In this document: positions 1 through 64,000 of the stretch, in pieces
Layout of the letters: every line of letters starts with the position of its first letter
How positions within the stretch are numbered: the first letter of the stretch is position 1
Assembly: GCA_003142185.1 (NCBI GenBank)
Contig: PLOR01000026.1
Coordinates: 1-64,000 of the forward strand
From: Bryobacterales bacterium
Lineage (GTDB): Bacteria > Acidobacteriota > Terriglobia > Bryobacterales > Bryobacteraceae
Direction of reading: 5' to 3'
DNA length: 64,000 nt
The notes under the pieces: generated by a model
The model's input: the letters and a program-made list of their open reading frames with translations, nothing else
Database searches by the model: none
Told to the model about the DNA's origin: nothing
Made by a program: the position numbers and the translations under genes

Positions 1-411
1 TTGCGCGATGAAACCGGCAACCGACGCTTTTGGCCCGTCCAATGTGGCCGAATCGACCTCGCGGCGCTCCGTCTCGACAAGGACCAACTTTGGGCCGAAT
101 CGGTGGCGCTCTACAGCAGCGGCGCGCCGTGGTGGGTGGATACCGCAGACCTGGCGCACCTCGCGGCCAATGAGCAATCGGCCCGTTACGAATCCGACGC
201 GTGGGATACCGACATTGCTAACTGGATCGACATTCGCGATACAGTCAGCGTCCCTGAAGTGCTGGCCGAATGCCTGAAGAAAGACCGGGCGCAGTGGACG
301 CAAACCGATGCGAACCGCGTAGCGCGTTCCCTTCGCTCGATGGGCTGGGAACGGTACCAACAGCGGGACGGAACTTGCCGGCAATGGCGCTACCGGAGGG
401 TGGGTGAGTGA
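1..411 (+). CDS. VapE-family (virulence-associated E) replication protein, C-terminal part
   Basis: This is the last 136 residues of a larger protein whose start lies left of the window; the TTG at base 1 is just where the window begins. The segment RDETGNRRFWPV, then DKDQLWAES and PWWVDTADL, then WTQTDANRVARSLRSMGW, matches the C-terminal part of VapE/VirE-type P-loop proteins. These are primase-helicase-like ATPases found in prophages, phage satellites and genomic islands. The ATPase core itself is not in view. The stop is followed directly by a GTCAC repeat cluster and small phage-like genes on the same strand, which fits a replication module. Specific activity is inferred from the family only. 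Confidence 0.75.
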   Translation: MRDETGNRRFWPVQCGRIDLAALRLDKDQLWAESVALYSSGAPWWVDTADLAHLAANEQSARYESDAWDTDIANWIDIRDTVSVPEVLAECLKKDRAQWTQTDANRVARSLRSMGWERYQQRDGTCRQWRYRRVGE

Positions 412-413
412 AT

Positions 414-575
414 GTCACCAGCAGTCACTAGTTATGTCACCCGTTCAGTCACCAGAGCAAGTGCTTTCTTATGTTGCATGTCACTACTGTCACCAGTATG
501 TGTGTGTAGCGCGTATATGTGTAAACACAGTTATAGGAGTTACGAAAATGGGGGGTGACTCAGGTGACAGGTGAC
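414..575. repeat. Iteron-like GTCAC/GTGAC repeat cluster
   Basis: Six copies of GTCAC (mostly GTCACC or GTCACT) start at 414, 424, 436, 448, 480 and 489. Three copies of the complement GTGAC start at 555, 564 and 571, after an A+T-richer stretch (about 500-548). The first group lies directly after the stop of the VapE-like gene. Clustered short repeats beside a replication gene, arranged in two opposed groups around an A+T-rich core, resemble an origin or a protein-binding array. The role is inferred. Confidence 0.55.
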
Positions 576-775
576 ACCAGGAACCGGGAACAACGAGGAA
601 CACGGGCGCGCGGCGCTACCTCCGCCGCGTGCCTGGACGTGATTTTTCAGGTCGCGCCGAAAATGTGGATGAGCGACGCTGATCGAGTCAACCTGCTGTG
701 GGCGACACCGTCGACCCGCAAGCCACGCTCTGTTCTTTTGGTCGCGAGCGCAGCACGCCCGAGAGGCGGCGCCGC

Positions 776-1177
776 ATGAGCGAAACCGCGCGGCACACGA
801 CGGAACGCGCTCGCGCGCGCGAACAGCGCGTAATCGGCTTTCTCTTGGCCGGGCGCAGCTTGCAGCAAATCATCGAAGAGACCCCGATCTCGCGCACCGA
901 ACTATGGCGCCTTCGCAAGCGTAACGACTTTCAAGTGCACTTCACTGAAGCCCGCGCGCAAGCTCTCGACTCCGCGGTAAACGCTTTGCACGACGGCGCC
1001 GTTGTTTTCGTCCAGACGCTGCGGGAGATCTGCCAAGATTCCAGAGCGCGCGGGAGCGAGCGGGCAACCGCGGCGCGATCGGGCCTGGATTCGCTGTTCA
1101 AGGCGACGGAGATGTTCAACGTCGAGGAGCGCTTGCGGAAGCTCGAACAGATCGCGGCCGGGGAGGGCGGAACGTGA
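776..1177 (+). CDS. Phage-like helix-turn-helix small protein
   Basis: 133 residues starting MSETARHTTERARAREQR. I chose the ATG at 776 over an upstream in-frame ATG at 698 because the intervening residues look non-coding and GAGAGGCGG precedes 776. Residues about 15-60 (VIGFLLAGRSLQQIIEET, then ISRTELWRLRKR) look like a helix-turn-helix, as in small terminase-like or phage regulatory proteins. The remainder is helical and ends in ERLRKLEQIAAGEGG. It is followed by a GTGA start-stop overlap with the next gene, so the genes are probably cotranscribed. I do not recognise a specific family; a terminase small subunit is one possibility. Confidence 0.55.
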   Translation: MSETARHTTERARAREQRVIGFLLAGRSLQQIIEETPISRTELWRLRKRNDFQVHFTEARAQALDSAVNALHDGAVVFVQTLREICQDSRARGSERATAARSGLDSLFKATEMFNVEERLRKLEQIAAGEGGT

Positions 1178-1536
1178 GCACCTTGAGCACAGGTACCCCA
1201 AGTTTTCACCACGATTTCGCAGATGGAACAGGCAAAGTGTTGCAAACACGCGGGAATGCTACCAGCGACCGTCTGCCTGCGACACAGAATTGCCCTTCTG
1301 CCGGCGCGATTCTCGCCTGGCTCGAAGCTCACGCAGTGGAGATTTTGGTGCAGGCCATTCCGGCCGGTCGACGGCGAAAGAACCGCGCCATTTTGCAGTA
1401 CCGCGATGTGGACGGCGAAGTGCGCGCCGTGGGCGGCGCCACCATCGCGGCGGCCGTCTGGAAAGCAGCAGTTCGACAACTATCACGACGTGGGATAACC
1501 TGCACGCAGGCCGCCTTGGGCGGTCAAAAGGAGTAA
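1174..1536 (+). CDS. Hypothetical protein of the integrated element
   Basis: 120 residues beginning with GTG inside the stop of the preceding gene (GTGA overlap), which suggests translational coupling. The sequence MSTLSTGTPSFHHDF has no signal peptide. The middle (AILAWLEAHAVEILVQAIPA) is probably helical and is followed by a basic patch GRRRKNRAI. No family recognised. It sits in a same-strand run of small genes between the VapE-like gene and the terminator at 3290, so it is probably an accessory gene of the mobile element. Confidence 0.45.
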   Translation: MSTLSTGTPSFHHDFADGTGKVLQTRGNATSDRLPATQNCPSAGAILAWLEAHAVEILVQAIPAGRRRKNRAILQYRDVDGEVRAVGGATIAAAVWKAAVRQLSRRGITCTQAALGGQKE

Positions 1537-1539
1537 ACA

Positions 1540-1737
1540 ATGAAACGGTTGGAACGGTTGCGGGCGCTGGTCGACGCGCCCGGCGGGCTCGAGGCGCTCG
1601 ATCAGATCATCGTCGGTCTCCGCGGTGACACTTCGGAGCTTCGCAGCCACGCTGCTACCACGGCTTCGCCAGAGCTGCGTCGCGTGGCGCTGGCGTATGT
1701 GGACGAACTGAGAGCGGCGGCCAAGGGAGGCCGATGA
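1540..1737 (+). CDS. Small hypothetical protein of the integrated element
   Basis: 65 residues, MKRLERLRALVDAPGGLEAL, preceded by an excellent ribosome binding site (AAAAGGAGTAAACA then ATG). The content is almost entirely helical and charged, with no cysteines and no membrane segment. The stop overlaps the next start (ATGA at 1734-1737), so the pair is coupled. Function unknown. Confidence 0.5.
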   Translation: MKRLERLRALVDAPGGLEALDQIIVGLRGDTSELRSHAATTASPELRRVALAYVDELRAAAKGGR

Positions 1738-2021
1738 GAAACATACACGGCCGCCTTGAACTGTTGGAGCGAGTTCTTCGCGAAGAGTCTGTCACACTGC
1801 TGATGGACGATGGCTCGATAGCTATTCTCCACCTACGAACGGCGGGCAGAGACGATGCGCTTTTGGACCTGGCCGTCCGCTGTCTGCACCAAGGCAGCAG
1901 CCCAGTTGATCCAGACGTTGCCCTGGTCAGGCGATCGATCGCCGGCCAGGCGGAAGGGAACTATCTGCTCGACGTTGCCAGGCTCACAGCGTGCGGGCCT
2001 GCGGAAGCATGTCATGAATAA
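1734..2021 (+). CDS. Small hypothetical protein of the integrated element
   Basis: 95 residues, MRNIHGRLELLERVLREESV, starting in an ATGA overlap with the preceding gene. The N-terminus is a short amphipathic helix followed by a strand-like stretch (VTLLMDDGSIAILHL). No known family recognised. It is one of a chain of tightly packed genes typical of phage or satellite modules. Confidence 0.45.
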   Translation: MRNIHGRLELLERVLREESVTLLMDDGSIAILHLRTAGRDDALLDLAVRCLHQGSSPVDPDVALVRRSIAGQAEGNYLLDVARLTACGPAEACHE

Positions 2022-2055
2022 GTCAACTAAGCGAGTAACTCGAAAGGAGAATCAG

Positions 2056-2421
2056 ATGAAAAACGGTTTGAGAACAGCGTTTATTGCGAGCGGCGACGGC
2101 GGGGACTTGTTAGTCAAAGTTTCCGGCGCCTGCCAGCACATCGACGGTTTTAACGAGTTATCGGCGGAGCAGCGGCGGGACTTCGCCGTTCGTGTGATTG
2201 AGCGCAGCGGGATTGTCACAACGCGCCTTCGAACCACTGACCGCGCGCGCATCGGTGACGCTGCGCAGCTCGCCATGGATGCGGAAGCGTGCAATCCTAT
2301 CCTGGCCGGCGGGCGCGCGCCTGGCGCCGGATACGAGCGCGAACGGCGCAGAGAGGCGGAGCGTTGCGAGCGGCTACAAGCGGCGTACGATGACGCGGGA
2401 AAGGGAGAGTCACATGTTTGA
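2056..2421 (+). CDS. Hypothetical protein of the integrated element
   Basis: 121 residues. I start it at the ATG at 2056, which follows AAAGGAGAATCAG, a strong ribosome binding site. An in-frame upstream extension to 1855 would overlap the preceding gene. It begins MKNGLRTAFIASGDGGDLL and ends in a charged helix (YERERRREAERCERLQAAYD). No domain recognised. Its last bases overlap the start of the next gene (2414). Confidence 0.5.
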   Translation: MKNGLRTAFIASGDGGDLLVKVSGACQHIDGFNELSAEQRRDFAVRVIERSGIVTTRLRTTDRARIGDAAQLAMDAEACNPILAGGRAPGAGYERERRREAERCERLQAAYDDAGKGESHV

Positions 2422-3196
2422 AGGTTCTAGCTGGCTAAGATCGAAAATGAGCTTTGCATCCGAACTGGTCCCCGCCTTCCCGGTACCGCCGATGGCGCCT
2501 ATCGCGGCGCCGGATGCCGATCCGACGGCGGCGCCAACCGGCGACTGGATGCCGCCGGCCACGGTGGACCCGACGGCCGCGCACGTGCCGCCGATCATCA
2601 CCAGCGCCGACGCGGGCGCCGCATTCGATGCCATTTTCTCAGAACTCGTCAGAGCGGGCGCCGATGACGCTGGCCTCTTAGTCAATTCCGACTTACTCCG
2701 TGAGTGCGATAGCTTGCGCGATCGTGTCTTGTCTCGACTCACTGAGCAGCGGACGGCGAAACAGGCTGGCTTGGGCGCCGAGCGAGATGCGGCGTACGCG
2801 ACCTGCCGGGCTCTGCTCGATTCAATCGAGGAGGCGGCGAAGGAGTACGGCCGGCTCAATTCAATCGCGGCCAGTTACGCGACAGGTCCGCTTAACACCG
2901 CAGCGGCGAAGGTGACTGCCATCTCACAGCAGGCGCCCGTGCGATCGTCTTATCCCTCCAGGCAGGAAATCGAGTCTTGGCGGAATCGATTGTTCGCTGC
3001 CGAGCATGAGCTCGCGGGCAAGCAGGCAGAGCACAATGAGCTGCGTGCTTCGGTCAACGTCGTTCTCGAAGAGTGGCAGCGGCTCAAACGCGAGCTCGCC
3101 GCGGCGCAGCAAATCGAAGAGCGGCTGACGTGTGAGATTGAACGGCGGCCGTACCACGATCCGAAGACCGGCTTTTACGTCGCGCCGACGATCTGA
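2414..3196 (+). CDS. Proline/alanine-rich N-terminus plus coiled-coil protein of the integrated element
   Basis: 260 residues from ATG 2414 (GGGAGAGTCAC upstream); the reading frame is open further upstream but that part runs across the preceding gene. Residues about 15-65 are rich in proline, alanine and aspartate (PAFPVPPMAPIAAPDADPT). Residues about 70-240 are helical with heptad-like spacing, including EHELAGKQAEHNELRASVNV. The C-terminus PYHDPKTGFYVAPTI is more compact. The architecture suggests a structural or scaffold-like phage protein, but no family is recognised. It is the last gene before the terminator at 3290. Confidence 0.5.
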   Translation: MFEGSSWLRSKMSFASELVPAFPVPPMAPIAAPDADPTAAPTGDWMPPATVDPTAAHVPPIITSADAGAAFDAIFSELVRAGADDAGLLVNSDLLRECDSLRDRVLSRLTEQRTAKQAGLGAERDAAYATCRALLDSIEEAAKEYGRLNSIAASYATGPLNTAAAKVTAISQQAPVRSSYPSRQEIESWRNRLFAAEHELAGKQAEHNELRASVNVVLEEWQRLKRELAAAQQIEERLTCEIERRPYHDPKTGFYVAPTI

Positions 3197-3289
3197 GCTC
3201 CAGTTTCCAGGGCGAACCGGTGCGATTTACTCCTTTCGAACCAGTTCCCGCGGCCAATCCTCCCCGCGGTTCGTCTGCCCTGGTACGGC

Positions 3290-3325
3290 GGGCGCGGTTG
3301 GTAACGAGCCGCGCCCCCGTTTTTT
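3290..3325 (+). terminator. Rho-independent terminator
   Basis: A perfect 8-bp stem, GGGCGCGG (3290-3297) with CCGCGCCC (3309-3316), is closed by an 11-nt loop and followed after three bases by six T (3320-3325). It lies about 95 bases after the last gene of the forward run (stop 3196), so it probably ends the transcript of the element's small genes. Confidence 0.8.
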
Positions 3326-3489
3326 CCCTCCGCGCCGGTAACTTGCGCCGGGCCCGGAAACGCGCTGCGGAGCCTCACGAGGCGTCCGCCGGCACTCCCC
3401 GCCGCCACACTGCCTCCCTCAGCCGGGCGCGCGCGCCAGCGCCAGCAGAACGCCAGCCACGGCGGGTTTATCGATCGCGCCGGACGCAT

Positions 3490-3738
3490 CTAGCAATCAG
3501 CCCGATAGAGGTCCTTTAGAGCTTCAAAGGCGTCCTCGTGGCTGTCGAAGGAACCCGCGCGGCGAGGATGCCCGAGGGTTCGGTACTCCCACTTGTGGCT
3601 GACGTTGTTCAATATGATATCGGCCAGATGTGTGTGGTAAACACTCATGACCTGGTACCCGGTGGGCGACCCGTCCGGCAGCGCGGAAATGTCAAACAAG
3701 GGCTCTAGTGTGAGCCCATCAACCTCAAGCTCGGTCAC
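3490..3738 (-). CDS. Small hypothetical protein near the element end
   Basis: 82 residues from a GTG at 3738, reading MTELEVDGLTLEPLFDI. The composition is acidic, with a possible alpha/beta fold (YQVMSVYHTHLADIILNN). No family recognised. It is convergent with the forward gene run and lies between the terminator and the tRNA fragment, a position often held by cargo or integrase-linked genes in integrative elements. The weak ribosome binding site and non-ATG start lower confidence. Confidence 0.4.
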   Translation of the reverse strand: MTELEVDGLTLEPLFDISALPDGSPTGYQVMSVYHTHLADIILNNVSHKWEYRTLGHPRRAGSFDSHEDAFEALKDLYRADC

Positions 3739-3848
3739 AGTGCCGCCCCCGCCTTCGCGGCGCGTAGACTTGGTTTCGAGTTTTCGATCATGCGGAGATT
3801 ATACAGTGGCACAGCCACTATGGTGAAAACTTGGGGTACCCTGCGCAG

Positions 3849-3945
3849 AAAACGGTAGAAATCGGGAGTAGTGCCGTGGCTCTCCAGAGGCCCGTAAACA
3901 GCGGTTTCCGAGGGGCTTACAGTCAACCGTAGTAAACGGTAGAAA
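3849..3945 (+). repeat. Direct repeat AAACGGTAGAAA next to the attachment site
   Basis: The 12-mer AAACGGTAGAAA occurs at 3850-3861 and again at 3934-3945, 84 bases apart in the same orientation. The second copy ends about 15 bases before the tRNA fragment. A short palindrome, ACCGT then ACGGT, overlaps the second copy (about 3926-3940). Spaced direct repeats next to a tRNA att site resemble arm-type integrase or excisionase binding sites; this role is inferred. Confidence 0.45.
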
Positions 3946-3959
3946 CCCCTCGGTTGCGC

Positions 3960-4004
3960 TTTGTAATCAGAGGGTCGGGGGTTCAAGCCCCTCCGCCAGC
4001 TCCA
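3960..4004 (+). pseudogene. 3' fragment of tRNA-Thr(UGU): attachment site of the integrated element
   Basis: Reading 3960-4004 gives an anticodon loop TTTGTAA (anticodon TGT), the 3' side of the anticodon stem, a T-arm with the loop TTCAAGC, the acceptor 3' strand CGCCAGC and an encoded CCA ending at 4004. The bases upstream (GGTTGCGC) do not pair with the anticodon stem and no D-arm or 5' acceptor strand is present, so this is only the 3' half. A tRNA 3' segment duplicated at the edge of a phage-like gene block is the classic product of integration into a tRNA gene. Confidence 0.7.
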
Positions 4005-4090
4005 TTCAAATCCTCCGCGGCAGAAACAACTAATAGCGGTTGTCCCGCGCCCCTCGGAATCCGTCAAGATCGAATGTTTGTTGGCCGAAG

Positions 4091-4381
4091 CTATTTTACT
4101 TCGATCTTGAGCACGGCGTCTGAATGCTCGTGACGCCAGTTCCAGTAATTCTGCTGATCGTCGTCTTTGAGCTTGGAAAAATCGCTGTATTTGCGATGGT
4201 TCTGTTTTGCATAGATACGATACGCCTTGCCTTCTTGACCATTCCATTGATGATCGTCGTTGTGTTGTTTGTCGTGATAGGTGACAGCGGCCTTATCATC
4301 GGCTCGCAGCACTCTTGGCGCCATTGCCACCGGGATCATAAGGGCGGCACTCAGCAGGGCAGTATTCCAGAAACGGGACAT
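4091..4381 (-). CDS. Small exported protein of acidobacterial type
   Basis: 96 residues from ATG 4381, preceded by AGGAGAATAAAAC. An N-terminal signal peptide (MSRFWNTALLSAALMIPVAM, cleavage near VLRA-DD) is followed by a mature part of about 68 residues rich in H, D, W, Y and K: DKQHNDDHQWNGQEGKAYR, then a conserved-looking WNWRHEH end. Short secreted proteins with HQWN and YWNWRHEH motifs recur in Acidobacteriota, as far as I recall, without a known function. It is the first gene outside the element, just past the attachment site. A histidine-rich secreted protein could bind metal, but this is speculation. Confidence 0.65.
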   Translation of the reverse strand: MSRFWNTALLSAALMIPVAMAPRVLRADDKAAVTYHDKQHNDDHQWNGQEGKAYRIYAKQNHRKYSDFSKLKDDDQQNYWNWRHEHSDAVLKIEVK

Positions 4382-5019
4382 AGTTGTTTTATTCTCCTGT
4401 TCGTCGAACGAGCAATTGTCGGGCCAAGCATTCCCTGACGGCGGTGGTGAATGCAACGAATAGAATACAAAGACGATCATAACCGCTGAATGGTCCGTTC
4501 CGCACCCGAAATCAAGTGCATCACATGCATCAGACGACGTCATATGACGGGTGAAATGCAGATCCTGCCATCCCAGAGACCCGGGATATCCAGCATGGCC
4601 CAAAGTTCCGGACGCTAAACCGTCTACCGATGCGGAACGCCGCCGGGCATTTGGTGATCAGCCCATGACCTACATGGACATGGTACATGCAAGTCTTGCC
4701 AATGAACAGGCAGGAACTGCGCACAACTGCTTTCCACGTGGCCGATATAAACCGAACGGCGCGGGAAACACGCGGGGGGCGCCAGCGTGATGTGGTTTGG
4801 TGTGTGACCTGCAACTAGCCTGGTACTGGGTATGAGAATCCTGTGCGATCTGCGCGTGCTCCGGCTGGGCTTGGCCTCTGTGACTGCCCTTCCAGGCCAA
4901 GTAGCTGCGCGCGAGATTATTCGCAATGCCGTTGTAGCCGACGCCCGGACGGTCTGCCCGGCAGAAGGCCGAGACGCCCTCAACGCCAGGCTCAACCGAT
5001 TCGCGAAGGCGATCATCCA
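4382..5019. other. Long intergenic region, no gene recognised
   Basis: About 640 bases between the small exported protein and the penicillin-binding protein. Short open frames exist on both strands (for example 4551-4790 and 4832-5023, the latter ending in an ATGA overlap with the downstream gene) but their composition and start context do not support real genes. I see no RNA gene or clear promoter. Confidence 0.4.
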
Positions 5020-7281
5020 ATGAGCATAGCGAGACCACCCCCGCTCGGGGCCCCGCCGAGGTCTGTTCGAACCTGGTTTAAACGTCTGCGAGTGCGCGCC
5101 CGGGCAACCATCCGGAGACTGCGCAGGACCCGCCTGGGAAGACTTGATTGGACTAAGGGGCTTGTCCGCTTCCTTATTGGCACAACGGCTGTTACTGCCG
5201 TTCTCGCGACTGCCGTTTTCTATCACGTCTACTTTGACAGAAACAATCTGCCCGATCTGGAAGGATTCACCCGGTTTGAGTTTCCTACGATCGGTGGCAT
5301 TTACGATGCCAACGGCCACCTCCTCAAGGAGATGGCCTCAGAATCCCGCCAGATCACCCGATATGAGGAAATCCCCGCGATTGTTCGCGATGCGATCCTC
5401 GCCGCAGAAGACAAGAACTTCTTCTCGCATTCCGGAGTCGACTACTCCGGATTTGCTCGCGTACTGTGCAAAGTCAAATTCGGTCACCTAATCGGTCGTC
5501 TTCGAAAGATGGGAAGTCGCGACGCGGCTAACAATTCCGCGATCTTCCCGCAAGGCGGATCGACCATCACCCAACAGCTCGTGCGCGGCTATTTTCTCAA
5601 GACCATGACGGCTCAAGAGAACAGCGACCAGCTAAGGCACGGTGAATACCTGGCTCGCCTGTTGTCGGGCGTGATCGGTGCGCGCATGGTCAACATGCTG
5701 GTTCGAAAGGTGGAGGAGATCCGCCTTTCGTTGTGGGTCGAAGAAGAGATGCAAAAACGCTTCGGTTCCAAGCGCCGAGCGAAGGAAGAGATTCTGGCCC
5801 GGTACGCCAGCCTGATTTACATGGGAAACGGTCAATACGGGTTTGCAAAGGGGGCGGAGTATTACTTTGGCCGGCCTCTCGGCACGTTCACCCTGGAAGA
5901 TGCGGACAAGGCCGCGCTGCTGGCAGGCGTTGCAAAGTCGGCGCGCTACTATGCACCCAGCGCCAGCGAAACCGAGAGAGTTTTGCAGCGCCGAAACCAA
6001 ACCTTGGCGCTGATGGCCGCAAGGGGCTTTATTTCTCGCGACCAGGCGCGAAGAGCCGAACAGCGCCCGATTGCGGTGGTGGCGCAGCACAAGGACAAAA
6101 CCATCGAGGCGTCCGCGGTCGTCGACAATATCCTTGACGAACTCACCAGCCGCCAATCCGAACTCAGCGTGAAGGACCTGCGGGAGGGGCGAATCCAGGT
6201 CTACTCGACGGTGGACGCCGGAGTGCAGCAAATTGCGAACCAGGCACTGGAGCGCGGCCTTTTGCTATACGAGAACCGCCATCCCGGCGCCCGTGGCGTG
6301 ATCCAGGGCGCGGTGGTGGTACTGAGGAATCGCGATGCGGGCACTCTCGCCGAGACGGGCGGCCGCCAATTCTATAAAGACCACTCCAGCGCATATAGTG
6401 ACCTGAACCGCGTCACGAAGTCCCTGCGCCAGCCCGGGTCCGCCATGAAACCCATTGTCTATCTTGCCGCTTTTCAGGAAGGAACATTCAATCTCGATAC
6501 CGTGGTGCCCGACGAACCCATCAGCGTCCCCAATGGCCGGGATCGGGATGTGAAGTGGATCTCAAACTTCGACGGTCAATTCGAGGGCATGATCCCCCTC
6601 CGGTTGGCGCTGGCGGAATCCAGAAACGCCGTGGCAATCTGGATTACAGGACAGATCGGAATTGGCAGCGTCCTCGGGACGGCGCGCAGTCTTGGCATAC
6701 AGACGCCCCTGCGCCCATATGTCACGACGGCCTTGGGGGCATCCGAAGTGACTTTGCTGGAACTGGCCAATGCGTACCGCACGATCGCGTCCGGCATTTT
6801 GACGCAGCCGTATGTAATCCGCAAGATCGTACGCAATTCGGACGAGGTAATAGCGGATAGCGGACACCAGTCCTCTCCGATCGCTGTCGATAGTGACGCA
6901 CTCTCGCTGATTCAAGAGGGTCTGCGCAGTGTGGTGCGGATACCGACCGGTACGGCTCATGCGCTGGATTCCCCCGGGTTTCCCATCGCTGTGATGGGAA
7001 AAACAGGAACCACAAACCAGTTCAGGGACGCACTTTTCGTGGGGTCCACTTACGGCCCCCAAGGAATCACCGTCGCTGTACGAATAGGCTTTGACGACAA
7101 CCGTTCGCTCGGGTCCGATGAGACGGGCGCCAGGGCTGCACTTCCGGTGTTCAAAGAAGTAATGCTCAAGGTATACGGCGAGAAGCTGGTGGGGCCTGTG
7201 CCTCGGTTTCCGTCTGAAATGGAACAGCGTATTGACGTGTTCCTCAAAACTGACGTGATGGAGACGGCCGCGATCGATTAA
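5020..7281 (+). CDS. Class A penicillin-binding protein (glycosyltransferase/transpeptidase)
   Basis: 753 residues from ATG 5020. It polymerises lipid II and cross-links peptidoglycan in the periplasm. A basic cytoplasmic N-terminus is followed by one membrane anchor (about 47-69). The GT51 domain shows EDKNFFSHSGVD with the catalytic Glu at about 130, GGSTITQQ at 179-186 and a third motif near 254-284 (KEEILARYASLIYMG). The transpeptidase domain has SAMK (Ser474, Lys477), SRN (534-536) and KTGTT (661-665), so both active sites look intact. The GT51 domain has an insertion between GGSTITQQ and the third motif (about 195-250). An in-frame upstream extension exists, but no conserved sequence lies there. 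A PBP1A/PBP1C-like assignment cannot be narrowed further. Confidence 0.9.
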   Translation: MSIARPPPLGAPPRSVRTWFKRLRVRARATIRRLRRTRLGRLDWTKGLVRFLIGTTAVTAVLATAVFYHVYFDRNNLPDLEGFTRFEFPTIGGIYDANGHLLKEMASESRQITRYEEIPAIVRDAILAAEDKNFFSHSGVDYSGFARVLCKVKFGHLIGRLRKMGSRDAANNSAIFPQGGSTITQQLVRGYFLKTMTAQENSDQLRHGEYLARLLSGVIGARMVNMLVRKVEEIRLSLWVEEEMQKRFGSKRRAKEEILARYASLIYMGNGQYGFAKGAEYYFGRPLGTFTLEDADKAALLAGVAKSARYYAPSASETERVLQRRNQTLALMAARGFISRDQARRAEQRPIAVVAQHKDKTIEASAVVDNILDELTSRQSELSVKDLREGRIQVYSTVDAGVQQIANQALERGLLLYENRHPGARGVIQGAVVVLRNRDAGTLAETGGRQFYKDHSSAYSDLNRVTKSLRQPGSAMKPIVYLAAFQEGTFNLDTVVPDEPISVPNGRDRDVKWISNFDGQFEGMIPLRLALAESRNAVAIWITGQIGIGSVLGTARSLGIQTPLRPYVTTALGASEVTLLELANAYRTIASGILTQPYVIRKIVRNSDEVIADSGHQSSPIAVDSDALSLIQEGLRSVVRIPTGTAHALDSPGFPIAVMGKTGTTNQFRDALFVGSTYGPQGITVAVRIGFDDNRSLGSDETGARAALPVFKEVMLKVYGEKLVGPVPRFPSEMEQRIDVFLKTDVMETAAID

Positions 7282-7666
7282 CAGGTGTGTCCAAACAACT
7301 GGGTTGATGGCGGAGTCCCTTTGGCGTTTGAACGCCAGGTCCATTCGGCGGACCCCCCCTGGTAAGCAAGATCGTCAAAGGGCATTGCGATCAGATGGGG
7401 GAAGAAACGGAAGAGTGGTACGCCCGCGCCCAAGAGATATCAAACCACTTCTGGCGGCGGAGCCCGCTAACAACACGGCGACTTGCCTATCTGGGTTGTC
7501 CCTCGCAAATTCACCCTTACGTTAGCTGATTTAATAGAAAACAGGCCGGGTTTCCAGAGCTGGTTACGGAAAAGGAACACGGGCAGTCGAGCGGCCAGTG
7601 TCGATTTCGATGGTCGGCAAGATGCTTTGTAGGAGATTAAGAAGGCCGTGAGCGGCAGGCGCAACC
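7282..7666. other. Intergenic region, no gene recognised
   Basis: About 385 bases between the convergent ends of the penicillin-binding protein and the DUF3309-like gene. A small inverted repeat, GGCGTT then AACGCC, lies near 7322-7335, without a T tract. Nothing else could be supported. Confidence 0.4.
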
Positions 7667-7822
7667 TCAGCGGAAGGCGCCCAGCAAGTAGGCTACCAGG
7701 AGAACCAGTAATATGGTGCCAAGCCCTATGCCCGCGCCCCCACCGTAGCCCCAGCGGTTTCGGCCATAGTACCCGCCCCCGCCGCCTAAAACCAACAGCA
7801 GAATGATAATTAGTATCAACAT
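7667..7822 (-). CDS. DUF3309-like small membrane protein
   Basis: 51 residues from ATG 7822 (MLILIIILLLVLGGGGGYYG). A hydrophobic N-terminal helix is followed by a glycine/tyrosine-rich linker (YYGRNRWGYGGGAGIG) and a second hydrophobic helix (LGTILLVLLVAYLLG). This two-helix, glycine-rich layout of about 50 residues is typical of the DUF3309 family found in many soil bacteria. It lies downstream of the CsbD-like gene on the same strand, consistent with a stress-related pair. Function unknown. Confidence 0.75.
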   Translation of the reverse strand: MLILIIILLLVLGGGGGYYGRNRWGYGGGAGIGLGTILLVLLVAYLLGAFR

Positions 7823-7940
7823 CGTAGGTTTTCCTTTTCGAAACGTGAGCTCGCGGCCGAGCGGCCGGAGGTCATCCCATTCTTGTGTGTTGCCGACGCT
7901 CAATGCCACCACTGAGCGCCTCCTAAAGCAAGCCAACTAC

Positions 7941-8120
7941 TTACTTCTCTAACACCTTTTCAACCTGGCCGACCTTCTTTTGAATGGTGCCGGTGAGTTT
8001 CTCGTTTTGACCTTTGGCTACCAGGTCGGGGTTATTCGTGACCTGCCCGGCATTCTCTTTGACTTTGCCTTTCAGCTCATGTAGGTTACCTTGGATCTGA
8101 TCCTTCGTGCTTGGCTTCAT
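7941..8120 (-). CDS. CsbD-like stress response protein
   Basis: 59 residues from ATG 8120, with GAGGAAAAAA upstream. MKPSTKDQIQGNLHELKGKVKENAGQVTNNPDL matches the CsbD family: small, hydrophilic, highly charged proteins induced by general stress in several bacteria. The Q-G-x-x-x-x-x-K-G-K-x-K-E pattern is clear. Exact role unknown even in model organisms. It sits next to the small DUF3309-like gene on the same strand. Confidence 0.85.
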   Translation of the reverse strand: MKPSTKDQIQGNLHELKGKVKENAGQVTNNPDLVAKGQNEKLTGTIQKKVGQVEKVLEK

Positions 8121-8213
8121 TTTTTTCCTCTTTTCTTTTGAAACCTCTTCACTGAACACAATTGCTCTTGCAATCCGGCACCCACACCGCAACGGGATGA
8201 GCTTGTCGAGGTC

Positions 8214-8675
8214 CTAATTCTCCACGGCGATGGCTTCCTCGCCGGCGTACCGGTGGTTGGTAACGCCGTTGGAACTGCCGAAGGTGTCCAGTGTTGCCGC
8301 TGGCGTGCAAGACACTCCCGATCCAGCGGTTCGGGTGACGGTCACCACGCCGCGGATCAAAACGCGGACGCCGGATACCCCGGCGCTTGCGAACGGAAGG
8401 CGGGCTGACGCGACTTGCCCGGTTGCCAGGGTAAACGCCGTGGCGGTTCCGATGGCGGTACCGGCCGCATTGAAAAAAGCAATGCTGCCGATGCAGGATG
8501 CCGCGGGCCCGCTGGATGATGAATTGGCTAGATTCACGACGAGGATCTCGGCCGTTTCGGGGGTGCCCAATCCGACCAGGAACGTCCGCGTTACCGTGGC
8601 TCCGCTCTGCGCAACGACGGCGCCGGCCAGACTGAAGGCAGCGATAGCCGCGGTTACGAATCGTCTGAACAACAT
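8214..8675 (-). CDS. Secreted hypothetical protein
   Basis: 153 residues from ATG 8675, preceded by AGGAGAGATT. A signal peptide (MLFRRFVTAAIAAFSLAGAVVAQ) is followed by a beta-rich, Thr/Ala/Gly-rich domain with two cysteines (SCIGS and VSCTP) that could form a disulfide. No enzyme motif is visible. Low-complexity, secreted, beta-rich proteins of this size are common in Acidobacteriota. Role unknown. Confidence 0.65.
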   Translation of the reverse strand: MLFRRFVTAAIAAFSLAGAVVAQSGATVTRTFLVGLGTPETAEILVVNLANSSSSGPAASCIGSIAFFNAAGTAIGTATAFTLATGQVASARLPFASAGVSGVRVLIRGVVTVTRTAGSGVSCTPAATLDTFGSSNGVTNHRYAGEEAIAVEN

Positions 8676-8737
8676 GTAATCTCTCCTCTGTCAAGGCTGA
8701 CAAGGGCGTGACGGGCCGTGACCATTCGGCCGATGCG

Positions 8738-9388
8738 TCAACCCACGGTGATCGAAAGATACACGCCTGGATGGAAGGGATCGCAAAGGAAATACCCGCC
8801 GTTTATATAGTCAACATAGACGTTGTCAGTGTAGAGCCATCCATCGGGCCACGGGTTAACCATGGCGAACCAAAAGCCGCCATATTCAAAACGTCGCGAT
8901 CCGCCCAGGAAATCGGAGCGGTTCACGTGAAACGTGTGGCCACGGCCAAAGCTGGCACGAAAGCGGTCGTCGGGAATCCGCCCATGGCCTTGCGCCGATT
9001 GTGCCGGTCTAGCCTGTTGCTGGGCGCGCTGCTGTTGCTGCGCCGGCTTAGCCGCTTGCTGTGCGCGTTGTTGTTGCTGCGCTGGCTTAGCCGGTTGCTG
9101 TGCGCGCTGCTGTTGCTGTGCGGGTTTAGCTGGTTGCTGCGCGCGTTGCTGTTGTTGCGCCGGTCTAGCCGGTTGCTGCGCCTGCTGCTGTTGCTGCGCC
9201 GGCTTAGCCGGTTGCTGCGCGCGTTGCGGTTGTTGCGCGGGCCTAGCCGGTTGCTGTGCGCGTTGTTGCTGCTGCGCCGGTTTCGCCTGTTGCTCGGGTT
9301 GCTTCTCCTGGCCCTCTGCGTAAGCAGGAGCAATGGCTCCGGGAATCAAGAATAGACTTGCTATTGTTAGAACTTCAATTATTTTCAT
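8738..9388 (-). CDS. Secreted protein with Q/P/A tandem repeats and a conserved C-terminal domain
   Basis: 216 residues from ATG 9388. A signal peptide (about 1-24, ending PAYA) is followed by about 100 residues built from a 13-residue unit close to QPAKPAQQQQRAQ, repeated seven to eight times. A globular end of about 80 residues follows: GRGHTFHVNR, then GGFWFAMVNPWPDGWLYTDN and VYVDYINGGYFLCDPFHPGV. The C-terminal domain recurs in Acidobacteriota exported proteins, as far as I recall, without a known function. The repeat is a flexible linker that could span the cell wall or bind a surface; repeat number is probably variable between strains. Confidence 0.75.
   Translation of the reverse strand: MKIIEVLTIASLFLIPGAIAPAYAEGQEKQPEQQAKPAQQQQRAQQPARPAQQPQRAQQPAKPAQQQQQAQQPARPAQQQQRAQQPAKPAQQQQRAQQPAKPAQQQQRAQQAAKPAQQQQRAQQQARPAQSAQGHGRIPDDRFRASFGRGHTFHVNRSDFLGGSRRFEYGGFWFAMVNPWPDGWLYTDNVYVDYINGGYFLCDPFHPGVYLSITVG
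8999..9292 (-). repeat. 39-bp coding tandem repeat
   Basis: About seven and a half units of 39 bp encode the 13-residue Q/P/A repeat (residues about 33-130) of the secreted protein at 8738-9388. Units differ at a few positions (K/R and Q/P/A exchanges), so the array is degenerate. The opposite strand is open too and reads as Leu/Arg or Cys/Ala repeats, which are artefacts. Confidence 0.8.
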
Positions 9389-9987
9389 GAGGGTTGCCTC
9401 AAATGCAACTCGACTTGGAAGTAATGCAACTCGAAGTCCGCTCCGGATGGCCTATCGTATCCTGTTGCCGAAGCCCTCAGGCAGACTGGCACGCACGTCG
9501 CAGACCGAGATGTGCGGATGGCATCTGAGCCCTATGGTCACACACCGGATTCTGTTCATCTCCTTTGTCGATTATGGCATGCAGGTAAGCGCGGATCATG
9601 GAATCCCTGCTGGCGAACAAGGCTACATCTCAGCCGGGACCTGAGAATCTGGCGAAGGTTGCGGTGGAATGCGGGTTGACAACTGGGCTAGCGGAGCAAA
9701 GACTGCACGCGTTGGGGCGAATTCTGCACGTGGCGGCCGGGGCGGTGTGGTGGTTCCGGTAGTGCCGACCAAGGATCTGGTGCCACTGACGTTCAGTCTG
9801 GGCGGTGTAGCCGGCACGCAAACCCTCTATACCGCGGTACAGTCAGCGCGGCAATGCAGGCGGTCATCCAAGCTGGCGGACGGAGGCAGCGCCTTGCGCG
9901 CCGCCCCCTGCGGTTGGCCCATCTCCGCTGCCACGATTCGACTTTTCTTTTCACACCGGGTAGGCTGAAATAGGAAGAAACATCCAG
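9389..9987. other. Divergent intergenic region with a 12-bp direct repeat
   Basis: About 600 bases between two divergent genes (secreted repeat protein and gmd). The 12-mer AATGCAACTCGA occurs at 9402-9413 and 9423-9434, two helical turns apart and just upstream of the minus-strand start at 9388. That fits an operator or activator site. The rest shows no supported gene; the frames at 9333-9644 and 9669-9968 lack plausible starts and composition. Confidence 0.4.
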
Positions 9988-11034
9988 ATGAAAACAGCTT
10001 TGATTTTCGGGATCACGGGGCAGGACGGATCGTTCCTGGCGGAGTTTCTGCTGGGCAAAGGGTACGATGTTCACGGCGTGATCCGGCGCGCGTCCACCTT
10101 CAACACCGACCGCATCGACGCGGTCTACCGCGACCCGCACGAAAACCGCGCTGCGCTGCGCCTGCACTACGGAGACATGTCGGACGGCACCGGGCTGCGG
10201 CGGGTGATCGCGCAGGTCTCTCCGGACGAGATCTATAACCTGGCGGCGCAATCCCACGTGCGGGTGAGTTTCGATCAGGCCGAGTACACGGCGGACGTGG
10301 TGGGAACCGGAACGCTGCGCGCCCTGGAAGCGGTGCGCGATCACATGAAGGCCGGCGGCAAACCGGTGCGGTTTTACCAGGCCGGGTCGTCGGAAATGTT
10401 CGGGGCGGCGGCGCCGCCGCAGAATGAGGCGACGCCGTTTTACCCCCGCAGTCCCTATGCGGTGAGCAAGGTGGCGGCGCACTGGTACGCGGTGAATTAC
10501 CGGGAAGCCTATGGACTGTTCGTCTCGAACGGCATCCTGTTCAACCACGAATCCGAGCGGCGCGGCGAGACGTTCGTGACGCGGAAGATCACGCGCGCGC
10601 TGGGCCGCATCAAGCTGGGGATGCAGGACAAGCTGTACCTGGGCAACCTGGAGGCAAAGCGCGACTGGGGCTATGCGGGCGATTACGTGGAGGCGATGTG
10701 GATGATGCTACAGGCTCCGCGGCCCGGCGATTACGTGATCTCGACCGGCGAGTCGCACTCGGTGCGCGAATTCCTCGACTTGGCGGGCGAGTATAGCGGC
10801 CTCGACTGGACGCGGCACGTGGAAACCGACCCGCGCTATTTCCGGCCGTCGGAGGTGGACCACCTGCGGGGCGATTCCTCGAAGGCGCTGAGCGAGCTTG
10901 GCTGGCGCCCCAAAATGGATTTCCCCAAACTGGTGCGCCTGATGGTGGAACAAGACCTGGATCTGGCGCAACAGGAGCGCACGCTGGCGGAGGCGGGCCA
11001 CCGCGTGGTATTGCGCGGTTCGGCCCACCGATAG
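9988..11034 (+). CDS. gmd: GDP-mannose 4,6-dehydratase
   Basis: 348 residues, the normal length. It converts GDP-D-mannose to GDP-4-keto-6-deoxymannose, the first step to GDP-L-fucose, in the cytoplasm. The NADP-binding motif GITGQDG is at residues 8-14; SSEMFG and the catalytic Y-x3-K (Tyr157, Lys161 in SPYAVSK) are present, as is the [15 protein letters not shown] segment typical of Gmd. It is followed after 16 bases by fcl on the same strand, so the two form a GDP-fucose operon. The sugar is probably used by the glycosyltransferases at 24-29 kb. Confidence 0.97.
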
Positions 11035-11050
11035 ACCACACACATAAACC

Positions 11051-11989
11051 ATGGAAAAGAACAGTCGCATTTTCGTCGCCGGGCACAGAGGGCTGGTAGG
11101 GTCGGCGATTTGCCGGCGCCTGCGCCAGGAAGGGTTCGACAACCTGGTGTCGCGCGAGTTGCAGGAGCTGGATCTGCGCGATCAGGCGTCGACGCGGCGA
11201 TTCTTCGCCGAGGAAAAACCCGAGTACGTCGTTCTGGCGGCCGCCAAGGTGGGCGGGATTCTGGCCAATACCACATACCCGGCCGATTTCATTTACGACA
11301 ACCTGGTGATCGAGACCAACGTTATCGACGCCGCCGCGCGGGCGGGCGTCCGCAAGCTGCTTTTTCTCGGATCTTCGTGCATCTACCCGAAGCTGGCGCC
11401 GCAGCCGATGCGGGAAGAGGCTCTGCTGACGGGGCCGCTCGAGCCAACCAACGAGTGGTACGCCATTGCCAAAATCGCCGGCATCAAGCTGGCACAGGCG
11501 TATCGCGCGCAACACGGGCTGAACGCGATCAGCCTGATGCCGACCAATCTGTATGGACCGGGCGACAACTTCGACTTGGCGTCGTCGCACGTGTTGCCCG
11601 CGCTGATCCGCAAGACGCACGAAGCGCTGCGCGCGGGCGCGCCGGAAATCACGGTTTGGGGTTCGGGCACGCCGCGCCGGGAGTTCCTGCATGTCGACGA
11701 CCTGGCGGACGCGGCGGTGTTCCTCATGCTCGCATACGACTCGGGCGAGATTATCAACGTGGGAACCGGCATTGACGTGACCATCCGCGAACTGGCGGAA
11801 ATGATCGGCCACGCCGCCGGCTACACGGGAAGCATCGCGTTCGATTCGTCGAAGCCGGACGGCACGCCGCGCAAGTTGCTGGATGTCAGCCGGTTGACCG
11901 CGCTGGGGTGGAAGCCCAAGATAGCGCTGGCCGACGGCATCGCCGAAACCTGGCGCTGGTACATCGAAAACGTTGCCGCGCGGGGTTAG
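11051..11989 (+). CDS. fcl: GDP-L-fucose synthase
   Basis: 312 residues. It epimerises and reduces the Gmd product to GDP-L-fucose. GHRGLVGSA (11-19) is the NADPH-binding loop; GSSCIYP (107-113) and Y-x3-K (Tyr137, Lys141 in EWYAIAK) form the active site. [12 protein letters not shown] and [12 protein letters not shown] are characteristic of this enzyme. It lies 16 bases downstream of gmd and ends just before a palindromic repeat that separates it from a convergent gene. Confidence 0.97.
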
Positions 11990-11996
11990 GAGCCGC

Positions 11997-12020
11997 GGGC
12001 CGGGCATGCCCGACCCCTAC
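11997..12020. repeat. Palindromic repeat, GGGCCGGGCATGCCCG family
   Basis: A near-perfect palindrome, GGGCCGGGCATGCCCGACCC followed by CTAC, lies between the convergent ends of fcl and the DUF218 gene. The same unit recurs at 28253-28272 and 36779-36798. It can form a strong hairpin and may act as a bidirectional terminator, although no T tract follows. Confidence 0.65.
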
Positions 12021-12610
12021 ACTCCCACCCCGGCGCGCCACAGGATGTAGCCGATCGCCTGCCGCACATAGTTCCAGCGCTCGCGTGGCGGCGAGATGCG
12101 GTCCTTGCGGGGCGATCCGTACACCTGGAGCCCGCGGTTTTGCAGCATCCGTTTCACGCGGTAGATGTGATATCCGTCGCTGACCACGATCACCGAATTG
12201 AGCCCCATGCGGCGGATGATCTCGGCTGCCAGGGCGATCGATTGCACGGTGGTCTCGCCTTCGGTCTCGACTACGATGGCTTCCGAGGGCACGCCATGGC
12301 TCATCAGGTAAGCGCGGCCCACGCCGCCTTCGGTGAACACCGGCTCTCCGCCGGAGCCGCCGGTGGTCATGATGCGGGAAGCCAGCTTGCGCCCGTACAA
12401 GTCCAGGGCGTGGTCCAGGCGGGCTCGCAACACCGGCGAGGGCCGGCCATGATACTCCGCGGCGCCAAGCACCAGGATGATGTCAGCCGGTCGCGCCTCG
12501 TCCACGGTCGACTGCCGTTCGATGCGGTTGGCCAGGCGAAGGATGCTGATCGCCAGGATGGCCAGCGCCACCAGCGCCGCCAGCCCTACGGCCCATGCCA
12601 CGCGCTTCAT
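12017..12610 (-). CDS. YdcF/SanA-like DUF218 membrane-anchored protein
   Basis: 197 residues with one N-terminal membrane helix (about 5-24) and a DUF218 domain. The conserved features ADIILVLGAA, then RLDHALDLY, MTTGGSGGEP, EGETTVQSIALA and VVSDGYHIYRVKRM are all visible. Members such as SanA and ElyC are linked to envelope integrity and undecaprenyl-phosphate or peptidoglycan metabolism, so an envelope role is likely. The stop (12017) overlaps the tail of the palindromic repeat. It is divergent from the RNA methyltransferase gene, with only 37 bases between the two starts. Confidence 0.85.
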   Translation of the reverse strand: MKRVAWAVGLAALVALAILAISILRLANRIERQSTVDEARPADIILVLGAAEYHGRPSPVLRARLDHALDLYGRKLASRIMTTGGSGGEPVFTEGGVGRAYLMSHGVPSEAIVVETEGETTVQSIALAAEIIRRMGLNSVIVVSDGYHIYRVKRMLQNRGLQVYGSPRKDRISPPRERWNYVRQAIGYILWRAGVGV

Positions 12611-12647
12611 CTGCGATAATTTGATCGTTCGAACCTATTGTAGTCAT

Positions 12648-13454
12648 ATGCCCCGGCCGGAAACCATATCGAGCGCGGCTAATCCGCTGGTCAAGGACGT
12701 GCGCCGGGCCATCGCGCGGGGTGGCCTGACAGCCGATGGCTGGTGCGTGGCCGAGACTTTTCACCTGCTGGAAGAGGCGCTCAAGAGCGAGTGCGAGGTG
12801 AAGATCGTGCTGGCGGCGGAATCGGTGCGCGCGGCCGCCACGGGGCACGCGCGCGGCCTGACCGGCGTCAAGGTAGCCGTGCTTCCCGACAGCCTTTTCC
12901 AGAGTATTTCCGGAACCGAAACCGCGCAGGGAGTGATGGCGCTGGTGCGGCCGCCGGAATGGAAGCTCGAACAGCTGTTTCGCGGCTGCCCGCTGGTGGT
13001 GGTGCTGGATGGTCTGCAAGACCCCGGCAACGCCGGCGCCATTCTGCGCGCCGCCGAGGCCTTCGGCGCCACCGGGGTGCTGTTCGTCAAGGGCACGGTG
13101 AGCCCGCACAACCCGAAGACGATCCGTGCGTCGGCGGGCTCGGTGTTTCGCGTTCCCTGCTTCTACGGGATGGATGCGGTGTTGGCACGCGCCGCGCTGC
13201 AACAGAACCACATGGAGCTCTATGCGAGCGTTCCAGCACGTGCGGCGGCTCCGGCGCGGGCGTTGGCCGATGTGGATTTCACGCGGCCTTGCGGCCTGGT
13301 GATCGGCAACGAGGCGCGCGGCGTGGGAAGCGTACTGCGCGCGGCGGCGCACGATGTCTCGATTCCCACGGTAGGCGTCGAGTCGCTCAACGCCGCCGTG
13401 GCTACCGGCATTCTTCTCTACGAAGCCCGGCGGCAAAGGACTATCCGCGCGTGA
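12648..13454 (+). CDS. TrmH/SpoU-family RNA 2'-O-methyltransferase
   Basis: 268 residues from ATG 12648 (MPRPETISSAANPLVKDVRR). It probably methylates ribose 2'-OH in rRNA or tRNA using S-adenosylmethionine. An N-terminal substrate-binding region with NPLVK leads to the SPOUT domain: motif 1 LQDPGNAGAILRAAEAFGATG, motif 2 GLVIGNEARGVG and motif 3 ESLNAAVATGILLYE. The last codons overlap the GTG start of rarA. The exact target nucleotide cannot be read from the sequence. Confidence 0.9.
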   Translation: MPRPETISSAANPLVKDVRRAIARGGLTADGWCVAETFHLLEEALKSECEVKIVLAAESVRAAATGHARGLTGVKVAVLPDSLFQSISGTETAQGVMALVRPPEWKLEQLFRGCPLVVVLDGLQDPGNAGAILRAAEAFGATGVLFVKGTVSPHNPKTIRASAGSVFRVPCFYGMDAVLARAALQQNHMELYASVPARAAAPARALADVDFTRPCGLVIGNEARGVGSVLRAAAHDVSIPTVGVESLNAAVATGILLYEARRQRTIRA

Positions 13455-14770
13455 GCCTTTTCGATTCCACCCCGCCCGCGCCCGATGCGCCTTCCGCCGC
13501 GGATGCCAAGCGCCCGCTGGCCGAGCGCATGCGGCCCGACCGCCTGGAGGACTTTGTCGGCCAGGAGCACATTCTGGGGCCGGAGAAACCGCTCCGCCGC
13601 CAGATCGAGCGCGACGAGCTCAGCTCGGTGATTCTGTGGGGCCCTCCCGGGGTCGGCAAGACCACCCTCGCCAAGCTGATCGCCCGCATCACGCGCTGCG
13701 AGTTCATCCCGTTCAGCGCGGTGTTGAGCGGCATTAAGGAAATCAAGGCGGTGATGGCCGACGCCGAAAAGCTGCGGCGCCTGGGCCTGCGGACGATCCT
13801 ATTCATCGATGAAATTCACCGCTTCAACAAAGCCCAGCAGGATGCGTTCCTGCCTTACGTGGAGCGCGGCGACATCATCCTGATCGGCGCCACCACGGAG
13901 AATCCGTCCTTCGAAGTGATCTCGGCGCTGCTGTCGCGCTCGCGCGTTTATGCGCTGCGGCTGCTCAGCGTGCCGGAGTTGACCACGCTGCTGCGGCGCG
14001 CGCTGCCGGTAGTCCATCTGGAAGCGACCGACGATCTGCTCGAACAGATCGCCATCTACTCGAATGGCGACGCGCGGCAGGCGTACAACACGCTCGAAGC
14101 CGCGGCCGCCGCCTCGCAGGGTGTGCTCACCGAAACCGCGCTCGAAAATGCCATCGAGCGCAAAGTGCTGCTCTACGACAAAGGCGGCGAGGAGCACTTC
14201 AACCTGATTTCCGCGCTGCACAAATCGGTGCGGTCGAGCGATGTGGATGCGGCGCTGTACTGGCTGGCGCGGATGCTCGAATCCGGCGAGGACCGTCTGT
14301 ATCTCGCCCGCCGCCTGATCCGCATGTCGATCGAAGACATCGGCCTGGCCGATCCGCGCGCGCTCGAACAGGCCATCGCAGCCATGCAGGCGGTCCATTT
14401 TCTCGGGATTCCGGAAGGCGACCTCGCGCTGGCCCAGGTCGCCATCTACCTTTGCGCCGCGCCCAAGAGCGATGCATCGTATAAAGCGCTGGGCGCGGTG
14501 GCCGCCGACGTCGAGAACACGATTGCCGAGCCAGTTCCCATGAACCTGCGCAACGCCGTAACCAAGCATATGAAAGCCTGGGGCTACGGCGAAGGCTACG
14601 AGCACGCCCACAAATTCGAAGACGCCATCACCGACATGGAATGCCTGCCCCCATCGCTAGCCGGCCATCGCTACTATTACCCGACCAACCGAGGCGTCGA
14701 AAAGAGGATTGCGGAGAGGCTGGAAGAGATACGGCAGGCCAAAGCGGAGCGAAGCGGGGGCGCTGGGTAG
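13451..14770 (+). CDS. rarA: Replication-associated recombination protein A (MgsA/RarA AAA+ ATPase)
   Basis: 439 residues from a GTG at 13451 within the preceding stop (GTGA). It is an AAA+ clamp-loader-like ATPase acting at stalled replication forks. RMRPDRLEDFVGQEHILGP is the family N-terminus. Walker A GPPGVGKT is at 64-71, Walker B FIDEIHRFN near 118-126, followed by GATTENPSFEV and the sensor SNGDARQAYN. The C-terminal tetramerisation part (IEDIGLADPRAL, then YYYPTNRGVEKRI) is intact. It is coupled to the upstream methyltransferase. Confidence 0.95.
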   Translation: MSLFDSTPPAPDAPSAADAKRPLAERMRPDRLEDFVGQEHILGPEKPLRRQIERDELSSVILWGPPGVGKTTLAKLIARITRCEFIPFSAVLSGIKEIKAVMADAEKLRRLGLRTILFIDEIHRFNKAQQDAFLPYVERGDIILIGATTENPSFEVISALLSRSRVYALRLLSVPELTTLLRRALPVVHLEATDDLLEQIAIYSNGDARQAYNTLEAAAAASQGVLTETALENAIERKVLLYDKGGEEHFNLISALHKSVRSSDVDAALYWLARMLESGEDRLYLARRLIRMSIEDIGLADPRALEQAIAAMQAVHFLGIPEGDLALAQVAIYLCAAPKSDASYKALGAVAADVENTIAEPVPMNLRNAVTKHMKAWGYGEGYEHAHKFEDAITDMECLPPSLAGHRYYYPTNRGVEKRIAERLEEIRQAKAERSGGAG

Positions 14771-15130
14771 GGCTATGGCAGCACAAAGGTTGCCTGACAA
14801 CGGGTGGGGCGCCAAACGGAGGCCGACGGTCGCACGCTCGGATGCTATAGTGGGGTGGGCGAATGATTCTTTGCCTAACTGGTCCACGTTTGCTGAATCG
14901 TCGCCGATGTCCGGAGGAACCAGTACCTCACTCCTAGTGGGTGACAGCCGCAAAGGACCTAGGCCTAGGGTGCGCGTGGATATGGCGCGGAACCTGTTGA
15001 TTTTCAAGAGACTGCGATACAGAATAGAAGAGGACCAAGTGTTCCTGCCTGCTAGGCTTGGCTGGCTCCGTGGCACCGGGAACGCAAGCTTGGAGCAGCG
15101 TATCTGCGTTCCAAACAGTTGGTCAAATCG
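14771..15130. other. Intergenic region upstream of the ImmA-PIN pair
   Basis: About 360 bases without a supported gene. A 12-bp palindrome CCTAGGCCTAGG lies near 14959-14970. An open frame spans most of the region (14709-15134) but starts inside rarA and has unstructured composition. The promoter of the ImmA-like gene should be here, but I cannot fix it. Confidence 0.35.
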
Positions 15131-16360
15131 ATGATCCTAAAGAACATAATCGAATCCACGAAGTTGGACCCAGAGTTTTGTGCGGACCTCCTTGGCGTGG
15201 CTCCCGACCAGTTCGAAGAATGGCTGACAGGAGTCCGTCCGCTGCCCAGGTTCGTCATTCCGGAGATCTCCTCCATACTTGGCATCACCGAGAAGACTCT
15301 TCTGCAGGCGTCGACCGGCGCCGGGGAGTCGTACGCGACTCTCGCGCCAGCAATTTGGTACAAGCTCCGCGATAGCAAGCTCGTCCAGGCAGACCGCGAG
15401 ATGGTCGCTCTGGTGCGGAAACTCGGGTACTATATGGACCAACTGGCCGCCGTACGCGGGGAGAAATTGCGTCGCTTCGAGCCATTGTTCCGCAGTATTC
15501 GGGACAGGGTGGATCGCACGGCACCGCCAGCACTCCAGGGAAAGGGAGCTGCCCGCGACTTTCGAAGCATGACCGACCTGGAGCACGGGCAGGTTGCGAT
15601 CGGCGAATGGATCCGGCGCGCGCTACGAACGCTGGGTGTCTTGACATTGGAGAGCCCCTTGAAGTCGGCTGTCGAGGGCTGTGCCTTTTCGGTCGGCAGC
15701 GTTTCTGGCCCTACGCCGTGCGTTTTCGCAAATTCGTATAAGTCGACCTGGTTTCGGCGCAACGCCGTCATAATGCACGAAGTCGGACACGCTATCTTTG
15801 ACCTGGAAAGCGAGCAGATCTCAATCGACTATACAACAGACGCCAGCGACGAGCTCAAGGACCAGCGTGCGCAGGCTTTCGCCCAGGAATGTCTGGTTCC
15901 CAAGTCTGTGCTGGTCCAGTTCGCGAACCGATTTGGCTTAAAGTGGGGCAGTATTTCGGCAGCAAATCTCGCAACCCTCGTCGGCTACTCTCACGTGGAG
16001 CAACGGTTGGTTTTGAGAGCAGCATATGATTCGGAATTGATCAGCGCTGAGCAACTTGAAGCATACGGCGCTCTCGACTGTGCGAGCGAATTGCGGGAGC
16101 TGACGACACACGCATTGAGCACGCGCGAGTATTTACGTAAGCAGGCGGTGGAAATGCCGAAGTGGATCGCCGAGAACCGAAATACCGATCTCGGGCGACG
16201 CTCTCTGCGTTTGCCCTCGCTCTATGTTGGTCAGGTCATCGAGGCACTCAATGGTCAGCAGATCAGCGAAAGCAAAGCTGCAGAGATGCTAATGATGGAC
16301 CGCGAGACGTTTGTGACGAGGTTCGGATCGTTGATCGGCGGTGCAGAGAAGGCCGCGTGA
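15131..16360 (+). CDS. ImmA/IrrE-family metallopeptidase with N-terminal HTH-like region
   Basis: 409 residues from ATG 15131 (a TTG at 15119 is in frame; neither has a clear ribosome binding site). Residues 1-60 resemble an XRE-type regulator (EFCADLLGVAPDQFEEWLTG, then EISSILGI). The middle carries HEVGH (216-220), the zinc-binding HExxH of DUF955/ImmA/IrrE proteases, and DQRAQAFAQECLVP (244-257), which matches the downstream conserved segment. These proteases cleave repressors in phages and mobile elements. The gene overlaps the PIN-domain gene (GTGA), so the two probably form an antitoxin/toxin or defence unit. Confidence 0.8.
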   Translation: MILKNIIESTKLDPEFCADLLGVAPDQFEEWLTGVRPLPRFVIPEISSILGITEKTLLQASTGAGESYATLAPAIWYKLRDSKLVQADREMVALVRKLGYYMDQLAAVRGEKLRRFEPLFRSIRDRVDRTAPPALQGKGAARDFRSMTDLEHGQVAIGEWIRRALRTLGVLTLESPLKSAVEGCAFSVGSVSGPTPCVFANSYKSTWFRRNAVIMHEVGHAIFDLESEQISIDYTTDASDELKDQRAQAFAQECLVPKSVLVQFANRFGLKWGSISAANLATLVGYSHVEQRLVLRAAYDSELISAEQLEAYGALDCASELRELTTHALSTREYLRKQAVEMPKWIAENRNTDLGRRSLRLPSLYVGQVIEALNGQQISESKAAEMLMMDRETFVTRFGSLIGGAEKAA

Positions 16361-17064
16361 CGCCATCGCCGGGTTTGCCCCAGAATCCAGCCCTGATCGT
16401 GGCCGACACGTCGGCGCTCATTCAGATCGTCGTTTCAGAGGAAGTTACGCCGCTTCGAATCCTGAAGCAGGATTACTCCATCCAGTTGGCCGTCCACGAG
16501 GCCGTCGAAACCGAGATCAACTGGAGAGTTCAAAAGAAGTTTCCAGAGAAGCGGACAACGCTAAATAAGCTCTTTTCAACGAACACAGTTGGTGTCTTGG
16601 ACAAAGCGCTTCTCAGCCAGCACGGTTACAAGTCAGCGCCTGCTCTGCTGGAGCAAATCGACGTCCTCGGAGAGCGGTTCTCTTTGCGGATTGGCCGCGG
16701 CGAGGCGTACGCGCACGCTGCAGGCAATATTTTGGGTGTCCCAACACTAAGCCAAGACCTTGCTGCCATCTGGGAGCTCATTAACGACGGCGTTGCGGTC
16801 CAACGCCCGATCCTACGCGCATTCGATCTGCTTGTGTTCGGCGTGCAGGCAGCGAAGATCGATTGGGACGCCTGCGCGAAGGCGCGCAAACAGCTTCTAA
16901 AGGCTAAGGAAGGTATCCTGCAGTGTTTTCGGAACTGCTCAGTGGAGGATGGAATTGCGCACTTCTACCTGCGCCTCTGTGATGCGGATGCCCCTCTTCT
17001 CGGTGCCAGTCAGCCTCTTGAGCCGTTTGACGACCGCATCTTTGTTCGCTCCGTCTCCGGTTAG
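16357..17064 (+). CDS. PIN-domain protein paired with the ImmA-like protease (putative toxin)
   Basis: 235 residues from a GTG at 16357 that overlaps the stop of the ImmA-like gene. The acidic residues expected of a PIN nuclease are in order: Asp17 in VADTSAL, Glu48-53 in HEAVETEIN, Glu116 in GRGEAYAHAAG and Asp134 in LSQDLAAI. PIN toxins cut RNA using Mg or Mn ions. It is longer than a typical VapC (about 130), with an extra C-terminal region of about 95 residues (FGVQAAKIDWDACAKARKQL to the end). I infer a toxin or nuclease role from the fold and the coupling. Confidence 0.7.
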   Translation: MTPSPGLPQNPALIVADTSALIQIVVSEEVTPLRILKQDYSIQLAVHEAVETEINWRVQKKFPEKRTTLNKLFSTNTVGVLDKALLSQHGYKSAPALLEQIDVLGERFSLRIGRGEAYAHAAGNILGVPTLSQDLAAIWELINDGVAVQRPILRAFDLLVFGVQAAKIDWDACAKARKQLLKAKEGILQCFRNCSVEDGIAHFYLRLCDADAPLLGASQPLEPFDDRIFVRSVSG

Positions 17065-17095
17065 CTTAGCTATTGAGGGCACCAGACACCCGCCC

Positions 17096-18472
17096 CTACG
17101 CCCCCACCCCCGCCGCCAGCGTCGCCCCCGGCTCCAGCCATCTTCTCCGGCCGGCGTGGGCGATGACGAATAAGACTACGAAGCCGGCCATCAGGCCCAG
17201 GCTGGCGCCGAGGCCGATCCATTCCGGGCGGAACGAGTGCAATCGCAGCGTGATCGCGACGTTGAGCAGCACGGGGACCATGGCGGCGAGCACCGGCGGC
17301 CAGGGGCGCTCCAGGGCGAATAGCGAGCGGGCCATCACCTCAATCAAACTCCAGCCCACCATGCTGGGGCCCAGCCCTAGGAACACGGCCGCCACCAGTT
17401 GGGTGGACTCGGCGGTGAAACTGCCGCGCTGGAAGAGGATTCCGATGACGGGTTGGCGAAACAGAATGGCAAATCCGCAACCGGCGACGGCGGCGAGCGC
17501 GGTGAGCGCCACCGTCCGATCAATCAGGCGGAAGGCGTCGTGCATGCGCGACAAGCTGCGCAGGCGGCTGATTTCCGGCAACAGCGAAGTGGAAATGGGA
17601 GTTACCAACAGCGCCAGCGGCACGCCCACGCCCCGCATGCAGTAATCTAGAGCGGCGGCCATCCCAGGCCCCACGTGGGTGGCATAAGCGCGGGTGAAGA
17701 TGATATTCAGGCTCAAGGCCGCCGCGTAGACAACGAAGAAAGCCGGCTTGGCCGCGATTTCGCGCCAGGAGACCGCGCACGGTTCCGCGTCGCCGGCAGA
17801 GAGCTCGCGCCGCGCGGCGAACCATACGATGGCCAGTTGCGCGAAAGCGCCGGCGGTGTAGCCAATTGCGAAGGCATAGACGCCCACGGCTCGCCACAAC
17901 ACCAGCGCGCCCGCGATGGTGCACACGTTGAGCGCCGCCTGGTAGAAGGCCATGGGCCCGAAGCGCCGGCCGGTGTAGAGGAACGCGCAATATACGGCGG
18001 CGGCGCCGGCGGCGGGGGTGGAGAGCGCAAAGATGCGCAGATTGGCGGTGGCGGCCGCGAAATAGGCCGGATCGAGGCCGGGCGCGAGAATGCGCATCAG
18101 CCACGGCGCTCCCACGATTACGGCTGCCGCGATGGCGGCGAAGACCCAGGCGAAGACGCGCAGGAGGCGACGGAAAAGGGCGAGCCGCGCGTTCCCGCCA
18201 GCCGCGGTCAGCATGGGGACAAAGGCGAACACGATGCTGTTGATGACCACCGAATTCAGCGTATCGATGGGGCCCATGGCGACGGCCAGCGAATCGGCGC
18301 GGGCATGTGTGCCCAGCAGGTACGCCGTCAGCGCCACGCGCAGGAAGCCCAGCAGATTGCCGGTGACGAGGCCGGCCACAATCACCAGCCCGCCGCGCAC
18401 GAGCGGGCTTTCCACCGCGCGGTTCAGAACCCGCTCGGCGCTCAATGCCGGGGTTGGTTCGGTCGAGCTCAT
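17096..18472 (-). CDS. murJ: Lipid II flippase MurJ
   Basis: 458 residues from ATG 18472 (MSSTEPTPALSAERVLNRAV). This MOP-superfamily inner membrane protein moves lipid II across the membrane for peptidoglycan synthesis. About 12-14 hydrophobic segments are visible. Family-like features are RGGLVIVAGLVTGNLLGFLRVA near the N-terminus and IGILFQRGSFTAEST, which corresponds to the conserved (L)FERGxF motif. A longer in-frame N-terminus (to 18574) crosses a palindromic repeat and is unlikely. It is shorter than E. coli MurJ (511). It probably works with the penicillin-binding protein at 5020. Confidence 0.88.
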   Translation of the reverse strand: MSSTEPTPALSAERVLNRAVESPLVRGGLVIVAGLVTGNLLGFLRVALTAYLLGTHARADSLAVAMGPIDTLNSVVINSIVFAFVPMLTAAGGNARLALFRRLLRVFAWVFAAIAAAVIVGAPWLMRILAPGLDPAYFAAATANLRIFALSTPAAGAAAVYCAFLYTGRRFGPMAFYQAALNVCTIAGALVLWRAVGVYAFAIGYTAGAFAQLAIVWFAARRELSAGDAEPCAVSWREIAAKPAFFVVYAAALSLNIIFTRAYATHVGPGMAAALDYCMRGVGVPLALLVTPISTSLLPEISRLRSLSRMHDAFRLIDRTVALTALAAVAGCGFAILFRQPVIGILFQRGSFTAESTQLVAAVFLGLGPSMVGWSLIEVMARSLFALERPWPPVLAAMVPVLLNVAITLRLHSFRPEWIGLGASLGLMAGFVVLFVIAHAGRRRWLEPGATLAAGVGA

Positions 18473-18508
18473 GGCCTCTTGGGAAGTAGCCGATCCAATC
18501 GCCGGCGA

Positions 18509-18565
18509 CCGCTCCCTATGGTCACGGCTCTGAATGCGCATTGGAGCCGCGACCAAAGGGAGCGG
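18509..18565. repeat. Palindromic repeat, CCGCTCCCT-GGTCGCGGCTC family (copy 1)
   Basis: Arms of 22 bp at 18509-18530 and 18544-18565 are complementary at 20 positions, with a 13-nt loop that itself contains AATGCGCATT. It lies between tpx and murJ on the minus strand. The same element, with a longer loop, is at 31052-31117, and a right half is at 43762-43780. It probably works as a hairpin and terminator or is a non-autonomous mobile repeat. Confidence 0.75.
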
Positions 18566-18600
18566 CCGGTACACTCTTTGCGAAACGTCCCGACGCTGGT

Positions 18601-19122
18601 TCAGGCCGTGGCCGCGAACGCGTTCCGTGCCGCCTGCAGCGCCGCTTCGTAATTCGGATGATCGGCGACTTCCTTTACATATTCCGCGTAGCTCACCCGA
18701 TTGTTCCTGTCGATCACGAAAATGGCGCGGCTTTCGATACGCAGGTCCTTAATCAGCGTGCCGTAGTTGGAGCCGAAGGAGGCGTCCTTGTGATCGGAGA
18801 GCATCTTCACCTTATCCACGGCGAAGGCGCCGCACCAGCGCTTCTGCGCGAAAGGCAGGTCCATGCTGACAGTCAGAATATCGATGCCCGGCAGGGAGGC
18901 CGCCGCTTCATTGAACCGCTTGGTTTGCGCATCGCAAACCGGCGTATCGAGCGATGGCACCACGCTGACGATTCGGACGTGGCCGGCGGTATCTGCCAGC
19001 GTCACCGGCTTCAGGCTGCTATCGACCACGCTGAAATCCGGCGCGGCATCGCCGGGTTTAAGCTCCGGCCCAACCAGAGTCATCGGGTTGCCTCGCATGG
19101 TGGTAGCTCCCGGTCTTTCCAT
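18601..19122 (-). CDS. tpx: Thiol peroxidase
   Basis: 173 residues, the usual Tpx size. It reduces hydroperoxides with thioredoxin. The peroxidatic cysteine is Cys63 in VPSLDTPVCDAQTKRFN and the resolving cysteine is Cys97 in FAQKRWCGA; both match the Tpx pattern. LKPGDAAPDFSVVD is the typical N-terminus. The first residues (MERPGATTMRGNPM) contain alternative starts; ATG 19122 follows GGAGGAACT, so I keep it. A YyaL-like thioredoxin-fold protein is encoded just upstream on the same strand. Confidence 0.95.
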   Translation of the reverse strand: MERPGATTMRGNPMTLVGPELKPGDAAPDFSVVDSSLKPVTLADTAGHVRIVSVVPSLDTPVCDAQTKRFNEAAASLPGIDILTVSMDLPFAQKRWCGAFAVDKVKMLSDHKDASFGSNYGTLIKDLRIESRAIFVIDRNNRVSYAEYVKEVADHPNYEAALQAARNAFAATA

Positions 19123-19154
19123 AGTTCCTCCAGTAGACTTTAGCGATTGAGTTT

Positions 19155-21275
19155 CTATTGTAGCAATTCGGCCAATTGGGCAGCCTCGGTGACGGGCAAT
19201 TGGCAGGCGTAATTGCGGCAGACATAAGCGCTTGGGAGACCGCCGGCGAGTTGCATGGCTTCGATGGCGGGGATGCCCGCAGCCAAGGCGTGGCGGGTTT
19301 CCTCGGTGTCCACCAGTAGCACGATGCGGTTGGCCACAAAGCGGGAGTGGAAGGCGCGCAGCAGCGCGCGTGTGCCGACCGAGTCGCGCGGACCTACGAC
19401 GACGATCTGGCGCGGCTCGGCCAGGTAGAATTCGCAGGCTGTGAGCATGGCCGGCAGAGCCACCGGGACGCGGGCCAGGCGGGGGGCGAAGGCGGCCAAG
19501 GCGCGCTCGGCGGAGGCGCGAAACTCCAGGCGCCCGGTGATTTGGGCGAGGCGCAGCAGGTTGAGAATCGCGATCGAATTGCCGCTGGGTTCGGCGCCAT
19601 CGTAATCTTCCTTGAGGCGCAAGACGAGGTCTCCAGCATCCGCGGGGGAATGGAAGAATCCGCCGCCGGCCGGGTCTTCAAACAGCGCGCTCTGTTTTTC
19701 GGCCAGGCGCACCGCCCATTCCATGTCGCGCCGGTCGAACTGGGCCTCGTACAGATCGAGCAGCGCCTGCGTGAACATGGCGTAGTCTTCGAGAAAGCCT
19801 GGAATGGCGGCTTCGCCATCGCGATAACGGCGCAGCAACTGGCCGGTCTCCGGCTCGAAGAGATGGCTGAGCGCGAAATCCGCAGCGCGGCGCGCGGCCT
19901 TCGCGTAACGCGGTTCTTCGAGCACGGCGCCGCCCAGAGCGAGCGCGGAAATCATCAACCCATTCCAGGCGGTGAGAATCTTATCGTCCAGGTGAGGGCG
20001 CACACGCGAGGCGCGGGCCTTGAGCAGCGCGGCTTCGGCCGTCTCCAGCCCGGCGCGGACCTCCTCCACCGGACGGCCAAACTGCTCGGCGGTTTCTTCC
20101 ACGCTGGCAGCCTGGTAGAGAATGTTGCGACCCGAGAATTCGGAATGCGGGTCGTTCACCACGTTGCCGCCCTCCGCCACGCCGTAGCGGTAAGCAAACC
20201 ATTCGGCAGCCGGCGCGGGGACGGTCAGGCGGATCTCATCGGCGGACCAGATGTAGAATGCGCCTTCTCCTTTGACTGAGGGCTCTTCGGGACGGATGAC
20301 GCTGTCGGCATCTTCGGCCGAGTAGCATCCGCCCTCGGGCGCGGTCATGTCGCGCAGCAGGTAATCGAAAATGCGGCGCGCGGTTTCGGCGAAGGACTTT
20401 TCACCGGTGATTTGAAAGGCTTCGAGATAGGAAGTGGCGAGTTGCGCCTGGTCGTAGAGCATCTTTTCGAAATGCGGCACGAACCAGCGCTCGTCCACCG
20501 AATAGCGATGGAACCCGCCGCCGAGCTGATCGTTCATGCCGCCTTCGGCCATCTTGCGCAGGGTGTGGAGGGTCATCTCGAGCGCTTCCCGGTTGCCGGT
20601 GCGGGCGTGGTAGCGCAGCAGAAACTCGAAGACGGCGGGCCGCGGAAACTTGGGCGCCGGGCCGAATCCGCCCATTTCGGAATCGTAAGTGCGTCGGAAG
20701 ATGGAGAATCCGCTCTCGATCACGGCGTAATCGATGGGTGCGTGGCTGCCGGCGGGCACGCCGTCGAAAGCGGACTGCTTTTCGAGTTGCGCCAGCGCCT
20801 GGCGCGCCGATTCGCCGATGCGGTCGCGATCGCTGCGCCAGGCCTGCGCGATCTGCGTGAGGACACTCGAGAAGCCGGCGTGGCCCCAACGGTCTTCCGG
20901 CGGAAAGTAGGTGCCGCCGAAGAAGGGCTCCAACTCGGGGGTCAGCCAAACCGACATCGGCCAGCCCCCGCCGCCGGTGGCAGCCTGAACGAAGGACATG
21001 TAGATGCGGTCGACATCCGGGCGCTCCTCGCGATCCACTTTTATCGGCACGAAATCGCGATTGAGCTGGGCGGCGACGACCGCGTTTTCGAACGATTCCC
21101 GCTCCATCACGTGGCACCAGTGGCAGGTGGAATAGCCGATCGAAAGAAAGATGGGCTTGTCTTCGGCGCGCGCCTTGGCGAACGCTTCCCCTCCCCAGGC
21201 GTACCAATCCACCGGGTTGTGCGCGTGCTGCAACAAGTAGGGACTTTTTTCCAGGGCCAGACGGTTCGAGTGCAT
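19155..21275 (-). CDS. yyaL: YyaL-like protein: thioredoxin (DUF255) plus six-hairpin glycosidase-like domains
   Basis: 706 residues. An N-terminal thioredoxin-fold domain (about 1-170) has CHWC at 51-54 in [18 protein letters not shown], followed by [13 protein letters not shown] and [13 protein letters not shown]. The rest is an alpha/alpha barrel like N-acylglucosamine 2-epimerase, with [31 protein letters not shown] and [12 protein letters not shown]. This matches the widespread YyaL/SPATA20 family, whose biochemical role is unsettled. It lies 32 bases upstream of tpx on the same strand, which suggests a redox link. Confidence 0.93.
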
Positions 21276-21393
21276 GGAAGGTGCCTTAAGCGTAAGGAGG
21301 AAGCATGAGGGGTGTCAAGTTCAACGCGTGAGCTTGCTTACTCGAGCGCTGGCAGCGTGAATCCGAATGCGCGGGAGCGGTGTCTAACCATAT

Positions 21394-21828
21394 ATGCGGT
21401 ATTGGGGCTATCTGTGCGCGAAAGTGGTCGTTGCGTCTGCGGTGCTCTATGGGCTGCCGGTGTGGCTCTCCAAGGGCTCCCCGGCCGCTCCGCATCGGAT
21501 CGCATTCGCGCCAACGTTGCCGACCATCGCGGCTATGATGGGCTGGTTCTTGCTGGCCGCGGGAACGATTTACCTGATTGTCTGGGATCAACGCCACCGC
21601 TGTCGCACCTGCCTGCGCCGCCTGCGCATGCCAGTCGCGACCGGCTCTTGGGGATTCATGCTGCAACTCGGGCGGCCGCGGATCGAATACATCTGCACTT
21701 ACGGGCACGGCACGCTGAAGGAAGAAGAGCTGCAGATCTCCGGCCTTGCCAACCCGGAGTGGACGGCTCACTCGGACGATTATTGGGAAGAACTGAGCGC
21801 TTCGAGCGAGCAATCCGGTAAGAAATAG
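21394..21828 (+). CDS. Small membrane protein with CxxC motif, hypothetical
   Basis: 144 residues from ATG 21394. There are two likely membrane helices (about 5-24 and 44-63, the latter MMGWFLLAAGTIYLIVWDQ), then RCRTCLRRLRMPV with a CxxC pair, and a soluble tail ending EWTAHSDDYWEELSAS. A third Cys with a nearby His (YICTYGHG) could complete a metal site. No family name recognised; I believe similar proteins occur in Acidobacteriota. It stands alone between two minus-strand genes. Confidence 0.6.
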   Translation: MRYWGYLCAKVVVASAVLYGLPVWLSKGSPAAPHRIAFAPTLPTIAAMMGWFLLAAGTIYLIVWDQRHRCRTCLRRLRMPVATGSWGFMLQLGRPRIEYICTYGHGTLKEEELQISGLANPEWTAHSDDYWEELSASSEQSGKK

Positions 21829-22118
21829 CCAGCCCGGGCCGCCGGCCGGCCATGCCCGGAGGAGCCGGACCCGTACAAATTCGGCGTAGCCGGCTGCGAC
21901 GATGGTTCCGCCACGCCCGGAAGCTGGGTGTCCCCACAGCCGAATCCCGTCAGAAACTGGATCGCTCCGGCGAGAATTGCGGACACTCCTATTACAACTT
22001 GGGGGTCATTTCAACTACAGCGACCGAAATGAAAAGAGCATGGCGCGTGCATCAACAAAGTGTCGAGATGACTCTCGACACGGCGGCAAGACTGCCTGGC
22101 AAGACTGCCCGCGCCACG

Positions 22119-23012
22119 TCAAGTCCGGGAATGCACCAGCGTGGCCTGGCGCAGGCGGTCGAGTTGGCGCCGGGCGATCTCGGCCCACTGGCCGCCGCGA
22201 TCCAGCTTCAGATAATTCTTCCAGTGGTGCACGGCTTTCAGGTTATCGCCCTGGCGCTCGCACAGGAGGGCCAGGTTGAAATGGGCGTCGGCGTATTGCG
22301 GATTCAGCTCCAGCGCCATCCGGTAATGCTCCTGGGCATCGTCGAGCCGTCCCAGCTCGTCGTAGAGATTGCCGATATTGAATTGCGCCAGCGGGTAACT
22401 TGGATCGGCATCGACGGCTTCGCGGTAGTAAGTTTCGGCGTCGGCGAATTTGCGCTGGCGGTAATAGATGGTGCCCAGGTTGACCAGCGCGCCGGCCGCC
22501 TCCGGGTTGAGTTCCAGCGCCTTCTGGTAAGCCTCGATGGCTTCCTCGACCGGGGCGCCGGTCTCTTCCAGGTCGAGCCCCTGCTGGAACCAACCTTCCG
22601 CTTCGCGCATCCGGCTGGCGCCGGGCTTTCGGCCGGGAAACGGCGCCAGGCCACCCAGCGCGGCGGTCTCGAAGTCGAGCAGAATCTGGCCGCTGATGGC
22701 CTCCATCCGTTGCCCGGCGATGTGCACCGCAATCTTGCGGCCGTCGGAGACGATGCGCAGTTCGGAAAGCGGCTGCTCGACGGCCAGTTTGCGGCGCAGC
22801 GATGCCAGCGCGCGCCCGATTTGCCTGGGCTGGATGCGGTTCTCACGCAGCTTGACGATGGTCTGGATGGCGATCAGGTCGGAAAAGGAATACTTGTCGG
22901 ATGGCGGAATCAGTTCCTGGCGCTCCCAGCTTCGCAACTGGCGCTCGGAAAGACCGAACTGGCGCAGCACATCGGCCCTCGAGTACTCCTCTTTCGGCGC
23001 CTTTGGCAGCAC
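22119..23012 (-). CDS. MerR-type HTH plus TPR repeat protein
   Basis: 297 residues from ATG 23012. Residues about 8-75 form a MerR-like winged helix (YSRADVLRQFGLSERQLRSWERQELIPP, then FSDLIAIQTI). A linker follows, then at least four TPR units from about 135 on (EEAIEAYQKALELNPEAAGALVNLG and repeats of it). It is probably a transcriptional regulator or scaffold that senses a partner through the TPR domain. This combination is frequent in Acidobacteriota, to my knowledge. It is divergent from trmFO, about 95 bases apart. Confidence 0.85.
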   Translation of the reverse strand: MLPKAPKEEYSRADVLRQFGLSERQLRSWERQELIPPSDKYSFSDLIAIQTIVKLRENRIQPRQIGRALASLRRKLAVEQPLSELRIVSDGRKIAVHIAGQRMEAISGQILLDFETAALGGLAPFPGRKPGASRMREAEGWFQQGLDLEETGAPVEEAIEAYQKALELNPEAAGALVNLGTIYYRQRKFADAETYYREAVDADPSYPLAQFNIGNLYDELGRLDDAQEHYRMALELNPQYADAHFNLALLCERQGDNLKAVHHWKNYLKLDRGGQWAEIARRQLDRLRQATLVHSRT

Positions 23013-23107
23013 GCGACCATTCTAACGCGGTTCCGTGGGGCAGGTCCCCGGGTTGCGGAACGAGATCCTCTCGCCAAGCAGGGGCTCTTGTATCCTGTAA
23101 GTTCGGC

Positions 23108-24445
23108 GTGAGCGATCCCATTCACATTATCGGCGCGGGCTTGGCGGGTTCCGAGGCGGCTTGGCAGATCGCGCGCCGGGGCCTGGCGTGCGTGTTGTAC
23201 GAGATGCGGCCGGTGCGGCCCACGCCCGCGCACCAGACGGACCGGCTGGCGGAGCTGGTGTGCAGCAACTCGCTCAAGTCGGAGACCGAGTCCACCGCGC
23301 CGTGGCTGCTCAAGGAAGAACTGCGGCGGCTCGGTTCTCTGCTGCTCGAAGTGGCGGCCCGCGCGCGCGTTCCAGGCGGGCAGGCGCTTACCGTGGACCG
23401 GGATGTATTCGCCAACGAGGTGACGGCGGCCATCGCCGCCGAGCCGCTGATCGAGGTACGCCGCGAGGAGGTAACCGCGATTCCGCCGGAGCCAATCGTC
23501 ATCGTCGCAACCGGTCCGCTGACCAGCGACGCGTTGGCAAATGACATCGCGCGCCTGACCGGCTCCGAACGCCTCTACTTTTACGATGCCATCAGCCCGA
23601 TTGTCGACGCCGATTCGGTGGACACGCGCGTAGCTTTCTGGGCTTCGCGCTACGGCAAGTCGGTGGATTCGACCGGCGACTATCTGAATTGCCCGCTGGA
23701 CCGCGATCAATACGAGCGTTTCGTCGACGCGCTGCTGGAGGCCCAGCCCGTCGCCGCGCACATTGCAGAGGACCGCACGCCTTTCTTCGAAGCCTGCCTG
23801 CCGATCGAGGAACTGGCGCGGCGGGGGCGGGAGACGTTGCGCTTCGGGCCCATGAAGCCGGTGGGACTGAGCGATCCGCGCACCGGCAGACGGCCGTACG
23901 CCGTGGTGCAATTGCGGCAGGAGAATCTGCGCACGCGGAGCTTCAACCTGGTCGGCTTCCAGAACCACATGAAATTTGGCGACCAGGCGCGCGTGCTGCG
24001 GATGATTCCGGGTCTCGAAACGGCCGAGTTCCTGCGCTTCGGACAGATCCACCGCAACACTTATATCAATGCGCCGGCGCTCGTATCCGCCACTCTCCAG
24101 TTGCGCGCCGCCCAGCGCGTTTTTTTCGCCGGGCAGATTTCCGGCGTGGAAGGTTACGTGGAAGCTATCGCCACCGGCCTGATGGCAGGAATGCACGCGG
24201 CTGCGATGGCAGCCGGTGAAACGCCGCGCGCGTTGCCGCGCGAGACCGCACTGGGCTCCCTGTGCCATTACATCGCGGGCGCCGATCCCGCGAATTACCA
24301 GCCCGCCAACATCACCTTCGATCTGTTACCCGCGCTCGATGAGGCCGTGCGCCACCGGCTCCGCCACGACAAGAGGGCGCGGCACGCCGAGGTGTGCCGG
24401 CACGCGCTGGAGGCGCTGGAAGAGTATCGTCACGCATATGTGTGA
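23108..24445 (+). CDS. trmFO: Folate-dependent tRNA (uracil-54-C5) methyltransferase TrmFO
   Basis: 445 residues from a GTG at 23108. It makes ribothymidine 54 in tRNA using 5,10-methylenetetrahydrofolate and FAD. HIIGAGLAGSEAAWQIARRG is the FAD-binding motif, followed by YEMRP and ELVCSNSLKSE, which contains the family's conserved cysteine, and FFEACLPIEELARRG. The segment FFAGQISGVEGYVEAIATGLMAG is the C-terminal FAD contact. It is 20 bases upstream of the glycosyltransferase run on the same strand. Confidence 0.96.
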   Translation: MSDPIHIIGAGLAGSEAAWQIARRGLACVLYEMRPVRPTPAHQTDRLAELVCSNSLKSETESTAPWLLKEELRRLGSLLLEVAARARVPGGQALTVDRDVFANEVTAAIAAEPLIEVRREEVTAIPPEPIVIVATGPLTSDALANDIARLTGSERLYFYDAISPIVDADSVDTRVAFWASRYGKSVDSTGDYLNCPLDRDQYERFVDALLEAQPVAAHIAEDRTPFFEACLPIEELARRGRETLRFGPMKPVGLSDPRTGRRPYAVVQLRQENLRTRSFNLVGFQNHMKFGDQARVLRMIPGLETAEFLRFGQIHRNTYINAPALVSATLQLRAAQRVFFAGQISGVEGYVEAIATGLMAGMHAAAMAAGETPRALPRETALGSLCHYIAGADPANYQPANITFDLLPALDEAVRHRLRHDKRARHAEVCRHALEALEEYRHAYV

Positions 24446-24465
24446 GAAACGGCGGAAGCTCCGCC

Positions 24466-25140
24466 ATGTATAAGAACCAGTCCATCACAGTCATTATTCC
24501 TTGCCTCAACGAGGAGCAGGGCATCGAGCAGATTCTGCGCGCGATGCCGGTCTTCGTCGACGAAGTCATCGTGGTGGACAATGCGTCCACCGATGGCACC
24601 TCGGAGGTCGCCGCAAGGCTGGGCGCCAAAGTCATTCGCGAGGATGTGCGCGGCTACGGCCGGAGTTACAAGCGCGGCTTCCGCGAGGCCATCGGCGACC
24701 TGATCGTGACCCTGGACGGCGATCACAGTTACCCGGTGGATGCGCTCTCTTACCTGATCGAAGCGTTTCTCCATTTCGATGTCGATTTCCTGAATGCTTC
24801 GCGCTTCCCGGTGCGCGATGCGCGCTCGATGAGCTTCATCAACCTGATCGGCAACCTGGTGCTTTCGCTGGCGATGTCGATTCTGTTCTTTCGCTGGGTG
24901 CGCGATTCGCAGTCCGGCATGTGGGTGTTCCGCCGGGCGATCCTGGAACATATGAAGCTCGAATCCGACGGCATGTCTTTCTCCGAGGAAATCAAGATTG
25001 AGGCGCTGCGCGATTCGCGCATACGGTTCGGCGAGATCTCCATCATGTATACCTCGCGCCTGGGCGAAACCAAGCTCCACCTCTGGCGCGACGGCTTCGC
25101 CAACCTGGCGTTTCTCGTCAAGAAGCGGTTCTGGCGATGA
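24466..25140 (+). CDS. Family 2 glycosyltransferase, polyprenyl-phosphate-sugar synthase-like
   Basis: 224 residues from ATG 24466. The GT-A fold shows SITVIIPCLNEEQGIEQ, VVDNASTDGT and a DGD motif in VTLDGDHSYP, plus SGMWVFRR, as in dolichol-phosphate-mannose-like synthases. It lacks long C-terminal membrane domains. It probably transfers a sugar to a lipid carrier at the cytoplasmic face. It is the first of five glycosyltransferases; its stop overlaps the next start (ATGA). Confidence 0.88.
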   Translation: MYKNQSITVIIPCLNEEQGIEQILRAMPVFVDEVIVVDNASTDGTSEVAARLGAKVIREDVRGYGRSYKRGFREAIGDLIVTLDGDHSYPVDALSYLIEAFLHFDVDFLNASRFPVRDARSMSFINLIGNLVLSLAMSILFFRWVRDSQSGMWVFRRAILEHMKLESDGMSFSEEIKIEALRDSRIRFGEISIMYTSRLGETKLHLWRDGFANLAFLVKKRFWR

Positions 25141-26123
25141 GCATCACCGCCGTGATACCGGTGTGGAATGGGCGCGAGTCGCTGGGGCGCCTCCTCGACA
25201 GCCTGGAGGCGCAGACGGTGCCGGTGGCCGAGTTGCTGGTGGTGGATAACGGCTCGAGCGATGGCGCGCCGGAATTGGCCGCGCGCCGCGGCGCTCGCGT
25301 GATTCCCATGGGACGCAACGCCGGGTTTGCCGCCGCCGTGAATCGTGGCATCCAATCGGCCCAATCGCACTGGATCGCCGTGCTCAACAGCGATGTCGAG
25401 CTCGCCCCGGACTACCTGGCGCAACTGGTGGATTCCGGCGGCTGGTTCGCCACCGGCAAGATCCTCTCCGCACAAGATCCGGCGCGCATCGACGGCACCT
25501 TCGATCTGGTTTCCCGCGGCGGCGCGGCCTGGCGGGCCGGCAGCGGACGCCTGGATCAGCCGGCATTTTCACGCGCGCAACCTATTTGGACGGCCCCCTG
25601 GACGGCGGCGCTGTTCCGCGCCACCCTGTTCGAACGCGTGGGCCTGCTCGATGAGCTTTTCGAATCGTACCTGGAGGACGTGGATTTCGGAATGCGCTGC
25701 GCAGAACACTCGCTGGCGGGTGAGTACGTCCCCACCGCCGTCGCCTGGCACCAGGGCAGCGCCACACTCGGCCGCTGGCATCCGGAGACTGTACGGCGGA
25801 TGAGTCGCAACCAGGTGTTTTTGCTGGCCCGGCACTATCCCCGCCATTTGTTGTGGAAGTGGGCCTGGCCGATTCTGGTTGGCCAACTGCTATGGGGAGG
25901 CGTGGCGCTGCGCCACGGCGCTGTGCTGGCGTGGCTGAAAGGAAAATGGCAGGGCCTGCGCGGATTTGCCGCCATCCGCCGCGTTGCGCCCCCTTGCGGC
26001 CTGGACATTCTGGAACCGCTTCTGGTGACCCACGAACGCGCCCTACGCGTGGCGCAGTCCGGCAGCGGGCACGACCTCTATTGGCGCATGTACTTTCTGC
26101 TCACACGGGGTGGGGCAAAGTGA
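25137..26123 (+). CDS. Family 2 glycosyltransferase (rhamnosyltransferase-like)
   Basis: 328 residues, coupled by ATGA to the gene before. VIPVWNGRESLGRLLDSL and VDNGSSDGAPEL start the GT-A domain; LNSDVEL carries the metal-binding aspartate region and ESYLEDVDFGMR the catalytic ED segment. A hydrophobic patch near 235-260 may associate with the membrane. The profile fits rhamnosyl- or related transferases of surface polysaccharide synthesis. Donor and acceptor are unknown. Confidence 0.87.
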   Translation: MSITAVIPVWNGRESLGRLLDSLEAQTVPVAELLVVDNGSSDGAPELAARRGARVIPMGRNAGFAAAVNRGIQSAQSHWIAVLNSDVELAPDYLAQLVDSGGWFATGKILSAQDPARIDGTFDLVSRGGAAWRAGSGRLDQPAFSRAQPIWTAPWTAALFRATLFERVGLLDELFESYLEDVDFGMRCAEHSLAGEYVPTAVAWHQGSATLGRWHPETVRRMSRNQVFLLARHYPRHLLWKWAWPILVGQLLWGGVALRHGAVLAWLKGKWQGLRGFAAIRRVAPPCGLDILEPLLVTHERALRVAQSGSGHDLYWRMYFLLTRGGAK

Positions 26124-26126
26124 CAC

Positions 26127-27068
26127 ATGTCCGACATCGGCATTGTTATCGTTACCTACAATTCGCAATCTGAAATCGGCCCCTGTCTCGATGCCGCCCT
26201 GGCCACCGGCGCCGATGTTGTAGTTGTCGATAACGGCTCGCGGGACGGGACACTCGCCGAAGTTGCCTCCCGCGGAGTTCCGCTGGTGGCCAACCCAAAC
26301 AACCGTGGATTCGCCGCTGCTGTAAACCAAGGGTTTACAGCGCTCCATTCGCCATATGTTCTACTCTTGAACCCGGACGCTGTGATCCTGCGCGGCCTCG
26401 ATGCGATGCGCCAGGCTTGTGATCTGGAGGGCGCGGCTGGCGCTGGCGGTTGCCTGATCGACGAGCAGAACAAACCGCAGGTCGGTTTCATGGTGCGGTC
26501 CTTTCCTACTCCGGCGGCGCTGATTTTGGAAGTTCTCGTGCTGAATCGGATTTGGCCGAACAATCCAGTCAATCGCCGCTACCGGGCCATGGCGGTGAAT
26601 TATTCTTTGCGGACAGCCGTGGAACAGCCGGCCGGTGCGTTTCTCATGTTGCGCCGGGCAGTGTGGCAGGAACTGGGCGGTTTCGACGAGGGCTACTATC
26701 CGCTATGGTTTGAAGATGTCGATTTTTGCCGGCGGGTAGCCGCGCGTAACTATGTTCTTTTCTATACACCGGAGGCGGTCGCGCGGCACACGGGAGGGCA
26801 CTCGATCGCGAGCATCAGCGTGCAGGCCCGATGCTTTTATTGGTATCGTAGTTTAATTAGGTATTCAGCCAGGCACTATCCACCGTTCGCATTCCGGATG
26901 GTGTGCCTGTCGGTGGTTGCAGGCTCGATTCTCCGTGGCGCTGTGGGAGCGTTGTTGCAGAGGAGTTGGACGCCCCTGGCAACTTACGGGAACGTGGCGC
27001 GCCTTGCCAGCCACTGCCTGTTTTTCGGCTGGAAGGACGCAGCCGCGATGTCCGGTTCCAGGTTTTAG
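26127..27068 (+). CDS. Family 2 glycosyltransferase
   Basis: 313 residues starting 4 bases after the preceding stop. IGIVIVTYNSQSEIGPCLDAAL, VVDNGSRDGT, NNRGFAAAVNQGF and LLNPDAVI are GT2 features; YPLWFEDVDFCRRV holds the ED-D segment. It is similar in layout to its neighbours at 25137 and 27112, suggesting successive additions of sugars to one glycan. Codon use is slightly less G+C-biased than the neighbours in places. Confidence 0.87.
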   Translation: MSDIGIVIVTYNSQSEIGPCLDAALATGADVVVVDNGSRDGTLAEVASRGVPLVANPNNRGFAAAVNQGFTALHSPYVLLLNPDAVILRGLDAMRQACDLEGAAGAGGCLIDEQNKPQVGFMVRSFPTPAALILEVLVLNRIWPNNPVNRRYRAMAVNYSLRTAVEQPAGAFLMLRRAVWQELGGFDEGYYPLWFEDVDFCRRVAARNYVLFYTPEAVARHTGGHSIASISVQARCFYWYRSLIRYSARHYPPFAFRMVCLSVVAGSILRGAVGALLQRSWTPLATYGNVARLASHCLFFGWKDAAAMSGSRF

Positions 27069-27111
27069 GCCCAGGTTCAAGTGCAAGTACCGCTTTTTCG
27101 AGTTCTAGTGC

Positions 27112-28161
27112 ATGGGGCATAACGACTTCGTCTCAGTCACGATCGTGACCTACAACAGCGGCCGCTTCATCAAGCGCTGCCTCGAGTCCGTGCTGTCGCA
27201 ACGGTACCGCCTCAAGGAAGTCATCGTCATCGACAATGCTTCCAGCGATGGCACCATCGACATCCTGGAACAATTTGAGGACCGCTGCCAGATCCATTAC
27301 AACGAGGAGAACGCTGGCTTCGCGGCGGCGCAGAACCAGGCCATCCGGTTGGCCGGCGGCGATTGGGTACTGACGCTCAACCCGGACGTGCTCCTGCTGC
27401 CGAACTTCATCCAGGCCCTGCTCGATGCCGGGCAGTTCGATTCCAAGATCGGCGCCGTGTGCGGCAAGCTGCTCACCATGTCGGCGCACTTCGAGATTCC
27501 CGAGCAGCCGGTCGTGGATTCCACCGGCATCTACTTCAACCCCATGCTGCGCCATCTGGACCGCGGCAGCCAGGAAGTGGACAACGGGCACTATCTGCAT
27601 TACGAGTATGTCTTCGGCGCCACCGCCGCCGCCGCGCTTTACCGCCGCGCCATGATCGAAGACATTTCGCTCGACGGCGAGTTCTTCGATTCCGATTTCT
27701 TCGTGTACCGCGAAGACGCTGACGTGGCGTGGCGCGCCCAGTTGATGGGCTGGAAGTGCCTGTATGTGCCATACGCGCGCGGCTATCATGTGCGCAAGGT
27801 GCTGCCCGGCAACCGCCGCGCGCTGCCGGCCGCTATCAATATGCACTCGGTGAAGAACCGCTTCCTGATGCGCCTGAAGAACATTTCGACCGATCTGTAT
27901 TGGCGCAACTGGTTCTCCATTACCGGCCGCGACATCCTGGTCGTGATGTGCTGTCTGCTGTGGGAGCATACCTCGCTCAAGGCATTCTGGTTTTTGCTGC
28001 GGAACTGGAACCGTTTTCGGGCCAAGCGCGAGTTGATTCAAGGCGCTCGCCGCGTGGACGACGAGTACATGGCGAGCTGGTTCCACTACGCGCCAGTGAG
28101 CAAGCGCGCGCCGAAGAAGTTGGCTCGTACGCTGATGCGCTCCGAGACCGCCAAGACGTAG
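27112..28161 (+). CDS. Family 2 glycosyltransferase
   Basis: 349 residues from ATG 27112. VTIVTYNSGRFIKRCLESVL, IDNASSDGTIDI, ENAGFAAAQNQAI and LTLNPDVLLLP are typical of GT2 proteins. FFVYREDADVAWRAQLMG provides the acidic catalytic segment. A C-terminal part (about 255-290) is hydrophobic with aromatic residues and may lie on the membrane. It is the fourth glycosyltransferase in the run, 43 bases after the third. Confidence 0.87.
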   Translation: MGHNDFVSVTIVTYNSGRFIKRCLESVLSQRYRLKEVIVIDNASSDGTIDILEQFEDRCQIHYNEENAGFAAAQNQAIRLAGGDWVLTLNPDVLLLPNFIQALLDAGQFDSKIGAVCGKLLTMSAHFEIPEQPVVDSTGIYFNPMLRHLDRGSQEVDNGHYLHYEYVFGATAAAALYRRAMIEDISLDGEFFDSDFFVYREDADVAWRAQLMGWKCLYVPYARGYHVRKVLPGNRRALPAAINMHSVKNRFLMRLKNISTDLYWRNWFSITGRDILVVMCCLLWEHTSLKAFWFLLRNWNRFRAKRELIQGARRVDDEYMASWFHYAPVSKRAPKKLARTLMRSETAKT

Positions 28162-28252
28162 CGGGCCATTTCGCAATGACTATCGTGTTCTGTCGCGCGG
28201 CCCGCGGGCGAGGCATCGCTCACCCCTACAGTGACCCGAGCGGTATCCGTAG

Positions 28253-28272
28253 GGGCCGGGCATACCCGGCCC
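28253..28272. repeat. Palindromic repeat, GGGCCGGGCATGCCCG family (copy 2)
   Basis: GGGCCGGGCATACCCGGCCC lies between two glycosyltransferase genes, preceded by GTAG. It matches 11997-12016 and 36779-36798 except for one or two bases. Confidence 0.65.
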
Positions 28273-28303
28273 TGCTCGGGCGTGCACCCGCCCTGGCCAG
28301 AAA

Positions 28304-29410
28304 ATGCGGATAGCCCTTCTTGGCACGCGCGGCATTCCAGCCAGCTATGGCGGCTTCGAAACCTTCGCCGAAGATCTCTCCACCCGTCTGGCTGCGCGCG
28401 GGCATCAAGTGACCGTCTATTGCCGCGAGCGCCATCCGCAGCCGGTCTACCGCGGCGTGCGCCTCCTCTACCTGCCCACCATTCGCCACAAGTATTTCGA
28501 CACGCTGGCGCACACCCTGCTCTCTACGCTCCACCTGCTGGCGCACCGCGTGGATGTGGCGCTCTATTGCAACGGCGCCAACGCCATCTTCACCTGGCTG
28601 CCGCGCGTCTGCGGGATGCCCGTGGCGCTCAATGTGGACGGCATCGAACGCCTACGCAAGAAATGGAACTGGCTGGCCAAAACCTGGTACTTGGTTTCCG
28701 AGTGGCTGGCCACCTTCTGCCCCACCGAAGTCATTACTGATGCCCGCACGATTCAGGATTACTACCGCACGCGCTACCGCAAAGCGAGCACGTTCATCCC
28801 GTACGGCGCCGAATTAGGCAAGGTGGTCGGCACCTCAACGCTGGCGCGTATGGGACTGGAGCCCGGCCGCTACTTCCTGTATGTGAGCCGCATGGAGCCG
28901 GAGAACCATCCGCTCGCAGTGCGGCAGGCGTTCGAACATGTTGAGACGCCGTTCAAGCTGGCCCTCATCGGCGATGCGCCTTACGCGCAAGGCTACATCG
29001 CGCAGGTACGCGACACACGCGATGCCCGCATCGTCATACCGGGCGCCATCTATGGCGAAGGATACCGCGAGCTGGAATCGCACTGCTTCGCCTACATTCA
29101 CGCCACCGAAGTCGGCGGCACGCATCCCGCCCTGATTGAAGCTATGGGCCGCGGCGCGCTGGTGCTGTACCGCAACACGCCGGAAAACGCCGAAGTAGCC
29201 GGCGACGCCGGCATCCCCTTCGGACCCGATGAACTCGAGTCCAAGCTGACGCAGGTGCTCACTTTGAGTGAGGCTGAACGCGCCCAATACCGCGCCCGCG
29301 CGATGGACCGCGTTAGGCGGCGCTATTCCTGGGACGCAGTGACGGACGCGTACGAGAAGCTGTTGAGAAGATTGGCCGCGGCAAACCCAAGCGCTTGGGA
29401 ATCCAGGTAG
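28304..29410 (+). CDS. Family 4 glycosyltransferase (DUF1972 N-terminus)
   Basis: 368 residues. MRIALLGTRGIPASYGGFETFAEDL is the signature of the DUF1972/GT4 group, which includes rhamnosyltransferases such as RgpA/RfaB-like enzymes. The C-terminal GT-B half has YFLYVSRMEPENH and HATEVGGTHPALIEAMGRGAL, with the donor-binding E-x7-E. It differs from the four GT2 enzymes upstream by fold. A palindromic repeat separates it from them, so it may have its own promoter. Confidence 0.88.
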   Translation: MRIALLGTRGIPASYGGFETFAEDLSTRLAARGHQVTVYCRERHPQPVYRGVRLLYLPTIRHKYFDTLAHTLLSTLHLLAHRVDVALYCNGANAIFTWLPRVCGMPVALNVDGIERLRKKWNWLAKTWYLVSEWLATFCPTEVITDARTIQDYYRTRYRKASTFIPYGAELGKVVGTSTLARMGLEPGRYFLYVSRMEPENHPLAVRQAFEHVETPFKLALIGDAPYAQGYIAQVRDTRDARIVIPGAIYGEGYRELESHCFAYIHATEVGGTHPALIEAMGRGALVLYRNTPENAEVAGDAGIPFGPDELESKLTQVLTLSEAERAQYRARAMDRVRRRYSWDAVTDAYEKLLRRLAAANPSAWESR

Positions 29411-29419
29411 AATGTACTT

Positions 29420-29668
29420 GTGCCGGCCGTTCTCAGACTTGACGGACTGCGGGCTGCGATCTATCCGAATGATCATCGCCCGGCGCACGTCCACACGGTT
29501 GGGCATGGCTGTGAGGCGGTATTCGATCTGAACTGTCCGGGCGGCCCGATAGAGCTCCGCGAGAACTACGGATTCTCGCGGCGTGAGATCAGGCACGTTC
29601 TTACCGTCTTGACAAGCCACTTGACCGAAATGTGCCAAGCATGGGGGCAAATACATGGCATCGCGTGA
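29420..29668 (+). CDS. DUF4160 protein
   Basis: 82 residues from a GTG at 29420. The pattern LDGLRAAIYPNDHRPAHVHTV is the DUF4160 signature (often FxSNDHxPPHVHV). DUF4160 proteins are generally found next to DUF2442 proteins, and here too the following gene overlaps by 14 bases. The pair is thought to resemble a toxin-antitoxin module, but this is not proven. It starts 9 bases after the glycosyltransferase stop. Confidence 0.85.
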   Translation: MPAVLRLDGLRAAIYPNDHRPAHVHTVGHGCEAVFDLNCPGGPIELRENYGFSRREIRHVLTVLTSHLTEMCQAWGQIHGIA

Positions 29669-30062
29669 CTATTTCGAACGGGCAAACCAGCATGCTAAGG
29701 ACCGGCAGGCGCGCTTCCCACGGGCGCTCTCCGCGCGGTATGACCATAAGACCGGACGAATCGTGATCCATCTCAGCTCCAAGCTGATCGTGAGCTTCTC
29801 GCCCGGTGATGTAGAAGGGCTGGAAGATGCACGGCCTTTGCAGCTCAATCAAATTGAGATCAGCCCCTCAGGTTTCGGCATCCACTTTCCAGCGGTGGAT
29901 GCGGATCTCTATGTCCCGGGTCTTCTGGAGGGTTTTCTGGGCTCAAAGACGTGGATTGCTGCCAGATTAGGTCAGACTGGCGGCCGGTCAAGCAGCAAGG
30001 CTAAGAAGGCCGCCTCCAGAGCGAATGGAAAACTGGGAGGCAGGCCCAGAAAAAGTGGTTGA
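29655..30062 (+). CDS. DUF2442 protein (partner of DUF4160)
   Basis: 135 residues from ATG 29655. It has the DUF2442 layout: ARYDHKTGRIVIHLSSKLIVSFSPGDVEGLEDARP, then IEISPSGFGIHFPAVDADLYVPGLLEGFLG. The basic C-terminal tail (SSSKAKKAASRANGKLGGRPRKSG) looks AT-hook-like (GRPRK) and may bind DNA, consistent with an antitoxin and autoregulation. It overlaps the DUF4160 gene. Confidence 0.85.
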   Translation: MASRDYFERANQHAKDRQARFPRALSARYDHKTGRIVIHLSSKLIVSFSPGDVEGLEDARPLQLNQIEISPSGFGIHFPAVDADLYVPGLLEGFLGSKTWIAARLGQTGGRSSSKAKKAASRANGKLGGRPRKSG

Positions 30063-30121
30063 ACGGTAACGTCGGGTCGGCTTCCGAGATGGAGACGTGC
30101 GGCCGCCCTCACGCCCTGCGC

Positions 30122-30301
30122 GCCTTCCAAATCGACTTTCTCGTACAGCTCCGCCAGAGACAGCCGGCAATTCACGGATTCGAGGTCAAGCGTGTCTTCC
30201 AGACGGTTGGCCGAGGTCAGCAACCAGCGGCCATCGGCTTGCCGTGTGTATAGATCCACGTGCATGCGGTCGGAAGCCACCAGTAGGTATTCCTGCAAAG
30301 A
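30122..30301 (-). pseudogene. Uma2-family nuclease C-terminal remnant
   Basis: Translated on the minus strand, this interval gives EYLLVASDRMHVDLYTRQ, then DGRWLLTSANRLEDTLDLES and LSLAELYEKV, which is the C-terminal third of Uma2 (DUF820) family proteins. The N-terminal two thirds with the catalytic residues are missing: upstream sequence (30302-30451) has no Uma2 resemblance, and the reading frame runs on past the normal end through the opposite gene. It is a decayed fragment between two toxin-antitoxin modules. Confidence 0.65.
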
Positions 30302-30333
30302 CACGATCGCGCCCGGCCAACGCCAACATGCTG

Positions 30334-30362
30334 TAGACAGAATATTCCTTTTGTGGCATAAT
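30334..30362 (+). promoter_or_regulatory. Sigma-70-like promoter for the HigBA pair
   Basis: TAGACA (30334-30339), a 17-bp spacer and CATAAT (30357-30362) fit a sigma-70 promoter. Transcription would begin about 6-8 bases after the -10 box, i.e. at or next to the GTG start codon at 30368, so the mRNA may be leaderless. Confidence 0.45.
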
Positions 30363-30367
30363 GGATT

Positions 30368-30727
30368 GTGGCTTGGGAAGTCGAGTTCACTCGGGAGTTC
30401 GGTGAGTGGTGGGAGACGCTCACCGAAGAGCAGCAGGACGACGTTGCTCACTGCGTCGGGCTGCTTGCCGAACTTGGCCCGGCGCTGGGCTTTCCGTATA
30501 GTTCAAAGGTGACGGCGTCACGTCACAGCCACATGCGCGAGCTGCGCACGCAGAGCGCTGGAAAGCCGTTGAGAACGCTGTACGCATTCGACCCCCTTCG
30601 TACGGCGATTCTTCTCATGGGGGGAGACAAGACCGGCGATGATCGCTGGTATCTGAAGTTCGTGCCCGTGGCAGACCGGCTATATGATCGACATCTGGAC
30701 GGATTGAAGAAGGAGGGAAAACTCTAA
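30368..30727 (+). CDS. RelE/HigB-type toxin (phage gp49-like)
   Basis: 119 residues from a GTG at 30368. WEVEFTREFGEWWETLTEEQQDDV, then MRELRTQSAGKPLRTLYAFDPLRTAILLMGGDKTGDDRWY, matches the gp49-like HigB family of mRNA-cleaving toxins. Its stop overlaps the start of the XRE antitoxin gene (TAATG). The toxin-first order is typical of higBA. Confidence 0.87.
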   Translation: MAWEVEFTREFGEWWETLTEEQQDDVAHCVGLLAELGPALGFPYSSKVTASRHSHMRELRTQSAGKPLRTLYAFDPLRTAILLMGGDKTGDDRWYLKFVPVADRLYDRHLDGLKKEGKL

Positions 30728-31041
30728 TGCCAACCCGGAACTTTCGTGAATTGGTTAAAGCAATGCCCGCCGAGCGGCAGCGGAAGATCGCCAACCGCGT
30801 GCGACAGACCCTGGCGTCGATGCCGCTGGAGGAAGTCCGCAAGGCGCGGCGGATGACGCAAGCGCAGCTCGCCGATACGCTAGGAGTGAATCAGGGCGAG
30901 GTGTCCAAGATCGAGCACCGGACCGACATATATCTCAGCACGCTGGCAGGGTATGTGGAAGCGCTTGGAGGGAAGTTGGAGATCCGCGCCGTCTTTCCCA
31001 ATCGCGAGATGCGAATCACGCAGTTCGAGGAGCTTCAGTAG
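30727..31041 (+). CDS. HigA-type XRE antitoxin
   Basis: 104 residues from ATG 30727. The HTH is clear: EEVRKARRMTQAQLADTLGVNQGEVSKIEHRTDIYLSTLAGYVEALGG. An N-terminal stretch (MPTRNFRELVKAMPAERQRKI) probably contacts the toxin. It is the partner of the HigB-like toxin, with which it overlaps by one base. It should repress the promoter upstream of the pair. Confidence 0.9.
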   Translation: MPTRNFRELVKAMPAERQRKIANRVRQTLASMPLEEVRKARRMTQAQLADTLGVNQGEVSKIEHRTDIYLSTLAGYVEALGGKLEIRAVFPNREMRITQFEELQ

Positions 31042-31051
31042 GCACCGGCTA

Positions 31052-31117
31052 CCGCTCCCTGACGGTCGCGGCTCGGAATGCGTTGAAGCGCATCGGAGCT
31101 GCGACCATAGGGAGCGG
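31052..31117. repeat. Palindromic repeat, CCGCTCCCT-GGTCGCGGCTC family (copy 2)
   Basis: Arms at 31052-31074 and 31096-31117 are complementary with one bulge and one mismatch. The loop has an inner ATGCG/CGCAT stem. It separates the convergent ends of the HigA gene (+) and ppdK (-) and may serve as a bidirectional terminator. Confidence 0.75.
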
Positions 31118-31144
31118 TCAGCACGGTTGTTACTTAACGCCAGC

Positions 31145-33889
31145 TTACGCTGTCCGCTGCGTCTCCGACTTGTCGCCTGAGATCGCGGCTTGCGCGGCGG
31201 CCAGGCGGGCGATGGGTACGCGGTACGGGGAGCAGGAAACGTAGTTCATGCCCACCCGGTAGCAGAACTGCACCGAGCTCGGTTCGCCGCCGTGCTCACC
31301 GCAGATGCCGATTTCCAGGTCGGGCCGCGTCTTGCGGCCGAGCTCGACCGCCATCTTCACCAGCTTGCCGACGCCTTCCTGATCGAGGACGGCGAACGGG
31401 TCGGCGGCGAAGATCTTCTTGTCTTTGTACTCCTGCTGGAACTTCGTATAGTCGTCGCGCGAAAGTCCCATGGTGGTCTGCGTGAGGTCGTTGGTGCCGA
31501 AGCTGAAGAATTCGGCTTCCTTGGCGACCAGATCGGCGGTGAGCGCGGCGCGCGGAATTTCGATCATGGTGCCGACCATGTACTTCAGGTCCTTCATGCC
31601 GGCCTTGCCGAGAACCTCCTCGGCCACGGCGACCACGATCTTCTTCTGGTCTTCCAGTTCCTTGACGCCGCCGATCAGCGGGATCATGACTTCCGGAATC
31701 ACCTTGACGCCTTTCTTGGCCACTTGAACCGCGGCTTCGAAAATGGCGCGCGCCTGCATCTCGGTGATCTCGGGATAAGTGATACCGAGGCGGCAGCCGC
31801 GGTGGCCGAGCATGGGGTTGAACTCATGCAGCTCTTCCACGCGGTGCAGCAACGCGGGCAACACTGTCTTGAGGGTCTTCACTTCGGCGCCGAAGCGCTG
31901 GTAAGTGGCGACCAGTTCCTTCTTCTTCTTGATATCGGCGTAAGGAAGAATGGCGACATCCACCATCAGGTCCTCGCGCTTGGGCAGGAACTCATGCAGC
32001 GGCGGATCGAGCGTGCGGATCACCACCGGGAAACCGTCCATCGCCTGGAACAGTCCGGCAAAATCTCTGCGCTGGAAGGGCAGCAGCTTGGCCAGGGCCT
32101 TGCGGCGGCTCTTTTCGTCGCGGGCCAGGATCATTGCCTGCATGAACTCAATGCGATCCTCGGCGAAAAACATGTGCTCGGTGCGGCATAGGCCGATGCC
32201 CTCGGCTCCGAACTTGCGGGCCGCCTTGGCATCGCGCGGAATATCGGCATTGGCGCGCACGCCAAACTTGCCGCGGAATTCGTCGGTCCAGCCCATGAAG
32301 GTGGCCAGGGCGCCGGAAGAGGGATCGGCATCAAGGGTGTTGGCCTTGCCCGCAAACACTTCGCCGGTCGAACCGTCGAGCGACAGCCAGTCGCCTTCCT
32401 TGAGGGTGACTACTTTCCCGCCGACCGTGACCGAAACCAGCTTCTTGTGTTCGTCGACGGTGATGGATTCGGCGCCCGCCACGCACGGCGTGCCCATGCC
32501 GCGGCAAACCACCGCCGCATGACTGGTCATACCGCCGCGCGCAGTGAGGATGCCTTTGGCCACTTCCATCCCGTGAATGTCATCGGGCACGGTTTCCTTG
32601 CGGACCAGAACCACGGGCGACTTCTGGGCCTGTATCACCGCCTCATCGGCTGTGAAGACGATGGTGCCGACCGAGGCGCCGGGCGATGCCGGCAGGCCGA
32701 CGGCCAACTTGGTGAGCGTTTTCTTCGATGCCGGATCGAGCACCGGGTGCAAAAGCTGGTCGAGCTGTTGCGGCTCCACACGCAGGATGGCTTCCCGCTT
32801 GTCGATCAGACCTTCCTGAACCATCTCCACCGCAATGCGGACCGCGGCCGGCCCGGTGCGCTTGCCGTTGCGGGTTTGCAGCATGTAGAGCTTGCCGTCT
32901 TGAATCGTGTACTCGAAATCCTGCACATCGTGGTAGTGCTTTTCGAGCATCGTGGTGATGTCGCGAAGCTGCTGGTAGACGGCCGGGTTCCACTTATCGA
33001 GCTCGGCAATCGGGTGCGGCGTGCGCACGCCACTCACCACGTCTTCGCCTTGCGCGTTCTCCAGGAACTCGCCGTAGAACACTTTCTCGCCGGTGGCCGG
33101 GTTGCGGGTGAAGCCCACGCCAGTGGCCGAAGTTTCGCCCAGGTTGCCGAACACCATGGCCTGCACGTTGACCGCCGTGCCCAGGTCGTCGGGAATCTGG
33201 TTCATCTTGCGGTAGTGCTTGGCGCGGTCGTTGAACCAGGAGCGGAAGACGGCGTTGCGCGCGCCGGCAAGTTGCTCCAGAGCATCCTGCGGAAACGGCT
33301 TGCCGGTCTTCTTCAGAACCAGCTTTTGGTAAGCCGCGATGACTTCCGCCAAGTCCTGGGCAGTAAGCTCGGTATCGAGCTTGGCCTTGGCCTTCTTCTT
33401 CTGGCCGTCGAAGATCGCGTCGAAATCCGCCTTGGGAATTTCCAGCACCACGGCGCCGTACATCTGGATGAAGCGGCGGTAGCAATCGTAAGCGAAGCGG
33501 GCGTTGTTGGCCTTGGCTTCTAGCGCCTTCACGGTCTGGTCGTTCAGCCCCAGGTTGAGGATGGTGTCCATCATGCCCGGCATGGAGAACTTGGCGCCCG
33601 AACGCACGCTGACCAGCAGCGGGTTGGCGACGTCGCCGAGCTTCTGGCCCATTCGCTCCTCGAGCGTCTTCAAGGCCTCGACCATCTGCGCGTCGATTTC
33701 CGCCGGCACGCTGTTGTCGTTATGGAAGTAAATGTTGCACACTTCCGTGGAAATGGTGAAGCCTGGAGGTACCGGCAGCTTGGCCCGCGACATTTCCGCC
33801 AGCCCGGCGCCCTTGCCACCGAGCGTATCTTTCATTTTCCCGTCACCGTCGGCGGTTCCGTTGCCGAACGAATAGACATACTTCTGCAT
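31145..33889 (-). CDS. ppdK: Pyruvate, phosphate dikinase
   Basis: 914 residues, the normal size. It interconverts pyruvate, ATP and phosphate with phosphoenolpyruvate, AMP and pyrophosphate. The N-terminal ATP-grasp has KDTLGGKGAGLAEM and SVRSGAKFSMPGMMDT. The phosphohistidine domain carries GGMTSHAAVVCRGMGTPCV with the active His. The C-terminal TIM barrel has CRTEHMFF, FGTNDLTQTTMGLSRDD and CGEHGGEPSSV. It is the last of the ppdK-glyS-glyQ-recO row and 11 bases downstream of glyS. Confidence 0.97.
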   Translation of the reverse strand: MQKYVYSFGNGTADGDGKMKDTLGGKGAGLAEMSRAKLPVPPGFTISTEVCNIYFHNDNSVPAEIDAQMVEALKTLEERMGQKLGDVANPLLVSVRSGAKFSMPGMMDTILNLGLNDQTVKALEAKANNARFAYDCYRRFIQMYGAVVLEIPKADFDAIFDGQKKKAKAKLDTELTAQDLAEVIAAYQKLVLKKTGKPFPQDALEQLAGARNAVFRSWFNDRAKHYRKMNQIPDDLGTAVNVQAMVFGNLGETSATGVGFTRNPATGEKVFYGEFLENAQGEDVVSGVRTPHPIAELDKWNPAVYQQLRDITTMLEKHYHDVQDFEYTIQDGKLYMLQTRNGKRTGPAAVRIAVEMVQEGLIDKREAILRVEPQQLDQLLHPVLDPASKKTLTKLAVGLPASPGASVGTIVFTADEAVIQAQKSPVVLVRKETVPDDIHGMEVAKGILTARGGMTSHAAVVCRGMGTPCVAGAESITVDEHKKLVSVTVGGKVVTLKEGDWLSLDGSTGEVFAGKANTLDADPSSGALATFMGWTDEFRGKFGVRANADIPRDAKAARKFGAEGIGLCRTEHMFFAEDRIEFMQAMILARDEKSRRKALAKLLPFQRRDFAGLFQAMDGFPVVIRTLDPPLHEFLPKREDLMVDVAILPYADIKKKKELVATYQRFGAEVKTLKTVLPALLHRVEELHEFNPMLGHRGCRLGITYPEITEMQARAIFEAAVQVAKKGVKVIPEVMIPLIGGVKELEDQKKIVVAVAEEVLGKAGMKDLKYMVGTMIEIPRAALTADLVAKEAEFFSFGTNDLTQTTMGLSRDDYTKFQQEYKDKKIFAADPFAVLDQEGVGKLVKMAVELGRKTRPDLEIGICGEHGGEPSSVQFCYRVGMNYVSCSPYRVPIARLAAAQAAISGDKSETQRTA

Positions 33890-33900
33890 GCTTTAAGCTC

Positions 33901-35862
33901 CTATGATGTAGTTACAATTTCCGAAAAGTCCGCTATGTTGGAAAATTCCAGTAATAGCGTGCCGAGTAACATCAAGCGATTACGCCGGACGTCGTCCTCC
34001 GGCGCATTTACTAACACCTTGTCGAAAAACAAATCCACTTTGGGCCGCAGTTGAGAAACCACCGATTCAATCGGCTGGCCCGCGATGCGCCGGTATTCGT
34101 CGTACAGATCCCGTTCCGGCCCATCCTGCAATAACTTCTCGTCGATCGCCGTGGCATTGACGCCGGTGAACTTCTGCTGGTCGAGGATATTGCGGATGCG
34201 CTTGAAACTCGCGGCGAGCGGTTCGAAATCCGGCGACGAACGCAAGTCCCGGATGCGGATCAACCGCGCTTCTAAGTCGACCAAGTTGCTCCAGCCCGCG
34301 GCCGTGGCGGCGTTGACTTCGTCGTACAGAAAGCCGCGAACCTCCTTGAAATAATACCGGATGCGATCCTGCAGGAACTCGGCCAGCGCCTTCGCCCCGT
34401 CCGTCCCATCGTCCACAAGGGGCGCCAGATCGATATCGATCTTGCCTTCCACCAGGATCTTGACTACGCCTTGCGCCGCGCGCCGCAGCGCGAACGGATC
34501 GCGCGAGCCGGTGGGGATCAGGCCAACGCCGAAGCAGCCGCGTAGGGTGTCGAGCTTGTCGGCCAGCGCAACGATCTGGCCGGTGCGGTTGCGCGGTATC
34601 GCATCCTCCATGCTCTCCGGTTTGTAGTGATCGTAGATCGCCTGCCAGACCGGCTCGGGCTCGCCTTGCGCGCGCGCGTAAAGGCCGCCGACCACGCCTT
34701 GCAGCTCCGTGAATTCCTTGACCAGCTCGGTGGTCAGATCGCACTTGGCCAGCTCCGCGGCGCGCACCGCGTGCGCATCGCCGCCCAGCGTACTCACCAG
34801 CGCTTTCACGCGCTCGGTCTTTTCGAGATAGGAGCCCAGCTTGGCCTGGAAAGTAACATGCGCCAAATCGGGTAGGCGCGCGGCGAGCGACTTTTTCTGA
34901 TCGGTCTGCCAGAAGAAGCGCGCGTCGTTGAACCGCGCGCGCAACACGCGCTCATTGCCGCTGCGCACGAAGCCCTCCGGATCGGACGGAATGTTCATCA
35001 CCGCCACGAACTGGGGCGCCAGTTTGCCGTGCTCGTCCTCCACCGAAAAGTATTTCTGGTGGTGGCGCATCACGGTGACCAGCACTTCCTCGGGCAGAGC
35101 CAGAAACTCTGCGTCGAAGCTGCCCACGATGGGCGTGGGATGTTCGGTGAGATAAACCAGCGTCTCCACCAGCGCCGCGTCGGGCTTGACGCGCACGCCG
35201 GCCAGTTCTTTGTGGATCTTGTTGCGGCGCTCTTCAGCCTTGAGGATCACGTAATTCTCGCGCAGCCGCTCGGCATAATCGGCGATGGTGACGGCGATCG
35301 CGCGCGCGCCCAGCCGGCGATGGCCGGAGGTGACCGCGCCGGAGCGCACGCCCGCCAGCTCGAACGGCACGACGTCGTCGCCCAGAAGAGCGACGATCCA
35401 GCGAATCGGCCGGATGAAACGCGGACCGCCCTTGCCGGTCCAGTACATGGTCTTGGGAAAACCGATTTGCAGAATGATGCCGCCGAGCGTCTCCGCCAGG
35501 ATATCGAGCGTGGCGCGGCCCGCCACGGTTCTGACGAACGTGTAGTAATCGCCCTTGGGCGTGGATTCCACCGTGAGCGCTTCTGGCGCTACGCCATGCT
35601 TGCGGGCGAAGCCGGCCACGGCTTTCGGCGGGGCCGATTTGGCTGGACCCAGAGCGCGTTCCTCGCTGTCGGCCTGGCGTGCCGGCAAGCCTTCGGCGCG
35701 CAGCACCAGGCGTCGCGGCGTCGCGTCCAGCGTGACCGAATCGTGGGCAATCTCCAGCTTCTCGAACTGCAGCCGCAGGCTTTCGAGAGCCGCCGGAATC
35801 ATCCAATCGGGAATTTCTTCGGTGCCGATTTCGAGCAGGAAGGGAAGCGAAGCCAGGCTCAC
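33901..35862 (-). CDS. glyS: Glycine--tRNA ligase beta subunit
   Basis: 653 residues from a GTG at 35862 that overlaps the glyQ stop (GTGA). A longer in-frame start (35904) lies inside gly[23 protein letters not shown] is the classic GlyS N-terminus, with [38 protein letters not shown] and [16 protein letters not shown] following. It works with GlyQ as an alpha2beta2 enzyme. It is slightly shorter than E. coli GlyS (689). Confidence 0.95.
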
Positions 35863-36758
35863 TGCGCCACCTCCGCCACGGCCGGCTGCCGCTGATCCGC
35901 CCACGCCTGCGCGACGCCTACCGCCAGCTTGCGCACGCGCTGGATGACGCCCACGCGCTCGGTGACGCTGATGGCGCCGCGCGCATCCAGCGTATTAAAA
36001 ATATTCGAGCACTTCAGCACCTGGTCATAGGCCGGCAGCAGGGGGAAACGCTGCTTATCGGCGGCCTTCGGGTCGTAGAGCTTGAGCAGCCGCGCCGCTT
36101 CGCCCTCGTGCAATTCGAACAGCTTCCACAACATGGCGATGTCCGCCATCTCGAAGTTGTAGACCGAATACTGCAACTCGTCCCGATACCGCACGTCGCC
36201 GTAGGAAAAGCCCTTGGTCCACTCGATGTCATACACGCTGTCTCTCACTTGCAGGAACGCCGTGAGCCGCTCCAGCCCATACGTCAGCTCGGCGGGAACC
36301 AGGTCGAGATCGATGCCGCCGCACTGCTGAAAGTAAGTGAACTGGGTGATTTCGAGGCCATCCAGCATTACCTGCCAGCCGATGCCCCACGCGCCCAGCG
36401 TGGGCGATTCCCAGTTGTCCTCTTCGAACTTGATATCGTGTTTGCGGAGATCGATGCCGATGGCTTCCAGGCTCGCCAGATACTGTTCGATGACGTCGTC
36501 GGGCGATGGTTTGAGGATCACCTGGAGCTGCGAGTGCTTGAACAGGCGGTTGGGATTGTCGCCATAGCGGCCGTCGGCGGGACGGCGGCTGGGCTGCACG
36601 TAAGCCACCCGGTACGGTTCGGTGCCGAGCACGCGCAGAAAAGTCTCCGGGCACATGGTGCCCGCGCCCACTTCCACGTCGTACGGCTCTTGAATGATAC
36701 AGCCGCGTTCCGCCCAGTACTGTTTCAGCTTGAAGATGATTTCTTGAAACGATGACAT
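35859..36758 (-). CDS. glyQ: Glycine--tRNA ligase alpha subunit
   Basis: 299 residues from ATG 36758, chosen over an in-frame TTG at 36773 because CAAGG lies at the right distance and family members begin near [36 protein letters not shown], then [19 protein letters not shown] and [20 protein letters not shown], are diagnostic. It is coupled to glyS. A palindromic repeat separates it from recO upstream. Confidence 0.96.
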
Positions 36759-36778
36759 CGGTATACCTTGCAAGAGCC

Positions 36779-36798
36779 GGGCCGGGCATGCCCGGCCC
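36779..36798. repeat. Palindromic repeat, GGGCCGGGCATGCCCG family (copy 3)
   Basis: Perfect 20-bp palindrome GGGCCGGGCATGCCCGGCCC, followed by CTAC. It lies between recO and glyQ. The CTA of its flanking CTAC (36799-36801) is the recO stop codon TAG on the minus strand, so the repeat abuts the coding end. Confidence 0.7.
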
Positions 36799-37572
36799 CT
36801 ACGGATTCTCCAATAGTGGCGCCGTGATCAACCGGCGCTCTACGTGCGATTCAATTTGCTCCACCAGGAAGCGGCGCAGATCCGCCGCGGTGGCCTGGTT
36901 CCAAGCCGGTCCGGAAAGCTGCGCCACTGGCGTGCGCAGCATTTCCGCGGCGATGGCTCGCGATCCCGCGCTCAACTCCCGGTTGCTGCCGCCAAGCGTC
37001 TTCCGGCAATGGCCGCAAATCAGGCCCGCCCGGTCGCGGCTGAAAAACGCGCGCTCGGGAGCGTCCGCCTCGGGATCGTCGAGCAGGCTGCCGCAGCTCA
37101 AACACACGTGCAATTCCGGCAGCCATCCGGAAAGACGAACCGCCCACAGTGAAAAGTAAGCGACGGCCCGCCACGCACCGTTCCCGGCGGCAGTTCGCAA
37201 ATAATCCAGCACAGCCAGCAGAAGGCGGAAGAACTTCTCATTCGGCTCCGCGGCGGGCAACATCTGTTCGGTCACCTCCGCGAAGTAATCCAGCGCCACG
37301 CCGGCCCAGTAATCGGACGCCAGCCCGAATTGCGAGCGAATCAATTCGCAACCGTCCAGGCTGACCAGTTCGCGGGTTTCGCGTTGGAAATACGCCATCC
37401 GCACGTATGACAGCCGTTCCAGGCCGGCCCCGAACGCATTCTTCGGGCGCCGCGCCCGCTTGGCCACGCCGCGCAATTTCCCCTGATCCCGCGTAAGAAA
37501 GCTGACTACCAGGTCCGCCTCCTGAAGCGGGTAGGTACGCAGAACAAGAGCTTCGCTGACGCGCGCTGGCAC
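36799..37572 (-). CDS. recO: DNA repair protein RecO
   Basis: 257 residues from a GTG at 37572 ([21 protein letters not shown]); a longer frame reaches 37677 and the start is uncertain. An OB-fold N-terminus ([33 protein letters not shown]) is followed by helices and a four-cysteine zinc motif (CLSCG and CGHC). It mediates RecA loading with RecR. Its stop codon lies at the edge of a palindromic repeat. It is the upstream gene of the recO-glyQ-glyS-ppdK row. Confidence 0.9.
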
Positions 37573-37829
37573 ACGTGGAAATTTCAGAGTAACACAGTTG
37601 ATTTGCCTGTTCCCGGTGGGCCTGCCCGATTTCCGGTCACCGTGGCAAAGCTCACCAGCCAGTTCGATTGCAACCATTCATTCATCGTTATGTAACGGAA
37701 ATGAAACAATTTAGATGCTGCGCCAATGGGCAGGCGGCTTAAAATAGGTAGCATATGATGCGACAAGCCGCTGTTGCCCACCAGGTCGAGCAGCGCCGAA
37801 CCCGAATCAAGATTCTGAATGGTCCCGCC

Positions 37830-37997
37830 ATGAGCTGCGACGCGGCAGGCTGCCACGCGAAAGCCGCGTATCTGTTCCGCGAAGAAGATGGACCCATCGC
37901 AGCGTTTTGCGATGTTCATGCCGATGAATCCGCATCCAGGGCCGGCATCCCTCTACCGACATCCAAGATCACCATCCTCCGCACCATGTTGGGTTGA
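37830..37997 (+). CDS. Small Cys/His-containing hypothetical protein
   Basis: 55 residues from ATG 37830 (MSCDAAGCHAKAAYLFREED), with an in-frame ATG further upstream at 37755. Two cysteines and a histidine near the N-terminus (CDAAGCH) and a second C-x-x-H (FCDVH) could form a zinc-binding site. No ribosome binding site is evident. It lies between recO and ppk1. It is plausible as a real small gene but not certain. Confidence 0.4.
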   Translation: MSCDAAGCHAKAAYLFREEDGPIAAFCDVHADESASRAGIPLPTSKITILRTMLG

Positions 37998-38010
37998 GCG
38001 ATTCGCCGCC

Positions 38011-40212
38011 CTACGTTTTCTGGGCCGGCGGTTTCAGCCGTGCGTGATTGCGATCGCGCTTTTTGGGCGGGTCGCGGCGCTGCCGGATGAACCATTCCTG
38101 CGAGTTCACCTTTGATTTCGCGCCGCCCTTCCTGCGCGTGTAGACTCCGGTGGTGTTCATCTCCCGCGCTTTCACGTTGTCGGCCAGATATACCGCCAGC
38201 ACGTTGTCGCGCAGGTGTCGGATCATGGCCGGCTCCCGGATGGGCGCCAGCACTTCCACGCGATGGTCGATGTTGCGCGGCATCAGGTCGGCGCTGCCGA
38301 TGTAAATCTCTTCCTCGCCGCCGTTGCGGAAATAGAAAACACGGCTATGTTCCAGGAAGCGGCCGACAATGCTGATGACTTCAATGTGGTCGCTGACGCC
38401 CGGCACGCCGGGGCGCAGGCAGCAGATGCCGCGCACCAGCAACTGGATGTGCACCCCCGCTTGTGACGCCTTGTAGAGTGCGCGGATAATCTTGGAATCC
38501 ACCAGCGAATTCATCTTGAAGATCAGGTGCGCCTTCCCGCCGGACTTGGCGTGTTTGACTTCCCGCTCGATCAGGGCTTCGAACTTCGACCGCAGATTCA
38601 CCGGCGCCACCAACAGCTTCAGGTAGTCGGCCTTGTGCGAGTAGCCGGTCAGATAGTTGAACAGGTCGCTGACATCGTCGGCCACGGCTTCATCGCAGGT
38701 GAACAGGCCGATATCGGTATACAAATGAGCCGTCACGGCATTATAGTTGCCGGTGGAAAGGTGGACGTAGCGGGCGATGCGGTCTTTCTCGCGCCGCACC
38801 ACCAGCGCCACCTTGCAGTGGATTTTGAGGCCGATCAGCCCGTAGACCACGTGCACGCCAGTACGTTCCAGCGCGCGCGCCCATTCGATGTTGCTCTCCT
38901 CGTCGAAGCGCGCCTTGAGCTCCACCAGCGCGGCCACCTGCTTGTCTTCCTCCACCGCTTCGAGCAGCGCTTCCACCACCGGCGCGTTGCGGCCCACGCG
39001 GTACAGGCAGGTTTTGATGGCCAGCACGGCCGGATCGCGCGCCGCCTTGCGGAGGAATTCGATCACCGGCTGGAAGGAATCGAAGGGGTGGTGCAGCAGA
39101 ATATCGCGACTGCGGATCATGCCGAAAATGTCTTCCTCGTCGGAGCTTTCGGCCAGCTCGGGCGGGACCGCGGGCAGGAAAGGCGCATCGCGCAGGTCCG
39201 GCCGGTCCAGACCATGCAGGCTCATCAGGCGCTTCAGCGAGAGCGGCCGCGGCGAGCGGTAGACTTCGCTTGGCCCGATCTCGAGGTTGCTCATGAGAAT
39301 GTTGAGCATCGGGCCGGGCATGTCCGCGGTGACCAGCAGCCGGACCACGCTTTGGAAGCGCCGCTGGCGAAGACCCTCCTCGACGGTTTCGAGCAGGTCC
39401 TCGGCCTCCAGTTCCTTGATCGCCATATCCGCGTCGCGGGTGACGTGGAAGGGATGCGCCTCCAGAATCTCCATGCCGGGAAACAGCACGCCGAGTTGCG
39501 CGGCGATCACCTGCTCCAGCCACACCAAGTCGATCCGCCTGGGCCGGCCGCGCTTGGTGGCGGCCTTCGCGCTGGCGCTCACCGGCACCAGTTGCGGCAG
39601 CGAATCGGGCACTTTCACGCGCGCGAAGTGTTCGTTGCCCATGCGGTCGCGAATCGAAACCGCCAGGTTCAGGCTGAGATTCGAAATGTGCGGAAAGGGG
39701 CGGCCCGGATCGAAGGCGAGCGGCGTGAGCACCGGAAACACGGTTTCGTCGAAGTACCTGGCCGCTTGCTGGCGGTGGGTCTCGTTCAACTCGGCGTAGT
39801 CGTGAACGAAAATGCCCTGCTCGCGAAGCGCCTCCAGCAAGCGCTCCAGGGTGCGGTGCGCTTCGGCCAGCAACCGCTTCACCTCGCGCCGGATGGCTAC
39901 CAATTGCGCTCGCGGGCTCATCCCATCCGCGCCCGCTTCGAGCGAACCCGCCTCCAACTGCGCCGCCAGGCCCGCCACGCGCACCATGAAGAACTCGTCC
40001 AGGTTGGAGCCGAGAATCGAAAGGAACTTCACCCGCTCCAACAACGGGTTGGTTTCATCCTCGGCCTCCTCCAGCACGCGGCGCTGGAACGCCAGCAGGC
40101 TCAACTCGCGGTTCACGTACAGCGCCGGATCTTTCAGGTCCACCGGCGCCACAGCGGCGGTTTGGCGTGCAGCGCCGGACGCAGCGGCTTTAGCTTGCAT
40201 CTTCTTGGGCAT
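38011..40212 (-). CDS. ppk1: Polyphosphate kinase 1
   Basis: 733 residues from ATG 40212; an in-frame ATG at 40293 gives a 760-residue form. It makes polyphosphate from ATP. LYVNRELSLLAFQRRVLEEA, then VKFLSILGSNLDEFFMVRVAGL, is the N-terminal domain signature. Catalytic-domain landmarks include HHPFDSFQPVIEFL, LKIHCKVALVVRRE (phosphohistidine region) and HLSTGNYNA, with RDNVLAVYLADN near the end. The N-terminal extension (PKKMQAKAAASGA) is low complexity. It is divergent from the ABC transporter genes. Confidence 0.95.
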   Translation of the reverse strand: MPKKMQAKAAASGAARQTAAVAPVDLKDPALYVNRELSLLAFQRRVLEEAEDETNPLLERVKFLSILGSNLDEFFMVRVAGLAAQLEAGSLEAGADGMSPRAQLVAIRREVKRLLAEAHRTLERLLEALREQGIFVHDYAELNETHRQQAARYFDETVFPVLTPLAFDPGRPFPHISNLSLNLAVSIRDRMGNEHFARVKVPDSLPQLVPVSASAKAATKRGRPRRIDLVWLEQVIAAQLGVLFPGMEILEAHPFHVTRDADMAIKELEAEDLLETVEEGLRQRRFQSVVRLLVTADMPGPMLNILMSNLEIGPSEVYRSPRPLSLKRLMSLHGLDRPDLRDAPFLPAVPPELAESSDEEDIFGMIRSRDILLHHPFDSFQPVIEFLRKAARDPAVLAIKTCLYRVGRNAPVVEALLEAVEEDKQVAALVELKARFDEESNIEWARALERTGVHVVYGLIGLKIHCKVALVVRREKDRIARYVHLSTGNYNAVTAHLYTDIGLFTCDEAVADDVSDLFNYLTGYSHKADYLKLLVAPVNLRSKFEALIEREVKHAKSGGKAHLIFKMNSLVDSKIIRALYKASQAGVHIQLLVRGICCLRPGVPGVSDHIEVISIVGRFLEHSRVFYFRNGGEEEIYIGSADLMPRNIDHRVEVLAPIREPAMIRHLRDNVLAVYLADNVKAREMNTTGVYTRRKGGAKSKVNSQEWFIRQRRDPPKKRDRNHARLKPPAQKT

Positions 40213-40392
40213 GGGCGGTGGCTGCCGCACTTGCTTTGCGGCTCTACCACTTTCGCACGAAACCGGGGTTGCTTGCGTTACAAGCTCGATCATCCCTACA
40301 CCGATAGCCCCTGCGCATCACGCTTGCACGCCTTGCTTTGCCCCTGTTCACGGTGCTGTAACCCTGGCAGCCGCCGAACAACGGTATAAAGG

Positions 40393-41775
40393 ATGAGGGA
40401 CTCTTCGTCCCAATCCAGCGGCAAGGCAAAACGAGTGACACCAACGGCAGAGCCGATCATCCAGGCCCGCGCGATCGAGAAGTTTTATGGGCCTCCCGAG
40501 GCCCGCATCCAGGTGCTGGCAGCCACCGACCTGGCCGTCTATCCGGGCGAGATTCTGGCCCTGCTCGGGCCATCGGGCTCCGGCAAATCCACCATGCTGC
40601 GGATGCTCTCCGGCCTCGCGCCGCCCTCGTCGGGACAGGTGCTGTGGCACGGCCAGCCGGTGGCGGGCCCGTGCGAGAACGTCTCCATCGTCTTCCAGAG
40701 CTTCGCGCTGTTCCCGTGGCTGACCGTGCTCGACAATGTGGAAGCGCCGCTCAAGGCGCGCGGCGTCGCGAGGACGGAGCGCATGAAGCGCGCCCTGCGC
40801 ATTCTCGATTCGGTGGGCTTGGACGGCTTCGAGCAGGCCTATCCCAAGGAGCTTTCCGGCGGCATGAAGCAGCGCGTCGGCTTCGCTCGCGCGCTGGTCG
40901 TCGAGCCGGAAGTGCTCTTCATGGACGAACCTTTCTCCGCCCTCGACGTGCTCACCGCGGAAAACCTGCGCTCGGAGCTTCTGGAACTATGGGACGGCAA
41001 GAAGATGCCTACGCGCGCCGTCTTCATCGTCACCCACAACATTGAAGAAGCGGTGACGCTGGCCGACCGCGTGGTGGTACTGGGAAAAAATCCGGGTCAC
41101 GTCCGCACGGATTTTCGCGTCGCCATGCCGCGGCCGCGCGACCATCAGGACCCTCCCTTCCTGGAAGCCGTGAATTACATCTACCGCGTGCTCACGCAGC
41201 CCGACCTGGTGCCCACGCCGCAGCCCGAGCATGAAGCCGCTCCGGCGGCCGGCGCCGCGCGCGCCAAGTATCCGATGGTGCCGCACGCCCGCCCAGGCGG
41301 AATCGCCGGTCTGTTGGAACTATTGGTCGACCGCGAAGGCCGCGACGGGATCCACCACCTGGCGGACGATCTGGCCTTTGAGATCGACGATTTGCTGCCG
41401 ATCGTCGAAGCCGCCTCCCTGCTGGGTTATATCCATGTGAAGGAAGGCGACGCGGAGATCACGCCCGAGGGAAAGCGTTTCGCCGAAGCCGGCATCCTGC
41501 GCCGCAAGGAACTCTTCCGCGTGGCCGCCGAGCGCGTTCCGCTGATCCGCCAGATCAATCGCGCGCTGGCCAGCAAAGCCGACCACTCCATGCCCGCCGA
41601 TTTCTTCCACGACCTGCTGGACGAGCATTTCAGTGAAGAGGAAACCGAGCGGCAGCTTGAAACCGCCGTCAACTGGGGCCGCTACGCCGAGCTGTTCGAC
41701 CGCGATTCCTCCGGCCGCTTCTTCATTCCCGAAGAAACGCCGCAGCCGGCGGGCGATGAGGTGGGCAGCCACTGA
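40393..41775 (+). CDS. Anion-type ABC transporter ATPase with AAA-associated C-terminal domain
   Basis: 460 residues (ATG 40393; a GTG at 40435 is an alternative start). The ATPase of the nitrate/sulfonate/taurine type has Walker A LLGPSGSGKSTM, VFQSFALFPWLTV, signature LSGGMKQRVGFARAL and Walker B VLFMDEPFSALD. After about residue 295 comes a domain like PF09821 (PGGIAGLLELLVDREGRDGIHHLADDLAFEIDDLLP), with AEITPEGKRFAEA. The stop overlaps the permease start by one base. No substrate-binding protein is next to it, so the transported anion is unknown. Confidence 0.93.
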   Translation: MRDSSSQSSGKAKRVTPTAEPIIQARAIEKFYGPPEARIQVLAATDLAVYPGEILALLGPSGSGKSTMLRMLSGLAPPSSGQVLWHGQPVAGPCENVSIVFQSFALFPWLTVLDNVEAPLKARGVARTERMKRALRILDSVGLDGFEQAYPKELSGGMKQRVGFARALVVEPEVLFMDEPFSALDVLTAENLRSELLELWDGKKMPTRAVFIVTHNIEEAVTLADRVVVLGKNPGHVRTDFRVAMPRPRDHQDPPFLEAVNYIYRVLTQPDLVPTPQPEHEAAPAAGAARAKYPMVPHARPGGIAGLLELLVDREGRDGIHHLADDLAFEIDDLLPIVEAASLLGYIHVKEGDAEITPEGKRFAEAGILRRKELFRVAAERVPLIRQINRALASKADHSMPADFFHDLLDEHFSEEETERQLETAVNWGRYAELFDRDSSGRFFIPEETPQPAGDEVGSH

Positions 41776-43499
41776 TGGCCTTTCCGCAACTGGGCCGGTC
41801 GCTAATGCGGGAACGCAGTTGGTCCGTCCTGGTGGACCTGCTGGTCTTCGCGGCGATCCTGGCCGGCATCTATGCGGTGCTCGCCACGGTGAAGTACTGG
41901 ATGGGCGTGGTGACTCCGGCCGCCCACATCTCGCGGTCGCCCGCGGCGCTGCCCGCTTACGCCTTCTACTCGCTGGTGCGCATGGCCGTCGCGTACGTGC
42001 TGAGCCTGGTATTTGCGGTCGCCTACGGTTACATCGCCGCTAACAACCGTCGCGTGGAGATGGTGATGATCGCCGTGCTGGATATCTTGCAGTCCATCCC
42101 GGTACTGAGCTTTCTCCCCAGCGTCATGCTCGCCATGGTGGCGCTGTTTCCCACCCGGCAGTTGGGTGTGGAGTTGGGTTCGATCGTGCTCATCTTCACC
42201 GGCCAGGTGTGGAACATGGCATTCAGCTTCTATTCCTCGCTCAAATCCATCCCGCGCGAGTTGCGCGAGGCCGCCCTCATCAACCGCTTCAGCGCCACTC
42301 AGCGCTTCGTGGAACTGGAGCTGCCCTTCGGCACCATCGGCCTGGTGTGGAACTCCATCGTCTCGGTGGCCGGCGGGTGGTTCTTCCTGATGGCGTGCGA
42401 AATGTTCGTGCTGGGCAACCACGATTTCCGCCTGCCCGGCCTGGGCTCCTACCTCCAGACGGCGTCGAGCGCCGGCGATACGGCGGGAATCCTGTGGGGC
42501 CTCACCGCCATGATCGCGGTGATTGTCCTGATCGATCAACTGGTGTGGCGGCCCGCCATCGCGTGGTCGGATAAGTTCAAGATGGAGCAGGTGGAGAGCG
42601 CCGCGGAGGTCACTTCGCCCATTCTGCATCTGTTGCGCAACTCGGATGTCTCGCGTTGGGTCGAGAAGCGCGCCGTGGAGCCGCTCTGGGAGCGGCTGAC
42701 TACCAGCCCTCCGCGTGTGGTTTCAGCGCCGGCCGCCCGGAAGAAAAACCGCGGCCGAGTGGTTGGCGTCGTCCTGCTGCTGGCGCTGGCGGTAGCCGTG
42801 CCATACCTGCTGGTGAAAGCCGCGCTGCTGCTGAAGGGTCTTCCGAGCGCGGAACTGCTCGCGACGCTCGAGGCGGCAGCTGCGAGTTTCGGACGCGTGG
42901 CCGCGTCGCTCGGGATCGCGTCGCTGTGGGCCATTCCAGCGGGAGTCGCCATCGGATTCAACCCGCGCTTGTCGAAAGTCGCGCAGCCGCTGGCGCAGAT
43001 TGCGGCCTCGGTTCCCGCCACCGCGCTCTTCCCGGTGGTGCTGCTGGGCCTGGTGCGGCTGGGCGGCGGGTTGGGCGTGGGCTCCATCATCCTCATGCTG
43101 CTCGGCACGCAGTGGTACATCCTATTCAACGTGATCGCCGGCGCCATGGCCATCCCCACCGAACTGCGCGAAGCGGCCTCGGTTTTCCGATTCACCCGCT
43201 GGCAGCGCTGGCGGACGCTGATTCTGCCGGGCATCTTTCCCTACCTGGTAACCGGCCTGGTGACGGCCTCGGGCGGCGCATGGAATGCCAGCATCGTGGC
43301 CGAATATTTCCACTTCCAGGGCAAGACCATGAGCACGCTGGGGCTGGGCGCGCAAATCAGCGCCGCCACCGATTCCGGCAACAGCCAACTGCTGCTGGTT
43401 TCCACGATTGTGATGGCGATGCTGGTAGTATGCGTCAACCGCCTGGTGTGGCGCCCGCTATACCGCCTGGCCGGATCGCGGTATAGGCTGGATAGCTGA
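41775..43499 (+). CDS. ABC transporter permease, duplicated (two fused permease domains)
   Basis: 574 residues, about twice a normal NitT/TauT permease. Two BPD-transp domains are fused: the first with ELREAALINRFSATQRFVELELPFG (the EAA loop), the second with ELREAASVFRFTRWQRWRTLILPG. Each has about six membrane helices, separated by a linker near 270-330. This matches the COG4986-like anion transporter with a duplicated permease. It overlaps the ATPase gene by one base; the pair divides the import task with an unlinked binding protein. Confidence 0.92.
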   Translation: MAFPQLGRSLMRERSWSVLVDLLVFAAILAGIYAVLATVKYWMGVVTPAAHISRSPAALPAYAFYSLVRMAVAYVLSLVFAVAYGYIAANNRRVEMVMIAVLDILQSIPVLSFLPSVMLAMVALFPTRQLGVELGSIVLIFTGQVWNMAFSFYSSLKSIPRELREAALINRFSATQRFVELELPFGTIGLVWNSIVSVAGGWFFLMACEMFVLGNHDFRLPGLGSYLQTASSAGDTAGILWGLTAMIAVIVLIDQLVWRPAIAWSDKFKMEQVESAAEVTSPILHLLRNSDVSRWVEKRAVEPLWERLTTSPPRVVSAPAARKKNRGRVVGVVLLLALAVAVPYLLVKAALLLKGLPSAELLATLEAAAASFGRVAASLGIASLWAIPAGVAIGFNPRLSKVAQPLAQIAASVPATALFPVVLLGLVRLGGGLGVGSIILMLLGTQWYILFNVIAGAMAIPTELREAASVFRFTRWQRWRTLILPGIFPYLVTGLVTASGGAWNASIVAEYFHFQGKTMSTLGLGAQISAATDSGNSQLLLVSTIVMAMLVVCVNRLVWRPLYRLAGSRYRLDS

Positions 43500-43805
43500 A
43501 GCCGTCCGCGGCGCGGGCTGTCAAGCCTGATGTGTCAGGCCCCCGACCTGCCCCACCGTCAGCGCGAGTCGACTTGAATGTAGGCGTCGACGCGCAGGCC
43601 GACGGGGATTGGCTTGGCCGGGGTCGAGTTCCACCAGCGTTTCCAGAATCCTGGCGAGGAACCCAAGAAACATCCCGAACTGAAGCGCAATCGGCACCAA
43701 GGCAAAAATGATGCCCGTCAGGGCCACAGTCAGCCGGACCTTATCGTGAAATAGATTCGCCGCGACCGAAGAGAGCGGTCGGTACGGTTGTCACGGAAAA
43801 AGTCC
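43500..43805. other. Intergenic remnant region including half a palindromic repeat
   Basis: About 305 bases. A minus-strand frame (43521-43727) begins with a hydrophobic stretch but lacks a start signal and conserved pattern. At 43762-43780 is a right-half copy of the CCGCTCCCT palindrome family, and the flanking TCGGTACGGTTGTCAC resembles the bases following copy 2 at 31118-31133. Confidence 0.4.
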
Positions 43806-44294
43806 CTATGCAGCCGGCGGCGGCGCTTCCGCATGGTTGAGAACCGGAGCGGAGAGGGGGCTATAGAGAACGTCCGCCAGCCTGCGGTGGCTGCGCACGC
43901 GTTCGCGCAATCCCAGCCGATGGATGATGCGGCCCACATGGTCCGGATCGTATTGAATGCCGAAGCGGGCCCGTATGGCGCCGGCGAAGCGCACAGTGGT
44001 CCAGCGGTCGGTCTGGAAGCCGGCGGTGCGCGGACCGGAACGGTAGAGTTCGGCTGCCAACTGCAATTGTTCGGCGTTGAGGCGGCTGGGGCGGCCCGGA
44101 GCGCGCCGTTTGCGCATCCCGTCCATCCCTCTTCCACTTAATGCTTGATGCCAGCGCGAAGCCGTGGTGCGGCTCACGCCGAATTTTCGGGCAACCTGGG
44201 ACTGGGTGAGCCCCCTCTGCAGGTCTTGTGCGGCCGACAAGCGCCTGCTTTCCATTTCGTCGCGAGTCAGAATGCCTTGTGCGGCTGTCTCCAT
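43806..44294 (-). CDS. Orphan winged-HTH protein, IS630-transposase N-terminal type
   Basis: 162 residues from ATG 44294, preceded by GAGGAAT. Residues about 10-60 are an HTH-23-like domain (SAAQDLQRGLTQSQVARKFGVSRTTASRWHQALS). After a basic linker (MRKRRAPGRPSRL) comes an HTH-33-like winged helix (WTTVRFAGAIRARFGIQYDPDHVGRIIHRLGL). The DDE nuclease domain of IS630 transposases is missing: the frame ends soon after SAPVLNHAEAPPPAA. It is either a fragment of an insertion sequence or a regulator derived from one. No terminal inverted repeats could be found by eye. Confidence 0.7.
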   Translation of the reverse strand: METAAQGILTRDEMESRRLSAAQDLQRGLTQSQVARKFGVSRTTASRWHQALSGRGMDGMRKRRAPGRPSRLNAEQLQLAAELYRSGPRTAGFQTDRWTTVRFAGAIRARFGIQYDPDHVGRIIHRLGLRERVRSHRRLADVLYSPLSAPVLNHAEAPPPAA

Positions 44295-44458
44295 ATTCCT
44301 CGCGCGGTATCGGTAATCGCCAGAGCGATACCAGAATAGCCAAAAAACATTCAAGATGCAAATTGTTTTTTGCGGAGCGGTGGTGGCAAGGGATCAAACC
44401 GGGCCGAAAGTTAACACGGAAGCATGGCCAAGGCTGGCCGGGGTGTGTTCCCTTCTTC

Positions 44459-44492
44459 TGGCTCCCCGTCGTGGAATCGTTTCGAACTTTGG
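44459..44492 (+). repeat. Left direct repeat flanking vapBC (tRNA-3'-end-like)
   Basis: 34 bases that match 45385-45418 at 31 positions, including the 17-mer TGGCTCCCCGTCGTGGA. Its complement has a T-loop-like GTTCGAA and ends GGGGAGCCA, like a tRNA acceptor end with CCA. A weaker third copy lies at 48511-48543. Confidence 0.65.
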
Positions 44493-44565
44493 CGGCATGC
44501 CGGCATCGTCGATGCGCGCGCTTTTCCAGTCACTGATACTTGCCATGGTTCCCTGGGTGTAGCGC

Positions 44566-44599
44566 TTGACACCACGATAGGTAAGACGGTATCTTACCT
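44566..44599 (+). promoter_or_regulatory. VapBC promoter with inverted-repeat operator
   Basis: TTGACA at 44566-44571, then 17-18 bases, then a -10-like TATCTT at 44590-44595. An 8-bp perfect inverted repeat AGGTAAGA (44579-44586) and TCTTACCT (44592-44599), with a 5-nt loop, overlaps the -10 box and ends 2 bases before the antitoxin ATG. It is placed where an autorepressing VapB would bind. Confidence 0.6.
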
Positions 44600-44601
44600 G
44601 C

Positions 44602-44832
44602 ATGAAGACGACCGTCTCCTCCAAGGGCCAAATCGTCCTGCCGGCAGAGTTCCGGCGGATGGACCGTATCGAACCGGGGCAGGAGTTCGACGTCGAGCGT
44701 GTCGATCGTGGAGACTATCGCCTCGTCCGGCTTGCGGCTCCGCCGAACGAGGGCGCCATTGCATGGCTGCTCGCCTGTCCGCAGAAGGACTTCTTCGTTC
44801 CCATCGACTCTGAGTCGACGGATGCGCTGTGA
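44602..44832 (+). CDS. vapB: AbrB/MazE-type antitoxin of the VapBC pair
   Basis: 76 residues from ATG 44602. MKTTVSSKGQIVLPAEFRRMDRIEPGQEFDVERVD is the swapped-hairpin AbrB/MazE DNA-binding domain. The C-terminal half (EGAIAWLLACPQKDFFVPIDSES) probably wraps the toxin. It overlaps the PIN gene by 4 bases (GTGA). It sits between two direct repeats with its toxin, and an inverted repeat upstream suggests autoregulation. Confidence 0.9.
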   Translation: MKTTVSSKGQIVLPAEFRRMDRIEPGQEFDVERVDRGDYRLVRLAAPPNEGAIAWLLACPQKDFFVPIDSESTDAL

Positions 44833-45239
44833 AGTACTTGGTCGATGCCAACGTTCTGAGTGAGCCGACGAAACCAACGCCCGATCCGCGGGTCGTTGCG
44901 TGGCTTCGCGCACATGAGCCCGATGTCGCCGTCGATCCCGTCATTCTCGGCGAACTCCGATTCGGGATTCTAATCCTTCCCAAGGGAAAGAAGCGGGCCG
45001 CCCTGGAACGTTGGTTCGACGCGGGCGTCGGGGTTCTCCACTGTCTTCCCTGGGACGCGGACACGGGGCTGAAATGGGCGGAACTGCTGGCGAGTCTTCG
45101 CACCACGGGGAAAGCCATGCCAATCAAGGATAGCCTCATCGCGGCGACGGCCCTCGTCCACGGTCTGGCGGTTGCCACGCGAAATCGTGCTGATTTCGTC
45201 AACGCTGGCGTGCGTATCGTCGATCCATTCGTTGGTTGA
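44829..45239 (+). CDS. vapC: VapC-type PIN ribonuclease toxin
   Basis: 136 residues from a GTG at 44829. The PIN acidic residues are Asp6 in YLVDANVLSE, Glu42 in VILGELRFGI, Asp101 in MPIKDSLIAATAL and Asp122 in TRNRADF, all at the expected spacing. It should cleave RNA (tRNA or rRNA) when free of VapB. It is translationally coupled to vapB. The cassette ends about 145 bases before the right direct repeat. Confidence 0.92.
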   Translation: MKYLVDANVLSEPTKPTPDPRVVAWLRAHEPDVAVDPVILGELRFGILILPKGKKRAALERWFDAGVGVLHCLPWDADTGLKWAELLASLRTTGKAMPIKDSLIAATALVHGLAVATRNRADFVNAGVRIVDPFVG

Positions 45240-45690
45240 GGTCTCGCGCAGGTGCAGCCACTCGCGCCAAGAGAACATTCGGCCTGCTGGCGTCGCTTTA
45301 GGCCCAGCGAGGGTTCGAACCTGAAAACAAAGCACTGCACGGCTTGGTTTCAGCTAAGCCCTGTGTTATCAACGAGCGATAGATTGGCTCCCCGTCGTGG
45401 ACGCGTTTCGAACTTTTGTGGGCCAACTCGGGCCGTGATCGAACCTGCGAACGCATAGTGTTTTCAGAGTGATCCAGCGTGACCGCCGGCCTCTGTCCAC
45501 TCTGGGCACCCAGACCGGGCACATCTCGAACTCGCAAGGGGAGCTCAGTAACCTCCGGATACGCCGTAACTGAGGAGATGACCGCCAGCGGAAGGCGATA
45601 GAGTAAGAACGAACGGCGATTGGGAGTAGTCTAGTAGCGGGAATGGGGGTTCCGGCGGCAACACGCCGTGGCCCGGAGGATACATCGAAG
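45240..45690. other. Intergenic region with right flanking direct repeat and tRNA-like fragments
   Basis: About 450 bases. It contains the right direct repeat (45385-45418) and, at 45313-45323, GGGTTCGAACC in a setting that looks like a degraded tRNA T-arm read on the minus strand. No intact tRNA folds from it. GGAGG at 45675-45679 is the ribosome binding site of the next gene. Confidence 0.45.
45385..45418 (+). repeat. Right direct repeat flanking vapBC (tRNA-3'-end-like)
   Basis: Partner of 44459-44492, 926 bases downstream and in the same orientation; 31 of 34 bases are identical. Together they bracket exactly the promoter, vapB and vapC. Confidence 0.65.
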
Positions 45691-48258
45691 ATGCGACAAA
45701 TGATGGTTGCCCTCTGCTGCTTATTGGCGGTCGGAGCACACCCTGCGCTTGCGGACACCTTGCCGGCCTATTGCGGCGCGGTCGGCGCAAAAAGCTATAC
45801 GCCTCCCACCGTGATCATTCCTCCAGTGGTCCTCAATCGCGGCACGGTGATCACGGTCACCAATGCGACGGTTGCGGTGAATGGCGACACGTCCTCGGTG
45901 GCGGCGCTGGTGGCCAATCCCGGCCCGGATGGAATCTCTATCCAGGAAGCCATCATGGCGACGAACAATGACCCGGGCACATGGAACATCCAGTTCGCCC
46001 CCGCGCTGAAGGGCTCCATCATCGACACTGGCAACCAGGGACTGATTGGCCTGACCGGGGGCAACGTCACGATCAACGGTGACATCGACGGCGACGGACA
46101 GCCCGATATCACACTCACCACCAGCCTGTCGACCGGTTCTGCGGGTGTTACTGTTTATTCCGGGGGCAACACCCTCTACGCGCTGGCTCTCCAGAACTTT
46201 TGGTACGGGGTTTGGATCGGCCCTGCTGGATGGGCGACGCCAGTAATCGGAGCGACCTTCTCCAACACCACCGTCAGCAACCTGGTGCTGACGGGCATCC
46301 AGTTTACTGGAATCGGAGTCAATCCACCCTCACCTTGGAGCGCAGATTGCCAGAGCAATTGGGACCATATTCTGATTACCGGCAACACCATCTCCGGCAA
46401 TGCCGCTGGCCCGGCGCTGGGTATCGATTTGGCACTCGGCAGCACGGCCGGTGGAGACATGTGGCAGCACACCACCATCGCCAATAACAACATTGTGCTT
46501 CCTATGCCAGGGGCACGAACGGTGGGCATTGCGATGAACGTCGGAACCGGGCTTGGGGCAATGAACAACCAGGCGCTCGATACCTTGATCGCTAACAATA
46601 TCATTTCAGTCGCTGGTGGCACAATTGGGATTCGCATTGCGGCGGGCGGGGGCGCGGCATCGGCCAGTTTGATGGACGGCATGCGGGTTATTGGCAACCA
46701 GATTAACCCCGTAACAGGCGGATTGGCGAGCGGCATTGACCTAGTGACCGGAGATGCCGCCAGCGACGATGCGGACCCGTCCCTGCGGCCGATCCAGTAT
46801 TCAGAGAACAACATCGCTCGGAATATCGCCATCCTCTCGAACACCATCGGAGAAGCCGGTTGCTGCGGAATCTTCGTGGTAGCGGCATGCTGCGGGAACG
46901 CCAATAACACCATCGACAATCTTTCCATACTGGGTAATACGCTGACGGGCATGCAACTCATTGGCGGAGCCAGCGCCGACTACTACAGCAGGCCCTCCAC
47001 CGGGAATATGCTGTCCAACGTGCTTGTCCAGGCGAACACCATCCACAGCTCACCCCTTCCCCCACCCCCCCCAAGCCCATTCCCGCCAACCCTTGCGGGA
47101 CTAATCCCCAACGGCGGGGTAATTTATGTCATCGCAGGATTGGGCGCACCGGGAAATAGCGTCAACGGCATCTCGATTGCCAATAACGACGTGAACTCCC
47201 AGATGATCGGGATCAACATTATCGGAGGATGGGACCACCCGCCACCATCGGGGGTTGTTGGCTTCTCAGCGGACAATAACGTCGTGTCCGCCGCGCAGAT
47301 CTTCTGCAACCAGATGGACCAGGCGGCCACGGCTGATCAAGGGGGGAACCTCTACCTGCAGGGAGTCGGGAGCATCAACGTAGCGGCGGGAATCACGAAC
47401 GCGAACGGGAATCAGGTCCAGCAGTTATACATCGCGGACAACCTGGTGGCTGGAGTGCTTGGCAACCCGTCCCTGTTCACGTCCCTTGGCGACGGCGCGT
47501 CGGGAAATACGCTAACCACTTCCGCGAGTCCGACGCCTGCGATTTCCTTCGTCGCCAATGCCGAAGGCGCGAGCACGGTGATCGCGCCCAACACCTGGAT
47601 CGCGGTCTATGGGGTAAACCTGGCCCCGCATCAGGACGCGCTGAATGTGCGCATCTGGGGTCTGGCGGATTTCGTGAACGACCAGATGCCGACGCAACTC
47701 GACGGCGTCAGTGTAACCGTGAACGGCGAGAGCGCTTTCGTGTATTACGTCAGCCCGTCGCAGGTCAACATCCTCACGCCGCCCGACGCAATGCAAGGAC
47801 CGGTAAACGCGGTGGTGACCAACAACGGCGCATTGAGCCAGGCGTTCGTAGCGCAGGCGCAGCCCGTCTCGCCCTCCTTCTTCGTTTTCGATGGAACGCA
47901 CGTTGTGGCCACGCACGCCGACGGCACCGACATCGGCCCAACCACGCTCTACCCCGGCTGGACGACGCCGGCGAAGCCCGGGGAAACCATCGTGATCTAC
48001 GCCAACGGGTTCGGGCCGACCTCCACGCCGGTAGTCAGCGGAGCAGTCTCCCAATCCGGGAGCCTCTCGCCAATGCCCGCGATCACCATCGGCGGAATCC
48101 AGGCCAACGTTCGATTCGCCGGATTGAACGTTACGCCCGGCGAATTTCAGTTCAACGTCGACGTGCCCGTGAACCTGACGGATGGCGACCAGCCGATCAC
48201 GGCGACCTTCAGTGGGGGCAGCACGCAGGCAGGCGCGTTGCTCACAGTGCAGCACTAG
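45691..48258 (+). CDS. Secreted parallel beta-helix protein with Solibacter-type C-terminal domain
   Basis: 855 residues from ATG 45691, with GGAGG 11 bases upstream. A signal peptide (MRQMMVALCCLLAVGAHPALA) leads to about 580 residues with repeated N-N and G-N turns (NTTVSNLVLTGI, VIGNQINPVTGG, SILGNTLTGM) typical of right-handed beta-helices such as pectate-lyase-like proteins. The last 230 residues (ISFVANAEGASTVIAPNTWIA, then VNILTPPDAM and GETIVIYANGFGPT) match the TIGR03437-like domain expanded in Solibacter. Binding or cleaving an extracellular polysaccharide is likely, but no catalytic residues can be assigned. Confidence 0.85.
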   Translation: MRQMMVALCCLLAVGAHPALADTLPAYCGAVGAKSYTPPTVIIPPVVLNRGTVITVTNATVAVNGDTSSVAALVANPGPDGISIQEAIMATNNDPGTWNIQFAPALKGSIIDTGNQGLIGLTGGNVTINGDIDGDGQPDITLTTSLSTGSAGVTVYSGGNTLYALALQNFWYGVWIGPAGWATPVIGATFSNTTVSNLVLTGIQFTGIGVNPPSPWSADCQSNWDHILITGNTISGNAAGPALGIDLALGSTAGGDMWQHTTIANNNIVLPMPGARTVGIAMNVGTGLGAMNNQALDTLIANNIISVAGGTIGIRIAAGGGAASASLMDGMRVIGNQINPVTGGLASGIDLVTGDAASDDADPSLRPIQYSENNIARNIAILSNTIGEAGCCGIFVVAACCGNANNTIDNLSILGNTLTGMQLIGGASADYYSRPSTGNMLSNVLVQANTIHSSPLPPPPPSPFPPTLAGLIPNGGVIYVIAGLGAPGNSVNGISIANNDVNSQMIGINIIGGWDHPPPSGVVGFSADNNVVSAAQIFCNQMDQAATADQGGNLYLQGVGSINVAAGITNANGNQVQQLYIADNLVAGVLGNPSLFTSLGDGASGNTLTTSASPTPAISFVANAEGASTVIAPNTWIAVYGVNLAPHQDALNVRIWGLADFVNDQMPTQLDGVSVTVNGESAFVYYVSPSQVNILTPPDAMQGPVNAVVTNNGALSQAFVAQAQPVSPSFFVFDGTHVVATHADGTDIGPTTLYPGWTTPAKPGETIVIYANGFGPTSTPVVSGAVSQSGSLSPMPAITIGGIQANVRFAGLNVTPGEFQFNVDVPVNLTDGDQPITATFSGGSTQAGALLTVQH

Positions 48259-48653
48259 AACAATTCCGTCAAGAGTGGCCGCAGGCGGCCGTGTTGGCTT
48301 GGCCGACCTCGGTGCCTCTCCCTGGGCGCTCAAGGCAATGACAGTCAGTTGCCGATAGCGGGAGACAATCGCTGATAACAGGTTCACTTGCGGGGGGTTG
48401 GCCGGATAGGGAATGGATCGCGCATCCGGCAGCTAGCCACAGATGCGCAGCGAGTTCGAGTGTAGAATTGGGGTCGCCCGTAAAGCACAGAATTGAAACG
48501 GCGATTTTAATGGCTCCCCAGAACGGATTCGAACCAGCTTGGGCCGCCCTCCAGGTGACTGGCGCACGGCACGGTGCGTCCCCGAAAAACATCCGCCACG
48601 CAGCCATGGTTTATGATTGAGGCTTACAGCCGAGTACATCCCCAGGAGAAAGA
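48259..48653. other. Intergenic region upstream of fabG with third tRNA-end-like repeat
   Basis: About 395 bases. At 48511-48543 lies a diverged copy of the direct repeat seen around vapBC: TGGCTCCCC is identical, and GATTCGAACC keeps a tRNA T-arm look. AGGAGAAAG at 48643-48651 is the fabG ribosome binding site. No gene supported. Confidence 0.45.
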
Positions 48654-49388
48654 ATGTTCAACCGAGTAGCCTTCGTCACCGGCGCCAGCCGCGGCATCGG
48701 CCGCGCGATCGCGCTCAAGCTATGCCGCGCCGGCTTCGAGATCGTGGTGGCTTCACCCGAGCTCGAAAACAACGAAGCGGTGGCTTGCGAAATTCGCGCC
48801 TGCAATGCCGAGGCGGTGACGCTGAATCTGGACGTGACGTCGCCGGAATCGGTCAAGGAGGGTTTCGCCAGAATCCTCAAGGACAAGACCCGCATCGACG
48901 TGCTGGTGAACAACGCCGGCATTGCGCGCGACGGCCTGGCCGTGCGCATGAAGCCATCGGACTGGCAACTGGTGCTGAAGGTGAATCTCGAAGGCGCGTT
49001 CCTGTGCAGCCAACAAGTCCTGCCCGGCATGATGCGCAACCGCTGGGGGCGCATCGTCAACATTTCCTCCGTGGTGGGCCAGGCGGGAAGCGTGGGGCAG
49101 GCCAACTACGCGGCATCCAAGGCAGGCCTGATCGGACTCACCAAGGCGCTGGCGCAGGAAATGGGCAGCCGCGGGATCACCGTGAACGCCATCGCACCCG
49201 GCTACGTCGCCACCGACATGACCAAGGACCTGCCTGAGGAGCTCAAGCAGAAGATGCTGGCCACGATTCCGCTCGGCCGCATGGGCACGCCGGATGATAT
49301 CGCCGACGCGGTGAAGTTCCTGGTCAGCGATGATGCGTCGTACATCACCGGGCACGTGCTGGCTGTCAACGGCGGCATGTACATGTAA
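48654..49388 (+). CDS. fabG: 3-oxoacyl-[acyl-carrier-protein] reductase
   Basis: 244 residues, ATG 48654 after AGGAGAAAG. It is an NADPH-dependent short-chain reductase of fatty acid elongation. TGASRGIG (9-16), NNAG, the catalytic Ser138 in NISSV, and Tyr152/Lys156 in NYAASKAG are all present; the C-terminus ITGHVLAVNGGMYM is typical of FabG. It stands apart from other fab genes, so a related reductase role (for example PHB or secondary metabolism) cannot be excluded. Confidence 0.92.
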   Translation: MFNRVAFVTGASRGIGRAIALKLCRAGFEIVVASPELENNEAVACEIRACNAEAVTLNLDVTSPESVKEGFARILKDKTRIDVLVNNAGIARDGLAVRMKPSDWQLVLKVNLEGAFLCSQQVLPGMMRNRWGRIVNISSVVGQAGSVGQANYAASKAGLIGLTKALAQEMGSRGITVNAIAPGYVATDMTKDLPEELKQKMLATIPLGRMGTPDDIADAVKFLVSDDASYITGHVLAVNGGMYM

Positions 49389-49518
49389 GCTGGAAGGTGA
49401 AGAACTAACTAAGCGGTCCAATCGCCGGCAACCGCTCGGTTAGGAACTGCGAGGAAATGCGCCCGCAAGCGGGCGTTGGCAAGCTAAAGCATACCCCACC
49501 ACTGCAATAGGTAGCCCA

Positions 49519-51054
49519 ATGCTGCTCGATATCGCCAGTTTGCCCAGCCCCGAGAACTCGGCGATTCAGCTTCACCCCGCCGATAACATCGCCGTGGCGC
49601 GCGTGCCGCTGGCAGCGGGGACCGAGCTGCGCGTGGGCGGAGAGGCGGTGATGGTCCGGGAAGCCGTTCCGGCCGGCCACAAGGTGGCGCTGCGGGCGAT
49701 TGCGGAGGGCGCAACCGTGTTTCGCTACGGCCAGCCCATCGGCTTGGCGAAAGCGCCGATCGAGCCCGGCAGCCACGTACACACCCACAACCTGGCCTTC
49801 GACGAACGCCGTGCGGCGTATCGGTTCCCTTCCGGCTCGCTTGATGAGCCGGCGCGCCGCGAAGACGGTCCCAGCTTCCTCGGCTACCTGCGCGACGATG
49901 GCCGCGCCGGCACGCGGAACTACATCGCGGTAGTCGCGGCGTCCAACTGCGCCGCCCATACAGCCGAGCTGATTGCCGCCAGCTTCACGGGCGAAACGCT
50001 GCCGCCGAATGTGGATGGCGTAATGGCGTTTCCGCACGGCGAAGGCTGCGGCCACGCGGGCGACGCCGATATCGATCAGCTTCGGCGCACGCTCGGCGGT
50101 GTGTTGGCGCATCCCAACGTTTCCGCCGCCGTGATACTGGGGCTGGGCTGCGAGGGCAACCAGATCGATCATTACCTGGGCGATACAGGGCCACGCGCCG
50201 GGCGCCTGGTGGGCATGACGGTGCAGGCGAGCGGCGGCACGCGCTCGACCGTAGAGGCCGCGCGCCGCGAAATCGCGCGCCTGATCGAAATCGCCGCCGC
50301 CGAATCGCGCCGGCCCATCCCCGCGTCTCGTATTGTGCTGGGCCTGAACTGCGGCGGCTCGGATTCGTTCTCCGGCATCACGGCCAATCCGGCGCTGGGC
50401 CGCTGCTCGGATTGGCTGGCCGAGCTGGGTGGCACGCCGGTGCTCGCCGAAACCCCGGAAATCTTCGGTGCGGAGCACCTGCTGGTCCAGCGCGCGCGCA
50501 ATCGCGAGGTCGCCGAAAAACTGCTCGCCAAGATCGGCCACTACAAGCAATACCTGGCGCGTTTTGGCGGCAGCTTTGACGACAACCCCAGCCCCGGAAA
50601 CAAAGCTGGCGGCCTCAGCAACATTCTCGAGAAATCGCTCGGCGCGGCGGCCAAAAGCGGCTCGTCCCCGCTGATCGAGGTCTATGACTACGCCGAACGC
50701 ATCCACAACTCCGGCTTCGCGTTCATGAACACTCCCGGCTACGACCCGGTTTCGCTGACCGGCCTTGCCGCCGGCGGCGCGAACCTGATCGCGTTCACCA
50801 CCGGCCGCGGCAGCGCGATCGGCTTCCCCACCGTCCCGGTGATCAAAATCGCGAGCAACAGCCACACCTTCCGCGCCATGCGCGACAACATGGACGTGAA
50901 CGCCGGCAGCATCGCCGACGGCGAGCGCACGATTGACGAAGTGGGCCGCGAGATCTTCGACCTTATGCTGGCGGTGGCTTCCGGCCAGCAAACTTGCGCC
51001 GAGCGCCTGGGCCACCGCGAATTCGTCCCCTGGCGGATCGGGCCGGTGATGTAG
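49519..51054 (+). CDS. UxaA-family altronate/galactarate-type dehydratase
   Basis: 511 residues. An N-terminal SAF domain (about 15-90: HPADNIAVARVPLAAG, then PAGHKVALRAI) is followed by the catalytic UxaA domain with FLGYLRDDGRAGTRNYIAV, FPHGEGCGHAG, LGLGCEGNQI and LGLNCGGSDSFSGITANPALG. The end contains FTTGRGSAIGFPTVPVIKIASN. Members dehydrate sugar acids such as altronate or galactarate using iron. No uronate pathway neighbours are in view, so the substrate is open. A hairpin (49412-49436) precedes it. Confidence 0.9.
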   Translation: MLLDIASLPSPENSAIQLHPADNIAVARVPLAAGTELRVGGEAVMVREAVPAGHKVALRAIAEGATVFRYGQPIGLAKAPIEPGSHVHTHNLAFDERRAAYRFPSGSLDEPARREDGPSFLGYLRDDGRAGTRNYIAVVAASNCAAHTAELIAASFTGETLPPNVDGVMAFPHGEGCGHAGDADIDQLRRTLGGVLAHPNVSAAVILGLGCEGNQIDHYLGDTGPRAGRLVGMTVQASGGTRSTVEAARREIARLIEIAAAESRRPIPASRIVLGLNCGGSDSFSGITANPALGRCSDWLAELGGTPVLAETPEIFGAEHLLVQRARNREVAEKLLAKIGHYKQYLARFGGSFDDNPSPGNKAGGLSNILEKSLGAAAKSGSSPLIEVYDYAERIHNSGFAFMNTPGYDPVSLTGLAAGGANLIAFTTGRGSAIGFPTVPVIKIASNSHTFRAMRDNMDVNAGSIADGERTIDEVGREIFDLMLAVASGQQTCAERLGHREFVPWRIGPVM

Positions 51055-51152
51055 CGCGGGCGACGGCCGTGAACTGGCTTACCCTGAATTCCGAAATCAA
51101 CTTCGGCGAAGTCGCATTCCCATTGCGGACCACCATGAAACAACAGGTCTTG

Positions 51153-51278
51153 TATCAGGGCACGGCTTGAGCCGTGCCGGAACGGTATGAACCTGATGGG
51201 CTTTAGCCCCTGGCCGGCAGACAGGGGCTAAAGCCCTCAGGATACGGTCGGCGGCACGGCTGAAGCCGTGCCCTGATA
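51153..51278. repeat. Nested double-hairpin repeat element
   Basis: Outer arms at 51153-51179 and 51252-51278 are complementary at 26 of 27 positions; each arm itself contains CACGGCT and AGCCGTG. Inside, GGGCTTTAGCCCCTG (51198-51212) pairs perfectly with 51222-51236. The right half lies within the end of the next minus-strand gene and supplies its last 13 codons and stop. Confidence 0.8.
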
Positions 51279-52133
51279 CGAGGCGTCCAATTTCGGAATT
51301 CGGTACTGCGTCTGCGGCACCAGCCGCGAATCCGCCTGGAACTTGCGGAAGTTGCTGAAAGCGATTTCGATTTCCGCGCGCGTCCCGGCGACCAGCATCA
51401 GCCGCGCCGACAGGCTCACGGAGATCCGCTTCGGCAACCAGACTTCATCGTTGACGCGGGTTTCCTCAAACGTCACGCGGCTGCCACTGGCGAGCCTCAC
51501 CAGAATCCCGCCGAACGCGATCGTGTCCAGCGTCTCGATCTCGGCCTTCACCCATTCGTTATCCCGCTTGTCGATCCACAGTTTGCCTTTGAGCTTGGGG
51601 AAGTAAGCGTCCGCGGCGAGTTTTGGCTTGTATCCCGGCTTGGGGGTGGCTGCGATCACGTAAGCGTCCCGGCCGTTCAACATCTCTTCGCCCGCCAGCC
51701 GGAAATCGAACGCGTCGGGCAATTCCTTGAGCGGTTCGCGTTGCCGCTGCTGCTTGTGGTCCCATTCGGCGATGCGGCGCTGGCGCTCCGCGGGCGCCTC
51801 CTTACTCCGTTCGTCGATGCTCCTGCGCAGCTTCTCCTGTTCCTTCCGCTCCTCTTGCGGCGGCAGCGGCCGGTCGTCGCGTGCCACCAGCCGGCGATAG
51901 GGAGATCCTTCCAGCAGGGTCACGTCGAAAGTGCGGCTCTCGGGCGGCTTCTTCGGCTTCCCCGACCGGTCCAACATGCGCGTCTCATTCCGCTCGAGGA
52001 ACGTGTAATTGCGCGCGATCGCCTCGTTCTTCTGGTCCAGCTCGATCGAGCGCCGCACGATCTCGCGCGCATCCGGCGCATTTTGAGCGGCGAGGAGACA
52101 GGGGATGGAGGCGCACAACGCCAGCACGCGCAT
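51237..52133 (-). CDS. LolA-like exported protein, repeat-derived C-terminus
   Basis: 298 residues from ATG 52133. A signal peptide (MRVLALCASIPCLLAAQ) leads to a domain with ARNYTFLERNETRMLD, ARDDRPLPPQEERKEQEKL, then FRLAGEEMLNGRDAYVIAATPKPGYKPK and LWIDKRDNEWVKAEIETLDTI, like the LolA/LppX or outer-membrane-lipoprotein-sorting families common in Acidobacteriota. The middle (about 90-130) is strongly charged and coiled-coil-like. The final 13 residues (YQGTASAVPPTVS) are encoded by a palindromic repeat, so the native end may have been replaced. Confidence 0.75.
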   Translation of the reverse strand: MRVLALCASIPCLLAAQNAPDAREIVRRSIELDQKNEAIARNYTFLERNETRMLDRSGKPKKPPESRTFDVTLLEGSPYRRLVARDDRPLPPQEERKEQEKLRRSIDERSKEAPAERQRRIAEWDHKQQRQREPLKELPDAFDFRLAGEEMLNGRDAYVIAATPKPGYKPKLAADAYFPKLKGKLWIDKRDNEWVKAEIETLDTIAFGGILVRLASGSRVTFEETRVNDEVWLPKRISVSLSARLMLVAGTRAEIEIAFSNFRKFQADSRLVPQTQYRIPKLDASYQGTASAVPPTVS

Positions 52134-52284
52134 GTTTCAATTCTAGGGTATTGTCACGAAACAACCATGCCAAATCCCGGCGCCCGACGTGGCGCACGCA
52201 CTCGTGCGTGGGAAGCCGGGCGTCGGCAGGAGTGCCGACGCGGCACGCACGACTGCATTCGCCGCGTCGGAATGGTGGCGCCGC

Positions 52285-52533
52285 CTACTTCGCGGCCTTG
52301 CAGGCGTCGGTCAGGGTCGTTTTGTCTGCCTGTGCTTTGAAACACTTGCCGGTGGGGTTCAGGTTCGGGTCCTTATGCATGTCGGCCATGGCCCCGACCT
52401 TGACGTGGCAAGTGGTGCATGCCTTCTGCCCCGTCGCTTTCATATACGCCGGGGTGCCAAAGCTGGCCACGGTGCTCATTAACAGACCCGCCAGGATGAT
52501 CGCGGCCGGGACCGCCAGTTTCAATACGCGCAT
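52285..52533 (-). CDS. Small secreted protein with a CxxCH heme motif
   Basis: 82 residues from ATG 52533, with AAGGAGAG upstream. A signal peptide (MRVLKLAVPAAIILAGLLMS) is followed by GQKACTTCHVKVG, a c-type heme attachment motif, and a short Lys/Ala-rich tail with one further Cys. It is much shorter than a normal cytochrome c and has no clear distal methionine domain, although Met residues lie nearby (MADMHKD). It may be a small monoheme cytochrome or heme-binding protein. Function inferred from the motif only. Confidence 0.65.
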   Translation of the reverse strand: MRVLKLAVPAAIILAGLLMSTVASFGTPAYMKATGQKACTTCHVKVGAMADMHKDPNLNPTGKCFKAQADKTTLTDACKAAK

Positions 52534-52677
52534 AATATCTCTCCTTGGAATTACTGGATCGAACCCGGAGAAACAGCATCCCAAGGTCCGAATATCCTCA
52601 CATACTATAACCTGAATGTGGTTAAAAGCAGCGGTATTTCACATTAAAAAGTGCAGCATTTGGGGGAAATCGCCCAA

Positions 52678-53280
52678 TCAGAGGTTGGCGTTTGGCTCCA
52701 GGCTGCGCCAGAGATACCAGCTTGCCACCGTGCAGAAGGGGCGCCACCGCTCGGCCATCGCCTCGATTTCGCCGGGCAGCGGCATCGCCTCAAGACCGTA
52801 TGCCTTTCGGATGGCGTTGCGAATTCCCAAATCGCCGGTGGGCAACACATCGTGCCGGCGCAGGGCAAAAATCAGAAACATGTGCGCCGTCCAGACGCCG
52901 ATCCCCTTGACGGCCGTCAACCGCGCCATTACTTCCTCGTCCGTCAGCTCCGGCAATTCTTCAAAGCGGACCCGCCCATCGCGCGTATGCCGCGCCAGAT
53001 CCCGTATGTACTCTGTCTTCTGACCCGATAGCCCCACCGCCCGCATCCGCGCCGGGCGCAGCTTGAGGATGTTCGCCGGCGTGATCTTGCCCCCCGCGGC
53101 GCTAGCCAGGCGGCCAAAAATCACGTTTGCCACCCGCCCGCTCAACTGCTGGTAAACGATGGATTTAACCAGCGTCTCAAAATCCGGGTCGCGGAATTCG
53201 ATACGATAGTCTCCAACCCGGTCGATAATGCCGGCCAGCACCGGGTCTGACCTTCGGAGGTGGTGAATGGCTTTCTGCAT
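52678..53280 (-). CDS. DNA-3-methyladenine glycosylase II-like protein (HhH-GPD)
   Basis: 200 residues from ATG 53280. It excises alkylated bases. The HhH-GPD pattern is clear: LVKSIVYQQLSGRVANVIFGRL, then LTAVKGIGVWTAHMFLIFALRRHDVLPTGDLGI with the helix-hairpin-helix and the catalytic Asp in GD. It is the short AlkA/MagI-like form without an N-terminal TBP-like domain. Its start lies close to the divergent VWFA gene. Confidence 0.9.
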   Translation of the reverse strand: MQKAIHHLRRSDPVLAGIIDRVGDYRIEFRDPDFETLVKSIVYQQLSGRVANVIFGRLASAAGGKITPANILKLRPARMRAVGLSGQKTEYIRDLARHTRDGRVRFEELPELTDEEVMARLTAVKGIGVWTAHMFLIFALRRHDVLPTGDLGIRNAIRKAYGLEAMPLPGEIEAMAERWRPFCTVASWYLWRSLEPNANL

Positions 53281-53326
53281 CGTGAAACACTTGGGGACCG
53301 GGAAACGTCAACACCATTGTACCGGC

Positions 53327-54319
53327 ATGCGAATCCTCCTAATTTTGACACTGGCTGGCGCGTTGTGCGCGCAAACCCCTCCCCAGACTTCTCCTCCCGC
53401 CGACGAACCGCCCACCATCCAGGTGGATGTGAACGTGGTCAACATTCTGGCCAGCGTGCGCGACAAGCGGGGCGGCCTGGTGGCCAACCTGGAAAAGAAC
53501 GATTTCACCGTCTTTGAGGACGGCAAGCAACAGGAAATCAAGTACTTCGCGCGCGAGACCGATCTCCCGCTGACGATCGGCCTGCTGATCGATGTCAGCG
53601 GCAGCCAGCGCAACCTGATCGATATCGAGCGCAGCGCCGCATCGCAGTTCTTCAGCCAGGTGATGCGCAAGAAGGACGAAGCGTTCCTCATCAGCTTCGG
53701 TGAAGAGTGCGAATTGCTCCAGGATTACACCAATTCCGCCCGCATGCTGAGCCAGGGGATGAACGGTTTACGGGTGAGCTCCGGCGTGGGAGGCTTCGGC
53801 CCCGGCCCCGTCCCCACGTCCGGCGATCCGCGCGGCACGGTGCTCTATGACGCGGTGTTTCTGGCCGCCGACGAGAAACTGCGCACGGAGGTGGGCCGCA
53901 AGGTGATCGTGCTCATCACCGACGGCGTGGATGAGGGCAGCCGTAAGAAGATCGAGGACGCCATCGAGGCCGCCCAGAAGGCCGATGCCGTCGTCTACAG
54001 CATCGATTACTCCGACCCCAGGGCCTATGGCAACTATGGCCCCTTCGGAGGATTCGGCGGCGGCGCCGGCGAGGGCTACCTGCGCAGGATGTCCGACGCG
54101 ACCGGCGGCCACGTCTACAAAGTGGGCCGCAACCACTCCCTGCAAGACGTATTCCAGGAGTTGCAGGAAGAAATGCGCAGCCAGTATTCGCTCGGCTTCT
54201 CGTCCGCCAACGAGAAGCGGGACGGCAGCTATCGCAAGCTGGAAGTCCGCATGGCGAACAAGGACCTGAAAGCCCAGGTGCGCAAAGGCTATTACGCCGT
54301 GAAGCCGGAAGCAAGGTAG
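53327..54319 (+). CDS. Secreted VWFA-domain protein of acidobacterial type
   Basis: 330 residues from ATG 53327; an earlier in-frame ATG (53267) lies inside the divergent gene. A signal peptide (MRILLILTLAGALCAQ) is followed by VDVNVVNILASVRDKRGGLVANLEKNDFTVFEDGKQQEIKYF, the typical N-terminal region of this family, then a VWA domain with DVSGSQ (MIDAS DxSxS) and VIVLITDGVDEGS. The C-terminus MRSQYSLGFSSANEKRDGSYRKLEV is conserved in TIGR03436-like proteins, which are multiplied in Acidobacteriota. Role unknown, probably adhesion or sensing. Confidence 0.9.
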   Translation: MRILLILTLAGALCAQTPPQTSPPADEPPTIQVDVNVVNILASVRDKRGGLVANLEKNDFTVFEDGKQQEIKYFARETDLPLTIGLLIDVSGSQRNLIDIERSAASQFFSQVMRKKDEAFLISFGEECELLQDYTNSARMLSQGMNGLRVSSGVGGFGPGPVPTSGDPRGTVLYDAVFLAADEKLRTEVGRKVIVLITDGVDEGSRKKIEDAIEAAQKADAVVYSIDYSDPRAYGNYGPFGGFGGGAGEGYLRRMSDATGGHVYKVGRNHSLQDVFQELQEEMRSQYSLGFSSANEKRDGSYRKLEVRMANKDLKAQVRKGYYAVKPEAR

Positions 54320-54399
54320 GACAGACCATCGCCTTGCGTGGTCTGTCGCGCCTGGATCAACGCGCTGCGTTGACAGACGACAAAAGGCGATCATCCGTC

Positions 54400-54813
54400 C
54401 TACGCGCGGACCCGCTGGGCGAACCACTCGAAGGCGGATTGCAGCGTGGCGCTCCCATCCGCGCCGAGGATCTGAACACGCACTTCGATGGTGGCACGCC
54501 CCCTCCGGGTAAGCGTCTCCAGGAAGCGTTCCGCCTCCTCGGGAGGAGCGCCCGCCTGCGCGGTCAACTCGCCCGTAGCCGGCCGGCGGAATTTGACGTC
54601 GGCGTGGCGGACCACCGCCGCGTAGTCGGCCGCTCCTTCGCCGAATCGGTCGAGCAACCATTGCCCGCTGGCGGCCTCGGCGAGCGAGAACTGCGCGCCG
54701 GCGTGGACCGTTCCCAGGTGGTTATGGTACTTCGGGTCCGCCGGCAGTGTGAGAGCAGTGTCGCCCGCCCGCAGGCCGAGGAACCGATTGAACGGAATCG
54801 CCGAGACGTCCAT
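54400..54813 (-). CDS. Hotdog-fold thioesterase-like protein
   Basis: 137 residues from ATG 54813 (a longer in-frame start exists at 54852). The hotdog fold is suggested by FNRFLGLRAGDTALTLPADPKYHNHLGTVHAGAQFSLAEAASGQWLLD and ADVKFRRPATGELTAQAG. The GTVHAGAQFSLAE stretch resembles the DUF4442/YiiD_C group. Substrate unknown, probably an acyl-CoA or acyl-ACP thioester. It precedes the nuo operon end on the same strand. Confidence 0.8.
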   Translation of the reverse strand: MDVSAIPFNRFLGLRAGDTALTLPADPKYHNHLGTVHAGAQFSLAEAASGQWLLDRFGEGAADYAAVVRHADVKFRRPATGELTAQAGAPPEEAERFLETLTRRGRATIEVRVQILGADGSATLQSAFEWFAQRVRA

Positions 54814-54941
54814 TCCGCCAGAGTAACATGCGCAACGGCATGGCCAGGACACTCCCGCTAGCGGACCTGGCTGGTCGCGCCGGCCGGCCGGCGTGGCCAG
54901 CCTGTGCAGCCGTTCGGTGAGTGTTCTCCATTACCACTCCT

Positions 54942-56138
54942 TTACGCGCCGTGTTTGCCGATCATGCCTAACAGCGCGTTGATCAGGACGGCGGCCATGC
55001 CGACGGGGATGGCAATCTTCCAGCCGATGTTCATCAACTGGTCATAGCGGAAGCGCGGGAAGGTGCCACGAAACCAGATCAGCAGGTAAATGATGCAGGA
55101 GACTTTGAACAGGAACCAGAACAGGCCGATGACGGCGTGGTTCACTACCGGCACCAGGAACAGGCCGCCGAGCGCGAAGAGCAGCACCACTACCAGAGCG
55201 AGGAGTTTGCGGTGCAGTGGGTAGGGCAGGCGTCCCACCATGGGAACGGTCATCGCGGCAGAGATGATAAACAGCGCCACGGGGAACATCACGTTGAACG
55301 GTATTTCGAGCCACTCCACGTTCGGAAACGGCCGCAGCCAGCCGCCCCAGAACAGCGCCACGGCCACCCCGGAGACCACCAGCAGGTTGGCATATTCGGC
55401 GAGAAAATAGAGCGCCCAGCGGAAGCCGCTGTATTCGGTGTGGAAGCCCGCCACCAGTTCCGATTCGGCTTCGGGCAGATCGAACGGCGCGCGGTTGGTT
55501 TCCGCGGTGGCGGAGACGATGTAGACCGCGAACGGAACGATCATGAAGCCGTAGTTGGCGAACACGCCCCATACGCCGTGCTCCAGTTGCGCCCGGACGA
55601 TGCCCTGCATGCTGAGCGTGCCGGAGACCATGACCGCGGAAAGCAGCGCGAACGACAGCGCCACTTCGTAGCTCACCAGTTGCGCCGCGCTGCGCAGCGC
55701 GCCCAGCAGCGAATAATGGCTGTTGGAAGCCCAGCCGCCGAGGATGATGCCGAGGATGCCCACCGCGGAGGTGGCCGCAATCACCAGCAGACCGACATTG
55801 ACGTCCGCCACTTGGAGGCCGCGCGCCAGCGGCAGCATGGCGATTGCCGTGAGCCCGGTGACGGTGGGAACCATCGGAGCGAACCAGAAGATGGCGCGAT
55901 CCGCGTCAGTGGGAATGATGTCTTCCTTGAGCACCAGTTTCAAGGCATCGGCGATGGGTTGAAGGAGGCCATGCGGCCCTACGCGCATGGGGCCGAGGCG
56001 CGCCTGGAAATCGGCCAGCACCTTGCGCTCGACCAGCGTCAGGTAGCCGGCGATCAGCGGAACCAGCGCGACGATGGCCAGCGTCAGCACCACCGGCATG
56101 AATAACGGGTTGGAGAAGATTGCTTGCATGGCAGTCAT
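54942..56138 (-). CDS. nuoH: NADH-quinone oxidoreductase subunit H
   Basis: 398 residues (ATG 56138; a second ATG is three codons later). This is the membrane subunit at the quinone site of complex I. ERKVLADFQARLGPMRVGPHGLLQPIADALKL, then ETNRAPFDLPEAESELVAGFHTEYSG, are diagnostic. About eight or nine membrane helices. It is the last gene of the operon, after nuoN, whereas nuoH usually lies between nuoG and nuoI. Confidence 0.97.
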   Translation of the reverse strand: MTAMQAIFSNPLFMPVVLTLAIVALVPLIAGYLTLVERKVLADFQARLGPMRVGPHGLLQPIADALKLVLKEDIIPTDADRAIFWFAPMVPTVTGLTAIAMLPLARGLQVADVNVGLLVIAATSAVGILGIILGGWASNSHYSLLGALRSAAQLVSYEVALSFALLSAVMVSGTLSMQGIVRAQLEHGVWGVFANYGFMIVPFAVYIVSATAETNRAPFDLPEAESELVAGFHTEYSGFRWALYFLAEYANLLVVSGVAVALFWGGWLRPFPNVEWLEIPFNVMFPVALFIISAAMTVPMVGRLPYPLHRKLLALVVVLLFALGGLFLVPVVNHAVIGLFWFLFKVSCIIYLLIWFRGTFPRFRYDQLMNIGWKIAIPVGMAAVLINALLGMIGKHGA

Positions 56139-56192
56139 TTCGTGATCAATATACCTAGATTCATACTTCCCTCAACAGCCTGCATGGTCTCC

Positions 56193-57674
56193 TTACCGCA
56201 ACAACGAAGTCTGCGCCAGCCGCAGGAACGGCTCCGGGTAAATGCCGATGGCCAGGGTGAAAAAGCCGGTCGCGCCCAACGCCAGTCGCAACCCGAGGCT
56301 CGTGGCGAGCGGCGCCTTTTCGGTCTCCTCGCCCGCGAACATGCTGCGCACAATCTTGAAGTAGTAGTAAATCGCCACCGCGACGTAGAGCGTGGCGATG
56401 ACGGCCAGCGCGTAGTGGCCGGTCTGGATCAGCGCCAGGAAAATATAATACTTGCCCAGGAAGCCGGCGGTGGGCGGAATGCCGGCCAGCGAGAGCAGGA
56501 AGATCAGCATCAGCACGGCGTGGCCGGGGCTCTTGTGCATCAGACCGGCGATATCGTCCAGGTCCTCGCCGATGATGTTCTTCCGCCGCAGCGAGATCAG
56601 CACCAGAAACGCGCCCAGGTTCATGAAAGTGTATACCATCACGTAAACCGCGATGCCGGTGATGCCGGTTTCGTTGCCGGCGACCAGGCCCAGCAGCATG
56701 TAACCGGCGTGCGAGATCGAGCTGTATGCGAGCAGGCGCTTGATATTAGTCTGGTTGATGGCGGCCAGATTGCCGATGGTGAGAGTGGCCACCGCGACCA
56801 CCGCCAGCACTGGCTCCCAGGCGGCGCGCGACGCAGCCAGCGGTCCCATGAAAATGCGCACCAGGAAGGCGATGGAGGCGGCTTTCGAAGCCACCGAAAG
56901 ATACGCCGTCACGCTGGTGGGCGCGCCTTCGTAAGCATCCGGCGCCCACATATGGAAAGGCGCGGCGGAAATTTTGAAGAGCAGCCCGGCGGCCGTGGTT
57001 GCCATCGCCAGAAACACGATCGGGTCCCAAGCGGGCAGCGCGGCAAGCCGGTTCGCGATAATCGCCAGCTTGGTGGACCCGGCCAGGCCGTACATCACCG
57101 AAAAACCGTACACCAGCAGGCCGGTGGAAAAGGCGCCGAGCAGCAGGTACTTCATCGCCGCTTCGTTGGAGCGCTTATCGGTGCGCAGGAAGCCGACCAT
57201 CACGTAGAAGCACAGCGCCATCAGCTCCAGGCCGATGAAGAGCGTTACCAGGTCCGTGCCGGTGGCCAGGAAATACATGCCGGACTGAGCGAACAGCACC
57301 AGGCTGTAATATTCGCCGTGATGCTCGCCCGCGATCTCGAGGTACTTGTACGACACCACCGCGACGATGACCGCTGCGACGATGAAAATCCAGTTGAAGA
57401 AAATGCCGAAGCCATCCACCGTGACCGAGCCGCCGAAGCCGGAGATCAGCCCGTCGGGCCCCAGGTGCATTTGCTGCTTTACGAGACCCATGCCGGCGAA
57501 GACTTCCGCCGCCAGCACGCCGAACACCAGCCTCTTCCGATGCTGCGGACCGCCGAAGAGGAAATCCTCGAAGGCGTCGAAGAGCAGAATGGCGCAACCG
57601 AACAGCGCCAGTTGCACGGCCGGAATGATGGTGAGGTAGTCGGTGGATGTGAAGAACTGGCTGAACGGGTTCAC
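56193..57674 (-). CDS. nuoN: NADH-quinone oxidoreductase subunit N
   Basis: 493 residues from a GTG at 57674 that overlaps the nuoM stop (GTGA). It is an antiporter-like proton channel subunit. PDAYEGAPTSVTAYLSVASKAASIAFLVRI and NIKRLLAYSSISHAGYMLLGL are characteristic, with Lys and Glu residues along the membrane axis. Around 14 membrane helices. Confidence 0.96.
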   Translation of the reverse strand: MNPFSQFFTSTDYLTIIPAVQLALFGCAILLFDAFEDFLFGGPQHRKRLVFGVLAAEVFAGMGLVKQQMHLGPDGLISGFGGSVTVDGFGIFFNWIFIVAAVIVAVVSYKYLEIAGEHHGEYYSLVLFAQSGMYFLATGTDLVTLFIGLELMALCFYVMVGFLRTDKRSNEAAMKYLLLGAFSTGLLVYGFSVMYGLAGSTKLAIIANRLAALPAWDPIVFLAMATTAAGLLFKISAAPFHMWAPDAYEGAPTSVTAYLSVASKAASIAFLVRIFMGPLAASRAAWEPVLAVVAVATLTIGNLAAINQTNIKRLLAYSSISHAGYMLLGLVAGNETGITGIAVYVMVYTFMNLGAFLVLISLRRKNIIGEDLDDIAGLMHKSPGHAVLMLIFLLSLAGIPPTAGFLGKYYIFLALIQTGHYALAVIATLYVAVAIYYYFKIVRSMFAGEETEKAPLATSLGLRLALGATGFFTLAIGIYPEPFLRLAQTSLLR

Positions 57675-59323
57675 CGAACGCCTCCATTGCGGGCCAGGAT
57701 GGCCGGTGGTGCGGCTGGCGGGCTGACAGGCGAAAGCGACTGTCCCACTTTGCGAGCGAGTGGTGCAGGCGCCCCGGTTTTCGGGTCCGAAGCGGATTTC
57801 GCCTGCCAACCGGCCTGCTGCGGGGCATCAAAATACCCTGGCCGCACACGTTCCACAATCTGCGTTACGGGCTGCCGCAGCACGTCGAAATATGGTTTGG
57901 GATAAACGCCGATCCAGATCGCCCAGGCGATTAGCGGCAGGAACAAGGCCACTTCGCGCAGATTCAGATCGCGAAGGCCCAGGTTTTTGGCGTTGGTGAT
58001 CTGACCCAGCATGGTGCGCTGGTAAAGCCACAACAGGTACGCCGCGCCAAAAATCACGCCGGTCACCGCGAACGCCGCCCAGATGCGGTTGGCTTCAAAC
58101 GCGCCCTGCAAAATGGTGAACTCGCCCACGAACCCGTTGAGCAGAGGCAGCCCGGCCGAGCTGAACATGGCGATGGCGAAGATGGTCGCGAAGCGCGGCA
58201 TGACGTGCGCCAGGCCGCCGTATTCCTTGATCTCGCGCGTGTGCCGCCGCTCATAGATGACGCCAATCACCAGGAAGAGCATGCCGGTCGAAATGCCGTG
58301 GTTGATCTGTTGCAACACGCTGCCGGCGATTCCGTTCGGGTTCAACGAAAAAATGCCCAGCGTGCAAAAACCAAGGTGGCTGACCGAAGAGTATGCCACC
58401 AGCTTCTTCCAATCCTGCTGCATCAGGCTCACCAGCGCGCCGTAGACGATGCCGATGATGGAGAGCACGGCGAGAATCTGCACGATGGTTTGATCGATCG
58501 ACGCTCCGGGCAGCAGCGGCAGCGAGAAGCGGAGGAATCCGTAAGTCCCCATCTTCAGCAGCACGGCGGCCAGGATCACCGAACCCGCGGTGGGCGCCTC
58601 CACGTGCGCATCCGGCAGCCAGGTGTGGAACGGGAACATCGGAACTTTGATGGCGAAGCCCAGGAAGAAAGCCCAGAACACCCATTGCTGCATGTGGAGC
58701 GGCAGGTTGAGCTTCATCAGCTCCGAAATTTCGAATGTGTAGAAACCGAATTGCGCGTAGTGCTGGAAGTAGAGAGTCAGAATGCCCAGCAGCATCAGCA
58801 CCGACCCGGCCAGCGTGTACAGGAAGAACTTAATGGCGGCGTAAAGCTTGCGCGGGCCGCCCCAGATGCCGATGATGAAGTACATCGGCACCAGCACCAG
58901 CTCCCAGAAAACGTAGAACAGGAAGAAATCGAGCGAAATGAAAACGCCGATCATGCCAGTCTGCAGCAGCATAAACATGGCGTAGTAACCCTTGACGCGG
59001 TCCTCGACAGCAGACCAGGAACAGAGCGTGGCGATGAAGCCCATCAAGGTGGTGAGCATCACCAGCAGCAGGCTGATGCCGTCCATCCCAAGGTGATAGT
59101 GGACGCCTAAGGACGGAATCCAGTCGAAGTGTTCCTCGAACTGGAAACCGGCCAGGTTTTTGTCGAAGCGGAATACCAGCGGCAGGGAAATCAGGAAGCC
59201 GGCCAGGCTGGTCAGATTGGCCCAAATGCGGATGAGGCCCCGGTTCGATGCCGGCAGGAAGAGTAACACCGCAAGGCCGGCCAGCGGGGTGAGCAGAACG
59301 ATGCTGAGGATGTGCTGGTCCAT
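57671..59323 (-). CDS. nuoM: NADH-quinone oxidoreductase subunit M
   Basis: 550 residues from ATG 59323 after GAGGTAAC. It is an antiporter-like subunit with WIPSLGVHYHLGMDGISLLLVMLT, PMFPFHTWLPDAHVEAPTAGSVILAAVLLKMGTYG and LVAYSSVSHLGFCTLG. The C-terminal tail (about 500-550, rich in P, A and K) extends beyond most homologues and contains the overlapping nuoN start; it may be hydrophilic and disordered. Confidence 0.97.
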   Translation of the reverse strand: MDQHILSIVLLTPLAGLAVLLFLPASNRGLIRIWANLTSLAGFLISLPLVFRFDKNLAGFQFEEHFDWIPSLGVHYHLGMDGISLLLVMLTTLMGFIATLCSWSAVEDRVKGYYAMFMLLQTGMIGVFISLDFFLFYVFWELVLVPMYFIIGIWGGPRKLYAAIKFFLYTLAGSVLMLLGILTLYFQHYAQFGFYTFEISELMKLNLPLHMQQWVFWAFFLGFAIKVPMFPFHTWLPDAHVEAPTAGSVILAAVLLKMGTYGFLRFSLPLLPGASIDQTIVQILAVLSIIGIVYGALVSLMQQDWKKLVAYSSVSHLGFCTLGIFSLNPNGIAGSVLQQINHGISTGMLFLVIGVIYERRHTREIKEYGGLAHVMPRFATIFAIAMFSSAGLPLLNGFVGEFTILQGAFEANRIWAAFAVTGVIFGAAYLLWLYQRTMLGQITNAKNLGLRDLNLREVALFLPLIAWAIWIGVYPKPYFDVLRQPVTQIVERVRPGYFDAPQQAGWQAKSASDPKTGAPAPLARKVGQSLSPVSPPAAPPAILARNGGVR

Positions 59324-59326
59324 AGG

Positions 59327-61468
59327 TTACCTCGCGACGTAATACCCCAGAAACGCCAGTAACCCGACCAACATGAACAAGGCGTAAGTCTGCACGCGGC
59401 CGCTCTCGAGCAGGCACGCCGGGTAGGAGAGCAGCTTGACGGAAAACGAGGTGAAGCGCACGGCGCCATCGACGATCCAGGTGTCCCACCACATGGAGAG
59501 CGTCGCGCTGGTGCGCGTCAGCCAGCCCGCGCCGTTGACGCCGCCATCCACAATCGTGCGGTCGAATTCCGCCATGGCGCTGCCGCCGCCCTTGCCCAGG
59601 CCGTTGACGAACAGGAAATCGTAGATCTCGTCCACGTACCATTTGTTATAGAGCACGGTGTGCAGCGGCCGGAAGCGCGCCAGAATGCGATCCGGAATGT
59701 CCGCACGCTTCGAGTAAAGATAGTAGGCCAGCGAAATTCCGCCCGCGGCCACGGCCACCGAAAGAATCATTAGCGACCATTCGGTGGATGCGGGATGCTC
59801 GGTCTCGGAACCGGCCAGCGCAAACATCGGCGCCAGCCAGCGCGGAAACAAGCGGAAGGCGCCGCCGAAGATCGTCCACAACTTGGGCACGCCCAGCCAC
59901 CCGCCCAGCACGCTGCCCGCAGCCAGGGCGATTAGCGGCCAGGTCATCACCGCCGGTGATTCGTGCACATGCGCGGCAACTTCCGGCTTTACGCGCGACT
60001 GTCCGTAGAACGTCATGTTCATCAGCCGCCACATGTAGAACGCCGTCATCGCCGCCGTGACTATGCCCACCAGCCACAGCACCGTGGAGCCTTTTGGTGA
60101 GCTGAATGCCTGCCACAGGATTTCGTCCTTGGAAAAGAACCCGGCCAGGCCCGGGATGCCGGCGATCGCCACCGAACCCACCCACATCGTCCAGTGCGTC
60201 ACCGGAATCTTCTTCTTCAGTGCGCCCATGTAGCGCATGTCCTGCTCGCCGCTCATGGCGTGGATCACCGAGCCTGAGCCAAGGAAGAGCAGGGCCTTGA
60301 AGAACGCGTGCGTGAACAAGTGGAAGATGGCCACCCAATAAGCGCCCACGCCGAGCGCCAGGAACATGTATCCGAGCTGGCTGACGGTGGAATACGCCAG
60401 CACGCGTTTGATATCGTTCTGCACCAGCGCGATGGTGGCGGCAAAAATCGCCGTGAAGGCGCCGATCCCGGCAACCCACATGCCCGCCACGGGTGTCAAC
60501 TCGAACAGCGCCGAAGACCGCGCCACCATGTACACGCCCGCCGTCACCATGGTGGCCGCGTGGATCAACGCCGAGACCGGCGTGGGACCTTCCATGGCGT
60601 CCGGCAGCCAGACATACAGCGGAACCTGCGCCGATTTTCCGGTGGCGCCGAAGAACATCAGCAGGGCCATCGCCGTCAGCACGCCGTAACCTGCTTCCAC
60701 CGGGAATTGCCCGCTGCGCAGCGCGGCATTGACGTCGGTGAACCGCACCGTTCCCAACACCGACAGCATCAGCAGCATGCCGAGCACGAAGCCGGCGTCG
60801 CCGACGCGGTTGACGATGAACGCTTTCTTGCCGGCGTCAGCCGCCGATTTCTTGTGGAAGTAAAAGCCGATCAGCAGGTAACTGCACAACCCCACGCCTT
60901 CCCAACCGACAAACAGCAGCGTGTAGTTGTTGGCCAGCACCAGCATCAGCATGAAGAAGATGAACAGGTTGAAATATCCGAAAAAGCGATAAAACCCGTT
61001 GTCGTGCGCCATGTAGCCGGTGGCGTACACGTGAATCAGGAAGCCGACGCCGGTCACCACCAGAATCATCACCGAGCTCAGCGGGTCGAGCAGAAATCCC
61101 CAATCCACCTGGAAGGTGGCGATGTGACCGTTGGCCATGTGGAACGGCATGGCGGCGATCCAGGTGAACTGAATCACCTGGTGCAGCCGGTTGGGAAGAT
61201 GGGCAAGCTGCCAGACCGCGCCGGCGGAAAAGATGAAGGACACCAGCACCATGCCGGGGCAGATCAGGCGGATGAGATTCTGCAACGGGCCGGGATGATG
61301 ATGGGCGTGGTTGGCATGCGGAGCGCATGCCCCACTTTGTCCGACGCCCGGCGCCACCGCGACGTCGGATGGCGGCTGCGGATCGAGCAACTTGCCCACG
61401 AGCAGCATCAGCACGGCGCCGGCCAGCGGGAACAGCGGAATCAGCCAGATGAGGTCGAGAAAATTCAC
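59327..61468 (-). CDS. nuoL: NADH-quinone oxidoreductase subunit L
   Basis: 713 residues. It is the distal antiporter-like subunit with the long lateral helix. YATGYMAHDNGFYRFFGYFNLFIFFML, GWEGVGLCSYLLIGFYF, PLYVWLPDAMEGPTPVSALIHAATMVTAGVYM and DIKRVLAYSTVSQLGYMF are family features. A His-rich loop (ACAPHANHAHHHPGP, about 47-61) near the N-terminus is unusual and may be a lineage-specific insertion. It starts 24 bases after nuoK and ends 3 bases before nuoM. Confidence 0.97.
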   Translation of the reverse strand: MNFLDLIWLIPLFPLAGAVLMLLVGKLLDPQPPSDVAVAPGVGQSGACAPHANHAHHHPGPLQNLIRLICPGMVLVSFIFSAGAVWQLAHLPNRLHQVIQFTWIAAMPFHMANGHIATFQVDWGFLLDPLSSVMILVVTGVGFLIHVYATGYMAHDNGFYRFFGYFNLFIFFMLMLVLANNYTLLFVGWEGVGLCSYLLIGFYFHKKSAADAGKKAFIVNRVGDAGFVLGMLLMLSVLGTVRFTDVNAALRSGQFPVEAGYGVLTAMALLMFFGATGKSAQVPLYVWLPDAMEGPTPVSALIHAATMVTAGVYMVARSSALFELTPVAGMWVAGIGAFTAIFAATIALVQNDIKRVLAYSTVSQLGYMFLALGVGAYWVAIFHLFTHAFFKALLFLGSGSVIHAMSGEQDMRYMGALKKKIPVTHWTMWVGSVAIAGIPGLAGFFSKDEILWQAFSSPKGSTVLWLVGIVTAAMTAFYMWRLMNMTFYGQSRVKPEVAAHVHESPAVMTWPLIALAAGSVLGGWLGVPKLWTIFGGAFRLFPRWLAPMFALAGSETEHPASTEWSLMILSVAVAAGGISLAYYLYSKRADIPDRILARFRPLHTVLYNKWYVDEIYDFLFVNGLGKGGGSAMAEFDRTIVDGGVNGAGWLTRTSATLSMWWDTWIVDGAVRFTSFSVKLLSYPACLLESGRVQTYALFMLVGLLAFLGYYVAR

Positions 61469-61492
61469 TGCTTTCCTACCACGTAGAATCTC

Positions 61493-61801
61493 CTACCACT
61501 TCAACAAATCGATTTCGTCGGCCTGCACGGTTTCCTTGTTGCGGAACAGCGCGATCAGGATGCCCAGCCCGACGGCCGCTTCGGCGACCGCGTCGGTGAT
61601 GACGAAAATGGCGAAAACCTGGCCGCCCACGTTATGCCAGGCGTGCGAAAACGCGATCAGGTTGATGTTCACCGCGTTGAGAATCAGCTCGATGGACATC
61701 AGAATGACGACGATGTTGCGGCGCGTGAGCACGCCGACGGTCCCGATGAGCAGCAGGGCCGCGCTCAACGCCAGGTAATGAACCGTGGTCACCGGATGCA
61801 T
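61493..61801 (-). CDS. nuoK: NADH-quinone oxidoreductase subunit K
   Basis: 102 residues from ATG 61801, two bases after the nuoJ stop. [34 protein letters not shown] includes the conserved membrane glutamate in MSIELILN and NINLIAF. Three membrane helices, as expected. The end ([16 protein letters not shown]) is normal. Confidence 0.97.
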
Positions 61802-61803
61802 CT

Positions 61804-62313
61804 TCAGATCCTCTTTTTCGCCATGATCACCGAGCCCACCACCGCAACCAGCAGCACCAGCGACGCAATCTCGAACGGCAGCAGGTATTCGGAGAACAGC
61901 GAATCGGCCAGCGCCTCGGTGTTGCCCACGGCAACCGGAACGGCGGCCGCGGTTTCTGCGATGTGGAACGACGCCGCGCCGCGATGGAAAAAGTAGCCGA
62001 GTTCCGCGCCCACCGCCGCCACCGCAACCAGCGCAACAATCCATTGCCGGTTGTACTCGCGGACCTTCGCGGCGTCATCCAGGTTGACCAGCATGATGAC
62101 GAACAGGAACAGCACCATGATGCCGCCCACGTAGAGCACGATCTGCACCGCGAACAGGAACTCGGCCGCTTGCAGCAGGTACAGCCCGGCCACGCCCAGC
62201 AGCGAAACGATCAGCGAAATGGCGCTATGCACGGCGTTGCGCCGGGTGATGGTGAGGATGCCGCCTCCCAGCACCAGCACCGCGAAACTGTAAAACAGGA
62301 CCGTATCTAGCAT
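61804..62313 (-). CDS. nuoJ: NADH-quinone oxidoreductase subunit J
   Basis: 169 residues, ATG 62313, overlapping the nuoI end by 7 bases. [57 protein letters not shown] is diagnostic of NuoJ, including the conserved transmembrane segment 3 region with a pi-bulge ([16 protein letters not shown]). Five membrane helices. Confidence 0.96.
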
Positions 62314-62762
62314 TTGTATTGCGTCGGCTTGGGCCCTTCCTCAAGCATCTGGCGGTCCCAGATCATGCCGTCGCGGGTGTAGCTGGCCAGCTCGAAATCT
62401 TGCGTCAGTTCCAGGGCGTCCACCGGGCAAGCGTCTTCGCACAGGCCGCAGAACATGCAGCGCGAGAGGTCATAGGTGAAATCGGTCAGGTCCTTGCGCT
62501 TGGTCTGCTCATTGCGCTCGCTGGTCACCACGATCAGGTTTTCCGGGCATGCCAGCGCGCACAGGTTGCAGGAAATGCACAGCGTTTCGCCATTCTCCGG
62601 GTTGTTGTTCAGCCGCGGCGCGCCGCGGTACCGCTCGGCCACTTTGGGCCGCTCGGCCGGGTACTGTTCGGTGTAGATGTATTTTGGATTCTGGTTCCGG
62701 AACGTGACAAACAGTCCCTGAAACAGGTCCACCAAGAAAATCTTTTTCAAAAGCCCGATCAT
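62307..62762 (-). CDS. nuoI: NADH-quinone oxidoreductase subunit I
   Basis: 151 residues from ATG 62762 (a GTG two codons upstream is possible). It carries clusters N6a and N6b: CISCNLCALACP and CMFCGLCEDACPVDALELT. The N-terminus (MIGLLKKIFLVDLFQGLFVTFRN) is amphipathic and anchors to the membrane arm. It is separated from nuoD by a hairpin repeat. Confidence 0.97.
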   Translation of the reverse strand: MIGLLKKIFLVDLFQGLFVTFRNQNPKYIYTEQYPAERPKVAERYRGAPRLNNNPENGETLCISCNLCALACPENLIVVTSERNEQTKRKDLTDFTYDLSRCMFCGLCEDACPVDALELTQDFELASYTRDGMIWDRQMLEEGPKPTQYKC

Positions 62763-62808
62763 AAACACAACCTATCTGCCGCCCGCAGATCAGCCGCAAA
62801 AGAGTCAT

Positions 62809-62884
62809 AGCCACGGATAAACACAGATGAACACGGATAAAAAACGAAAGTCTTATCTGCGTTCATCTGTGTTTATCCGTGGCT
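62809..62884. repeat. Inverted repeat with perfect 24-bp arms between nuoD and nuoI
   Basis: Arms at 62809-62832 (beginning AGCCACGGATAAACAC) and 62861-62884 are perfectly complementary, with a 28-nt centre that includes GGATAA and TTATCTGC. The motif CCACGGATAAACACAGATGA recurs in many bacterial genomes, as far as I recall. It forms a strong hairpin in the middle of the nuo operon. Confidence 0.85.
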
Positions 62885-62900
62885 GGTATTCGTTCGCGCC

Positions 62901-64000
62901 TCATCTGTCCACCTCGCCCAACACGATATCCAAAGTGCCGATGACGGCTACCACGTCCGCTATCAGCGCGCCGCGCACCATCTTGTCCAGTGCTTGCAAG
63001 TTGATGTAGGAAGGCGGCCGCACGCGAACCCGGTAGGGCTGCGTGGAGCCGTCACTCACCACGTAATACCCCAGTTCGCCCTTGGGCGCTTCGATCGATA
63101 CATACGCTTCGCCCACCGGCGGCTTGATCACCTTGCCCACTTTCCCCATGATCGGCCCGGCCGGGATTCCTTCCACCGCCTGCTCCATGATGCGCACCGA
63201 TTGCCGCATTTCCTGCATGCGCACGATGTACCGGTCGTAGGTGTCGCCGTTTTCCCGCGTGGGAATCTCGAAATCGTATTGCTCGTAGCCCGAGTACGGC
63301 TGCGCTTTGCGCAAATCCCATTTCACGCCCGCCGCGCGCAGCACCGGCCCGGTGACGCCGTATTCCTTGCAATCGTCGCCGTTGAGGATGCCGACGCCCT
63401 TCAGCCGTCCCGCCCAGATGCGGTTGTTGGTGAGCAGCTCTTCGTACTCGTCCACTTTCGGCGGGAACATCTCGCAGAATTCCTTGACGTCCCGCTCGAA
63501 GCCTTCGTAAGTTTCGTATTGCAAACCGCCGATGCGGAAGGCATGGGTGGTGAGCCGCGCGCCGCAATACTGCTCGAAAATCTTCAGCGCCTCTTCCCGC
63601 TCGCGGAAGCAGTAAAACACCGGCGTGATGGCGCCGATATCGAGCGCGTGGGTGCCCAGCCACAGCAGGTGGCTGGCGATCCGGTTCAGTTCGGTGAGGA
63701 TCACCCGCACGACCTGCGCGCGCGGCGGCGCTTGCACGTTCAGCAGCTTTTCCACCGCCAGGCAATAGCCCAGGCCGTTGGAGACGGCCGCCACGTAATC
63801 CATGCGGTCGACGTAGGGGTTGAACTGCGTGTAGGTGCGATTTTCGGCGATCTTTTCCACCCCGCGGTGCAGGTAGCCGATGACGCAATCCGTGCCGAGA
63901 ATCTTCTCGCCATCCAGCTTGAGGATCACCCTCAGCACGCCGTGCGTGGATGGGTGCTGCGGCCCCATGTTGAGGATTAGTTCGGTCGAATCCAGGAAGG
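62901..64000 (-). CDS. nuoD: NADH-quinone oxidoreductase subunit D (5' end beyond the window)
   Basis: About 366 residues are visible; the frame is open to the window edge and its first codons read [20 protein letters not shown], so the true start is outside. It is the 49-kDa-like quinone-pocket subunit. [21 protein letters not shown] and [16 protein letters not shown] are diagnostic, with [19 protein letters not shown] and [11 protein letters not shown]. It is the first nuo gene in view, and the next gene downstream is nuoI rather than nuoE. Confidence 0.97.

Follow-up and report, generated by a model that had tools for sequence, protein, structure and literature searches.

A tRNA-Thr(UGU) fragment as the probable attachment remnant of a small integrated element in a Bryobacterales genome

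Why the 3′ half of a tRNA gene should stand alone beside phage-like genes is the question raised by the left end of a 64,000-nucleotide stretch of Bryobacterales DNA (the window; G000:C47:1-64000), which opens with the first base of contig C47, one of the 119 contigs of its genome. Insertion into a tRNA gene with replacement of its 3′ tail is a well-known route of element integration. Positions 3960-4004 cover a tRNA-Thr(UGU) gene from nucleotide 32, where the anticodon loop starts, to nucleotide 76, the last of the CCA; the 5′ part is missing and the sequence left of 3960 is unrelated (Table 1). A 3′ half by itself should escape tRNA prediction, and ARAGORN indeed calls no gene in the window. 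The congener G001, the only one in the sets searched, carries a tRNA-Thr(TGT) whose last 45 nucleotides equal the fragment without mismatch, and the initial annotation of this segment as the end of a tRNA-Thr lacking its 5′ half is borne out with its coordinates unchanged. A 24-nucleotide piece of the fragment, with up to 2 mismatches allowed, occurs at only two places in the genome, the fragment and one intact gene. Nothing was found to favour a coincidental resemblance or some other, unrelated tRNA-like sequence, and the probability of either is negligible: the 45/45 identity with the congener gene, together with 0 hits in the same genome for the reversed pattern used as a control, excludes chance.

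Searched with the fragment, the same genome gave a single further match, on the 24,388-bp contig C93, where a tyrosine integrase gene points at a complete tRNA-Thr(TGT) and stops 14 bp beyond its CCA. This is the only tRNA-Thr(UGU) detected in the genome (42 Rfam tRNA matches, 37 of them typed by ARAGORN; the five untyped matches are 84-87 bases long), and the genome-wide tRNA search showed C47 without a tRNA and C93 without a second one. Invariant columns in an alignment of five integrases include R196, K221, H344, R347 and Y382 of the C93 protein, which we take to be its catalytic residues. Behind the integrase lie an open reading frame (ORF) that PHROGs link weakly to HNH-type proteins (2.5e-5), an oppositely read primase-like protein (P0002; PHROG primase, 9.5e-10) and then the contig end. 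As a separate feature, residues ~307-341 of the integrase, directly ahead of the HDLRH motif, make up an insertion of about 35 residues that includes four cysteines (CPEC...CAGC) and that four aligned relatives lack. The initial annotation had expected a full tRNA-Thr(TGT), its last 45 nucleotides identical to the fragment, and probably an integrase to the left of the window. Both exist, but on another contig and with 43 of the 45 nucleotides identical; since C47 itself begins with the window, nothing can be read further left, and the link between C93 and C47 is drawn from attachment repeats and gene content.

Comparison with the congener makes the lone tRNA piece readable. The C93 gene is identical to the congener gene at 74 of 76 positions, with G to T differences on C93 at positions 50 and 59. 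The sequences are best explained if the fragment is the original 3′ part, displaced, and the C93 gene of today a chimera completed by the element, since the fragment carries the congener allele and both C93 differences lie in the 3′ half. Identity between fragment and intact gene opens at the first anticodon-loop base (TTTGTAA) and runs to the CCA, with 18 identical nucleotides followed by mismatches at 3978 and 3987; the strand exchange is therefore narrowed to the 18 nucleotides before the first mismatch. The T at 4005 is common to C93 and absent in the congener, and upstream of the intact C93 tRNA homology to the congener extends over ~65 bp. For the sequences without modifications, the minimum free energy is predicted at -33.2 kcal/mol for the congener versus -27.9 kcal/mol for the C93 gene, whose T stem has a U50-U64 mismatch. 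T50 also occurs in 4 of 29 relatives' printed genes (L062, L070, L079 and L081), three of which share the mismatch while L079 has A64, and given this recurrence we claim no defect for the chimeric tRNA.

Occurrence of the fragment in genomes that lack the block would speak against integration, a point raised by the initial annotation. A 40-nucleotide core of the 3′ half, with G or T allowed at the two variable sites, was present in 14 of 257 genomes of the order and twice only in the window genome. The G50/G59 allele occurs in nine other genomes and G50/T59 in four; T50/T59 is found only on C93. In ten of the 13 other core-bearing genomes the core belongs to an entire tRNA-Thr(TGT), as its 3′ half. 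ARAGORN detects no tRNA-Thr in the remaining three: G035 and G289 have lone 3′ halves that share the junction and are therefore displaced fragments too, and G073 has a tRNA with an internal duplication. This last copy (L123; G073:C568, ~4628) repeats the region from D-loop to anticodon and may be a misassembly or a double insertion.

The block left of the fragment, described initially as phage-like, is genuine but modest, with the C-terminus of a VapE-type protein and a helix-turn-helix protein. The helix-turn-helix protein matches terminase small subunits (phrog_2538/1482) at E ~0.015, and its best PHROG match is of unknown function (E 0.00074). Five other left-side ORFs compared with PHROGs, four of them also with Pfam, gave no PHROG match and no above-cut-off Pfam match; the ORF ending at 3196, with PF08614 below cut-off (E 0.0017), is probably coiled-coil. 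Direct and inverted repeats beside the junction are candidate arm sites of the integrase. To the right lies a penicillin-binding protein 1 (PBP1) family gene with homologues 86% identical in G001 and 74% identical in G002; best-segment identities of 85% to Bryobacterales MAGs and 80% to 'Candidatus Solibacter' MAGs allow placement at order level only. GC content is 0.62 on both sides of the edge, so base composition does not mark the element.

Table 1. Features beside the tRNA-Thr(UGU) fragment and on contig C93 (positions without a contig name are those of the window)
Feature	Position	Strand	Evidence
VapE-type primase/helicase, C-terminal part, cut at contig base 1	1-411	+	PF05272 E 6.5e-15; PHROG DNA helicase 3.6e-23
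Helix-turn-helix protein, weakly terminase-small-subunit-like	698-1177	+	PF20901 E 0.0047, below cut-off
Four ORFs (1174-1536, 1540-1737, 1734-2021 and one with its end at 3196) that lack an informative family match	1174-3196	+	no PHROG match
Small ORF by the element's right end, unknown	3490-3738	-	no PHROG match
Two 18-nt direct repeats beside the junction, 89% alike	3844-3861, 3928-3945	+	repeat search
Inverted repeat overlapping the direct repeats	3908-3918/3943-3953		repeat search
Putative displaced native 3′ part of tRNA-Thr(UGU), attachment-site remnant at the element's right edge	3960-4004	+	congener 45/45; own intact gene 43/45
Predicted interval of strand exchange (gene positions 32-49)	3960-3977	+	identity start to first mismatch
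Hypothetical ORF right of the element	4091-4603	-	no Pfam match
Penicillin-binding protein 1 family gene in the chromosome right of the element	4843-7281	+	PF00912/PF00905
Tyrosine integrase, 423 codons	C93:1974-3245 (L003:1974-3245)	converges on tRNA	Pfam integrase 4.9e-13; PHROG integrase 5.9e-41
Complete tRNA-Thr(TGT)	C93:3260-3335	-	congener gene 74/76

Both putative ends of the element stop at contig ends, and a second element offers a reason. A VapE search of the genome (E up to 0.001) found two C-terminal pieces only, at base 1 of C47 and base 1 of C68 and at the same profile position. C68:1-600 matches window positions 1-616 at 85% DNA identity, C91:1-811 matches C93:1-810 at 98%, and each matching pair is broken at the same base. 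Two elements thus share a replication module, and its middle, the most similar part, was likely collapsed and lost from the assembly. In a comparison across the four possible end pairs, C93 and C47 shared 18 and 18 exact nucleotides within a 46-nucleotide repeat, and C91 and C68 shared a 15-nucleotide direct repeat; the wrong pairings gave 11 nucleotides (C93-C68) and nothing of at least 10 nucleotides (C91-C47), and 20 simple shuffles of the C91/C68 ends matched at most 10. This sequence comparison favours an element A made of C93 and C47 and an element B made of C91 and C68. Aligned to the VapE protein of G123, codon 1 of the window corresponds to about residue 322, which implies a C93-C47 gap of ~0.8 kb and thus a length of ~8.1 kb for element A (7.3 kb seen and ~0.8 kb estimated). 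An 11-nucleotide motif at both element ends, TTGGGGTACCC, was discarded as proof of arm sites because a wrong end pair has a match of equal length; the repeat AACGGTAGAAA, found on the C47 side only, was likewise rejected as proof, and both are kept as candidates. Element B (L056:1-961 and L051:1-8053, on C91 and C68) would measure ~9.8 kb; besides a tyrosine integrase of its own it encodes a terminase large subunit and a protein resembling serine recombinases (PHROG integrase/invertase), and one copy of its 15-nucleotide end repeat overlaps the start of a gene and the other lies upstream of a second, which we take to be yqeY-like and serA-like, respectively.

We consider it very probable that positions 3960-4004 are the right attachment remnant of a small element integrated in the only detected tRNA-Thr(UGU) gene. 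The original proposal of integration into a tRNA gene is thus supported, by the intact tRNA and tyrosine integrase on C93 and by the native allele of the fragment. C93:1-3304 and C47:1-3959 would be the two ends of one ~8.1-kb element, whose integrase would exchange strands between the anticodon loop and the variable loop (3960-3977), joining the tRNA-like core of attP to the chromosomal gene; the element's 3′ half would complete the gene, and the original 3′ half would be pushed to the far end. After excision the element would most likely replicate by its primase and VapE and move, satellite-like, by a helper phage or another vehicle, the least certain step of this scheme.

The fragment might instead be an old or decayed end unrelated to the C93 element, with the C93 tRNA restored by a different, later integration. 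Few phage genes stand in the left block, and C93 and C47 have no physical link, with no direct overlap found between their ends and no read or contig joining them. Moreover, tRNA-Thr(UGU) is a recurrent target: G035, G036 and G289 each have a 3′ half standing alone with an identical starting base, and G035 has apparently taken two successive insertions in one tRNA-Thr. We nonetheless judge an old end improbable. C93 is linked to C47 by the comparison of end pairs and by the shared replication module in which both break off, the other right end, C68, carries a separate integrase and pairs with C91 through a separate repeat, and one element explains everything. Still less probable is an assembly chimera or contaminating contig, which a genome of 119 contigs with 2.25% estimated contamination might permit; against it, the fragment is exactly the congener allele, the ~65 bp upstream of the C93 tRNA are homologous to the congener and GC content is uniform.

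Neighbouring genes gave no support when flank synteny was considered as proof of an empty site. Searches of 30 tRNA-Thr loci for a YihY-like gene, the ORF at 4091-4603 or PBP1 matched our own locus alone, with YihY, and none of 29 relatives' loci (flanks of at most 1.5 kb, some cut by contig ends). The congener's tRNA-Thr and PBP1 lie on different contigs, and its whole 14.4-kb tRNA-Thr contig holds no YihY or PBP1 homologue. Among the 28 PBP1 loci searched, of 79 named, none matches the tRNA fragment, and ARAGORN finds no tRNA in the 12 of them that it scanned. A YihY-like ORF lies upstream of PBP1 in two of the 28, at 30% and 26% identity, too distant to count. These two loci, L176 and L177, come from MAGs labelled as other phyla, and their PBP1-type genes are 70% and 68% identical to that of the window, suggestive of gene transfer or mislabelled bins.

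Element A would behave as a tDNA island of the classical anticodon-loop type. In the Islander survey (PMC4383910), 2083 of 3919 islands belong to class A, defined by anticodon-loop crossover, and a 3′ fragment is present in 3760. Like those islands, element A combines an intact tDNA (C93:3260-3335), a displaced fragment of the same tDNA (43/45), an adjacent tyrosine integrase and an anticodon-loop crossover. Islands of this definition span 2-200 kb, and element A would measure 7.3 kb seen plus ~0.8 kb estimated; the integrase falls in the interval if C93 and C47 belong together, and the fragment would lie downstream in the same orientation if the reversed C93 precedes C47, a separate contig. 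Unlike them, its ends are on two contigs, which makes the single-replicon Islander search inapplicable, and its repeat has two mismatches. Mycobacteriophage Boilgate offers a parallel for such mismatches: at attB-4 (PMC10865867), a 43-bp core with five mismatches covers a tRNA 3′ half, the exchange is placed between the left end of the core and the first mismatch, and a functional tRNA is rebuilt at attL. Element A resembles it in its mismatched 3′-half core, its exchange logic and its rebuilt tRNA, whereas Boilgate is a phage with integration shown by PCR and element A is small, with inferred ends and two mismatches. The features of tRNA-dependent lysogeny, a core of ~10 bp, an unreconstructed tRNA and an element-borne tRNA, do not describe element A, which has a 46-nucleotide core and a rebuilt gene. 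The mechanism of integration is already well known and the case is tidy but ordinary; its interest lies in an exact mobile-element edge fixed in a little-studied lineage. Among the literature matches listed, titles and abstract openings name no phage satellites or tDNA islands of Bryobacterales or Acidobacteriota, and papers on acidobacterial viruses and prophages exist (PMC11924767, PMC5900883).

At ~8 kb, element A looks small and satellite-like rather than like a full prophage, and it is possibly a phage satellite. Its gene content (integrase, primase, VapE, a weak TerS-like protein and no recognised structural gene) suggests this reading. Among its ten ORFs compared with PHROGs, with ~0.8 kb of the element unseen, the only head-and-packaging matches are two to terminase small subunits (E ~0.015), and no terminase large subunit, portal, capsid or tail gene was recognised. 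Like the phage-inducible chromosomal islands (PICIs; PMC6092414), which sometimes carry a terS homologue, element A has an integrase with a specific attachment site at one end and opposed primase and replication genes (P0002 and the VapE C-terminus); unlike them, it has no recognised stl/alpA-type regulator, although small ORFs may be missed, its TerS is weak and no helper is known. A weak match (E 0.015) links P0005 to phrog_2790, a family labelled 'excisionase and transcriptional regulator'. A prophage shortened by deletion of its structural genes, its module coming from a full phage, would fit the same tRNA history. In G123 a related primase/VapE pair adjoins terminase and portal genes, and the module therefore serves fuller phages as well. 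We nevertheless think this origin rather unlikely for element A: a relative in G140 spans only 5.5 kb between attachment copies, with none of its three tested non-integrase ORFs structural, and none of seven tested ORFs of element B is a portal or capsid gene, though one is a terminase large subunit.

The G140 relative has both ends on one contig (L113:3070-8579), where a 45-nucleotide exact repeat of tRNA-Arg(TCT) stands at 3070 and 8535, 5,465 bp apart. Like element A, it has an integrase (55% identical) convergent on the tRNA, a primase and a 45-nucleotide tRNA repeat that begins at the anticodon loop; it differs in its target, tRNA-Arg(UCU), in its 5.5-kb length and in the AAA ATPase (PF13481) that follows the primase where element A has VapE. 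Homology of P0003 to the zinc-finger-like G140 protein in the same place is not claimed, as the best alignment covers 9 identities in 23 residues (E 0.005). Among the best-scoring 11 relatives' integrase loci, eight have a tRNA gene (ARAGORN) within the ~1.5 kb of flank fetched. No close relatives of the primase and integrase were confirmed in viral contigs, nor of the primase in genome contigs, and a wider primase search matched 19 of 201 genomes, including our own, with all others below 50% identity. The P0001 query found no match in L091 of G035, nor did three integrase queries in the 3-kb locus of G289, so that we claim no kinship for the integrases by the other tRNA-Thr fragments. Tentatively, elements A, B and that of G140 could form an undescribed Bryobacterales group of 5-10 kb, satellite-like and swapping replication modules and integrase targets; the host of element A would then depend on an element-supplied allele, with its U50-U64 mismatch, of its only detected ACA-decoding tRNA, and the same tRNA-Thr(UGU) site would also be hit by other elements of the same bacterial family.

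A different arrangement is seen in G035, of the same family, where a 12.7-kb element (L090:19188-20000 and L091:1-12020; G035:C100:69187-82019) splits tRNA-Thr(UGU). Its common core is only 7 nucleotides (TTTGTAA), so that the tRNA gene is not rebuilt. The element brings a complete tRNA-Thr(UGU) of its own (C100:69409-69482), with no second intact copy among the 39 of 48 Rfam tRNA matches examined, along with a tyrosine integrase and a Prim-Pol/DUF5906 protein. It resembles tRNA-dependent lysogeny, described in PMC10865867 for actinobacteriophages. Directly to its left, C100:53197-69231 (L090:3198-19232) carries a 45-nucleotide repeat, composed of 7 nucleotides and the 5′ half of the tRNA, at 53197 and again at 69187; an integrase gene precedes the latter copy. 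This is apparently a tandem element of the rarer 5′-fragment type.
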